Part shown: one piece after another, positions 1 through 64,000 of the stretch
How the letters are laid out: each line of letters begins with the position of its first letter
How positions within the stretch are numbered: position 1 is the first letter of the stretch
From: Halichondria panicea
Lineage: Eukaryota > Porifera > Demospongiae > Suberitida > Halichondriidae
Direction: 5' to 3'
Length of the DNA: 64,000 nucleotides
Assembly (NCBI RefSeq): GCF_963675165.1
Contig: NC_087386.1
Coordinates: 3,788,169-3,852,168, forward strand
Notes under the pieces: generated by a model
The model's database searches: none
What the model was told of the DNA's origin: nothing
What the model saw: the letters and a program-made list of their open reading frames with translations, nothing else
Made by a program: the position numbers and the translations under genes

Positions 1-282
1 ACAGGTGCAGTATGCCAGTCGGCTTGACTCCCTGAGTGTGCTACATGTAGTAGAATCATGGCATGTATTTTTTGTTGTTATATGCCTATCCTAAATTTAG
101 CTATTAATAGTACATCGTGCCTGAAGTAGATCAACGACAGAGCACATTGTGTTGGTGACACCCTCCCTTTGCTGAAAATTGTAGATGAACAATTTGTAAT
201 TTCACTATAACATTGTGTCATAATTATGTTTGACATGTATGTTTGAATTAAACCCCAACTTAGTATCTAAATGCAAATTTTA

Positions 283-345
283 GGGGGGGGAGGGGGAGGG
301 TTGGAGGTATCCCCCTTCCCCCCCCCCCCCCCCCCCCCGCCGTAT
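283..345. repeat. Poly-G / poly-C hairpin-forming tract
   Basis: A run of G (about 283-299, interrupted) is followed by a long run of C (about 311-338) and then GTATGACACC. The same order, poly-G, poly-C, then a GTATGACACC end, recurs at about 62390-62547. This points to a dispersed element rather than chance homopolymers. Confidence 0.6.
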
Positions 346-3329
346 GACACCTTGGCAAACCCCACGTGGGCTGTGGTCTGCTTGCCTATCTATGCACAGC
401 AATGTGCAGTGTATGTGAGCTTGTTTTGCCCTGTCGCAAGTGAGATTTATATACCTTTCATACTTGTTTAAGAGGAAGAGGTTAGAAGAATGTGCAGAAT
501 GCAGTCATGTTTTCTATTGACCTGACAGTAGTACACTTCGAGCATACAGTGCTATAGCCCTATCCCATTCAAAAGAGCAGTGGCTAGATATTCATATAGC
601 CAGCTCTGGGTAAATAGGGAGTGTTAATTTGATTCAGTGCGGCTGTAAAGTCAGGTAAAGTAGGTGGTCTGAAGAGTGGGTTGTGTACTTTATGCAGCTA
701 TTGATCGAATGAATCTCCACAATCTTTGCCTTCAAATTTTATTATTTGCTCCTTGTTAAGAGTGTGGTTAAGAGTACAGTAAGTGCCCATAGTGGGTAAT
801 TATATCCATCCAACTTGTGCATGTGGTCAGAGTGTGTGAACCAATGGTTATCTTGTGTGGACTTTGCACCACACAACAAAGACACCAGACATTCACTAAT
901 GGTGTGACAGTGTAGCCCTGATAAGCCCTAATTGTCTGCTAGACAAACTTGGTCTTAATTAGTGGAGTATCCACTTGACTTTAGTGGTTGTTTGTGCTTC
1001 TAAGTGGTCAATTTGGAATGTGTGTATAAACTGTGAGGTCAGTTTGGCACATGTCTGTGGCATGGAGCCACTGGGCTATGTGCCTTACAAGTGAGTAAGC
1101 TGATACTGCATTGGCCCCATAGTCTTGGCCACTTTAGATTTCTGTGGGTATACTCAGTAGCTTGATGAACACACAAACAAAATTATTGACCTCTCCATCA
1201 ATTAAGCCCTATTGGCGCGCATGTGTACAATGTAATTTACACACAGTTTAAAATCATTGATCATAAGTATACCATTGGGGTTCCTACATGTACATGTATG
1301 TGGGCTTTAAGCACTCAAATTGTTTGCTCGCTTACTTTCAAGAAACATTATAATGTGCTGTCAGTTATTTAGCACCTGAACAAGGTCAAGTTTGTACATT
1401 GAGCTTGCATTCATCACAATCGTGACACTGTGTAACCACCATGTAACTGAGAGCCATACACTTTTAGGAACACCACTGATACCACTTAATGTGTGCTTGT
1501 TTTTGTCTCTATATTTACTCACATGTAAGTGTGTAGAGGTCTGTAACAGATTAGGGGTGGGTTCTATTCACATTTGTGTGGCTGTCATGTTATTGCATGG
1601 CTGCTTGTCCCCCTCAAGAATGTCTGTAGTAATGATGAGTGGGAATAGAATGCATTGCCATTGTGATCACTCACTACACCTGATCTACATGGTCCACCAG
1701 TTCACGGAAACCCACGGTTCGACCCAACTTAGTGTGTCATGATTGATTTAGTAGTAATTAGCCTGTTAGCAATTCTTCCAGCCACTTTTTGAATGATGAT
1801 TGTAGGTATAGGCCTATCAAAAAGCTTAATTGTTAGCATAATATTCAGTGGATAAACAGTGTGTGGTGGTGGGTTAATTACAGTGCTGTTAGGTGGGTCC
1901 TAGGGCGCTGTTACCAGGTCGGTTGTAATGTTGTCATAATTATGGGCTTAATCATGCATAGATAGTTTGAAGTGGTTCAATGTTTTGTACTGTACAACAA
2001 AAGTTTTCAAAACATTCTTCTACTGCAAATGTTGTGTTGTGCATTGCTAGTCTTGACTTCTATGCAATAATTTAACCTGTTCCTCCAGAAACCGTTCATT
2101 GTATATAATGATGTACAATCCAAAATTATTAATTGCTATTGCCTGACCAACTCTTATTACGGTATGCAGAGAAAGTACATTCATGAATCCTCAGCTGTGT
2201 CTGCTATTCATGTACCACTCCTCGTTGGGGGTGTAGGTGCTGAAATGTGAGCACTATCATGAATAGTTTCTGTCATAGTAATACTGGTGACCTTCATAAA
2301 GAGTGAACCAATTTTTGGGACGCTTACAAACTGTAATCTACAGATGTCAATAAATTAGAATACAAAATAAATGATAGTACAATGTAATGATTGATACTGC
2401 ATGTGACCTTGACCATGCACGTCAGGGTTACACGGTAATATTCGATCGTCTTCGTTTAGTACATCCTGCTTCAACTGGCTGGCTATATAGTTGTGTAGAA
2501 AGTTGAATCCATGTGTAATTCTTTGGCGCCACGAAGATCCTGTTGCTCAGAAATGGTTACATCCTCAATTCCTAAATAACACCGTTCTTATAGCTTAATT
2601 GCTACGTCCAATGGATTTCTTACTAATCTGAGATTCTTAAAGTACGAGCTTGTTTTACCAAGTCTGTGATTATGAGTCCACTAGCTGCATGTTGTTGTTG
2701 TTGTTTATCGCTCGAAGTCCATTTAGGAACTTCCTTCCATGGATAACACAATGGCTAGTAGTCATCTGTGGTGCTCTTCCTCTGTTTTGTTGTATCTTGT
2801 TTAAATGAATTCTAAAAACTCCTGCTCATCAATACCAGCTTGATCTAATCCCTGAAATGTCCTACATACATGCAGTTTTCTATTTGGTGTGGCGTACCTT
2901 ATTCAGATATGTGATTCTCTTTTTCCATTGCATGCATGTCTGCATGTATCTGCTAAACGACCAGCAAATGGTACATATTGCTATTCCCGCTAATCCTGCC
3001 AGACCCTGCCATCTTTGATTTACGGTTTGGGAGATGCTAGGTGTAGGATATATATAAGTACGTAGTGTAGCTATGTTACTGATCCTTTGCTGCCTCACTG
3101 CCGCAATATACATGTATGTAAGCGTTAATTAGCTCAAGGTGTTTACATTGTTAGTAACTACTTGTTGTTTACAACGCAATTAACACGAGTGTAAGGCTTT
3201 CAGCCAGCATGCACACCACAAAGGGCGAGTTTGTGGTGAGATAAATGTTGTAGAGAAGGGACAGTCCCTGGTGTTTTGCTACTGGTAACTTTCTGTGGTG
3301 ATCAAGTTCCTGTTATTGTAACCTAACTA

Positions 3330-3475
3330 AAGGGAATATTACTTTTCCCGTATCAATGGGTTCCGTATTGCTAACCTCTGAACTGTGATTAATTTAGCAG
3401 TAGGGAGTGTTACTTTTCCCTTATCAATGGTTTCTGTATTGCTAACCTGTATAGACTATGGTTAATTTTCCTGTT
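3330..3475. repeat. Diverged tandem duplication (about 80 bp)
   Basis: Two successive copies share the core ACTTTTCCC-TATCAATGG followed by a TATTGCTAACCT segment. They are imperfect, so the duplication is not recent. Confidence 0.6.
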
Positions 3476-4424
3476 CCTCTGTCATAATCAGCATACACTG
3501 CTAATTTATGAGTCGATTGTTGTAAAAATATCAGTGTACATGTATATCTCTGTAACATCAAGACAGGAGTCAAAGAAACAAGGGGAAGTGCAACAACTCG
3601 ATTTTTATCGTTTCTGGCTCATTGCTTCTAGTGTCACTGGGCATTGTTGGCATTATTTACTACTAGTACAGATAGCTACAATCGTTTGCAGTATTGTAGG
3701 ATAGCAACTTTTTCTATGTATCTTATTATGAGATATGACCAACCTCCTCATAGTCAATCATATTGACAGTGCAATGCACGCACTTTCCTCCATAAAACGT
3801 TGTGAGTCATGACCAACCTCCTCTGCTGTGTTGGTTAGTTCCCACAGATGCTTCTTCCTGATTTAATCATTAAAAAGATGATATGGTATTGGTCAGTCGA
3901 TCATATTGGCCATGCAATGTAATTATTCTGCAGGTACAGTGGGTTCATGCTGTAAACTCTCACCTTTAGTGGGAGTACATTGTGATGTAATTAATTAAGT
4001 CCTTTTATGTGGTTAGCTGGGTTATTCTCTTGAGAGCCTTTCTCAGACTCAGGTCCCTGCATGTCTTTTATGTGCTAATTGGATTATTACCTCTCAGCGT
4101 GGGACATGTAAGGATTGCTGTACACAACCACTCCTTTTCAGTTGCTAGAAACTCCCGCTATGTTACTTTTAGCTTTGTTTGGAATACCCTCTAGAGAGTA
4201 GGTCTTCTCTTTGTGTCTCTAGCCCGATTTGGAATAAGTTGTTGTTAGTGGTTGTATTGGTAGTATGATTGTATGCAGAGATACATGACTTTGTACATGC
4301 AGTCATTGTGGTAATAATAATTATGTACTTTTGGGAGGCCGACAGTGTAAATAGCTCACAGTTATGCTATAGGAGGCTATTAAAGAGATAGCCACCTTTT
4401 TGCATTTGCTATAGACGTATACAG

Positions 4425-4578
4425 AAGATTTCAGGTTGGTTTGCAAAAGTTGAAGTGCAGCCATCCTTGACCATCTCGTTCACACACTGTACAAACATGT
4501 ATGTTTTACTTCACTAATGCAATTAGTGGTCATGGTTGACTGCACCTCAACTTTTTGCCAACCAACCTGAAATCCTCC
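4425..4578. repeat. Inverted-repeat MITE-like element
   Basis: The left arm begins GATTTCAGGTTGG and the right arm ends CCAACCTGAAATC. Arms of about 50 nt pair with a few mismatches around a short spacer. No ORF is present. The structure fits a non-autonomous DNA transposon; the superfamily is not clear. Confidence 0.7.
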
Positions 4579-4794
4579 GTAAGTGTGTTCCTACGATCTA
4601 ATTAAGAGACCACAACATTTCAATCTGTGTGACGTGGAGGTACCAATCTAATCTACTGGCTATAAATACACACATGTACAACCATAATTAGCACATGTAC
4701 AATTTTATACATTTTTACACTAAATGATCGACCATGAGTGTTGCTAAAAAGAATGCTAATTAAGGGTTCACAAACTTATTATTAAGTAGCGACA

Positions 4795-5040
4795 CAAACA
4801 AGTTTTGCTACGCACTATTCTGAAAAGGCTGCAATCGTATTCCCAAGTAAGCAAGACTAGGCATAACTCGAGAACCAAGCATAATTATTTTGCAAAATTC
4901 AATTGAAATGTGGCTAGAAGCCTATAGAAACTCTTATATACACTTGCATTTCATTGATATTTGAGTTCAAAGACACACACTCACAAACACACTAACCGTA
5001 TACCTCGCTTGGCGCACCGAGGCATAATTATTATGCACAT
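4795..5040. repeat. Dispersed repeat, copy 1 (second copy about 41500-41765)
   Basis: It shares several blocks in order with 41500-41765, including CTGAAAAGGCTGCAAT, AAGCCTATAGAAACTCTTA and ACCGAGGCATAATTA. The copies are in the same orientation and moderately diverged. Confidence 0.7.
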
Positions 5041-6002
5041 GCATGTACATGTTGTGTATAATATATATGCTCAAGACATGCTAAATTGGGTTGGCATGTT
5101 TTGTGATTGTGGCTATAAAGCATATTATATAATCATGTGCCCCCAGGTGTGTATGAAGGTCATGTAATTGATCTTAATTTGCGTGTACCTAATCTGATTG
5201 TGTCCATTATGAATTAGCATGACACTGGTATGCAGGTAAGGCAATTGGTGGTGGGAATATCTGCAATATGTGCATATTAGCTTTGACTGTGACTTCTATA
5301 CGGATCATGTGGTTTGCATATATTGGGTTTACTCGTAATGCATAATACTAATAGAATTACCATATAGCGCCAATTTTCGAGTGCCAAATATTTGCCGATT
5401 TTATTTTTAACGATAGTGGTTCAACTGGAAAGTGAACACAATGATTCCAAATATCACAGTCATGATTTAAGGTTTGAGGTCAATATGCAAAATTATACAC
5501 ATTGGACATGCAGGCATGGCCTAATGTAGTAAGGTATACTGTAATGCTTGCTAAATTCTATGTATTGGTTACTCGAGAACTTGTTTGTGTGTGATTTAGC
5601 AGACTGATTGTGGGAAGGATAGTGAAATGGCTATAGTTTAGATTTTATGATCGACCCTTTATACATGTATATCAGTATGTCCAGTGGTGTATATATCTTC
5701 TTGTTATCATCGGGGGGGAGGGGGGGGGGGGGGTATATTAAAAGTGTACCATAAGTATTGTAGGAAGTATTTTTACCCATGAGTATGTTGGAGAATTTCA
5801 GTAGCAATCACTTTTTTGTTGGTGTCATGATGAACATTTAGTATATACATGTAGTTAATAAATTGTAAATGTTAAATGTTAATTCTTATCCTGTTTGTTT
5901 GTGATTCATAGTAACTTGCAGCATTGCTATGCCTGTGAGTGGCTTCTTGCTTAACACATACAAACAATAAAATAATGATTCCTTGTTTGTGTTGTTTTGC
6001 AG

Positions 6003-7065
6003 GTTCATGTGGGGCATATCCTGAAGAAGGCGTCTATTTCCAACCTTAGGCTGTATGACTCAATGGAGCTAGCTATGAAGGAGAATGCTGGTATGCTGAA
6101 GTTGTACTATATACCCTAGTGGAATGTTAGTGGGCTTTGCCTTTAATCGAGTGTCAATAGTTATGAAATCACGGTATTCAAGTCCCCAAGGATATAGAGT
6201 TGTAGTGCCTTAAATTCCTACAAATAACCGTGTTCATGGACTGCTTGTAGCACGCATACTTGATGTGTGGTTCTATAATGTTTTTTATACTGCAGAGAGT
6301 GACATTGATGATATGGAGGCTCGGCCATTACTAGGTATTGTTGTGCAATGTAAGTGTACACTATTATATGTGATATGCTGGCCGACTGAGCTTGTTGCTG
6401 CAAACGAATGAAAGCATAGAAAAATAGAATCTGGCTACATTTGTGCTCGAAGCTACATGAGACTTTTACTTAGCTAAATTTAAGGAGCCAAATAACCTTT
6501 CACAAAATAATCCTGGATCATTTACCGCGGTAGCTCTACTTTAAGGATGGAGGACTAATTCATCATCTTTTTAGCCCATTTCCTTTTGAAAAGAGGACTC
6601 AGTTTTTCATTTTGGTGTATGATTAGCAAGAGTGCTAATTAGAGTTCTTGTTAACACTCTTAGGTATAGTGAGACCTGTGGCTTCTACTTGAACAATCAG
6701 TTTTTTGTGCTGACCTATCTGTTTTAATATAAGTCACTTAACACTATCCAGGTAGCCAGACCAATTAACCATTTTCACCAATTAGAATAAGGCTTCATCA
6801 GAAGTCCAATTTCTATCACTACCTTTGCAATGAGTCAGCAGCAAAATTTACCCTTTGCCATTTAACTTTTGCGCTCTGGCAAGGATCAGTAGGTTTTGCG
6901 ATTTTGTTTTTGCAAAGTAACCAAAGTTTGCATGTGTTAGATGCTCGCAAAATATTCTAATAATACACTATTTTTCAAGGCAGCCTGGCTTTGACTATAC
7001 CACATGTATAAGTCTTGTCTGCCACATTTTGTGCAGATGGTGAGCGTTCATCTCTCAACTCTTAA
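6003..7065 (+). CDS. C-terminal exons of an unidentified protein (partial)
   Basis: Three exons join in phase: 6003-6090, 6296-6334 and 7037-7065, ending in TAA. Each is bordered by AG and GT, the first acceptor follows a T-rich tract, and an ATTAAA signal lies at 7076-7081. The tail reads VHVGHILKKASISNLRLYDS and runs on for about 30 residues. It contains EARPLL, which fits the acidic dileucine sorting motif [DE]xxxL[LI], and ends LDGERSSLNS. Such a tail would suit a membrane protein sorted to endosomes or lysosomes, but this is inference. The upstream exons were not identified and I do not recognise the family. The gene is followed by the bHLH gene on the same strand. Confidence 0.55.
6845..6970. 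repeat. Dispersed repeat family with TTAGATGCTCGCAAAA core
   Basis: Shares CTGGCAAGGATC, TAGGTTTTGCGA and GTTAGATGCTCGCAAAA with the copy at 25735-25890. Shorter relatives occur at 42480-42531 and, inverted, at about 62810-62870. Copies end near ATTCTAGTAATACGGTA. Confidence 0.6.
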
Positions 7066-7751
7066 GAAACAAAAAATTAAAGGTAAGCAATCATAATTGT
7101 CTGTATCGTGACAATAATTAAGCTAGGCTTGAGAAGATGCAGTCATGCGTGTATGATATGTTCCATAGACCAAACTGTTCAAATCAAATTGCCCTGCCAA
7201 ACACTGTACTGGATTTCAAGGGTATAACCTTACATGCTAGTGTGCATGGTATGTATGTGTTGTGGTCCCGGGGAGGCTAGAATGTTTCTAAAGCGTACAG
7301 CATAACATTACAGCTCATCACTTGTCAATGGTGGAAGTTCGCATGTACTCTATTGAACTGCTACTCAAGTGATGCCCATATTTGCATGTTCAGCAGAAGT
7401 GATTATGTCTGTCAATTATGTCATTAAAAACTGCACTCAAAAGATGGAATGATGTGAAGTGTATGTACTTGGTGTTTAAGAATGGTCTTGTGTTTGCAGG
7501 GAACATCTCAAGTGCACAAGTATTAGTACTGTACTACTCTCTCAGTTTATGTGACTAATAGTTTATGTGACTAATATTTATGGTAGAAGTTTTTTAATCT
7601 TTTTATAATTATTTATTTTTAATAATTTTAAAGTAATTATCAGTCTGTCAAGCGGCGAGCACGCACAAACCCACAGGAATGCACAATGAATATCATTACC
7701 TCTAGTAACGTGTAAATGACACATCAAAGCATTCCTTTGGCTTCTGAGGTG

Positions 7752-7758
7752 TATATAA
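7752..7758 (+). promoter_or_regulatory. TATA-like box of the bHLH gene
   Basis: TATATAA lies 107 bp before the chosen ATG at 7865, in an otherwise open upstream region (7066-7864) with no other gene. The spacing allows a 5' UTR of roughly 75-80 nt. It is inferred from motif and position only. Confidence 0.5.
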
Positions 7759-7864
7759 TGGCCCGCTAGAACAGAACGAGTAGATCACTTGAGAAACAAG
7801 CGCTTCATCCAGTCATATTACTATTGCAGCCAGTGCTCTTACACATGCCAAGTGTGCTTTAGCA

Positions 7865-8953
7865 ATGATAACTAAGATGGCAGAATCACCTACATCAAAC
7901 GGCATGGTCCAGCAGCCTACCAGTACCCTGGTGCAGACTCCTTCCTCCACTGCAAGCTCTTACAAGAGAGAAAACTCACCTAAATCTCCAACCCAAGATT
8001 CACTCTCTAAGAAGCGTGCTAGGAATAGGCATGTGCCTTACCAAAACAGCAAGAGTCCCAGTGGCAGTTGCTCCAGCTCAGACGAAGGTAGCGATGAAAA
8101 CGATACAGGAGACTTTCCTATAGTTGTGGAATCCAGAAGCAAGAGGCTGCAAGCGAACAGCCGAGAGAGAAAGAGGATGCATACCGTGAACTCTGCATTT
8201 GATGAACTAAGAGAACTTGTGCCAACCTATCCATCAAATAGGAAGCTCTCCAAGATTGACACACTCAGATTAGCATGTACCTACATTCAAGACTTGGTTT
8301 CTGTCCTCCACCAAACAAGAGCCATGCAGAGTATGCAAGGGGATGAATTGGCTCAATTTCCTATCTATGGAGATGGCTATGGACTGCCTGGACCTTACTC
8401 GCCATGTTTTAATGTGAAGACGGAAGCTTCTATCTCAGAATTCCCTGCATTTACCAATTACAGGATGCCTTCAACCTGCATGACACCTGTAAGTGGTTTG
8501 CGTATGGTGTTTTAATCATTAATTTTAGCAGATACACTAGAATTATAGCCCATGTACACCGAACTCCGTTCACCATGTTTTTTCATCCTACAGACATGTG
8601 ACTCGGATTACAGCAATTCTGAAACAGAGACACACAGCCCACCTTACCTGCCGCCAACATCGCATAGTGGCCTACCAGCTGGTATTGCAGTGAGACCTCC
8701 ACCACTTACAAGAACCAGTAGTGATTCAGCTGCACAAATTCATAGGCCAATGGCACATGCAACCGTGAGTGTCACTGGTGGGCCTTCACATTCACAATCA
8801 CAGCGACAGATGACCATCCCGTCTCCATTAGCAACCCATGCCGTGCAGCACACTGCGCAGCCACTTCTGTCAAATGAACTCGGTATTCATCACTCACCTC
8901 CCGTGTGGCAACGGTGTGGGAGTATGCCCACCTACCCAGTGTACGGGCAATAG
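7865..8953 (+). CDS. Group A basic helix-loop-helix transcription factor
   Basis: Two exons, 7865-8488 and 8594-8953, are joined in phase 0 across a 105-bp GT-AG intron and give 327 residues. The bHLH domain spans about residues 93-148. The basic region is [13 protein letters not shown], with the E-box-contacting Glu at about 101. Helix 1 contains [13 protein letters not shown] and helix 2 contains [17 protein letters not shown]. Low-complexity Ser/Thr/Pro sequence flanks the domain on both sides; the C-terminal half is rich in Ser, Pro and His. The protein should dimerise with an E-protein and regulate development. Helix 2 resembles the Twist/HAND/paraxis/TCF21 side of group A, while the basic region and loop are less specific, so I give no orthologue name. 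Another ATG at 7877 is possible. The gene faces the exchanger tail-to-tail. Confidence 0.93.
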
Positions 8954-8974
8954 GAAAACTCACTTTATGTAAAA

Positions 8975-8980
8975 ATTAAA
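8975..8980 (+). promoter_or_regulatory. Poly(A) signal variant of the bHLH gene
   Basis: ATTAAA lies 22 nt after the bHLH stop codon. The rest of the 8954-9549 gap to the convergent exchanger is AT-rich and shows no coding exon. Confidence 0.45.
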
Positions 8981-9549
8981 TCACTGTTTTAGTATCGTTT
9001 TTATTGTCAGAACTTCACCCTTCCTGTTTTATTGTTTATATATTTATTTTGTCAGCGGATTTTTGATCAGTCACTCATCAATAATATTATTATATTGTTT
9101 TGTACAAATATTCACGTTCCCTGCATGCATGCATCATACCAGCAATAATAATTAATTTTTTTTACCAGATTTGTGACTTCTGTTAACCTCTAGTCTATTC
9201 TCGAGATAATTTTTGTTATAGAATTTGGACACAAGTATAGCTATTATTATTATTGGTACGTTGGCCATTCAGTCAATCAATCCTTACAATTTGCATGCAT
9301 TATGGATAGTGTGATAATTATATTATTATACAACCCACTATTAACATCTAGTCTTGAGACCTTTTGACCTGCATACATTGACTTAGTTTTAACCATTCCA
9401 CACCATACACATTACAGTCTACTCCCTATATGCGATTCCTGTTTACATTAAGAATAATCTATACAGCCGTAATTATATATGCGAGTTTTTTTGGACAAAA
9501 CTAAAACGTAGTAGAGCTAAAATAGTACTCATGAGTTGATACTAGTCAA

Positions 9550-12500
9550 TCACACTTGTGTTTCGACAGATGGACAAATTTGGGTTTCAGCTTCTTCACT
9601 TTGTTCAAGAAAATGATATTCTTGATGCCCTGCTCCTTCTAGTGCTATATCATTCGGATTGTCCACAGGTTCTTGGTCAATATCAGAAACTGTTTTTTCG
9701 CTAGATGCTTTCATCAGATTACTCAGCCGTCGTCGCCGGCGATACTTGTTTTTGCGAGCCCTATGCTTTGATTGAATGATATCACGACGAACATTGACAG
9801 GCTCAAAGTGGTGATCTTCATGCTCCCTGTCTGTAGTAGACAGAACGTGGCCGAAATGATCTGCGTGGGGCTAAATAGAAATACATACATCAACCTACGT
9901 ATGAGGGCACAATGTTGTGTATATAAAAATAACACTCTTAGCGACGACTATTATGTGCAATAATTACGTGATGCTATATACAAAGTGCATTACTGTAACA
10001 CCTTTTGGCAGCTGTAACAGAATGTTTTGTGCTTTGTGCCTAAACTCACATTGGCAAAGCTAGCAGCAAGAATGTCGTTCAAGGAAGGAATGCAATCTTC
10101 TTCGGACAATGCTTCTGAATAAATTCGAGGAGTAGGGGTTCCCGCAGGTGTCAAGTGCTCTGGAATACAAAAGAGCAATATGACATTGGCCATAGATACA
10201 TTTGATAGAGATCGAGATACAAACACATTAACTGCAGCAGTGGTTACTACGTGATCGCTAACAACAGTGAAGGTAGATCAATGTAGGTGATTAAGACTTA
10301 GAAATTAAAATCCAGAAACCCAGCACGTAAAAATAACAGTGCTCCCAAATATTCGGGTTCAAAATCTTACGAAGTGGTTAGTATGGTTTTGCAGAACAAT
10401 TCAGTTAACAGAGTTTCAGTTTGTCACTTTACAATAAAATAATTAGAGGCATTGAAGCAAGAAAGCATTGTATAATTATACAGCAAGCGCTTATTGGTGA
10501 TAATTATTGTAATGTCAACTGCAGCCATAATTATACACACTATGGAGAGACAATAGGTACGTACTGCACATCCATTCAGTAAAGAGGAAAAAATAATTAT
10601 TAAGTGGTGCACCACGTACAAAGCGTATACACGTATAAACTGCACATTTTAATACCGAAACTGTGCTTTGTCATATGCCGTAAAACCTAAATACATTTCA
10701 AAACCAGATTCTGCACAACATCTGTCGTATCAACAACTGACAGATGCTGGAGGGTCTTAGTATACAAAGCTAAACACAAAGTGGGTGTACCAGTTTCTCT
10801 CAGATATGCAATATAGAATGAAGTTTCAGTTCTCTGAATGTTTACGGAATCCTACATTTGTCCACACAGAGAAGGACGCACAAACAACGAGAACAGAGAA
10901 GACAGATGGAGAGGCTTACTAAACAAACATATCTGTATGACGTATATGCATGTATACACGTATCTGCTGTATCTAATTATGAAGATACACCCAAGATGGA
11001 CACACAAATTGTACCTAAACTTCACATAGGTTGCACTTGAGCTAAATTATCCCTTTTGTAAGTGTACATAACACTGTCAGCTATACAAGTGAAAAGTACA
11101 CAAACAACCTATTTTAGAATCACCTACTACAAACAGAGATCACTGAGATGTGCTGTGAAGTACAACATTACTAATTAGCCACATGCTGGCAACTTTTCTT
11201 AAACACAAAAACCACGTAAATACCATTGTTACAAAATTCTTCTCGAGTTTGTTCCACTGAAGCAATTAACTTACTGTAGTATTTATGAGTTTATTAGGGA
11301 TGCGCATCAGTATGTGACCTGGCTACACACCTGCATGGCTGGATAGGTACATGTGCAATAAGAGTTTTAGAGCTGCTGCTTGATTTACATTACATTTGAC
11401 GGTTAGTTCACAGGGTTTCATGGTACATTAATGACGTATAATATTGTCAATTCAAATTTCATAACCATGAGAAGCATTAACAATGCTACACAGAATCAAT
11501 AGTAATTCTATTTGTTATTTAAGTGGCCTAATGCCTATCAGTTACTATAGCAATAGTGTAACACTTGTTTGTTACCACTTCTAACATTACAAGCTTATTA
11601 GTGCCTGGAGTCAAGCCAAACATCCATTGAGTCCCCACTTGGAAAACAGCACTTAAACTACTCTAAGTAAAGTGCTCTAATGGCATGGCAAACACATGAG
11701 CAGGCCAAGTGCTTGAGGGATTGTTGAATGTACGCATGAACATGTGCATTAGACCTCCTCGATATATATACATGTATATTTATATTCTAATTAATTCACA
11801 CTGCAGCCATAACTGCGATTTAAAATGGACTAGAACCAGTGTTGATAGCTATCACAATGTGGAATTCTCCTGTATCACATATAATCACTGCAATTCCTCT
11901 CTTTGTGTACAAGCAAAGAAGAAAAATGTATACCCCAACAAATAATGGACATGTAATATGGAAACAACCGACTATGAGGTTGCAGGATATTCCAGTAAAT
12001 AAACAATGGTTGATTACCAACTGCTAACAGTTACTCAATAACAAATAACTGTTAATCCCACCTTTGCAGTTATGAATGAAATGTTTAAAGTTGGATCAGG
12101 TATCCATTTTATACACATAAACATTTGCTGTTTTTGTTTTGATCCTGCTCATAGAGCATCTAAGGTTTTTATGCTATTTCAAAAAACGTGTCTGGAGCTA
12201 TAATATTATTATGTTGATTGTTATGTTGCTAAAGGATATCTCATTACCCAACCACAGGTATACAATTAATCCGAGCTTGGTTACAAAACAAAATAGCGAA
12301 GTAAGTGTACTTTAAATGTTAGTTTAATCGTACACGTACAAGTATAATAATTTTATGCATGTTCACCATAAATTATTCTATATAATACAGTACGTCTTTT
12401 GATCTCCTCAATTGGATGACACCTCCCCATAACCTCCCCATACATATAATTTTCAAAAGAAGCTGCTGCTCAATGGTGTGCATAATTATGCATTTATATA

Positions 12501-15500
12501 CATGCATTAGTTTTGACTGCCGATTGCTCAAATTACACACTAAATTAACAAAGATCCTCCCATAACAACAAGTGATTCACGATAATTGTATCACCACAGT
12601 GACAATTGCACAAAACCATGCACTCTTGACAGGGGATATATACAAGTCTATACGATTAATTTCCATGTGTTAGGCATGGTTGGCATGTCGTCTATCTGCG
12701 AACCTGAGATGTTGCTATAGCGCTATACACACTTACATAAATTATTAATTACGATATTCTACGTACCCAAAGTTTGGTGGTAATTATTCAGCTTAATTGT
12801 CACACATAACGTGAATTCAGCTCATAGAACACTAACAGAGGACGGAGTCGATGAGTTGCTCAGAATGTCAGTGAAAGTGTCACAACGCCCTTTCCAACCA
12901 AAGCTTGAAACAGGAAATACTTACAAGAATCCTACAAAGCAGCACAAGTCTTTGAAGTGGGCCACATTCACAAAGCAACCCCCCCACATATCCCATACAT
13001 CGCAAGCTGAGGACAACAACCCCACATGCTAGGTATACATGGTGGGCATAAACAAACTGGAATAATGAAAACCCTAGCTGAAGGGCCTCAAGATAATCAA
13101 ATTAACTTAAGCTTGAAGTGGTTGCTTTGATCTTGATCATTCACCCACAACAAACAAATGAAAGTTGGAGAGAACCACAAATGATAACTGATTTTATGTA
13201 CAGCTTAGTATTTCCATTACTTCATTACTTCATTACTTATTAGATGTGTTTGCAGGCTGATACACATTGCAATTGCATTTGCCGTACACCAACATGCGTG
13301 TGTCTTACGGGTATCATTTAGAAGCAGACCTCAATTAAAAACAAATGTTGTTCATATGTGAGATACTGAACAACGACCTTAAGCTCGATATTAAATACTA
13401 AAACTGCCTTGTAACCTTATGCTATTTTTAATTCATTTCCTCTGAGAGTCAGTGATTATACAGTCATGTATATTAAATTGTGCGCCCACTGCATACGAGA
13501 AGAACAAAGAACAGTACGGTAGGTGTCATGAAAAATGAGACCATTGTATAGTTAAGTAATGTCTTTGAGGTACATGGAGAAGCAGACATAAGCCATAATG
13601 GTTGGCGGTTGTTTTAACTATCATAACAGCGCTATAGAAGACAAATGGTTTAAGGAAAAACTCTGTACTCGGTGTTCAATCATCCAGTGATGTAATCTTT
13701 TAGGTGTGGCGGAGACAATATTAATGTAAATAGCTGCCTGTAAACGAATTTTCAATATCTTAGCAACAAATACTCAATATTGTTAGACTCAACAAATAAC
13801 TGTACTTTTCATGTTAAAGCTCATTAGGCACTTAATTGTGCATGCAAAGACAGAGACATTGCAGCCTGCATGATCGCATGAATGAATGCGGTTTCACACA
13901 TGAGGTGGAAACGATAATCACGTAACATTAGAGTGACCACTGACTATAGAGTTCGATTTTTAAGGGCCCTGTAAAATGATTGATATCACACAGTGGGTAT
14001 TATAAGTTGTGACACAATTCCATGCAACGTTGCTCTTGAGAAATGCATTGTGTTTTAAAGGCATGGGTGTAGTCTAGGAGTCTTTCAGGCTCGTTTAGCA
14101 CACAAACGCATGTTTGCACAGAAAGTCAATTAACCCAGACAATCAATCAGCGAATCTAATTGTCAAGAATGTATACAATGAATAATTATATACACCACAT
14201 CAGCTACCAGTTTAGATCAATGCTAGCGCCAACATTTGTACGGTAGGTGTTTTTCAGCTTCTTTGGTATCAAGCCATTATCTTGGAAAATTTTACAATCT
14301 GATTGGGCTGCACTCTCAGTGCAGCAGTACAAATCATTGATAGGGTACTTGTTGTGTGGAGGCTATCCATGCTGTAAATGCAGTTCTATATATGGCAGCC
14401 AGGTGAGCAGACTCACAATACACAAACCAACAAACAAACAAACAAGCCATGGCAGTTGAAATACCATATAAACGTAACCTTCTTCGTATTTAAAGAATCT
14501 ATAGTTGCTTAATAATATACTACACCCAAGGCATAATACAATCAATTATCAAGTGAAACGAAACACACGGTAACATCATCAAGGCTCAAAGATTTACCAC
14601 ACACAAACCACTCAAATATGAAATGAGGGCCTTACATTACATCGATCATCTCTTGTCTAGACTTCATATTCTGCAACCATACAAAACCAATAAGGAAACA
14701 CACTACATCACTGCAGAACTATTCCCTGTTCAAAAAGCAAGGGCCAAAGTGAAGGCTTACAACAGCAATCTATCTGTGCACAGCAGTCAGCAAAGTTTAA
14801 GCACACTGTAAGTTGTAACTAAACAAGATGTGGGCAACTGGGAGGTCTACATAAACAGTGCCACCTAGTATCCCAAAAGGAAAGGAAAGGTTTGCCAACA
14901 TAATTATGTTTCCATTCCAACATGCACAATTAGGTACAGTTGGGAAAACTACACTCAAGGTTTGCTTACAATGCTAGTCTGCAATGAATTTAGGTTCTCA
15001 CATATCCAATTGGCTGCTCAGATGATTTTACAAACTGTAAGTTCAAACTAAAAGGGGCTGCACAAGACCAGGCCAGGCCATTGAAAACATGTTGATACCA
15101 GAGTTGGTGCCAAATTAAATTAGGTTACCAGAGGCATGCACATAGATAAGAGCAAGTAGTTAGACAGCATATTTGGGTAACCACTTATCTAGAAGGCTAG
15201 AGATAAGGAAGTTGATTGGACATCTTATCAACACATTGTCCTAGCAGAGTATAGGCACTGAGCTCACTGTGACCTCATTTGAAATGACTACACGCCCACC
15301 CACATTACATGTACATGTAGGTAACCAGTCATCTAGCCTAGCTAACTGGTTAAGGGTATATATGCTTGCGCATGCTCACCATTAGCACTGTGCAGAGAAA
15401 TATGACTGCCAAACTTTCCTTCAGCATCCCTGTGGTACTGTATAACAAACAAATAATGTTGCCAATTATCCGACAAAGAGCAATAAGGTGTTACTCAAAA

Positions 15501-18500
15501 CTGATTGAGGAGGTTATAATTAGTACAATGACTCTTGACTACCCATAGCTTGAGGCAATTAAAGCCTTATAACCCATAATCTTAGTGGTGAGACTGCACC
15601 CACTGACAGGCTATCAGCTCTTAAGGGATGACCACTACACACCCACATGATCTAGTATTGTTTGCTATTGGTCAGATAGCATGCACCTAATATCGTTCAG
15701 AGCATCATAGCACCATTTTAGAGTAGCTGGTATGGTAAGATAATTCTTACAGTGTACCTTAAACTCTAGACACTGTTCAACAGCTCTCTGAGATTCCCTG
15801 CAGGAAATGTTTCATATAAGGTTATAATCAGCATCCACCCACACAAACAAGCACTAAAAAACAAACACAATGAGCTCTAATTTAAGACTGTAAACATTCA
15901 TTAGACACAGCTGGTTGCAAACTGTAGTTGCACACAAAAATTGAAGCCAATTAGTGATAATCTTATTGTCCATCAATCAAGCATTTGTCCAGAAGCCCTT
16001 CAGGCACATTCCAAGCAGCCCACAAGAAGGGAATGTAATATGTCATGCTCAGAGTGTGGGTGGACTGCTGACCTCAACAACAAGATCAAGATGAGAAGGA
16101 ACTGACAATTTGTTTTGTCATACAACGCACACATCTAATTTGCGAGAAATTTGCTGCGAGACTTCTTAAAATTAACTCTACTCAATGCAATTGTGTCAAC
16201 ACATACCATCACCATTACCATCCTGTCATACAGACTTATTCGTTCACAATACTCCAGGGAGTACCACCTATATAGCACACAAGTATTTGGATTCCTTAAA
16301 GCCCTACATACACAAAGCACATCACCACACCAGCCAGCCTGGCAGAGTTGTTACATTGACCTAATTATCAGTAATCCGAGTAAAGAGAATCACCTAGGAA
16401 ACTGAACTGACATAAATGCACAAGAGCTCATGAAATACTGTGAAATAACCACTGCAATGTAAACATTAAATACCGACACTTGTATTCATTTACTACACCA
16501 TTTATACTAACCTCCCCTCCCATTACAATTTATTCCACCCTCCTATATGTAAGAAGTCTAACGCGTTTTGCTTGTGAATACAATGGGAATGTAGAACACA
16601 CGTACGTCAAATGTACAAGTTAGCCCCCGGTGCTCAGCTTGCTAATCAATATTATGAACGTGACATATTGTCCATGAGAACATGTTGATCTCAAGGCTGT
16701 GTCTTACGTTTGTACATTTGAAATTACATTCCCTGCGTACATTGCCTCAGGTTATAAAATCACCAGAGCACAAAAAAGGGGACAATCAGCACATACCAAG
16801 AATATAAAAGGACAAGGCTTGTAGCCGTAACTACATATATGGCAATTAAATCATCTTACTTCATTGATTACATCATTCCAAAGCAGTATTCCGTTACAAA
16901 AGCAACTTGTTTTCGAAATGCACAAAACAGATTTCTAGCTTTATCTTATTAGGGCCAAATTAATGACCAATTGTCTGGCATAACACTACATCTCATACAA
17001 GGCATTAATCCCACTGGGAAAGGTGTACAGATAAAGTTTCACTGAATATTTACCATACACAAGTCATAAATCCAAATGGCATCGTATCGTGGGAAACAAG
17101 TAGAGTATTTGATTCCACAACAGCGGACATCTGAACATGCTGCCTATGCAAGTGTGGGGTCCCTTGGGAGTTGGTTCATAACTCTCTGAGAAAGTATGGC
17201 TGTGCAGTACACCAACTCTTCTGCTTCTGAACCATACAGCCATGTGTAAGCGTCTCTTTTAGCCCAATCAGCTTGGAGCATTTCATATACTCAGCTCATC
17301 ACAATCCAAATTGGATGGATGCATATCCATTATACATACATGCATGACTGAGTGTACATGCATGTACATGTACATGCATTCCTACAGGAATTTCAGTTTT
17401 CAATTGGCACCATACATGGCAAGTGTTCGAGTACAATTGATCATAGACACTGAAGCTGTATGCAAGCACTGATTCAAACACACCTCAACTATTTTGAACG
17501 ATAATTCAAGAAGCCAATCCAAGAGACTACACTCTTGTGTACTGAAATTCATAAACCACCAATTATCAGTGGTCTATTGTAATTGCATTAGATAGTGCCA
17601 AGCCCTACCGATGAAACTGAATGGCTCAAAATTCGTCTACGCTGCACACTGCACACACCACACATTTTCGATGAGCCACTTGGAAGGTCTCCAATTGTCA
17701 AGTGGTGAAATAGGATACAGGCACACCTTAGCCCACATTCTACGAGGCCACATTTTAGAGGCTCTCATGGAAACCAGCACACTACACAACTGACCTCTGC
17801 AGTCCAATTATTGGCCAATGAGAAAGTGTGAAACAATCTGCATTGCACTTTTCAGGCCTGAACTAGAGCTGATAGTCGTGCAATTAACGGGAATGGAAAC
17901 CATGCTAGAGCTATTAGAACATCAACACAACCTTACCATAGTGACAGGAAAAGGAGGGATTGGAACAAAGTTACCCTCGAGTAACATCTGCTTTATATAC
18001 CCTGCGGTTTATTCGAGGCTGTATTAACAAGCCAAAGCAGTAGATGAGCGTAGCTCGGCTTGTCAAGCTGATGGCCTATTTTCTACACATAATTCCACAA
18101 TCCAAATTCTGTACAACTACTCAGTTATAACCAGCACGCTTATACACGTTATAGCAATAAAAGACTATAAATAGCACTTGGAAGTTTATATCTTTACTGT
18201 AATGCCTCCTTTCACTGGGTATGGTCAGTCATTAGCAACTACTACACGTGGCATGTTTTAAATTGCTGAAAAGATGTCTCAAGGAAACACAACTTTCTTA
18301 TTATGAGTGAGTTACATGTACCTGGCAAAAACAACCTCGCTAAAGGGAAAAAGCGGATAGTTTTCTGCAGATGCAATGTAAAAGCATCACATGTACCACT
18401 CTGGATTTCCAATCCCTCCTTTTCCTATATCTATACATATTGTGACAAAATACACTCACATAAATGCTACTAACTAGAAAAACTATGGTTTACTTACTGG

Positions 18501-21500
18501 TATTGCAATCGTCTCCAGATGTGCAGAATTTGCTCATCCCTAGACTCAGGGTAACGCTCAAAGAACTTTCTCAGATACTTAGAGTCGATCTCTTGTAATT
18601 TCTCCCTAAGGCGATTCTGTCCAAGATGGCCTATGATGTCCTCCAACCCCGACATCACATGATCAATGGTCTATATGTGCACCAAAGGGTATGTCAAGAG
18701 TACACAGTTCTTTTAAATATACATTATGATATCACATCATAATTATTATTAATTGCAGTGTCTTAATTGTAAAGGTCCAGGGAAACCACAAAACCTATGC
18801 TTGACCATCTGAACAGTGCTCTTCAACGAGTAAAACGTACAGTAACATTGAGCATGTTGCCCATCATGATTAGATATTAGTATCACATGACCCTTAGAAC
18901 GACTACTTGTAAACTTTAGAACGACTCCTTGTAAGCGGTAGAAGGAGTTATATTAACCCTTACAAGGAGTCGTTGCAAGCATTAGAAGGAGTCGTTATAA
19001 TTCTTAGAAGTGTGGTTTCCCTAAAAATGCCTACAAACGGCTTGCCATAGTTGCCAACATTACACAGGATGTGCCTCCCCCACTATAATAGTCATCCTCG
19101 ATCACAAAAGATTGAGCGACAACACAGAGTTGCACCGTCAGTAATTTAATTCTCATACTAATTCAGTGAATAAATTGCGCATTGGTGTACGCATATCATC
19201 GGACACGTTTATGGGAAATTTTCATATTCTGGATAGAACAGCAGACACTCCGGTATTTGTTATCCGGACAATATCTGGACATACCTTGAAAAGTTAAGAT
19301 ACATTCCAAGCAACGTAGCTTTAAGAGTTTGCAGCTCGATGATTAGATAGCTAGTGCAACTGTTCAGTTGCAGACTGTGCTATTAAAGTTTAGCTAGCTC
19401 GCATGCAGCTGCACACCTGTTCGGATATATCATGTGTGCTATAATGATCTGTTCCAATTATTCCAGGACAATTTTTCAAAATATGAATTTATTTGCGGTA
19501 TATACATGGCAGTGCATGAGACATGAACTAAAGGAATATAACAGTATTATTTTAACACAAGAACTGACTAGCGATCTAGCGATACAGTACACTATTTTGT
19601 GCCATGAAATTGTAGAAGACATACATGCACAGCAATGCATGTACACACAATTGGACATATTTAGCACCTTACACCAAGCAGTCACTACAATATGTGGTCT
19701 CATATCCACTGCATACTATTAACAGCTAATATACACCTTTCCTCCAATCTTCAAAGGTTTCTACTTTTAAATTACTATTAGCAGTACATATCATATCTAC
19801 AGCTTCTCCACAGTAGGGAAATAGAGACCTGCGTCTGCAACTAGTCAACATGTCAAGGACACTTAGTAGGTTTTCGTTAACACTGTCATAGTAAACATAG
19901 ACATAGATCAGGCAGTCATTGTTATAAAGGAGGTCTTCATGACTTTGATTTGGGCCTGGAACCAAAACACACATGAGCTAATGGGAAGAATGCAGAGTAG
20001 AGACATGCAGTGTGGGAATACCATGCAGTAATTCTGATACCAAGAAAGTTTAGTGTGTAAATAATTATACAAATTTGGAGATGTGGGCAATTGAACTCAG
20101 ACACATGCTCAGTAGCTAACAAGCTCTAGCCACCTAAGGGGGGGGCCACCTAAGGGGGGGTCATACCACCTTATATAGATAATGTGTACAAAAATCTCAG
20201 CTACGGTGCATGTATACATATAAAAATAAAAACTGATAATACCACCCAAAAATACTCACCGTGCCATGAATGACCTCGTTCATGGTGGGTTTCTGCTCCC
20301 TGTCTTTCTTCACTTTGATCAGTTTAACCAAGGGCTTGATGGTGATGCCCTGTATATTATACACGAGAGAGTACATTCCATTTATGCTAACTGCTTCTTT
20401 TGCAGATATTTTAGTGCTGAGAATAGACATTTTTATACTTTTCTACACATGTTGGGGTATTCTCAATTGGAGCACGAAACAGTCGTGTAGAGTACATGTA
20501 CAAATATTGTTATAGGCTATCTTCCTCTATGTACAAGACCCCTTATGTACCTGAACAAACACAGTGAAGAGTACGAGGAAGGTGGTGGCAGTGAGCATGG
20601 TTTTCCGGAGCTGGGCCTCTGACTGGATCATGCACGTGGTAGGATGCTCCAAAGACGGCTCACCATGGAGACGAGCCAAGGCCAATGAAAATGCCACTGC
20701 CCCTCGGAGACCACTGTAACTCTGTGAGTGCATGTGTACAGTAGAAGTATTAGTTACTAAGGCTTCCATTGCAGTATGACAACAACATTACAGTGCGATA
20801 TAATAACAGTTCATGGGAGAGTTCAGTGAGAGCAAAGTACAAATTGTGAGATAAGGATGCATGTGCTTGGTGCAAAATGTGTGAACATGACTTTATTGTA
20901 TAGACACTACCACAACTTGTTCAGTTGGAGGGACACAATATTAAAAAGAATGCACACAAGAATTTCCAATCACTGTGATAAAAAAACAACTTTTAATGAT
21001 GAAGAAGACAAAAGTTATGACCCAATGAAATGGGTGTGTGTAACCTGAATTTATTTCTTAGTCTGACAACTTTAATTATACTCACTTAACACTCTGTTTA
21101 TACCAACACACTTCACTAGCTTCAAAAGACTCAGAACTAAATCATAAATTCTTTGATACAAACAAAAACAGCACTTTGCAAACAGTACGTACTGCCTTAA
21201 TGATACTAAGGCACAACGACATACATGCATGTATAGCCACATACAATGGTAAACAGCTCAATAGGTGGTCTAGAGAGCGCAAAATTGAAAGTGGGAAAAG
21301 GTTACTAGGTAACAAGTGGTGGAATTGCATTCCTATAGTCTACAATTTACAATTTAGACAATATATACTAACGCATGAGATGACTGTAAAAATTAATTAT
21401 GTCTATAAGCTAGGTACACGTAGATACCACGGTATGAAAGTTATAATGGTTATTGGTACTAGAAATGTTCTTTGATGATCGAAACAATGACTTTAAAAGA

Positions 21501-24500
21501 TTACAGAGAGAATATTTTGAAAACATACGTGATAAACGGCAAAAAAATTTGCTTCACGAATACAGCTTGAAAGGATCTGTCATTTAATAATGGCCTTTAC
21601 TTTGTAGTGAAGCTATGGCTTAATTAGTGGTGACATCGAACAGTAAACAGTCTCACTGCAATCCAGTGGACCATGTGAGACAGAACAAATATGCAGAGAG
21701 CACCTAATTGATTTATAAACAAACACGAGAGTACACTCTGCCACACACTGCCACACACAAAATGCTGACATACATGTAGTCTGATCGGAAATGCTGACGT
21801 ACATGTAGTCTGATCGAAACATACAGATTGGAAAATACAAAGCTTAGCACCACTAATGGAATATGCTATTGTGCTACAAGACTAAACAAGCCAGGGGTGG
21901 TTATAACTACCTTGATCACTGAATTATGATAATGAGTGGCTGATAGTTATTATGGCCACTAATTGCCAGTTTAGACTCAACAAATTCACTAACATGGTAG
22001 CAATTCCCACACTATATTAGCAAACAGTAGCACATGCATGCCTAAATGTATCATGCAACATACATGCAGCATAGGAACAAGATGCACATATCTACTTCAA
22101 CTGGGAGACCACAAATCCTCGAAACATACCGCGAGTTACAGCTATGGAGATACAACATAATATAGGATACAGGTATAACAGAACAATGGAGGTGTGTGAC
22201 CATGCATCTGGAAGACTGCCAGTGTACAGACGCAGCTAATTAGGGAATCTGCAGTCGTCTAATTTTAATTGTCAACTCACACTCAGTGCTGTTCCCGCCC
22301 ACACATTTTCCTGATTTACGGCTACAAAATGACATGTCGTTAGCACCAACTTGTCGTTAGCACCAACTCCAAATAAGTAATGTTAGTCCAACATTGAAAG
22401 ACCAAAGCCACCATTTTGGTGAGCACTATCCAATAAGCATTCCTATATGAGATTATACTCTTAAAAGTTATGTATCAATATCGTGTGTGAGACACAGCAA
22501 GGCACTGTCTGCACAAGGTGGGGTGGGTACTTGCTGACAACTGCAGACGATGCTGGCTAGAGTTGGACAACATTACACACCATCATGTACACACTGCGTT
22601 CGAGTGGGCAGTAATAACATGGTAGTCCAGCATCTACGTACATGTACTTTTGGGGCTCAGGCTGATCAATAAATGATTCAGCCTGGAATCTGTTCCTGAC
22701 TTTCGAAATTAACTGCACATGTCATAATAATTATTATAGGTGCCGATAAGACAAAATCGATAGTCACGCATCATGCAATAAAACACACTTAATGCGTCAC
22801 AAACTAGTGACCAAATAAGTAAATGAGCAAGGTAAGTTAGGTAGGTTTCCATGACTAAATCTTTTGGGAGTAAAGTATTTGAAGTGAATGACAGGCTGAA
22901 GCTTTGAACTATGCTATAATTCAATTAACGAGGAACTGAAACATCATCAAAACAATGTTCTCTCTTCCTGTACACAAGCCTTCCCTACATTACAAATACA
23001 TTAAGCATTTCCTATACTTATATAACCCAGTGGGGTGATTAAACTGCACTTCTACAATTAAACCGTACAAAATATGAATCGATATAATTGGTGGTTACCG
23101 TCTTTCTTCTAATTAGAGCACCATGCACTCCAACTGTCAGTGTTTTCGTAATTATTTTATCATAGTTAATTAGGACGTACTAGTTAGCACGAACATAACC
23201 AACAACCTACAGTTATAAAATACAGTTAGCATGGCTTCAAGCACATTATTATAGTTAGGTTTGTTGCAGCAGCTATTATCTTTCTCATAAAGTGTACATG
23301 CAGACTTAGTATTAGATGGGCGTGGCTTGTCCATATAGGCTAGTGTCAGCTTTTACTCCGTTCAGACGATTGTTCATCCACACTGTTGTGGGCTGTGAGT
23401 TTTTTATTAGCATAGCAGGCTAAGGGTAGCTATTAGAATGCTACATGTATCAGATGGGCGAGAAACCTTCACATCGATTTTCTATCTACTTCTTTCAATC
23501 CACTTTCGTTCTTTGTGATGTCATTGAGCATAATACCAAAGTCCCCGGTTTTTGGGGATTAGGTGGCGCATGCGCAAACAGTCGATACCAGAGGAAATGC
23601 GGCCTGGGATCGAGGCTAGCACATAGTCTGCAAGCCAGGCTCAGTTAAATTCTGCTGTTGCTGATACACATTCGATAGAATACTACTTTGAGTGCAAATC
23701 ACAAACATTTTAAGGTCTTGACTTTGAGCGGCTATATTCGAGGCAACCAGGTCACTGTAAATGTGAATATTTCCACCCTATTCTAAGAACCAATTAATTA
23801 ATTCTTTTGTCGTTCCAAATGTAAATTCGAACTAATTGTTTTTGATGCTATAATTAGCAATTACGGTAGAAATTTAACAATGTGCCTCGCATACTCCCAC
23901 GACTACAGTCATTAATTACAATGTACATGTACAAAGTACTTAATCACATGTTCCATGCATGTACGCCCTAACAATGTAAGGTACTGACTAGATCAATTAA
24001 GATAAGGTTTCTTGCACTTGTGGGATTAGAGTCTGGTACAACAGTGGGTGTATTCAGGGCATGTGTGTGGGTGGTTAGGGCTGGGAACTTTTTGTGCAAA
24101 ACAACCAAATAAGAGCTTATAATGTTAAACCCAGCCTAACTAGGAATTATCAGACCTGCTAGCACTGACTCATGTAGGTGGAAACATTAGTTGCATGGAA
24201 GCGTAGCCAAGAACAATTGTTACCACATGACTCTTAATCACAAGTGCTCATGTAGCCACTTAGTCACAATTAACAAGCTAGTGGGTGGTAGATAACATGC
24301 AGCAGATCAATTCTTGGAAATGTTTATAATTATTACAAGGGTTTCTAATGCTTTCCTCTGTGCCGTTAATGTACGCTGTACAACTTTAATAACCCTATTA
24401 TAATTTTTGTTACACCGATATCTACAGTACTGTGTTTTGCAAGTTGCTTGTCATTGTGCACAGTAAATGGGCGTTGTCTATAGTACTACTGAGTCTGTAG

Positions 24501-27500
24501 TAAAGTGAATGTGTCTATTCAGCAAAAAAATTAATTTGCTAACTTAGTTAGCTAAGCTGTTAGTGTATATGCACATGCAGTACTCTGTTGACTTGCTATA
24601 CCTCTGTTGATTGAGCCAGTATGGGAGTTGTTTTAGTTATAGAAGTGCACTAAAAGAGCAGGTAGAGATTAGAGGACATAAAGAAAGTTATGAGTCAGCA
24701 CATTCCTGATTAAATCTAGTAACCACAGTAGTACTGTAGATAACACCCATTTACTGTGCACAATGACAAGCAACTTGCAAAACACAGTACACATGAGAAC
24801 AATGTGCACGTAAGGTATGGTAGGATATATGTGTGGAAAGCATCTACCATAGAAACTAGATTATTAGCGCTTGCTCGATTATAAGTTTATAAGCGTATCT
24901 TTATTTTTGATCAACTAAAAGTTTTTTGTACTCAAATTGAAGCGCTTTTCCAATTATGCAAAGGAAGTTAGTGAAATTTTAGAATTGATTAAGCTAACTT
25001 TGTTACTTAAGGCACGCGTGGGCGGCCACGGGTATAGTAGTCCGTTGGTTTGTTTGTTTGTCTGTGTGTGACATGTGAGTCTATACTTACTTGGATGCCA
25101 TAGCACTGCATTTACAGCATGGAAATAGCCTCCACACAACAAGATACTAGTTTTAATTGTGGCAGATTTTGATGTTAAAGCTTCGTTGCTGTATAAAAGC
25201 AGAGCAAAAGCTAAGAAGCTTGAACTTGCACGTTGGCTATCTCTACTCGCGACCTTTATTCGAGGTAGAGCTACACATTTGCAGCTGAAGTGATCCTTTA
25301 CCGGTCTCCAAAGTAGTTTATTATTGTGTAACTGAACACTCCCCTGGTTCTATATATCATGTTAACAGCCGAGAGTTAGCACTTCAGTGCTCTAGTTCAT
25401 CTATGAGCTGTACGGTGTATAGCTAGCTGGTGATATATCCATCTGGAATGACTCCTTGGGCAAGCTGTTACCTTGTCTGATCATGCTGAGAGAATGGAGA
25501 CTTAGATGAAGTGGACTTTACCCTTTTTGTTTCAGTTTCTGGTCAATATGATTGTGAATTTAAATCTTGTACAATGAACTGTAGGATATAGACCTAGTTA
25601 GGGTAGCCTGCTTGCCTAGTTCGCTCACTTTTTAGCTAGCTAGCTGTCACAGAGACATCCGGTTACTGGGTAGGGCTCAAAAATGATTGTACTAGGCGGA
25701 TGAAAAACCTTTGTGAATGAGCCAAATCAGCAGAAATGTTGACCCTTTGCGATCTAACTATTGCGTTCTGGCAAGGATCGTGTGTATTTACTAGTTAGGT
25801 TTTGCGAATTTTATTGTTGCGAATGAATCAACCATCGCAAAGTTCGCAAACGTTAGATGCTCGCAAAACATTCTAGTAATACGGTAGGCGCATTCTCAAA
25901 TATAAGCGTATAGAGCTTTGCTATTGACCCCATGAGCGCATGCGCTAATAATCCAGTTTCTACGGTATTGTTGCTGTTCAGCTTTCTAAGGTGTGCAAGT
26001 AAATCCTCATATATGCAGTTGGTGACCCTTTACCAGATAACAAAATCCATGAAAAACGTATGGGACAAAGTTCGCTATAACAATCTACAGTATGAAGAAT
26101 TGATAATGTACATGTATCTGCACTCACCATTACAAACACCGACTTAAATCCAATTTTCTTGAATCTGAAGATATTGACGATCAGAGTAAGAGCAATCACA
26201 CCTGCACAAACACAGAGTGGCTCAAAGAAAGCTGACACAGGTACATGTACGTACAATTAAAACTAAGTAATGCAATGTATATACATGTGCATGCTCATGT
26301 ACTTTTTACAGATCAAATCCCCAAAACAGTCGTACATTTGTCAAGCTCTTAACATTATGTAACAGAGCTATGATTGCGGCTCTAAATACATTTGCAAGTC
26401 ATCTGTATAGTTACAACGTATATTATATCTAACCAATGGGTCTGTAGAGCAGTGCAAACAATAGTGAAAATAGAGACAGCCCCCAGTCCCAGTTCTGCTG
26501 GTCACTCTCATACAACGACAGACCCAGAAACAAGAAGATGATCATCTCACTCACATTGCTGCATGTGATGTCCGTGTGTACACGTGCAGTACAAATATGT
26601 GCGTAACAACAATGCATATCATGGTCAATTTGCAGATTACACAGTACGTATCATGTGGTACATGAATCAAGATATTTGGTATAAGACATTGTGTCAATTA
26701 GTAGAAAAATACATTTGGTAAAGGACATCAAAGGGGTAAAAGCTAAACACAGTATAATTATTACACCTCAGCGTCTAAGTTGGAGGGTGCTTATAACCTA
26801 TATATTGTACATGCTGATGCATGTACCTGACGACCTTCATGGAGTACTTGATGGTGGTAGATGACTTGCGGGAAACGTTGGCTTCAACGTAGTGCTTCAT
26901 CGTGATTGCGCAGAAGATCAAACTACAAGGAATTTATATATATAGTCAGATTCGAATGTATCTGTACATGCATATATTGCAGTAATACATTGTGTGAACA
27001 TGCAGCAACACAGGCATATATTTATTTCTACGCGTATGTCAGTAGTTCGAGTCACTGTATTAAGACATACATGCATACAAAGTGTACTACTGTTTCTGAC
27101 CTGACAATTCCTGAAAATTCGAACATGTCAGCCAGTATGTAGGAAAGGTAGCCCATTGTGAACACAATAATGGGTTCCAGCACTGCACGACAAACAATTG
27201 TAGTAGTTCAGATCAACATGTGCAAACTACGTGTAGATTACCATGAACATGCTCTGAGAAGCGTGTGATGAATGCTGCAATCATTCCCATCAATACTCCA
27301 ATCACGAAGCTGGCCAGTACAACCACAAAGAACTGCACCACACCAATCACCACCTACACACATCATACATACGTAAGTGCATGTAGTGAGGACCATGCAT
27401 TTACCCAAAATTTAACATAGGTCAAATTATGCCCCTTATACAAGAAACTTACATAAATTATGGTTAGCATCGATCGCAATAATAGTACAACAATTATTAT

Positions 27501-30258
27501 TATGGTATACTGGCTTACATCTGTGAAAGGGATGATTCTCTGATCATCACTAAGAGATGTGTCAAAGGGCCGATTTGAAAATGCTCTTAGTACATTGAAA
27601 AGCACGATAGTGACAGCATCTGTGAGGTCAGGGGAACTCAAATGTACATGCATACTGGTTAATAAGCGCACATCAACTAATAGGCGCATACTGGTTAGCA
27701 GACCAAGAGCCTTGATAGAAGGCGTATGGTTTTCTGCACAGTTCTCTGCCCAACAACTGGTCTACACACTTCTTTATAGATGTTAAGTCTCTTTCACTAC
27801 CGGTAGTTGTGTTACTGCTGTCAGATATGACTATAGACCTCTTGCAGATAAATGATCGAGCTAGCTAATGGAGATTTGCTTCGTTGAAACGTCATGGGAG
27901 TTGTTAATTGTTGTGGGCGTGGTTAATCTCTATATAAGCACATCCGGATAATAGGCGCATAGAGGCCTGCTCTTTTCCCATAGGTGCATGCAGATTATAC
28001 GGTATGCATGTACGAGTGTGTAAAAAGTAATCAACGACAAAGCACATGTACACATGGATGCGCTTCAACAATAATTTCACTTATCTCTAGCAGGAGACTA
28101 TAGAGCCAAGCTACCCAAGTGCTAGACATGCACAAAGTATGTATTATAATTAACGCTCACCATTGAGTAAAGACTCGCCAAACACCAGGATATGAAGCAG
28201 CTTGTTTACATGGATATCATCAAACACAGCCAATACCTGACAAAAGCAACAGAAACTTAATCACGACACGTATACATGCATGTAATAACAATTATGGATT
28301 AAAGTGCAAAATGCAACACTGTCAGACTATAGTAATTGGACTGACAGCGACAGGGTCCACAGCAGAGCATATGGTGCCAAACAGCAGTGCTACAGGAATA
28401 TTAAAAATGGAGTTTTGTAAACTGGGCTCCGTCAGCAGGAGGTTGGCCTCATATAAACCAAACAGCGTCATTCCTAAACAAAAGTAGTTTATGCGTTTAA
28501 GCAGCACCAATTCTAATGACTTGATATTACCTATGGCTACTGTGTTCCATAGTGTGCCCTGCAGTAAATAAAGTCATCAAGTTCATTGTATATACGCGCT
28601 CCCAAACAAAATTAATAACAGTGCAATTAGGGCACTTGACTCACAATGACTGCAAAGACAATAATTGTAGTGAAGTTCTCAAAGAAAGCTCTGATATCCA
28701 GAAAGTAGCCAGACTCCAACACAATCCTATTATGAAAAATTGTACATGTTAGTTCAGTTTGTCAGACTAGTACGTGGCTAACTCACGGTGGCAATAGGTA
28801 GAGGAAAAATATCTCGGGAGTGAATCTCAGTGGAGGATCTTGGTCTCTATTGCAGGGGTCTAGATAAAACGAGCCTCTGCGTTGAGGGCGGGAAAAAGGG
28901 TTGTTACCAGCAACCGATTTACAACACTTACTATACTGTCACATGTAGCTGCACATGCACTCACATTAGTATTCCGCCAATGTGTGCTCCCACGATAATC
29001 AGCATACTGTAAGAAAACACAAAATTATGTACAGTACGTACTAATAATAATACCGTATACATGTATGTTCTAATTTATCGGACAATAAAAAAAATAGAAA
29101 TTGTCCAGGTATAATTGGAACACAGAGCACACCAGAATAATTAGAACAAGCATACAGCAGCACGCGGAACAGTGTGCGACTGAATAGTTGCACTATATAG
29201 CTATCTAAAACTAGCTAATCCTCAAAGCTATTTAACTGCAGCGTATCCGGATATTTAAAATTAAAGCACCAAAGTGTCCGCTGTATTAGAACAACGAAAA
29301 TTGTCTGGGATAATTAAAAGTATCCGATAAATTAGAAGATATATGGTAGTTCCCTTCCTGGATGCACATGAAAGAAAACTAACTATTGCAATGGATGCAG
29401 AGGAAGGAAACCATAATAATTATTGAGCACATTGAATAAATTACAGTGATTTTCAGACTTCTTTCATCTTGCAATTTGCAGTGTAACAAATTCATTGTAG
29501 ACCACTTGGAAGAATATCACATAACAGGTGCTTCCAGTGCGTAAAAGATGCAAGCACTCCAAAAATTGCTGTAGCTAGAGATCACAAACAAAAAAGAGCA
29601 TACATGTGCCAACCCAGGGCTGAGCAATGCACTAGGTGGGAATTTAAACTATGTATACATGATCATCATAATGAATGATGTAGATATACGTACATGTACA
29701 CACCGCATAACTCACCATGACTCAGGTATGTTGGAGGCCACTGGGTGCATCCACCTGTGATGCCACACTGCGAAGGGTAAGAAAAGGTAGGAAAAGTTCT
29801 CTAGATACAAGACTACATACATGTAGAAATTGTAGTAGGAGCATAAACCAGTTGAAATTGTGGGGGAAAAAACAAAGAATTTCCCTTATTTTTAAGCCCC
29901 AGTAGATGAGATACATAGACCAGTACTCAATCATGAATTTCAACTGTGAACGCAACTGAACAGTCGGACATGATGCCTCACCTAACTTTGCTATAACAAC
30001 TATCATGATGAAGAGTGTGACAATCAGTAAAACCTGCACCCGTTCCAGATCCACTCTAGCAACATGAACACTAGAGTCAAACGATCTCTCTTCATTAGAT
30101 CCACAGGTGATATCAAGACTTGGTTCAATTGTTCTTCTTGTGGATGGCAAGCTACACAGCATTGTCGCATTGGTATTAGAAGTGTCTCCATGAGAAGGCT
30201 CTGCAGTAGAGCACACGGCCACTAGTGAGGCGAGAAGAATGGAGTTCCACACCAACAT
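9550..30258 (-). CDS. Na+/H+ exchanger, plasma-membrane NHE1-5 (SLC9A) type
   Basis: An electroneutral Na+/H+ antiporter in 22 proposed exons totalling 781 residues: 29982-30258, 29716-29767, 28965-29006, 28787-28846, 28645-28726, 28531-28558, 28346-28473, 28161-28236, 27519-27619, 27242-27353, 27101-27182, 26827-26922, 26434-26558, 26128-26201, 20551-20721, 20260-20349, 18498-18670, 15758-15797, 14636-14670, 12833-12903, 10050-10159 and 9550-9870. A signal peptide ([19 protein letters not shown]) leads, though an in-frame ATG at 30306 would add 16 residues. Hallmarks are IPESC (106-110), the ion-path SAVDPVA (D220), FGESLLND (242-249) and [11 protein letters not shown] (R451). [18 protein letters not shown] begins the regulatory tail. 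The last exon carries a polybasic run ([14 protein letters not shown]). The membrane domain is secure. The tail exons at 15758, 14636 and 12833 are weaker; the 12833 donor (GTGTTC) is poor and was chosen for phase. Confidence 0.9.
10160..12832. other. Exchanger intron sequence, no gene seen
   Basis: AT-rich intron between proposed tail exons. It has only short, overlapping open frames on both strands, no family match and no clear repeat pair. Confidence 0.5.
14330..14460. repeat. Dispersed repeat, inverted copy at about 25010-25145
   Basis: TTGTGTGGAGGCTAT-CCATGCTGTAAATGCAGT and the following AACAAACAAAC tract recur in reverse complement at 25010-25145. Both copies lie within exchanger introns. 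Confidence 0.6.
17943..18430. repeat. MITE-like element (family A), copy 1
   Basis: The ends pair as AGGAAAAGGAGGGATTGGAA at the left and its near-complement at the right. The interior matches 40771-41428 almost throughout, for example CATCTGCTTTA, AACAAGCCAAAGC, ACTATAAATAGCA and GAAACACAACTTTCTTATT. It is in an exchanger intron. This copy lacks the 129-bp palindrome found in copy 2 and so preserves the empty target site near 18236-18250. Confidence 0.75.
18890..19010. repeat. Short inverted repeat cluster
   Basis: AACGACTCCTTGTAAG and CTTACAAGGAGTCGTT face each other, with two further related half-copies nearby. The sequence could form a hairpin. It is intronic, about 220 bp upstream (on the minus strand) of the exon at 18498-18670. 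Confidence 0.6.
24427..24790. repeat. Long inverted-repeat MITE-like element
   Basis: The left end GTACTGTGTTTTGCAAGTTG pairs with CAACTTGCAAAACACAGTAC at the right. Arms extend about 75-80 nt with few mismatches around a roughly 200-bp spacer. There is no coding capacity. Confidence 0.75.
25735..25890. repeat. Dispersed repeat with TTAGATGCTCGCAAAA core, copy 2
   Basis: The best-preserved member of the family seen at 6845-6970. It ends ACATTCTAGTAATACGGTA. It is intronic in the exchanger gene. Confidence 0.6.
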
Positions 30259-30432
30259 GTCCTCAAAATTATATTCGACTGTACTGTAGCTGACCATGAA
30301 GGTCAAAAGGTTAAAAGCTTCTCTTGCTCACATGTTATCTTCATTGATGATCTTTACCAGGATAGCGCTTCTTTGTGGACAAAGTTAAAGTACAGAACAG
30401 AGGTTCAGTTGCCTGCATGCCTGAGCTGAATA
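30259..30432. promoter_or_regulatory. Divergent promoter between the exchanger and EI24
   Basis: The proposed start codons of the minus-strand exchanger (30258, or 30306) and plus-strand EI24 (30433) are 174 or 126 bp apart. Both 5' UTRs and core promoters must fit here or overlap. I see no strong TATA box. Confidence 0.6.
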
Positions 30433-32488
30433 ATGGTAGGACTGAAAGATGTCACTGGAGCCCTGCAGTGTATTCTACTGGGGGCAAAAGACTCTGTACT
30501 GGGTATCTGGCCAGTATTTCAACTGATCAAAAAGTATGAGGATGGTGTTGCTCATAGCCGTGTCTTTTATATAGCGAGCGTCTCAGGACACTTTAATTCC
30601 CTGGTTATTATGCAGGAATGATAAAGTGCGAAGCCAGATGTTACAGTGTTTCTTACTCAATGGTGTGATATTGTGGGTGAGTGGTGTTTGACACATGTGT
30701 GTAAATCGATTCTGCTGGTAATATTCATAGAGTGTTTATTAACATTTGTCATTTTTCCTCTACAGTTGAGTGTACTCCTGTTCGACTATGTTTTATTGCC
30801 TGTCATCCAGATCATGGCTAACTTTGTATTCAGTGAGTTTATGAGCACTGTGCATACTTTACACTCTAAAAAATTCACCTAAAGAAGACACATAATGAGT
30901 ACACCACCAGATGGGTGTCAGACCTCTACAATGCTTAAATTTTGATATTCCGTCACCATCGATGATACATGTACATCCTCTTCTGTTGAAAGCATTGCAG
31001 TTTTAGTCTGTTTATATTGTTTAGAATACATGTAGTAACAAGTGTGTGTCAGCTAAATTTATATTTTTAAAAACAGTCAGTTTTACAATTCATTTGATAA
31101 TCCTGTCAGAGTAGCTGTACAGTGATGGTTTATGTGTGCAGTAAAAATTGTTGTTGAAAGTTATCATGATCCAGCACAGGTTTCGTAAGAGGCTCCTCAG
31201 ATTCTGAGGATGTTTCATTGCTGGGACTGGTGACCTGGTACATGTTTACTGGGCTCTGGGTCTTACCTGTGTTCTGGATCAGCAAACCAATCAATTCCAT
31301 CTGGTTCCAGGTACCCTACGAAATCAACCCATTTCAATAATTATTTTACTCAATACAATAATGTAACAACAGGACATTGCATCAGCAGCGTTCAAAGGCA
31401 GTAACCAGAGGAGCAAAACTAAGAAGTAAGTTGCTCCCTTGTAATGAAACCCACCTTTGTATGTATTCTAGGTCAGAGAGCAGCTCTTCCCTGAGTCAGT
31501 CCATCAGCAGGCTCATAGCTGATCTCCTTTTTAGTATTGTCATAGAGTTGCTGTTCTTGATTCAAGTAAGTATAGCACACCAAAATCGTCTTTTGTGTGT
31601 ACGTACATGTATACACGTACAGGCAATGCTGGTGGGACTAATCCCCATAGTGGGCTACTATGCCAGTGTCTTGCATATGGCTGTGCTCTACTCATTATAC
31701 TCCTTTGAATACAAGTGGATGTACCAAGGTTGTCACTTAAACACTAAGTAATTCTCTCGCAAAGTATTGGTGTATAATTATAATTTATATCATTGCACAT
31801 TAGATACATTGAACTCCATGTACAGTATCCTGTAAGCTATAAAAATAATAATTTCCGTTAGTCTGTGTCTACATGCATTCACCTGAATTGCAGCCCCGTC
31901 ATTCATTTGAGCATCAGTCTGAACATGCAGTACATGTATTAAAAGTTGAACTATTGTTATTGTAGGCTGGATAGTACACCAAAGAATAGCTCTCATTGAG
32001 AAAAATTGGCCGTACTTTGTTGGGTTTGGCCTCCCACTGGCTGTCCTCACTGCCTTACCCAGTTCCACTGTGATCAGGTGGGCAAGCACAATGATTTTAT
32101 GTAGAACCCCCCAAAAGATACATGTAATGTTTTATTCTGTGTATATCAATGGCTAAAATAAAGGCTTGTGCAAAAACGGTTTAAGCATTTTCCTTTTATT
32201 ACAATGACAAACACAGTGCTTGCATTTTTGCCGTGGCCTTTCCTTTCTACATTGTCAGTGCTAATGAGGCAAAGCCAAGGCAGTCTACGTAAGTTAACGT
32301 AATATTATAAGTACATGTACATGTATATATACATATGTACCATGCTATTATAAGTACCATGCATGCACTTATTCTACACATGCAGGTTATCTACACTGCC
32401 ATTGTTCACAATTGTGGTGGTGATCAGTAATAAACTGTTTAGCAAGAGTGACCCTGCCAGTTTTAACTCTAAAGTAACTCTTAATTAA
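30433..32488 (+). CDS. EI24: EI24 / PIG8-like ER membrane protein
   Basis: Ten exons give 292 residues: 30433-30533, 30616-30676, 30766-30832, 31201-31310, 31373-31425, 31472-31565, 31623-31728, 31966-32077, 32217-32288 and 32386-32488. All junctions are GT-AG and in phase. Matches to the EI24 pattern include [53 protein letters not shown] and [14 protein letters not shown]. It has several hydrophobic segments fitting a multi-pass ER protein. EI24 is a p53-induced gene in mammals, linked to autophagy and ER function. The N-terminus is shorter than in vertebrates, lacking most of the charged stretch after the first helix. It is divergent from the exchanger gene. Confidence 0.93.
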
Positions 32489-32544
32489 CACACCATTTTC
32501 TATACTACATTAATACTGTGCCAACAATTGTTACCCCAGCCTGC

Positions 32545-32550
32545 AATAAA
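32545..32550 (+). promoter_or_regulatory. Poly(A) signal of EI24
   Basis: AATAAA lies 57 nt after the EI24 stop codon, a normal distance for a short 3' UTR. Confidence 0.55.
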
Positions 32551-32753
32551 GCTGTCAAATTTAATGGGGATTTGGTTCGATCTACGTACCATGGCCATGC
32601 AGTGAATTTTGGCATAAAAATACACATTAACTATTACAATACTATAATCATACATACTTATCTTCTTATAAATGGTATTATACTACGATACTGTTCTATA
32701 CTGTATACGAAGAAAATTTTTGCAGAAAAGTTTCCGTTTTGCTGTTACATGTA

Positions 32754-33169
32754 CAGTAATCTCTCGCTATTCCGGCTCTCTGAAATGCGGCCACCTCGAT
32801 ATACCGGCCATTTGGTTTGGCATGGAATGCTAGCTATATGTTTTCTACACAAAACTCGACCTGAAGTACGGCCACTCGCTATTCCGTTTACCGGCCAGTG
32901 CTGGCTGTCCCAAAACGTTTTCAATGTAATTTTATATGTATTACGGCCGGATATGATGTTTTGGGTGTGGTTTAGTAAATAAAATTGGATTGCACGAGCC
33001 AGAATGATTCATTATCTTTCATTATCCTCGAGACAAGAACCGCAAATCAGTGATTAGATTCGAGGTAAGGTCTTTTTAAGCCGCGGTTAATTATCTGAAG
33101 TACGGCCACCTCGCTATTCCGGCCAAGCTGCATGGTCCCAAGGGTGGCCGGATTAACGAGAGTCTACTG
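32754..33169. mobile_element. pogo/Tigger-like MITE (Tc1/mariner superfamily)
   Basis: A 416-bp element with terminal inverted repeats CAGTAATCTCTCGCTATTCC and CAGTAGACTCTCGTTAATCC, flanked by TA on both sides (32752-32753 and 33170-33171). CGGCCACCTCGCTATTCCGG motifs are repeated inside. There is no transposase ORF, so it is non-autonomous. TIR sequence and TA target duplication place it with Tc1/mariner, pogo-like. It lies between EI24 and the inverted minisatellite. Confidence 0.85.
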
Positions 33170-33434
33170 TATACAGCTGAGCAGTATAAATGTGCATGTT
33201 GCGTACCGCCCATGCATGTAGCTCTTGTTAGCCAGTATTGTTATGATAGCCAGACAGACACAACTTGGCATTGTTAGCTTGTATAGTACGTGTATTATAA
33301 ACGTACACAAATGAAATTTAAACTGACAAAAATAACAATTGCAATAAAAGAACCACACATAATTATAAGCTACTTACGTACTACATGCAGCTAGGTATGA
33401 CAAAATTGTAACAGATCCTTTTCATCTATATCTA

Positions 33435-33601
33435 GGGGCTTCCTTGACGCTTCAGCACAACTACCTTGTGATAATGACTGTTCATAGTTTTTCAGTGCTC
33501 GGGTACAGGTTTTGCCGGATACAGTTTGGAAACATTTCTGAGCACTTTCTGCGGTGCTCATTTGCAGAAACTGTATACATTCATGAGACAGGGATGCATT
33601 A
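33435..33601 (+). other. Short open frame, possible orphan exon or gene fragment
   Basis: After a TATATCTAG acceptor-like site, a frame stays open for about 55 codons (for example HSFSVLGYRFCRIQFGNISE) to a TAA. No partner exon was found and the family is not recognised. It could be chance or a decayed gene piece. The duplicated block at 33648 begins just downstream. Confidence 0.2.
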
Positions 33602-33647
33602 ACACATTTACATTATTATACGATTCACGAGTATTATACAAATAACA

Positions 33648-33800
33648 GCTTCATTGTGCCTACTGCTACACATTACTAAGTCTTGTTTTGTCTACGATTT
33701 TAATGTCCGTCTCTTACTCTGAAAAAAGGATAATCAATAGTGAACAGCGAGTGATTAATAACTGATGTACGAAGGCTTTGAAGCATGCACAAAATTGGTT
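33648..33800. repeat. Duplicated block flanking the DED-like gene, copy 1
   Basis: Nearly identical to about 40068-40215 in direct orientation. Shared blocks include CTTCATTGTGCCTACTGCTA, TCTTGTTTTGTCTACGATTT and CTGAAAAAAGGATAATCAAT. The two copies bracket the 36850-39584 gene. Confidence 0.75.
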
Positions 33801-34722
33801 GGTAAACATCGACTCTATTAGAGACAAACGACACTCCATATAAAGCAACCACCTATGGACTTTGCCAACTCTGAACTTAGCTTTATTTAATGTTTCTGTA
33901 CACTTTCCCTATCCCCTACTTCACTATAATTATTCCCTACCTCAACCTCAACACTACATTCCTTGCTACAAGTTATGTTAGCTCATTATGCCTCGAGACG
34001 TAGCCGCACGAGGGTGACTGTGTGTAGAACATAGGAGGATATTATTATTATGTCTAATCTCTATCTCTGGTCTAATGACCAAACCTCCAAGCCACACATT
34101 GTCAATGACGCATGTGACACCATGTCCTGCCTCCTGAGTCTGCCCTGCCTCTGGCCTCCTCTGGTACTGGTACTATCAAGAGTATATGATAGAGAGAGAG
34201 TATCGAACGTAGGCCATGGCGCGCCGTGTGTTTCAATAACAATGTCTGCATATACATAGGCGTGTCCTGTGAATATACCGACATAGCATGCACGTGCAAT
34301 GATCGCCTTATGCAGTGATCATGTCTGCACATGCAACCATTAATCTCTGCGTGTGCAGTGATCATGTCTGCACATGCAACCATTAGTCTCTGCACATGCA
34401 GTGATCATGTCTGCACATGCAACCATTAGTCTCTGCGTGTGCAGTGATCATGTCTGTACATGCAGTGATCATGTCTGCTGCACATGCAGTGATCATGTCT
34501 GCACATGCAACCATTAGTCTCTGCGTGTGCAGTGATCATGTCTGTACATGCAGTGATCATGTCTGCACATGCAACCATTAGTCTCTGCACATGCAGTGAT
34601 CATGTCTGCACATGCAACCATTAGTCTCTGCGTGTGCAGTGATCATGTCTGCACATGCAGTGATCATGTCTGCACATGCAACCATTAGTCTCTGCACATG
34701 CAGTGATCATGTCTGCACATGC

Positions 34723-34922
34723 NNNNNNNNNNNNNNNNNNNNNNNNNNNNNNNNNNNNNNNNNNNNNNNNNNNNNNNNNNNNNNNNNNNNNNNNNNNNNN
34801 NNNNNNNNNNNNNNNNNNNNNNNNNNNNNNNNNNNNNNNNNNNNNNNNNNNNNNNNNNNNNNNNNNNNNNNNNNNNNNNNNNNNNNNNNNNNNNNNNNNN
34901 NNNNNNNNNNNNNNNNNNNNNN
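34723..34922. other. Assembly gap (200 N)
   Basis: Exactly 200 N between the left minisatellite arm and the unique centre. The round length suggests an arbitrary gap size where the repeat could not be assembled. Reading frames through it are meaningless. Confidence 0.95.
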
Positions 34923-35106
34923 CATGCAAAATGTGTTCCAGCCGAGTACTTCAATGGCAGATTCGTCTTCATCCATGTCCATATCATCTATTATATCCAT
35001 CATTAATTTTTAATACATCTTTGATACACGTGCTTTAAATAGAGCTGCTGCATCAGGTCAAAGTATATGTTTCTCAATGGGACTCAGGTCTATACTGTAC
35101 TGTACT

Positions 35107-35758
35107 GCATGTGCAGAGATTAATGGTTGCATGTGCAGACATGATCACTGCATGTGCAGAGATTAATGGTTGCATGTGCAGACATGATCACTGCACACGC
35201 AGAGACTAATGGTTGCATGTACAGACATGATCACTGCATGTGTAGAGACTAATGGTTGCATGTGCAGACATGATCACTGCATGTGTAGAGACTAATGGTT
35301 GCATGTGCAGACATGATCACTGCATGTGCAGAGATTAATGGTTGCATGTGCAGACATGATCACTGCACACGCAGAGACTAATGGTTGCATGTGCAGACAT
35401 GATCACTGCATGTGCAGAGACTAATGGTTGCATGTGCAGACATGATCACTGCATGTGCAGAGACTAATGGTTGCATGTGCAGACATGATCACTGCATGTG
35501 CAGAGATTAATGGTTGCATGTGCAGACATGATCACTGCATGTGCAGAGATTAATGGTTGCATGTGCAGACATGATCACTGCACACGCAGAGACTAATGGT
35601 TGCATGTGCAGACATGATCACTGCATGTGCAGAGACTAATGGTTGCATGTGCAGACATGATCACTGCATGTGCAGAGACTAATGGTTGCATGTGCAGACA
35701 TGATCACTGCATGTGCAGAGACTAATGGTTGCATGTGCAGACATGATCACTGCATAAG
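35107..35758. repeat. 43-bp minisatellite array, right arm
   Basis: About 15 copies of a unit containing GCATGTGCAGACATGATCAC and AGAGATTAATGGTT. Variants swap GCATGTGCAGAG with GCACACGCAGAG and GATTAATGG with GACTAATGG. After an interruption at about 35752-35920, the array continues to about 36258. Confidence 0.85.
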
Positions 35759-36371
35759 GCGATCATTGCACGTGCATGCTATGTCGGTATATTCACACCA
35801 GGACACTCCTATGTATATGCAGACATTGTTATTGAAACACACGGCGCGCCATACTAACAGCTTAAATCACATGCCCTCTGTCATTGTGAAATCTTTGAAA
35901 GAAACCTTTGACAAGGAGACATGATCACTGCATGTGCACAGACTAATGGTTGCATGTGCAGACATGATCACTGCATGTACAGACATGATCACTGCACACG
36001 CAGAGACTAATGGTTGCATGTGCAGACATGATCACTGCATGTGCAGAGATTAATGGTTGCATGTGCAGACATGATCACTGCATGTGCACAGACTAATGGC
36101 TGCATGTGCAGACATGATCACTGCATGTGCAGAGATTAATGGTTGCATGTGCAGACATGATCACTGCATGTGCAGAGATTAATGGTTGCATGTGCAGACA
36201 TGATTACTGCACACGCAGAGATTAATGGTTGCATGTGCAGACATGATCACTGCATAAGGCGATCATTGCACATGCATGCTATCTAGGTATATTCACACCA
36301 GGGCACGCCTATGTACATGCAGACATTGTTATTGAAACACACGGCGCGCCATACGCGCCATAAGGCCGGCA

Positions 36372-36612
36372 TACTGTACATCAGATGTATGCGGAGAGTA
36401 ATGTGACTTCCTGTATCTGTCACAACCTTGGAATTTGCACACTGACCAATCCAAGTGTGGTGATGTCATCTATCAAGAAAGTAGATTACATCACCCACAC
36501 TTGGATGGGTTGATAGATTACATCACCCACGCTTGGATTGGTCAGTGTGCAAATTCCAAGCTTGTGACAGATACAGGAAGTCACGTTACTCTCCGCATAC
36601 ATCTGATGTGTA
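36372..36612. mobile_element. Near-perfect palindromic foldback element
   Basis: Arms of about 110 nt, starting ACATCAGATGTATGCGGAGA and ending TCTCCGCATACATCTGATGT, surround a loop that repeats TAGATTACATCACCCAC. It interrupts the right end of the 34171-36656 inverted repeat, so it is a later insertion. No ORF. Confidence 0.8.
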
Positions 36613-36849
36613 TGCCTACGTTCGATACTCTCTCTATCATAAACTCTTGGTACTATACTGTACTTATTAAACGTGAGAAGGATTCAGGTACAAGTTTACA
36701 TAGCTCTGCATCCAGCTATTTTAATGTACTGTTATTACTTTATGGTATAAAAACCTATAGATCTATAGCTAGTATAGATCTAGTCAACATCGATAATAAT
36801 TATCGCAGATGTATTCTATATTTCTCATGCAGGATAGCGGCCATTAGCA

Positions 36850-39584
36850 ATGGCACAACGCACTGTAAGCTCTGAAAGTATTCAAATCTGGTTGCAGCTG
36901 GTTGATAATCATCTTACGCCAGAGAGTGTTGCTTTTCTTAAGTTAGGTCTCTACCCTCGCATAAAATTTGTGTCCTATGAGCAGATATTGAAACCATCAC
37001 AGCTTTACAATTATCTTCTTGCCAGTCATGGCAGTAGACCAGGAGACGAGAAGCAAATACTGCAAGTGTTCGCCAATGCCCTAAAACAGCTGGGTGAAGA
37101 GTTAAGGGGAGTTCATCTTGTTGACTGCATGCCTGCCTATGGACTTGACATTCCACTTCCGCTGAAGGATCATGAGCTTACAAAGGACGACAAGTTTTAC
37201 TCGTGCCTTGTGAGAGTTGGAATCAAGTCCAGAGGTTTGGAATTGGAGCTAAGACTTCAGAAGCACTTCTGCCGCCCTTCGTATTTGAATATGAATTACC
37301 AAAATCTCAAACATTTGCCAGACCTTTTTGTAAGGCTTATTCAGAATAAGCTTATTGGGTGCGATTACACTGAAGAGCTACTGAAAGCATTCACAAAGTA
37401 TGGTGCACGTCAGTGCATCAAATGCCTCGACCAGTACTACCACAGCGTTGATTTGCCTAGAGTACCTACTTATCAATCAGGTACCGTATTATTTACTTGA
37501 TTAAACGCCCTCCTTGAATAAACGCCCATCTCATTTAAACGCCCAGGGTAAAAGCTCTGTCTTTGTCAATAACGCCCATCTTAAATAATCGCCCATATAT
37601 GGGGCGTGGCACTGTGGGTGGAGCTGAAATAGCACATGGAACCTGTTGCAAGCATGGCAGTTGCAGCATAGAATAATAATGATGCATCGATGGCAGAGAG
37701 AGAGATACCGACACAGAGGGCACTCCTATGACTTAAATTTAAGCTGAGAAATAGATTTAAGCTGAGACAGCAGCCCAAGAAGAGCACAATAACTGCTGCT
37801 GTGCAAGAGTTTTGCATGGAGTAGACATAACAATAAACGCCCTCCTCGTTTAAACGCCCCCTCTAAAGACTTCGATCTGAAATAAATGCCCGGGCGTTTA
37901 ATCAACGTATATTATATTTTCTAGGCAGTTTTTTTGACATTGTAAATCACGTTCTGATACTGTTGATAATGGAGCCCTACTCTCCAGATACATGTTCATC
38001 AAGTCGTGATCAGAAAACGTCAGGTCTCAATTGTGGGTTATCTATTCATTACTCATATTTTCTAATTAATTTACTCATAGCGTCTTCTGAAGTTCTTTCC
38101 GAATGTGAAAGGAAAAAGCTGTTGCAACGAAAACGCAAATCACGACGCAGATTACAGGAGTTAAGTGAATTTGTGGATCAACCTAAAGGTAAAGTACTAC
38201 AGATTGGTAATGAATGTGGTATATATTGATGCCATATTGTTGTTGTTATCCAGGTCACTCGATAAACAATGAAGAAGTATCAAGGAGTGCCCCACAAAAT
38301 GGCTCAATCTTTAATGAGATAATTACTGGTATAAGATTCAATATGTGTAGGTACTTTTCATGTGCGCATGAATTGTGCTTTTCCTCTTCAGAAGCTTCAG
38401 AAGCCACGGTGACATCAAATGCTCAGAAGCAGCAACAGGCACCAAACGACGAATCAAACTCAAGCACTGATCATGAATCCTCAGATGATGAAGGTATGCT
38501 TTTCTTTACAGCGCTCAAAAAAGTCATTATCACCCCACAGAAATTGAACATTTTCTTCCTAAACCCGCAAGAAGTAAGTATCACTATTAGCCTTTGTCTA
38601 GGCCTTCCAGACAGAGCTAACCCTGTCATCACTTTTTCACTACAGGTATAGGATTCCCTACTCAAGGTCCAAGGAAGGGTATGTGGCTCTTTATTAGAAT
38701 AAAAATACAACGTGCATATTGCAGCTTTTTGTACCAAGTTCTGTTGTGTTGGAGCGATAGTAGGCCTGCTGATGTTTCTGGTAGTGGTTGGTGTTGTGTC
38801 TGGCACTGCTTGGATACATCTAATAAAGACAAAGCCAATGTCCACACAAGGAAAGGAAGGAAACATCATTGTTCTTGGGCGTATCAACCACTTTTTCGTC
38901 AGAATTGTTGATGTCTATGGATATCGGATAATTGAGCCTGTGGGCGTTTATCGGTATGATGGGGACTGTGCTAATTTACCAGCTAATCCAAGCCCTCAGC
39001 ATATAAAACATTTAAAAAATATAACTAATATGTATCTTCTTGAAGGTACAGAGTTCATTTATGATTTGCAGCTGTTGGATACCAACAATAATGCACATGT
39101 TGATGTCTACTTGACTATTGGCCTCGAAGTATATGGTTTCAATCCCTTGGATGAAGAGAATGTAGTTTGTCATAACAAAGCCTTTTCTGATGGGAAAACC
39201 CATCATTGCGTGCATAGAGTGACCGAAAGTACATACTACAATCTAAACATTCTTTTGTCTTTCCCAATCGCAAATACCGAGTATCACATGAATGTAAGCT
39301 TTGACAACAAGTCTATTATCACCACACACCTTGAGCATATATGCACTATTGCGAACAAAGAGCATTGTGTTATCCCTTTCTCATTTTCTGGCTCATTAGC
39401 ATGCTTGGTGGGAAACATTTCGAATACAACTGCGGACGATGTATTTTATGTTGATGTCAACACTATTGCATTTCAGATTTCCCCTGTGTTGGGAATTACT
39501 GTCACAATAGTGCTACTTTTTCTTTTAGTTTTTTTACTCTTTTGTTGTTGCTGTCTTTATACCAGGCATAATTTCTGCTTGTGA
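36850..39584 (+). CDS. Membrane protein with two death-effector-like N-terminal domains
   Basis: Seven exons in phase give 635 residues: 36850-37480, 37925-38023, 38081-38188, 38254-38328, 38392-38493, 38646-38678 and 38725-39584. Residues about 8-93 form a helical domain with the DED-like pattern LVDNHLTPESVAFLKLG then LYNYLLASH. Residues about 115-197 form a second one with LPDLFVRLIQNKLIG and LLKAFTKYGARQCIKCLD. A basic patch follows (RKRKSRRRL, about 265), then a Ser/Gln/Asp-rich linker. A membrane span lies at about 356-383. The next roughly 215 residues carry five N-glycosylation sequons (such as KNIT, MNVS, GNIS) and several Cys. A second span lies near 600-625, ending in CCCC. I infer cytosolic death-fold domains coupled to an ectodomain, as in a receptor. 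No known family is recognised. CARD is an alternative to DED. Confidence 0.75.
37483..37915. mobile_element. MITE filling intron 1 of the DED-like gene
   Basis: The left end TTGATTAAACGCCC (about 37498) pairs with GGGCGTTTAATCAA (about 37891-37904). Internal AAACGCCC and AACGCCCATC motifs repeat in both orientations. The intron is 444 bp (37481-37924) and the element occupies nearly all of it. No ORF. Confidence 0.75.
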
Positions 39585-40294
39585 TGTATGTGTGTTTTGC
39601 TTTGCCAAATCGAAAAACAAGGTAGTGTCGAGCCGTACCAGTATGTCTCTACAGTAGGGGTTGGTAGATTGTGTTGCTCGACTATTTCTTTATGCTCAAG
39701 GGATATTCCATGTCAACTCAACACACAAAAATGAGCACCACCTCCGATTTCAACGAAACTGGGCATATACATACCTTACCATAATATGGTTGGTTATATT
39801 ATAACCAATTTTAACCCCATTTGTCGTATGGCTTCTTAGTTACGAGCCCTTGAAATTCACCGAAATTTATAAATGCTTATACTATAATACTGACCTGTAT
39901 TTGTGCTATTACACTACAATTATAATACTGACCTGTATTTCTGTAAAATCTGCCTATTACAAAGGTGCCTAGACCCCGCATTAGCATAATTCTCACCCAA
40001 AAATGTAGATCTACCTGCTTATGTATATGAAGAACACACACACACAATAGATCTAACAACAGCATATAGCTTCATTGTGCCTACTGCTACACATGTACTA
40101 TTATATAAGTCTTGTTTTGTCTACGATTTTCCTGTCCATCTCTTACTCTGAAAAAAGGATAATCAATAGTGAATAGCGAGTGATTAGTAACGATGTACGT
40201 AAGGCATGCACAAACTCTATATACAGCAGAGCTTGAAGTAACTCCCTATGAGTATATACTGTGCACGTACATGTTCTCTTAGCCGAGGCTTGTA
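39585..40294. other. Convergent intergenic region
   Basis: Lies between the stops of the DED-like gene (+) and PPP1R21 (-). It holds the second copy of the duplicated block (about 40068-40215) and no coding exon that I can support. Confidence 0.5.
40068..40215. repeat. Duplicated block flanking the DED-like gene, copy 2
   Basis: Direct repeat of 33648-33800. The match runs from CTTCATTGTGCCTACTGCTA to GAGTGATTA and on to GATGTACG, with small indels. Confidence 0.75.
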
Positions 40295-43200
40295 CTATCG
40301 CTGATGCATAAAATTATGACAGAGAAGCCTTACCTTACTGGATTTCTTGAGCACCTCCAACTCGTCTGACTGTTTGAGCAGCTTGTCATTGACCTCACAG
40401 AGGTGGTCTGACATTGCACTCAGTTGCTTCTCATAGCTATTAGACGTAGTAGCCAGTTGATCCTACATGTGTACAAGACAATCCAAGTTCGTGCATTTGT
40501 ACATGCATGTATTAGGTAGTAGAACTCCAACTAGGAACATACATCTCCCTACAAATACGATGAAAGCACCGCAGGTACTGATGCCTCGGTGGAGATGCCA
40601 AAGCTACATAACATAAAGCTACTAATAGCTTTTATACACACGATGAACATTTTTGCAGTAATTAATTTTGCTGCATGCAAACTCAAAGAGTGGGTAATGA
40701 TCGATCGTGATTGTTAAAAACGATCGATGCCAAAACTTCAAGTCTAAAATTAATGGCTGCATCAGTGCAGCCATAGATAGAAGAGGGATTGGTAACGGAA
40801 GTACCCACGTGTAACATCTGCTTTACCCGCAGTTTAATCGAGGCTGTGTCAACAAGCCAAAGCTGTAGATGGGTGTGATCCAGCTAGGTGAACTGATGAC
40901 CTATTTCTACACACACAAATATGCTCAGTCTGTGCAACTCACATAAAGGTCTATACCTATTTTAGCAGTTATAACCAGCACGCTTACACGTTTTAGCAAT
41001 ACAAGACTATAAATAGCAGCTGTTTGCCTATAACTTTATTGGAATGTCCCTTTTTACTGGGTGTGGTCAGTCATTAGCAAGTACTACACAGAAGAGGTCC
41101 GACATGCGTGCACGAATCACTACAAGTTCGGTGCATTGATGTCATTGCGGTCACGTGATAACGTCCAGGCCAAATGCACTGAACTTGTAGTGATTCGTGC
41201 ACGCATGTCGGACCTCTGAGTACTACACGTGGCTCACAGACTGGGCATGCTGAAAGAGATGATGTCTCGAGGAAACACAACTTTCTTATTTTGAGCGAGT
41301 TACCCGGCAAAATAGCCTCGTTTATAGGGCCTAACGCAGATAGTTTTCAAGGTTTTACTGCAGATTCAATGTAAAATGATCACGTGAACTGCTTCCGTTA
41401 CCAATCCCTCTTACTCTTCTATCTATGGTGCAGCAGAGCCTTGCAGCTCTCTTCTCACTCTTGCAGCTACCAATAGCTAGCGTTCTAGTGCAGAGCTAAC
41501 TAATAAGTAGAGTAGCAACACTCGGTAAACAAGTTTGGCTACGTGCTCTTCTGAAAAGGCTGCAATGACATTCCAAGTAAGCAAAACTAGGCATTATTTT
41601 GTAAACCCACGAATTAAAATCCAAGAAAACATGACTAGAAGCCTATAGAAACTCTTACTTGCACATCATTGATCCTTGAGCAGCTGTAGCAGTCTACACA
41701 CACACACAGACACACAAACACACTACCATATACCTCGCTTGCACATGCGCACCGAGGCATAATTAATTAATGCTCCCCCTCAAATTTACTTTCCTACAAA
41801 GCATACAATTATTGTAGAGCTTGATTATTCACCTGCAGTTGCTGTAGTGCATCTCTAGCAGTGTCCAGATCTTGAGCCAGTTTAGTTCTTAGTGTGGAGC
41901 TGTGAGCTAACTGTTTGTGGAGCCCTCGACACTGCAGTGGAACAATGTGCATGATGGTAGAACAACAACTAGAAGTGGAGTACTGAAGTGCTAAACCTTC
42001 GGCCGTTGATTATTAGCACGTCATAATTATGCAAAGTATTTCCCATGATATTTAAGAATTGAATGCATTCACCTCAGTATAGTAATAGGCAGCTTTGCTG
42101 TCAGCGTCTTGAACCTGCAAGCAGTCCACGAGTGAGGAATGTGTTTACTTAGTCCAAAGCTCACCTGTGTGCTTATCTCAGTTATTCTGTCCACAAAGTG
42201 CTGTCTGACCATTGACATATCATCCAAAGGTTCCTACAGAACCAATTATGTGTTAAGTAAACATGTTCATGATTTAAGGAACCTTTTCTAGTCCTTCAGC
42301 TGAGCTGGCAGACAAGCAGCCCACCTGTGTATGTGATACAAGGAATGTAATTATGGATCAAGGGGCTGGGTGTACAGATCAAAGTCTTACCGAGTCAGAC
42401 AGAGCTTGCATGTTCGGAAGGTTGGAAGCAGCTGTTACCTGAGACTAGAGGGTAAATACACATTAGTGTGCATGTTAAGACAAAATCGCATATGTTTATT
42501 GCTCGTAAAACATTCTAGTAATACGGTAGACTTTAGTTATCATAGTAAAGCATGGGTCATCACTAATGCACGAGTATAACAAAAGTGAGCTCATGCAATG
42601 ATATATACATGTATATCACACGCACTCACTAGTGGGTTGGCTGAGGTAGGGTTGTTGGAGGAACTTGTCTTCCCCTGAGCTAACAAACCGTCCAAAGTCA
42701 ACACTTTCTATACCAAACAAAATAAACGACAGTAGTGATTAGTCTCATTGGGGCATACTTTCTGTTCTTTCTCAAATTTCACTTTAAGTAACTGCAAGTC
42801 TAAAATCAAAGTCTCCTTCTCCTGAACAGAATAACGACAATATGCAAAATGTTAGTGTATAGGTACATAAATCAATTAACACTTTTATCATTCGAAATAC
42901 CTGCTCCAACTTGGTGAGCTTGTCCTGATTAGCCGTCACCTGCTGTAGGAATGTCTGGCGTTCCGATGAACTGGACTGAGATTTTGCATTGTACACAGCT
43001 AGTGTGTACGGAATGGACTCGGGACACTCCTGTACATGCAAAAGGATCAAGAGACTATCTTACAGCCATTTGTGTCACATAATTATGCAAGCACATAAAT
43101 TATTGGACGCATGAAACAAGAATTACAGCATCTCATTGCTGACCGAATGCATAATAAGTACAGGGATATGGGCTGGCCAACTCACATTATTGAGGTTCCT

Positions 43201-46200
43201 CATATAGCCAGTGGCTCTGATTCTGAGTGTCTGCAGAACACTGGACTGGTCTGACTGCTGCATTAGATGGTGGTTAACAGCAGTTACCTTACATACATAG
43301 CACGTATTCTTAGGAATATACAGGGTTCATGGATGATGTCCATGCTACCTTAGTAATCAGCCAAAGGCTAGATTGAAACAGTCCAAGCTAATAATAGTGG
43401 ATCAAAAACAAAATCTGATATAGATTTTTTACCACGTCTTTGTTAGCACTGAGGGCCGACTGCTCAAGTGAGGACTTAAATAGCGCTCTATTAGACTGCA
43501 GGAACCCACTCAACTGGGGAAAGTGAGTTACCATAGTGATGGTGAAGCTATACAGTGATTGGACATACTCACCTGTTGTGCAGTGGAGCTTATTCCGTTG
43601 AGAGAGGACACAATGCATTCATTGGTTGTGTTCAGCCTCTGCAGGGAGGAAGGATACCCAAATTGATAATGGTATTTAATCACCACATTTAATGGTAGTC
43701 GCGATCAGCACTAGACAATAAAATGAGGACCGCATGCATGAGTGAAACTAGTTATACTTTCCAATTGTGTGTGGAGTGTGTGTGCGTGTGTAGTACGCGT
43801 GACTCAACTAGAACCCTCAGGTGCTGACATGAATAATAAATAGAAACTCGAGGAGAGTTATGCAGTAGATGTAGTATACTTGGTGTTAATTTGGCGTCTC
43901 AGGTGTGGCTACTGCAGCAATCATTACTATTAAGTAGCCTGAGGCATGCTGAAGTTTGATAACGGAGTTTTAGTGGTGCATGCGCATAGAATCACAGCTA
44001 AGTCAGCATGCAAAGAAATGTCGACTCTGGAGTTCTTATGTTCTTATGTTCTTATGTTTAGCAACAACCACAATCATAATTTTAGCTTTCTAATTTAGTG
44101 ACCCTATTCTGGTATGGCAGCTGCAAATACGTGCCTCGAATAAAGGCCTAGTCCAAGCTTCTAAGCTTTTGCACGACAACGAAGCAAAATCTACTATTAC
44201 TTGTTGTGAGCAAGCATGTAGGCTATGCATGAGTACAAAGAGACTAAAGAAATTCACCAACCAACCAATTAGAACCAAGAGTAGTTCTAGTGCAATATTA
44301 TACTTCAAATCTAAATACACGGATCTAACAATGAAGTGTACGTGACATTGTGTATAATTTATACATACATTTAATTCTTGAATTTCTAATGGGAATTCAC
44401 TGACTAACCCACCTGTGAGGCAATGGGCAGGGTGTACTCTTGAGCAATCTTGGTGGAGAAATGCTCCGACAAAACTGTATATACAGTACACATTGTGATT
44501 CTCAGCATATCCTCTACTGTGTACTATACCTGCAACATCTTCACTGGCCTCCTTGAGACAAACTTGCAGTTTATTGAGACAGTGAGCCACATTGGTGGGG
44601 GAGATGCCAGTAGAGGGACCTGTTTGATTGGTTGGTAACGCACCCACGAATATTTCTGCTAAGGGCTCTAGAGCCAAATAGCGAAAATTTTTACACCCGC
44701 GAAAATATCCCGCTATACATGCAGTATAAGGATACAAGGTCACAATGATCACTTTCTATCAAAAAGAGGCTCATAAATGGCTTCAATTAACTTTGAATAA
44801 AGAAGTTTTCACACGCACATAATTTATATCGATATCAATCCCAATGATTATAGAAGCTATAGTTTTCCGTTACCACAAGCTCGACTAGCTATTACAACAA
44901 TACCGAACGTTCAGAGCTGCCTCACCAGTGCAGATGATGTTTAGATAGTCATGGATGGAGAGGAAGACATTGGTTATGTGTGTGAGGCACTGAGACACAC
45001 GCTCATTGCTCTCAGTCAGTTGAGGACCGCAGATCATCTCAGCACTCTCCTCCTCAAGGCTGCACGCACAGGAGCAAAGGTATATTATATTGTAGACAAT
45101 TAATTCAACGATTGTTCCAGTATTACAGTACACATTATTTATTCCACATTGGAGCCTATAATCTTACAGATTACTGTAACAGTGTGAGCTACAAAAGATG
45201 GTATTTGCAGTATACTGCATGATTAGATACCCGTACATGTACAGTGCTAGCTCATGTACCCACCTTAGCTGCAGATAGGGGGTAAGTGTCTCCAGGTAGG
45301 ACACAAACTTTTGATGGGAGTTGGAAAAATCGGTCAGTTCAGCACCTGAAGCCTGTGAGTATATAGAAGAGTCAGGACAGTCTTCAAGTGATGTGAAAAT
45401 CATGCGCATGCATTCATGTATGTACAATACATGCAAATCTCAATAAATTAATGTATGGCAAACAAGGACAGAACAAATGTACAGATCGAGGATTCGAGTA
45501 GACTGCAGTGGACTCATGACTGGGTACATAGTGAAGAAAAGCTTTCTTGAGGATAAATGCATAAACATTAAGCAAAACTATATTGACAGCTGTCGCCCGT
45601 AAACTACACCTGATAGAGATCCAGAACCATATCACAGCTACTGTAGCTAATACACTCACAACAGAGAAGGGTGACTGTGTGAGATGGTCACAGTAGTGGG
45701 TGAGGGAGGTGAGGAGAGGTCGTGTAAAGGATGAGGACTCGTGTAGGAGCTCACACAACTAGTGAGAGGAACACAGACCAGACAGGCTTAGTATGGAACA
45801 GAATGGACGGATTTAGGTGAATTATTCACTTACCTTTTGGTTAATCACAGACATATGAACACCGCCAGTCACATCCCTTGGATAAGTCTTACAACGCTAA
45901 AAAGGAAGAAGTACAGCAGAGCTTGCAAAGCTCGTATCTTGTACACTATTTACAGGTATATGGTCTTGATACCTGTTCTAGGTAGGAATGGAATGTAGAC
46001 AGTTGAGTGGTGAAGGTAGAGAACAGTTCCAGTCCTCCTTTCAGGGCACTTAGAACCTCATTCTAAAGGATTAATTGAGTCAGGAGAGGTTATGGTTCAC
46101 AACGTGACAAGCGTTTTGAAAGGCTCTTCTGCAGTTGAAAATCACACTTGCTAGGGCCTTGAAAACAAAGTAGTAATATCTATAGCTCAATGTGATAAGC

Positions 46201-48706
46201 ATATAAATGTACTATACCAGATTAAAGTATCCATGCAATCACCTGCAGCTTGGTGTCTACTACCGGCACGTTGAGTGAACAGTGAGAGCTATCCAAGCCT
46301 GTGCCGATCAAAACGGAGAGTTGATTATAATATACTAAGCATGCATGGGCTATCATTACTGCATTACATCATATACTGTACGTAGACAAGAGTTGAGACA
46401 CCCTGTTTTTGTGTGTCACTATTTTAATAGAATGTCGTAAACAAACCTTCAAACAACCTAGAACTGGGATGAACTGCAGCTACAGCTGTGCCTGCATAAT
46501 GAAGATCGCATGCATACTGTCTTAACATAAACTCGATGTTAATGTATGTATGTACCGGGCTAGTTGTGTATTATGTACTCTCAGAACAATATGTAATTTT
46601 CCAACTCACTGGGTTTCTCCACTGGTTTGCTCTCAATGTGGGTAGTAACCTGCAGTCTGGAAATAAAACTGACAGTATAAAACGGCCTGAAGTGATGTAT
46701 AACAATCTTACCTCTGGACATTCTTTCTAAGCTCATGCACTTCACTGACTTGTACAGCCAGCTGTGCCTGCAACAAGCCATAAAATAAAGAACGGGTTGT
46801 GTGGTGCTCATGGCTAAACAGTACGAACATGTAAGAGTAAGACACTCCCACTAACCAATTATGGAAAGATATCATTATAACAATTAACTCACTTCAACCA
46901 TTGCTTTATCGTTCTTTATGACCTCCATGAGTTGGGAATGTTCCCTGTTCACCTCCTCCGCTCCGACATTATGTGTGGCCACCTCCCTCTCCAGGTTTGC
47001 TATCTTATTCTCTAGTGATGAGATTGTACGCTCAGACTTCTGAGTCAACTCCAACAACTACAGAAGACATAAAATGTTGCATATACTATAATTATGTATA
47101 AAGTGCAAGTATGGCTGATGGCTATCGAAAATAGCGTCTAATGTTCTTAATGAAGTATATTGAATATAGGCTACAACGAACCTTATTATACACATACATT
47201 ATATGTAAGTGCTACTAAGCCCCATTCTTAGTCTACCTTCATATGCAGTCGCTCATTCTCTGAAATCTTTGCGGCCAGCTCTTGTGTGTGAACTTCAGAC
47301 ATGCCAGTTCCATCATTTCCCTGCACGTGTGAGATTTCAATGAAGCCTCTAGCACTCAGTAAAACACACAAACTTGTAGCCAATACACCCTGGCAGGCAC
47401 AATTCGTACACTGCACACACTATATTGATCGACACACCTTTTTCTTCCTTGTTCTGGCTGGGCTGCTAAGGTCGTCCTGCAGCATAGCCACTCTCTTGCT
47501 AAGCTGTTGGTTTCGAAACTCAAGGCTCTCGTTTTCTTGAACATACTTCCTCAGACTCAGTGTCTTCTCTCTCACTGCCTCCTGTGGGGGTGGAGCACAT
47601 CAGGTGTAACAATCTGAGAAGGGTTGTCTTAATTATTTGTTAACATGATTTTTGAGAGCATAAAAAGAGCCACATTTTTTGTGAGTGGCATAATGGGCAC
47701 ATTGTATTAATGCATGTAATGCTGACTTTGGAAATAGGTCACTACGACTTTGGAAATAGGTCACTACAGAATCAGGAGTGTATACATACATGCATGTAGA
47801 CCCTACGGGTACTTTTTCTATCTACTTGGTATAAGTTCCTGGATATAGAGTTAACAGAGCCATATATGTAGCCATTACTAATTTGTGATATGTAGCGTCT
47901 GTTTTGTGTTGGTGGTTTACACTGGAATAGTGCGGGAATAATTGGCTGTTATTGTGAAAATGGAATAAGCAACGTCTTGAACACACTCAGAGAGGAGGTT
48001 ATCGGTTATCGGTATGCCATTGAACATGGATCACGTAACGGATATGAAAATCCAAATATATTCTACGCCTTTTTAATAGCTTACATCCCTTTTCATGTAC
48101 AATAATAACTTCGGTGCCGTATACACTGTATGTGCCATTTGATCTGAAAAACTACATGACATGTCTTAGAACTTTAAAGGTAAATCCTCTACAGGGGGTG
48201 CAACAAGTCGTCCTCAAGACACTCCATTTGAATTGGTGGCTTGCAAGTCAGCGAGTACATATACCCGGTACCCCATGGTATAACCAGTATTATATCTGGT
48301 TTCTGCTATCAAGGAGATCAATAAAAGCACATATTCAACGGCCTTAGACTAGAAACCACTCCCTTTCTCTTGGACTGGCAAGCTACCGTGTTGAGAGTTG
48401 TCCCAGTGCGTGACGTACCTCTAGCTGTGCTTTGCTTGATTGCTCATCACGTATGGCTTTCTTCAGTACATCAACTTGGGACCTGAGCTATATAGATTGA
48501 TCAAAACTGAATAAAGAGTACACATAGTATTCAAGGATGGACTGATTGCTCTATGACCTATACTTATATCCTAACAATTAATTATCCATTGCAGATAGAT
48601 CTAAAGATGAGCTCCATGGTATACGTAGCTGTGTACAGAATAGAGATTATACCTTAGCATATTCTTGAGCAAGCTTCTGATACTTTCCTTGAAGCTCAGT
48701 ACCCAT
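40295..48706 (-). CDS. PPP1R21: PPP1R21 homologue (FERRY complex coiled-coil subunit)
   Basis: 28 exons, nearly all in phase 0, give 755 residues plus a short tail: 48653-48706, 48419-48487, 47438-47581, 47237-47320, 46893-47057, 46712-46767, 46610-46656, 46447-46491, 46243-46298, 45973-46062, 45834-45896, 45660-45758, 45264-45352, 44926-45059, 44530-44619, 44413-44474, 43573-43638, 43433-43513, 43186-43257, 42901-43029, 42759-42821, 42630-42707, 42391-42438, 42283-42324, 42165-42233, 42073-42114, 41833-41931 and 40334-40462. The N-terminus MGTELQGKYQKLAQEYAK and the C-terminal SYEKQLSAMSDHLCEVNDKL match vertebrate PPP1R21, as does the length (about 780). Coiled coils dominate the first 190 residues and the tail. 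In vertebrates it is Fy-2 of the Rab5-effector FERRY complex on early endosomes. The last exon is uncertain: reading through 40334 ends at 40295, but a short further exon is possible. Confidence 0.93.
40771..41428. mobile_element. MITE-like element (family A), copy 2, with nested insertion
   Basis: Terminal inverted repeats are CCATAGATAGAAGAGGGATT at the left and its complement at the right. TGCAG flanks both sides, a likely 5-bp target duplication. Homologous to 17943-18430. It lies in a PPP1R21 intron and carries the palindrome 41090-41218. Confidence 0.8.
41090..41218. mobile_element. 129-bp palindrome nested in the family A element
   Basis: The arms AGAGGTCCGACATGCGTGCA and CGTGCACGCATGTCGGACCT are almost perfectly complementary for about 45 nt. 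AGTACTACAC occurs directly on both sides (41080-41089 and 41219-41228). Copy 1 of the host element has a single, uninterrupted ACTACTACACGTGG there. Confidence 0.85.
41500..41765. repeat. Dispersed repeat, copy 2 of 4795-5040
   Basis: Same block order as 4795-5040, including GCCTATAGAAACTCTTA, ACACACAAACACACTA and ACCGAGGCATAATTA. Intronic in PPP1R21. Confidence 0.7.
47582..48418. other. PPP1R21 intron, no gene seen
   Basis: Apart from a 23-bp tandem duplication (GACTTTGGAAATAGGTCACT, about 47730-47767) I see nothing supportable. The plus-strand frame at 48114-48347 has no recognisable domain. Confidence 0.5.
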
Positions 48707-49283
48707 ACTTAACTTGTACACTCGAACTCGTACTCAACAATCCCTTTTCTGCTTTTTAGCTATAGTGTGTTTGGGGGCGGGGCTTGTTAAAGAGGTTGCA
48801 AAATTAATGATAGCCTATTCATATCATACCATCAGAGTTCCCATCAAAAGTTCATTAGGAATGAGATAGAAGTTCTGACTCTTGATACCATGTACTGTGT
48901 ACTAGACACCATTTTTAGCTATAGTGTTTGGGGCGCCCGTAAAGAGGTTGCTAAATATCAAACTTAATGATAGCCTATTCATATACCAGAGGACACCATG
49001 CTGCTGAACTGTCAATGCATACCAACTACATGTATACGATATTATGGGATGTAGCAATTTACCACATGCTTTATGCTATCAAGTGTATTAGTCCGTTCAA
49101 CAAGATTTCCATATAATATTGCAGTTAAGCTTTCCAGAGCAATTACATCATGTTCCCATTCAAATCAACTTAATAATGCATGCCTGTATTAATGAGATGA
49201 CATGTTTTCATGATTTCAGAGAACACAAAATAATTTATGACTGCTCACGGAGTAGCTAACAGACAGTTACTGAGTGTGGCACC

Positions 49284-49932
49284 TCATGATATTTGCTTGG
49301 TAATGAGTCTCCAAACTGTCGGACCTACACACAGCAGCAACAACATATGAAATAATAATGGTAACGGATACTGACAGATGGACAACATCACAAAGAGCAT
49401 AATTATATTTGTCAGGGCCTGGGGACGAGTGTAGCATTGTGCATGATACATAATTTAATTAGCCTCGAGACCAGCCGTTCGTTATCTGAAAGAACGCCTG
49501 GTGAAGTTCCAATGTAGCACTCGTCCAGCTGAGTCAGCGTTTTATAGCATCATAATGATATTCATGGGTAATACACCTTGGGCGGACAATTACTGGTCCA
49601 AGAAATTCCTGGACCACTGGACGAGTGCTACATTGGAACTTGACCAGGCGTTCTTTCAGATAACGAACGGCTGGTCTCGAGGCTATAATTTAATATGCTA
49701 TTAATAGTGTACACAATAAACACCACATAAGTGGATACCTACATCCCAAAATTAGAATACTAATGAGAAGTATTGAGGACTGACCAACTCTCAACAAGAG
49801 TACTATCGTCCCAAAAGCAGTGACACTCGATATGACATTCCATCTTGCAGCCAATGCCTCTTCTTCCTCCATCTTCTTTACCTGTTCACTGGAGAGGCCC
49901 AGACCTTCTGGATTCATTGACATTCGTTGCAT
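49284..49932 (-). CDS. TOMM5: TOMM5-like small mitochondrial outer-membrane translocase subunit
   Basis: Two exons (49785-49932 and 49284-49324) joined in phase 1 give 62 residues. The order of features fits TOM5: an acidic/charged cytosolic N-terminus (SSEQVKKMEEEEALAARW), the motif NVISSVTAFGTIVLLLRV (compare the VISS…LLRVTP pattern of animal TOMM5), and a short basic C-terminus WRLITKQIS. It is slightly longer than the vertebrate form (about 51). TOM5 is a tail-anchored accessory subunit of the TOM protein-import complex. Three in-frame ATGs open the ORF, at 49932, 49923 and 49917, so the start could be shorter. The 460-bp intron holds a palindromic MITE. It is head-to-head with KDM8 and upstream of PPP1R21 on the same strand. 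The identity rests on short motifs. Confidence 0.75.
49455..49688. mobile_element. Palindromic MITE (family B) in the TOMM5 intron
   Basis: The left arm begins GCCTCGAGACCAGCCGTTCG and the right arm ends CGAACGGCTGGTCTCGAGGC. Arms of about 80 nt include AACGCCTGGT and CAATGTAGCACTCGTCCAG. Related to 52708-53025. Confidence 0.8.
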
Positions 49933-50137
49933 GGTTGGCTGTTTGCTGTATATATTATATATGTGTACAAGTTTAATACTTCTTCACCAAACACCACATG
50001 CACACGTGTGTAGATCTTGCCAGGCTTTATTCTATAGCGGCAAATTAAAAAAGGGAGTGGTTTCCAGTCTGCAAAATTGCATAATTTATTGTTGTAAGTG
50101 CAAGACTGAAGTGGTGAGATCCAATAAAACAGTAAAC
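49933..50137. promoter_or_regulatory. Divergent promoter between TOMM5 and KDM8
   Basis: 205 bp separates the two start codons. A TATATATTATATAT stretch at about 49950-49963 could serve as a TATA-like element. The common promoter is inferred from spacing. Confidence 0.6.
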
Positions 50138-53100
50138 ATGGATGAGCAGGACCCTGGCTTACTGACGGAATGGGTAGACAGTGTCAAAGAGAATTTATCT
50201 GTGATGAAGAAACATCTCCAGCAGTTTCATGCAAATGAACACGCTTTGATGACATCACTTTCTCATGCATTACAGAGCTCATGGAATGCTCTCAGCAAAC
50301 TCACATACAATTACAAAGCGATGAATGACTCTAGTGACTTAGAATTGGGTGACGAGTGGGCCCAAGTTGCATTGGATTTATCGTGGGAGCAGTTGAACAC
50401 GGGACACTGGAAAGACGTTGGTCGTGTGTGGAGGGAAGCGTATACTACCGCTGCTCTGATGAAGGCACTCGGTTTGGTGATGAAAGGCCAGACCCAAGAG
50501 GCGTTGGAGGTGACTGACAAAGGGATATTACTTGGAGCACCTATCCTTGATGGTGCATTGCATAGTCTTGCAAGTGTTTTAGTGAAAACAGTCAACTTGG
50601 CAAACCATACTACGATTGTTACAGCTGATCATGATTTAACTTCTGTTTCCCTTTACCCTGATGCGGATCCTCCTGTAGAAAAGAAACCAAAGGTTGTTTT
50701 TAGAAGCTATATGCCAATTCAACCATTATCTATAATAGCGGCAAAAACTGTCGATAATAACGGCGAAGACTCGTTCCCTGACAAGTGTAAAGCATCAGAC
50801 GTTCCTCTGATTGACCCATCGAGGAGAATCTCTGTGAGGCACTGTCCTTCACTGGACGAGTTCATGGAGCAGTATATGAAGAGTAGGGTTCCCGTGGTGA
50901 TCTCTGGAGCCATGGACCACTGGCCTGCTTATGCAGTCAAAAAATGGAGGTATAATAATTATTATATGCGCATATAATATGCACACAGAATTATAGTTTG
51001 TTCTATACCGGTAGTTTGCTAGGCGATTAACTAGTAATAATAACACTCTTCAGGCCTTCATACAGAAAAAATTGACAGGGGGGGGGGGGAGGCGATTATC
51101 CGTATGCTAACGTACCTACAGACAGTAACTTAGAAGAAATTGTGGACGTATGGAACAGAAGAATAGCAGTTTAATCGAAGTAAAGAATTGTAATAATTAC
51201 GAATATTAAGGTAGAGCTTTTTGTTTGGTAGGTGTCACAGGCTGTAACACGGTGTGTTAGGCCTATATTTTCAATACAATTGCCAGGGGTGCGAGCGCCC
51301 CCCTGTGCCCCCCCTCTCTATGAAGCCCTGCTGAGTCTTTCAGTCGGGCTGTGGAAGTAGTAATAAATTGGCTGCTTCACTCGTTAAACACAGTTTGGGT
51401 TACTTGAAGAAAGTAGCTGGCCCTCGTACAGTACCTATTGAGTTGGGGTCAAAGTACACAGATGAAGAGTGGTCACAGGAGCTAATGACTCTCTCAGAAT
51501 TCATTGACAGGTTTGTAACTCAGGTGAGTAGCAGCTGTGGATTTGTTAGCTCAGGGTACAATGATTATGTTCCCATACAGCATCCTATTAATGGACCTAA
51601 AGGATACCTAGCACAACATCAGCTGTTTGATCAGGTACATAACAACAATTAATTGACACTGTGCTTGGCACTCCATCAATATAAGAACCCTTGTCGATAT
51701 AATTATTGTGCACATAATTATAGCTTCAATGCTAGCTACATTGTACATGACTGCACATGTACTCATGTTTAGAGCAGTGTATTGTGTCAAATACTTATTG
51801 TCCACCACAATGTAGTGGACAATAAGTTATATACCCACTGAAATGAACAATGCTTGCTACCTTACCTTGGATACAATTAGCTAACAGTCTCAAAAACTCT
51901 TGAAAACGAACGACAAGCTTGTGCGTATAGCTTGTAGCCAGTGCTAAGCTTTTAGCTCTACGCACTAACTTAGTAAGCCCCACTCTTTCTCTAGCCTTCC
52001 TGGTGTTTAGTGAGCCCCACCCATGATCTGTCCTGCCCTTGCCAACTAGTGTCTAGCTTCTCTTTGGCTGTGTAGATCTAGTATACAATCAGTGCGCCCT
52101 CAAGGCAAAGGAGTTTAAATGAGAAATGCGGAGTTTACATGTATGGTATTTAAACCCCACCCAGTTGTATGATACAGACCCCAAGGGGTATATTTATATT
52201 TTAGTTAAATTACCATGCAATGAATTTTCAGATTCCAGAACTCAAGGATGATATCTCCATTCCTGACTACTGTTGCTTGAGATACACTGATTGTGTTGAA
52301 TCTGGAAAATCACCTGCCAGCAAAGATACCGCAATATCATGTGATTCACTGTGCACAACCCCCACACTGTCTAACAATGCACCAACTAATACTGAAGAGA
52401 TAGACATCAAAGTGAATGCCTGGTTTGGACCTAAGGGGACTATTTCTCCACTTCATTTTGACCCTGAACACAACCTCTTATCTCAGGTAATCCACAAAAC
52501 AGTTGAGAATTGATATCCTCGTTGTAGTGTATATGGTATCTCGATCTCGGCCTAGTTTCCTTTTTGAGCAAATCAATCTCCTTCGATGATGCTATGCATG
52601 ATTTGTAGTAGATAAATTATGTCTGCATGCATGATCTCATATAGCTTTATTAGAACGTCGGTTGCTTGGGTGACCCTATTATGATAAGTATGTCATGAGG
52701 TTAAAACTTAGCCTCGAGACCAAGCCGTTCGTTGTCTGAAAGAACGCCTGGTCAAGTCCCAATGTAGAACTCGTCTAATTGGTCCAGGAATTTTTGGATC
52801 AATAATTGCCCGCAACAACCATACTTATCCGTGAATATCATTATGATGCTTACAGCAACGTGCAGCTGCAGTGCAACAACCAAAGAGCTAGTATTGTTGT
52901 GTTTGCGGTACCGCAATCATGTTCACAACTACTCAAGCCTAACCACTCGCTGACTCAGCTAGACGAGTTCTACATGGAATTTGACCCGGCGTTCTTTCAG
53001 ACAACAAACGGCCTGGTCTTGAGGCAGTTGTATAAAACTATGTAGACTTTCAAATGGCTATTAAATCATTGAAATCTTATTCGAATGTATATGTAGGTGG

Positions 53101-54255
53101 TTGGTCGTAAGTACGTAAGGCTCTACAGTGAGAGTGAGACCCAATACCTATACCCACATCAAGGAATTCTCTCCAACACAAGTCAGGTATAATGTGTATA
53201 TATATAGTTACTATAGGGGTACATTAAATGAAATAATTCCTTGCTCAGTACAATATATATATTTATATTTAAGCTAGGCTTGATTAATTATGTCTCCAGC
53301 CTGATAAACGTAATATTATATCTCTATTTGTCGACACATAAGTAAGCTCAGTTTAAGCTAGTGTGACCGTCCAGGCTCCGTATTAGCCACTCCTGACTGT
53401 TGGTCTGGTCTAAACTATGCGCCGACGTCCTTCAGTAGCTACCAAGACTCCACGACATGTATCGAAGTCTACATGTTCACCAGAGTCCAGGTAGAGCTCC
53501 TTTTTGCTCCTTTTCAACCACCACCACTGCCACAAAAATACTCACATATCCTCGCCTTGTTCCGATTTAAGAGACAGTACTCACATGCTGTTACGGTAGA
53601 AAATTTCTGTGTAGCTCATGTCTGTGTTAAACCCTTTCTATGCAGTTTTAGATATTATTTAAGTGCATGTACATCCTTCTCCTTGATAGATACTGAATTT
53701 AAAACAAACTTAGGTGAAACAGTGAAGGAAGAATTATCTCTCCCTAATCGAATTATGATACATGTATATAAGGTGTAGCAATAATAATTGTTAGAATAAT
53801 TATATGAACATCTCGTGCCTTAGAATCACTTAATACCTATAGATTATGTGGATTGATTTTTTGTAGTAGCCCTATTAATTTGGTTGTGTTGGTACAGACT
53901 AAGTACCCATGCAGTGCATCCATTAATTGACAACTTATTGCGATATGCTTTAATTTAATTTGCCCTGCTGCACAGTTACTTTGTCCTCTGTAGAACATAA
54001 TCCCATTTAAAATTAAAACATTTCACTTTTGCGATTACACGTATACATACCGCGTAACACGTACAGTCATACATTGTATGCACACATCAGGTGGATATTG
54101 AGAAGCCAGATATGGACAAGTTTTCCCTGTTCTCCAACGCCAATTTTACTGAGTTTACCCTGCATCCTGGTCAGATGCTATACATCCCTCCTCGATGCTG
54201 GCACTATGTGCGCTCACTGGACATCAGTTTCTCAGTGAGCTTCTGGTGGAGTTAA
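50138..54255 (+). CDS. KDM8: KDM8 / JMJD5-like JmjC dioxygenase
   Basis: Six exons give 501 residues: 50138-50949, 51394-51523, 51581-51634, 52232-52486, 53097-53186 and 54091-54255. The second intron is only 57 bp. The N-terminal helical half contains [16 protein letters not shown] and [16 protein letters not shown], typical of JMJD5. The JmjC domain follows [31 protein letters not shown] and [11 protein letters not shown] precede the Fe(II) triad His407-x-Asp409 ([10 protein letters not shown]) and His485 ([13 protein letters not shown]). Lys422 (VGRKYVRLY) is a likely 2-oxoglutarate ligand. All catalytic residues are present. KDM8 is a 2-oxoglutarate oxygenase; arginine hydroxylase activity is reported and histone demethylation has been claimed. 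An insertion of about 35 Ser/Thr-rich residues (about 350-385) lies before the HxD motif. It shares a promoter region with TOMM5. Confidence 0.95.
52708..53025. mobile_element. Palindromic MITE (family B) in a KDM8 intron
   Basis: Ends AGCCTCGAGACCAAGCCGTT and the near-complement at the right. Arms of about 90 nt share GAAAGAACGCCTGGTCAAG with 49455-49688. More diverged than the TOMM5 copy and with a longer spacer. Confidence 0.75.
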
Positions 54256-54998
54256 TTATGCAGTCTTCAGAACCTGAACTGCATTCGTGTATGTGCATGA
54301 CATTGTATATCGATCATAGTGTGTGTACGTATATACTCAATCACGTTCATTCTCTGTGTAGTGTGTCATTCTCTGTGTAGCCTGGGTCAGTGTCAGTAAT
54401 ATAATATTTCTAGGGCCTCCGGTTAATCAGGCATTAATTTTATTCATTACCAACATTTAATGTAGATGATGTAGTGTTAATGAGATTCATAACCATTATT
54501 TATTACTTTCAATTGGTGTCAAGAAGAAGTCAAGGTACTTGCTTAGCTAGCTAGCTGCTGAAACTATTGTTTAGCGGTGGACTGGTAAGAAAGACTAGTG
54601 GCATGACGTCATCACCATTTTTGGGGCTAATTAATTAAGCTAATTAGTTTTTTGGAAAAAGAAAACATTGAGCTTCATTTTGGATCATTTTGATGCAGCA
54701 TACACTGTATATTGCAAATAATACAGCAGTATGAACATAGTGTTAAATTTTGGTATTTACAGCCAGACCCGGGCCTTAACTACGCAGAGTTGTAGAAGAG
54801 TCGGTATGGAAAGCAAACCCTAGTAATGAATTGTGTGTACATGTAGCAGAGTGACTTTCAGTTTTTATTAATTTGTTGTGTCAACATTATACTAATTTAT
54901 AGCCTGGATAAGCACACTAGCCTTATTTCAATTCACACAGGAGTATAGTTTTCCGTTAAAGGCATAATAATAATTTATTTGCAAGTCAACCTTGAGAC
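54256..54998. other. Intergenic, nothing recognised
   Basis: AT-rich spacer between KDM8 and the multi-pass membrane gene, on the same strand. No exon, clear promoter motif or repeat pair was seen. Confidence 0.45.
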
Positions 54999-56803
54999 AT
55001 GTACGTGAATAGCTTGTGTGTGCTATTAGTGTTCATAGCAGCTGTTGAGCGTCTCGTAAACTGTACGGATCGTACTCAAGCGCTTACTGAATGTACAAAC
55101 AACAGTGACTGTTTTCCTGCGATGAAATGTGACAATGGTACATGTGTGTGCGAAGCAAAACAGATTATCAATATGCAGTTCTCTGGATTACTCAAGTGTG
55201 ACAAGCAAGGTGTTTCGGTTTCTGACTGCAATTGCTTCACATTTGATAACAATACAAAGCTGTACACACAGTAGGAGCTTGTATGGAGAATTGCATGAAT
55301 GGTGACAGTGATTTCTACAATAATTTCTATCATCCGACCTTTCCTCCGAGCAGTACTAATGTTACTGAGATAATGTGTGGGAAGTACAACAGGGGTGGAC
55401 GTCTGTGTGGCAAATGTCTACCTAGCTTCAGTCCTCAGGCCTATACGTACAGCATAAAGTGTGTTCATTGCCCTGAAGGAAATACAAATCTATGGAAATA
55501 CTTTGCAGCTTCGTTGCTACCTCTGACCTGCTTTTATTTTCTTATTGTGTTCTTCAAGATTAACACTACATCTTCACATCTACATGGCTACATAATATTC
55601 GCTCAAACTTTATGTCATCCAGCATTTGGTCGTCTTGTGTATATAGCACAGAAAGCGAATTCAAATTTCACTATTCCTACAAATATTTTATTCATTCTGT
55701 ATGGAATTTGGGATCTCAGTTTTTTTCAAATGTTCAACTCTGAGAGTATATGCTTGAATATGTCACCACTATCAGTACGAGCGCTGGATTACTCCATTGC
55801 TGTATTTCCACTTGTTTTAACGGTGATCTCATACGTACTCATTGAGCTACACGATAAGAACTACAGGATAATAGTGTTGGTTTGGAAACCATTCCGCAGT
55901 ATGTTCATTCTGTTTCGTAGAAATTGGGATATTCGAACATCGATCATAGACGCTTATGCTACCTTCTATCAGCTCTCATTTTTCAAGATCCTGTGTATTA
56001 CACAAGATTTTCTCACTCCCATATATGCCCACACTTCAGAAAAAAAGAAGAAACTAGTTTTGTTCTATGATGCTACTGTTGACTATTTTGGAGAAGAGCA
56101 TTTGCCGTATGCTATACCTGCCATTATCATTGCCTTTTTCACTATTATTCTTCCTGTCGCCCTACTTCTCTGCTATCAATGTAACTGCTTTCAAACTTTG
56201 TTGAGTCGATGTCATCTTTCTTCACATATACTTCAAACTTTGATGAATTCCTTTCAAAGCTCATACAAAGATGGTACTGAGCCTGCTACAAATGACTGTC
56301 GGTGGTTTGCAGCATTTGATCTTTTTGTACGAATTGTGTTTTGCTTTGTGTATTCCATCACATTAGGAAGTATCTTTTTTTCCCTTGCGGCCGTGTTAAT
56401 GTTCTTTGTGATATTACTTGTAGTCAACATTCAACCATACAATTCACGAGTTAAACACTACTTCAAAATTGACTTATCCTTCTACTGCTTTATCGGTCTG
56501 TTTTTTGTTACTCTTGCGTCAGCCAACACAGCATCCTGGAAAGCACACAATTTTGTGCCTATGCTCTATTATTGTTCTGTGGTTATTGTGATGGTCCCTT
56601 TGATCTACATGTTGTGTATTTCAATTCACTGGTTGTTTTCAAGACGAAAATTTGGAAAGACCCTTATCAGAAGATTGCAAGCTTGGAGAAGTGGCTATGA
56701 TTCGTTGGAGGACTCTTTACCTCACAGGCTGCTGCACCCGGATCATTACGTCCACCAAGGATTACCCAATGCTGCGAGTAGCAATAATTCATTGACAAGC
56801 TAG
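54999..56803 (+). CDS. Cysteine-rich multi-pass membrane protein, with an internal frame break
   Basis: An intronless gene in two frames. The first (54999-55274, 91 codons) starts with a signal peptide (MYVNSLCVLLVFIAAVERLV) and a Cys-rich ectodomain (CDNGTCVC, DCNC). It stops at TAG within TACACACAGTAG. The second continues, offset by two bases, from VGACMENC (about 55271) to 56803. It has CGKYNRGGRLCGKCLPSFSP and then about eight or nine hydrophobic segments: about 55492-55550, 55600-55650, 55675-55730, 55790-55850, 56100-56170, 56330-56430, 56470-56525 and 56560-56640. Content and style are continuous across the break. An extra AC unit (or a missing base) in ACACACA would explain it: a sequencing error, a null allele or a young pseudogene. 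The membrane topology suggests a receptor or transporter, but I know no function. It resembles an expanded family I associate with sponges (recall only). Confidence 0.7.
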
Positions 56804-57105
56804 TGGAGGAGTTGGGTAGAACGGATCAATGCCATGCATGCAGTTTTAACAATGCATGTCGTATTAATTGTGGTGGTTCTCGTATAAACATTATAATTAT
56901 GTGCACGGAACTGAAAATTGAGTTATTATTGTTAATGTTTGGAGCCCCTCCCACAATACATTTATGGCCATGCATGCGTGTGTATTATAGTTAAAACACA
57001 TATAGGTACGTAAAGATTATAATTCTCATCAGCATGCTATAATCATTATACACATTCATAAATGTGAGTAAAATAATTTATGCGCTCAAAAAGTGAAAGT
57101 GAAAA

Positions 57106-60100
57106 TTAATGACTGTTATGAATGGGTTCTTGTGGTAGACCTGCAGCTTGCAGAACATCTATACATGCACATGTGTCGTATCATTACTTCAGGCATGACA
57201 AAGTAAACATCTTACCAGTAATAAAATCAGAGCGGGTGGTTTTCTCTGCCTTCTGTTTCGCTAGCTCAGCAACGTTTACGTTATTCATATCCACAGCTAG
57301 AAAATGAACGTCCTAAAAGATAGAAGTAAATGTGGAACTTATAACACATCTTGTCAATAAAGTTGAATTACCATGAATAGATCACAAACTCCCACGACTT
57401 CTGCAACTTCCATTGCTCTCATCAACTTCTTATGCCTATAGGTTTACATGTGTACATGTATTTTACAGCCAAGCATTGTATTTGTATGCACACGAATGAA
57501 TTGATACATAATTATATTTTGTGTAACGTTAATAACGGTCCATATAAACCACTTGTGTACCGTCAAGACTATATACTCTAGGTACCGTATAGCGCCAAAT
57601 TTTCGCAGAACCTTGTAAATCAAATTTGTAAGCTGGGCTTATCCTTAAAAGCAACCCGCGAAGTATTTGGTCCTCGAAACTTTTTACAGTACAGTGGAAC
57701 CTCGATTATCCGGAAATCTTGGTTCCCGAGGCAGGCCAGATAACCGGATAAACCACGCCTTGATCCACCCACTTAATTGATTAACAGCGCCACATGGTTG
57801 TCTGCATGTGCATGTGGAGCAGACCTGTCTCCATAGTAACAGCTGCAATGTGCATGCGCATTTAAGGAACACACCCATTTTCTGAAAAAGAAAACTCAAG
57901 CCATGACAATCGAGGATCCGGATAATGGACGGCCGGATAATGGAGGTTCTGCTGTACTGTCAATAGCTTCGGCAATAGTCGTATACACACAATGCTTACA
58001 TGTACCTAATTAACAAATGGCATAATCTTCTGGTGAGATGAGTAATCCTCGTCTTGTATGAATAATGAGCGTCTTCAGTGACTGATTCAGACTGAAAGAA
58101 TGCCAGACACTCCAACATCTGGCCTGCATAATAATGATTACATGTACGTACGTATTAATTAAAGCACCTGGACCAACTACGAAGTGATGACATCTTAAGA
58201 TTATGTAGGGTGTATATAATAGTAACCGAATGCTACATTCAAGTGTGCAATCCACCCACCTACATGTACCAGAAAACTCGAAATATTCATAGCGCAGTAC
58301 ACACACACACACACACACACACACTGCATGTCTTTTACCTTCAGTCTCTCGTGAGAGTGGCTGTGTGAGGAGATGGTCCATGATCAGAGTGAGGCATATA
58401 AAACATTCGTTTTGTTGAGAGGTCCAACTTAGCTGATTCAACACCTTAATAGCCTGCACACGGGTATACAGAAATCCCAATTACAGCAGTGTAAACAGTA
58501 TAACTTGTATAACAAGAGCTGCCCCTCTACCACCATTCCTGTTATGGTAAACAATAATAATTAATAATAATAGACTCTCAAGTCCCTTAATTGCTACATA
58601 CATAATACCTTGCTCATCGTATTCTCACGGACATACTCTGCGACGATCTCTGCTGGTCCTAGTTGTCCTCTGCTCAGTACACCGAGCTCAATCTTCACTA
58701 GCACCACTGGGCCCCTGTATGGATATAAAGTGGTTCGATAATGACGGACACACTCATAATTACGAGTCTGATGAAGGGTGCAGTGTACTTTGCAATTGGC
58801 AATTACAAGTTAAGGTATAAGTGAGCAATGCTATGGCAGGTGGTAAACATTAATGGTTCAAAAGTGAAGTAAATTGCTAAAATGTATTGGCTCATTTGGC
58901 TAGTAACAGAAGACTTGTACAATGTACCTGTCAAAAGCAAGAACGAAATTGTCATTAGTCTCCCCATCCAACTGTGTCCCCCATTCTCCTAGCTGGAGCT
59001 GAACTGGAGACCTGTGCTCGTGCACAAAGTTAGGCAATTAACACATTACATACCTGACAATCTAAGCTTGAGCAATGTAAATGGCTACATTTACCGTAAG
59101 GTATATAATACATGTATAAATTAAGGGCAGCTTCAATAATAACATTGTAGCATACACAGACTCCAAACATTTTGTTCCTAAAATAATATAATAATTATGT
59201 ACATAGTCTTGTAATAGCTAAAGGGCAGTGACCCAATACGCAGGACATCAAATAGCATGCACTTACACAAAGTATGATCCTATTTGCAGGAGGGGTGAGG
59301 GTGTGTCTGAAAGTGTTTGGAATGTGAGGGGGTTGAGGGCAATGTCAAAAGATTGGAGCTCTCCTCGAGGCCCACACACCATCACCACACCGCCACCAGA
59401 GTGCCACCGGATCAGAGATATCGGATACTGGAGGGTGGACAGACACATATTAAGCATTCATGAAAACTGTACCGTACAGGTTGGGTACCGTATAGCGGGT
59501 AATTTTCGGGGGACAAAATATTCGTAGTTCAGCAATATTGAGACATTTCGTGGGTAATATTTTCGTGGTTGGAGCTTGCACTGCAGATAAAGGTAGGCAA
59601 GGTCGCTTCATTCGTGGGTAAAATATTCGTGGTCAGACCTCCAACCACAAAAACCACGAATATTTTGCCCCACGAAAATCACACGCTATACGGTATATAC
59701 ATGTTCCAGAAGTGTTGATAGCCATACACCTATTTACGCAACCATACAGTACGTGGTATGTGTAGGCACATTGGACACACGCACAAACAGTACTCACAAA
59801 GAAGGCTTGAGCTGTGATGTCTGGCCGGTTGGATAAACAATCATGGAGGATCTGTAAGGCAATAAGAACAGACACTGAGGCACACAAGGATTTCATTGTG
59901 GTAACTGCAACATAAATAATGGCTATTTGTTTGCTAATGCTTTTAACCGATGTGTGAAGATTGTTTCGATGGTTCGTTATTAGAGTGAATTCACTAGAAT
60001 CAGTGTTGTTTAGCACTCGGAGGCACAGACTCACCAGGGTGGTGTTCTCACAGCCCAGTAGTACCATGCTCTCCTCCTTGTTCCACTCACATGCCACCAC

Positions 60101-63100
60101 ATCAGCTGGAGTAGAAGAGAAAACAGACGTAAATGTTTATCACTCATACATAACTACATGTATGCATGCACGTTTACATGTAGAAATTGTACACCGTTTA
60201 GTATTCTTTTTTGGTTTTTGGATCATAAATTCATACATGATACCTTGTGATGATATAGTATCTTCTGAGCTTGATCTGGTTAGCTGCACAATAAACACCA
60301 AACACTGACACTCAAGAACAGGTGTATAACATTATAATTATGCTGGCTTTAACCATGTGTATAGTGCACAATGTACGTACGTAAAGGGACTACAGACACA
60401 GAGGGATCTACAGGTATCCCAGCAGACTAAAACTACTATTATACTCTGTTTGATCGCTAGCCTAATTACCCTGTGATCCCAGCATGTATAGCTGTAGCAC
60501 TGGTAAGTAGAGTCACTGGTTTTCTCCAGGGAGAGCAACATATTGCTCTTCAAATTACTGCATGCATGGGAAGAGACAGGCATGGTTACTAACACCAAAT
60601 CAAATTCATACTGGTATTCATTAACTACATGTACGCACATGTATTTACATACTGAGGTTGGCATGTAAGAATATGGAGTCAGGGCCACATCCAGGATTTT
60701 GGGTCAGGGCCCGGGAAAATTGAGCAAATGAATAATGTAGGAGCAGGGCGAATGAATGCACTGAAAGTGCACGCCAAACTAGGGGGTGTTCGGAGATAAG
60801 CTCCATGAAAAAATGTGGGCCTCGATTCTGGTGCAATTTCAGCTCACACGTTATCATAATTTTTACAAAATTAATAGTCTGTTAATTAATCTGCCAGATA
60901 CTGGGGGGGGGTGAATTACCCCCCTGCCCCCCCCCCCTCAAGCAGCCCTGGGAGCCAATAGTCATACGTACCTGAACTGCATTTCCACAGGATCACCGTT
61001 CAGCTCGGCTCCACAGGAAAACTCTAGAGCGTCGCTACAAAGTGAAAAAAAAACATCATCAAAGAACAATCCTAATCCAGCACACATCGCAGATATAAGT
61101 AACTTGCTTCGTAATTGTGAAGAGCAGTAAATTGTATCCAGTGTTAGCAGTCCACTCCTCTCTCCACCACACAGCCACCAGGCCCTCGCTCACTCTCAGT
61201 ACTCTCTCCGCCCGCCCCACTGGCAGACCACCCTGCTCCGAAAACAATACCTGTGTGTGTGCGTGCACGGGCATGTGGAAAGGAGGCGCGATGGTTGACA
61301 AAATGTCAAATCAATGATTATTTTCATTTCACATGTATACATAACGACACTACAAAATGATTTAGAATGCTAAGACTGTACAGCTTACATGTACATGTAT
61401 GTGTAGCTTTGGGGGTAGGCGACAGTACAGTCACGTACTCAACGCAAATTGCATCAACAACCGTATTTATACGTACAATCGGTCGCGAGCGCAGTAAATC
61501 ATATGAGCCACGTACAACTTACTCATAGAGATTAAAGTAATTCAGTGACTCTAACTCAAAATATAAAATTGATTTAGCCGACTCCAAAAATGTATTAACC
61601 TTTGGGTCTTGAGCTGAGAGCTTATCCAGTCTTCTCCCTGAGTCAGTCTTCTGAAGAGTAAGCGGTACCTGTGCTGCAGACGTGCGGCGATGGGAGAGGG
61701 AGACAATACCCGGACGAGGGTTCTCAGAAAGAGTGAGGAAAATATGGGATCCGGAGAACATTGCTGAATGTGTGCGTGGGGGAGATACTATACAGCCAAA
61801 ATTGGGTGGGGGGCACTCAGTCTTATAGTGTGTAGTCTACATGTGCAAGCCTTCCAGACCCATGCTATCATTGCTGCACAATTCTCTTTACATCTACATG
61901 TACGTACTGAATTTCACATTTAATGATGATATCATGGTTCCCAAGACATTACAATAAAATCAGCAATCACCAGTGTCCATGGTTGTTTGTAGTCTAGGCA
62001 CCAGAGACCTGTCAATCAAGATCCTCTCAACTTCACCAGAGCACTTGGACAGTACAAACGTGATCAGGATACCATTCTCAAGTAGCAACTGTACAATAAT
62101 TATCAAATAAAGTGCAAATTGTTTTTTGATTATGAACACCCATGAACAACAATAATTATTACACGCACATGTTGATATAATTACGTTCCCACTACAATGG
62201 ACGATGAACAAGAGAATAGCTCCAACACACACTATTGCAGCAACTTACAAGGCAGTGTCTGTGAGTTTTCCAACTGACTGCCACTGCTCTATGTGCAGAC
62301 ATCATCTCCTGCGAGAAATAATTCCGCTATAATTATACAGACTTATATCACGTTGCAGGGTGTCATACAGGATTTTGAAGTAGAGGGGGGAAATGAGAAA
62401 AGTAACCAGAAAATGTTGCTAAAAAAAGGTCAACTGTTATTTCAATACCCAGCTATGGACACTCAGTCATAATTGAAAGGGGGGGGAAATTGGAGCTAGG
62501 GGGGGGATATCCCCCCTTCCCCCCCCCCCCTGTATGACACCCTGCGTTGTCAAAGTATAAGCGTGTAATAAAAGCCATACAATCCCTTCAGTGTTATACT
62601 ATTTTTATTGTACGGTCGCGTAGTCTCGAGGCATGATTTGATAAAGGGTTGTCATGATGTAATATTATAGCATGATAATTAATAATCCTCGTGTTTTATG
62701 CAATATACAGGCAACTCGCCCTCATGCTTGTGCCTAGAGTGTATATTAATTTTCATAAAACACTCGGTCTCATGCTATATCTATTACATACAGCAGAGAG
62801 TGCACTAAATGTACTACTGTATTACTAGAATGTTTTACGAGCATCAAACATAAGCGAATTTTTGCAAGTGTCGACCCACTTTTCCAAAATGAAAACATAT
62901 TACTTGTATCTACTCTTTTGTATGACATCACAATATCTTTGCCAGAGTGCAAAACTTAGATTCAAAGGGTTCAAATTTTCTGATTTGGTTCATTCAATCG
63001 CAAAGGTTTTTGTTTTTTCACGTGCTAGTAATACGGTATATACCTCATACTCTCTAATAGCCTCCCTCAACTTGTCTGGCTTCTTATTATGTGGAGTCCA

Positions 63101-63639
63101 GGTCAGCCCTCTACCTGTAGTGTGTAATGTGCAGTATGCTCAGGATAATGATTGCTCTAAGAATAATATTATGTGTAGGAGTGTACTTACGACACACACA
63201 CAGTAATGCTTACATGTAACTAGATACACTACATGTATTATCAGGAGTGTATACACTCCTGGTATTGAAAAGGCGAAGAACAAAATAGAGAAGTGAGTCT
63301 ATCACCAGCAAAACTTTACTCTACCACAGTACGCATTCGTGAAGTAACATGTACTGGCTGACTCACCTTCCGCCCACTCTGTGCGACAAACCTCCATGGT
63401 GTCTCGATGATCGTGTTTATCCCTCCTCTTGTCATGGTACACATGTTTACCAATGTCACTACCTGTAGGTACGTACGTACGTACGTATGGTATAATAATT
63501 ATTTATGCCTTGCAGTTCATGAAAGGCATCTAAACGACAAGGAACAAGGAACATATCTATAATTTAATATACCTGAAGCTGTACCAGGAGAAAGTGCCTT
63601 CAAAGTCCAGAAATGAATGTGGCAGAGAAAAGTAGCCAT
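57106..63639 (-). CDS. WDPCP: WDPCP / Fritz homologue (CPLANE ciliogenesis effector)
   Basis: 20 proposed exons give 612 residues: 63573-63639, 63367-63462, 63044-63114, 62249-62308, 61971-62088, 61600-61763, 61084-61250, 60972-61034, 60470-60557, 60244-60283, 60035-60105, 59798-59851, 59267-59427, 58928-59011, 58609-58714, 58339-58453, 58006-58123, 57372-57435, 57216-57312 and 57106-57140. Matches include the N-terminus MATFLCHIHFWTLKAL, RRLDKLSAQDPKVLF, GPRGELQSFDIALNPLTF, VVLVKIELGVLSRGQLG and VGVCDLFMDVHFLAVDMNNV. WDPCP has WD-like repeats and, with INTU and FUZ, forms the CPLANE module for cilium assembly and planar polarity. It ends soon after the conserved region, so it lacks the long vertebrate C-terminus. 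The exon 7/8 junction (49-bp intron at 61035-61083) and the last exon are the least certain. Confidence 0.92.
57692..57954. mobile_element. pogo/Tigger-like MITE in a WDPCP intron
   Basis: A 263-bp element with TIRs CAGTGGAACCTCGATTATCC and CAGCAGAACCTCCATTATCC, flanked by TA (57690-57691 and 57955-57956). Internal AACCGGATAA and GGATCCGGATAATGG repeat the end motif. It lacks a transposase. Confidence 0.85.
58298..58324. repeat. (CA)n microsatellite
   Basis: About 13 uninterrupted CA units in a WDPCP intron, close to the exon at 58339-58453. Confidence 0.9.
59486..59695. mobile_element. MITE with TACCGTATAGCG ends
   Basis: A 210-bp element in a WDPCP intron. The left end TACCGTATAGCGGGTAATTT pairs with the right end AAAATCACACGCTATACGGTA. 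AATATTCGTGGT is repeated inside. Partial relatives lie near 5360, 44636-44720 and 57586. Confidence 0.8.
62352..62547. repeat. Inverted repeat with poly-G/poly-C interior
   Basis: CAGGGTGTCATACAGG at the left faces CCTGTATGACACCCTG at the right. Between them lie G runs and then C runs of 8-14 bases. Intronic in WDPCP. The 283-345 tract looks like the right half of the same family. Confidence 0.75.
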
Positions 63640-63847
63640 CACTGCCAGCCAAAATTAAAAACACATAATTTTGGGTAAGAGGTCACTAGATCTACATGTC
63701 TCGGTTATTTCGCTATAGTCCTTGTATTAATCCTTTTTCTTTGGCTTTGTAGTATATTTACTGTACTGGTCTTGTGCAAACAAGATTGCTAATGTCAAAA
63801 GGTGGTGCTCTTGTTTATTAAAGGACATCTGAATTGCTTCAACTCTC
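63640..63847. promoter_or_regulatory. Putative divergent promoter of WDPCP and the next gene
   Basis: 208 bp between the WDPCP ATG and a plus-strand ATG at 63848. It depends on the neighbouring ORF being real. Confidence 0.4.
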
Positions 63848-64000
63848 ATGGACAACCTAAACAGGCTTCAACAGAGGAGTGGACCAAGGCAGTGGGCTTT
63901 TATTAGACTATTGCAGTGTATCCGAGGCCCTAGACTGAGGAGAATCGTAAACAGAGGGCAAGGAATAGAGGTACAGTCGTGTTTCACCACCTTGACCCAT
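63848..64000 (+). CDS. Possible first exon of an unidentified gene (cut by window end)
   Basis: An ATG opens a frame that begins MDNLNRLQQRSGPRQWAFIR and stays open to the window edge. It is Arg-rich. A GAG|GTACAG donor lies at about 63970-63971, so the coding part may end there. The family is not recognised. Support is the open frame and the head-to-head position 208 bp from WDPCP, an arrangement seen twice more in this window. Confidence 0.35.
   Translation, partial: MDNLNRLQQRSGPRQWAFIRLLQCIRGPRLRRIVNRGQGIEVQSCFTTLTH

Follow-up and report, generated by a model that had tools for sequence, protein, structure and literature searches.

Death receptors of the TNF-receptor type, such as Fas, have in the accounts available an outer domain, a membrane span and a C-terminal DD, with FADD as the bridge to the caspases. 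BFAR/BAR is a membrane protein with a DED-like domain, which has the order RING-SAM-DED, C-terminal spans and no large ectodomain. Caspase-8 and cFLIP have a tandem DED, i.e. two consecutive DEDs. A similar layout is found in the approximately 50 proteins of the oyster Crassostrea virginica for which the available text of PMC8195603 gives the order Cys-rich ectodomain, one membrane span, DED and TRADD-N. The same text lists 357 TRADD-N proteins for the sponge Amphimedon, most architectures having N-terminal death-like domains. Surveys of other sponges counted 7 DED proteins in Dysidea avara (PMC12909245) and many in two haplosclerid sponges (PMC4704026), and the tandem-DED two-span layout is not described in the available text of these two surveys. 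A literature search, which covered titles and abstract openings and had most subscription journals outside its coverage, returned no tandem-DED two-span protein and no DED-APD1-4 protein.

In the sponge Halichondria panicea we find a gene which is predicted to join an N-terminal tandem DED to two membrane spans with an ectodomain between them. With caspase-8 and cFLIP it shares the two consecutive DEDs, while it has spans and an ectodomain and lacks both the caspase domain and the RxDL motif. It has a DED-like domain in a membrane protein in common with BFAR/BAR, but not the RING-SAM-DED order, the C-terminal position of the spans or the absence of a large ectodomain. It would work like Fas, with an outer domain, a span and a death fold that recruits caspases, but the tandem DEDs would be on the receptor itself instead of a C-terminal DD with a FADD bridge, as far as the latter is described in the accounts available.

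As in the oyster proteins, DEDs are directly combined with a membrane span and an outer domain. Compared to what the available text of PMC8195603 reports, the domain order, the tandem DED, the second span and the type of ectodomain are different, and TRADD-N gave no Pfam match up to E 10 in a scan of exons 1 and 7. The preliminary description of the locus had spoken of an unusual receptor design. This holds in so far as the layout differs from the oyster proteins, but "unheard of" would be too strong, and because DED membrane proteins have been published in oyster we consider the sponge family a variant and not the first of its sort.

Gene structure

The window, which is the whole 64-kb stretch of DNA analysed, corresponds to C10:3788169-3852168 in an assembly of 131,455,214 bases and 39 contigs. 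The same assembly was used for all genome searches, and the Pfam models run against it were DED, caspase, APD1-4_N and APD1-4_M. A seven-exon gene is predicted at window positions 36850..39584 on the forward strand; it codes for 614 residues and its TGA stop ends at position 39584 (Table 1). All six introns of this model are GT-AG introns in phase 1. The exon model had already been given in the preliminary description, and its coordinates proved to be exact, with matching GT/AG sites, phase-1 introns and an open frame throughout. The basic patch and the Ser/Asp-rich linker named there are present as well, the former as ERKKLLQRKRKSRRR within exon 3 and the latter in exon 5.

Table 1. Features of the seven-exon gene (window positions) and related loci in the same genome (contig positions).
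Feature	Position	Strand	Basis
Exon 1: start codon and tandem DED, residues 1-211	36850..37480	+	splice model, homology, DED HMM
DED1, residues 15-97	36892..37140	+	HMM of own-genome canonical DEDs, domain score 7.0
DED2, residues 116-199, RxDL position = GARQC	37195..37446	+	domain score 7.7; aligns to DED2 of caspase-like locus L003
Exon 2: small symmetric phase-1 linker exon	37988..38023	+	splice signals and phase only
Exon 3: basic patch	38081..38188	+	splice signals and phase only
Exon 4: linker	38254..38328	+	splice signals and phase only
Exon 5: Ser/Asp-rich linker	38392..38493	+	splice signals and phase only
Exon 6: short linker	38646..38678	+	splice signals and phase only
Exon 7: span 1, ectodomain, span 2, short Cys-rich tail, stop	38725..39584	+	splice model, homologous exons
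Membrane span 1, residues 335-353	38742..38798	+	hydropathy 2.93; helix in single-sequence model
Ectodomain, probably APD1-4 N/M-like, 5 N-glycosylation sequons	38829..39455	+	sequon counts, hhalign, held-out profile
Membrane span 2, residues 588-606	39501..39557	+	hydropathy 3.23; helix in single-sequence model
C17 member	C17:5149676-5147508		both halves homologous
C11 member	C11:2407515-2405013		both halves homologous
C12:4518 member	C12:4518972-4515877		both halves present
C12:4492 member	C12:4492204-4496585		both halves present
C12:4481 member	C12:4481367-4484172		both halves present

Related genes in the genome

A paralogue search, as suggested in the preliminary description, revealed the two-part layout, with a tandem-DED exon followed by a span-ectodomain-span exon, at five further loci (Table 1). 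With exon 1 as query, the genome search returned C17:5149071-5149628 (residues 10-198, E 0.0067) and, over the second DED only, the canonical tandem-DED exon C10:860070 (E 1.1); the corresponding pairwise values are 3e-8 and 4e-5. The C17 DED exon is followed on its strand by a two-span frame of 355 residues which matches window exon 7 in pairwise comparison (E 6e-7, 22% over 263 residues). Exon 7 as a direct genome query finds only itself up to E 10. The C11 gene was found with the C17 halves as queries (E 1.9e-18 and 1.2e-22), and the C11 ectodomain leads to C12:4516165 (E 0.109), which is part of a 408-residue two-span frame downstream of a DED stretch. Step by step (C17, C11 and three loci on C12), six genes with both halves were thus obtained.

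For BLAST comparisons within the family, the database size was set to one million letters. The ectodomains are connected between window and C17 (E 0.001), between C11 and C17 (1e-16) and within the three C12 members (2e-6 to 2e-53); from window, C17 and C11 to the C12 group, the links are weak (E 0.016-0.019). The DED pair of window and C17 is not listed by standard BLAST; because more sensitive seeds give E 7.7e-5 at the same database size, we attribute this to a seeding miss. DED links of the C12 group to the others are not significant by BLAST, the best being E 5.0 (C12:4286 to C17). When held-out DED profiles were used, all eight exons (including C12:4497 and C12:4286) scored above all 300 shuffles, window exon 1 reaching 31.5 vs 7.9 for its best shuffle. 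The same applies to six of seven exons with held-out ectodomain profiles (window exon 7: 18.3 vs 8.8), the failing one being C12:4288, which is reached by 13 of 300 shuffles.

Altogether, seven loci have an ectodomain that is homologous by sequence, and because a tandem-DED exon closely precedes six of these on the same strand, DEDs, spans and ectodomain are assigned to one gene. The seventh locus, C12:4247753-4248823 (L083:3754-4824), has an ectodomain which matches those of the C12 members (E 6.8e-33) and a tail containing PPSY; no DED occurs in frames of at least 80 residues within 3.75 kb upstream. It could be argued that exons 1 and 7 belong to different transcripts, either from two neighbouring genes or by a false exon model, given that the small linker exons 2 to 6 are placed by splice signals and phase alone. 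However, homologous exon pairs recur at six loci in the same order and on the same strand, with intron borders in the paralogues that are in phase 1 when read by eye. The pairing is thus more than chance, which makes separate transcripts very improbable. The seven-exon locus is predicted to be a single gene joining the tandem DED exon to the span-ectodomain-span exon, and the DED-DED-span-ectodomain-span proteins very probably form a family.

Several other loci were considered. At C12:4285757-4289197, a DED exon (Pfam E 3.8e-4) is found together with a span-loop-span exon, the loop of which scores no better than shuffles (13/300), so that this locus is only a possible member. C12:4278416-4279525 was rejected, having a weak loop match (E 0.0435) and no upstream DED in frames of at least 80 residues up to position 4282860 on its strand. 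So was C5:3800605, where the match (E 0.008) contains an internal stop and the locus has no long two-span frame. Two weak matches on C7 (E 1.27 and 3.54) and one at C10:1662089 (E 0.454) are also outside the family count. For the DED exon C12:4497201, the following 4.6 kb were read without a two-span frame being found; the next frame is presumably astacin-like, as judged from its HEFGHALGLEH motif. In the C11 paralogue (L045:2138 region), the frame of the DED exon breaks near the 3' end, in the helix-6 region, which may reflect a pseudogene or an assembly error. No relative was found for exon 7 among bacterial, archaeal and viral contigs or for exon 1 among viral contigs, a comparison that is silent on other animals.

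N-terminal domains

Exon 1 alone matches no family in a Pfam search up to E 10 and no DED in PDB. An independent model was built from seven canonical DEDs, which belong to three other genes of the same genome. This model scores 16.7 on exon 1, and none of 500 shuffles reaches this value (best 9.2). Two domains are detected, each of them weak singly, and it is their sum that carries the result.

A family DED profile was made from seven exons, those of the six two-part genes and C12:4497. Up to E 10, all of its 31 matches in PDB are DED chains, from caspase-8, FADD, cFLIP, viral FLIP and PEA-15. The top match is the tandem DED of caspase-8 (E 1.8e-6), along which the profile aligns with its positions 10-190 (of 202). 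With a profile of only three members (window, C17 and C11), FADD is found at E 0.75, behind an unrelated chain at 0.1. For the DED exons of all five relatives, DED is the best Pfam match, with E-values of 4.9e-5 (C17), 8.9e-6 (C11), 1.5e-8 (C12:4518), 1.6e-8 (C12:4492) and 0.017 (C12:4481). All five are below the curated Pfam cut-off of 35.9 bits in the exon scan, where C12:4518 has 35.2 bits; in the genome search, the DED stretch of C12:4518 is over the cut-off with 37 bits.

The divergence of exon 1, which is too large for a direct Pfam call, would allow for another death fold (CARD, DD or PYD), but this is scarcely credible when every PDB match of the family profile is a DED protein and all five relatives match the Pfam DED best. 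The assignment of the two N-terminal domains as DEDs is supported by this homology. It narrows down the DED/CARD-like domains of the preliminary description, which had placed them at residues 8-93 and 115-197, close to the boundaries in Table 1. A single-sequence AlphaFold model of exon 1 (mean pLDDT 34.1) is too poor to show a six-helix fold.

The RxDL motif is absent from both DEDs of the window gene, and classical DED contacts may thus be altered. At the DED2 site, GAYKC is found in C17, while C12:4518 keeps the similar GRSEL and the C11 site falls at the frame break. GRxDL occurs in four of the seven canonical DEDs of the genome; the other three, from caspase-type and multi-DED genes, are without it. 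As RxDL is missing, the protein might inhibit instead of activate: a membrane-tethered inhibitor or decoy, lacking the charged RxDL surface, would cap or sequester DED caspases in a FLIP-like manner. The sites in the window gene and in C17 would agree with such a role, which is nevertheless unlikely, as GRSEL is kept in C12:4518, canonical DEDs also occur without GRxDL, and motif loss alone is no proof of inhibition.

Membrane spans and ectodomain

A membrane span, a glycosylated ectodomain and a second C-terminal span had been described for this protein, and hydropathy (Table 1) and the distribution of sequons bear this out. Five of the seven sequons (427, 518, 523, 559, 562) are between the spans, two are in the linker and none is in exon 1. 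The six family ectodomains together have 27 sequons vs 15.7 expected by shuffling, and the six DED exons have 2 vs 4.8; one ectodomain, that of C12:4518, is against the trend (2 vs 3.9). The protein lacks a hydrophobic start in exon 1, which would place its N-terminus in the cytosol, and span 1, which is preceded by basic residues, should be a signal anchor. The second span is followed by only about 8 residues, and the gene has no RING. A single-sequence AlphaFold model of exon 7 is poor (mean pLDDT 45.9).

The window ectodomain itself has no convincing match in Pfam or PDB, and a family ectodomain profile retrieved three PDB chains at E 0.37-1.1, none of them convincing. Two of the six family members match PF16040 at all: C17 has, in the expected order, APD1-4_N (E 0.013) and APD1-4_M (PF16041, E 0.65), and for C12:4516 there is an APD1-4_N match (E 0.33). 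These are the best values in the family, and all are below cut-off. In the genome, APD1-4_N was found in 14 stretches, of which 9 are over cut-off (one of these only when its neighbours are included), and APD1-4_M in 13, of which 12 are over cut-off; most are on C8, and C17:5148 is the weakest entry in both lists. Of six APD1-4 loci that were read, five have the domain flanked by two spans within a single frame; the spans of the sixth (L063) are in two frames. The six family ectodomains, with spans removed, were compared by hhalign to five two-span APD1-4 proteins of the genome. The alignment, of 129 columns with two matching cysteines among them, has E 7.3e-5 and an hhalign probability of 62%; for a control comparison with the DED profile, E 0.8 and a probability of 0.1% were obtained. 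With this moderate support, it is likely, though not proven, that the family ectodomain is a divergent APD1-4 N/M domain. The family would thus resemble the APD1-4 proteins remotely in its ectodomain and, as far as the genome's own APD1-4 loci are concerned, in its two spans, but differ from the plant RING E3 ligases of this type in having no RING and an N-terminal tandem DED as its cytosolic module.

Two-span APD1-4 N+M proteins, several of them closely alike, form clusters at C8:5481731-5610389 and C17:1898537-1916044 (L058-L069). Some have Gly-rich cytosolic N-termini, and no RING match occurred in the three frames scanned. The C17 copy (L067) is a two-span protein without DED, and its tail has PPxY motifs.

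Plant APD proteins are membrane proteins of endomembranes, and PPxY tails, as found in the two related two-span proteins without DED (L067 and L083), would fit trafficking or ubiquitin-ligase binding. The family might accordingly comprise adaptors of ER or endosome, with the APD1-4-like loop as a sensor of the lumen and the DEDs as reporters of stress or of the state of trafficking. APD is described as a plant RING E3 family in the accounts available; there is no direct sign of an internal membrane in the sponge proteins, and sequon enrichment fits cell surface and lumen alike, so that we regard an endomembrane adaptor as rather unlikely.

Proposed mechanism

Gene structure, DED homology, spans, family conservation and the DED-caspase loci of the genome are the parts supported by the sequence. 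From these we infer, for the seven-exon protein, surface location, a ligand, clustering, recruitment and an outcome. The protein would span the membrane twice, with both ends, and hence the N-terminal tandem DED, in the cytosol. The glycosylated and Cys-containing ectodomain of APD1-4-like type, which forms the loop between the two spans, would be outside the cell or in the lumen. Binding of a ligand or partner may cluster the ectodomains and bring the tandem DEDs together, which could then recruit tandem-DED caspases or other DED proteins present in the same cell by DED-DED contact and with no FADD-like bridge.

Candidate partners are encoded in the genome. At C10:859830-862894, a caspase frame comes after a tandem-DED frame (E 1.8e-28), and the same arrangement occurs at C10:2923384-2921362, where the Pfam E-values are 2.1e-32 (DED) and 2.3e-31 (caspase). 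Each such pair of frames probably represents one transcript.

A two-span receptor which recruits DED caspases or adaptors directly is our best reading, to which we give about an even chance; that direct recruitment makes it an activating receptor is proposed more tentatively. The term "receptor" is thus to be read as a putative function, in cell death or immunity, suggested by the layout. A more far-reaching and rather doubtful idea is that of an expanded "FADD-less" death-receptor family in an early-branching animal. Its tandem DED would nucleate caspase-8-like filaments, and its ectodomain would be a module of ancient origin that also occurs in plant APD E3 ligases and is re-used with a death-signalling module instead of RING. 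If this were true, an early animal lineage would have had a single-protein form of receptor in its extrinsic cell-death pathway, with no DD-FADD-DED relay of the vertebrate kind, and an ectodomain type shared with plants would have been wired to the death machinery. The six genes provide a defined set for testing immune or self-recognition roles.

Further DED loci were noted. One open frame at C10:2931636-2932484 (L007:1450-2766) has three DED stretches (Pfam E 8.1e-41), and the caspase search of the genome lists no adjoining caspase stretch there. The 16 kb of C8:615943-632025 contain eight Pfam DED stretches, the frames of which have Ser/Pro-rich neighbours.

Other features of the window

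Upstream of the gene, at 35104-35755 and 35951-36255, there are tandem repeat arrays with a 43-base unit in 15.2 and 7.1 copies. They are followed by an inverted repeat at 36378-36609, about 240 bases upstream of the start codon, with 83-base arms that are 96% complementary and 66 bases apart; it may represent a hairpin or a MITE-like element. In intron 1 (37500-37900), repeated TAAACGCCC-like motifs were recognized by eye near both ends, as in a small inserted element; they were unreported by the repeat search at the settings used. Rfam has no match within the 64-kb window. A frame of 517 residues at 55250-56803 is rich in hydrophobic stretches and has no Pfam match up to E 0.01. A KDM8-like gene is located at 49784-52510 (ARM_KDM8_N E 3.6e-15, with Cupin_8 matches), and an exon of a bHLH transcription factor at 7793-8515 (HLH E 2.7e-22).
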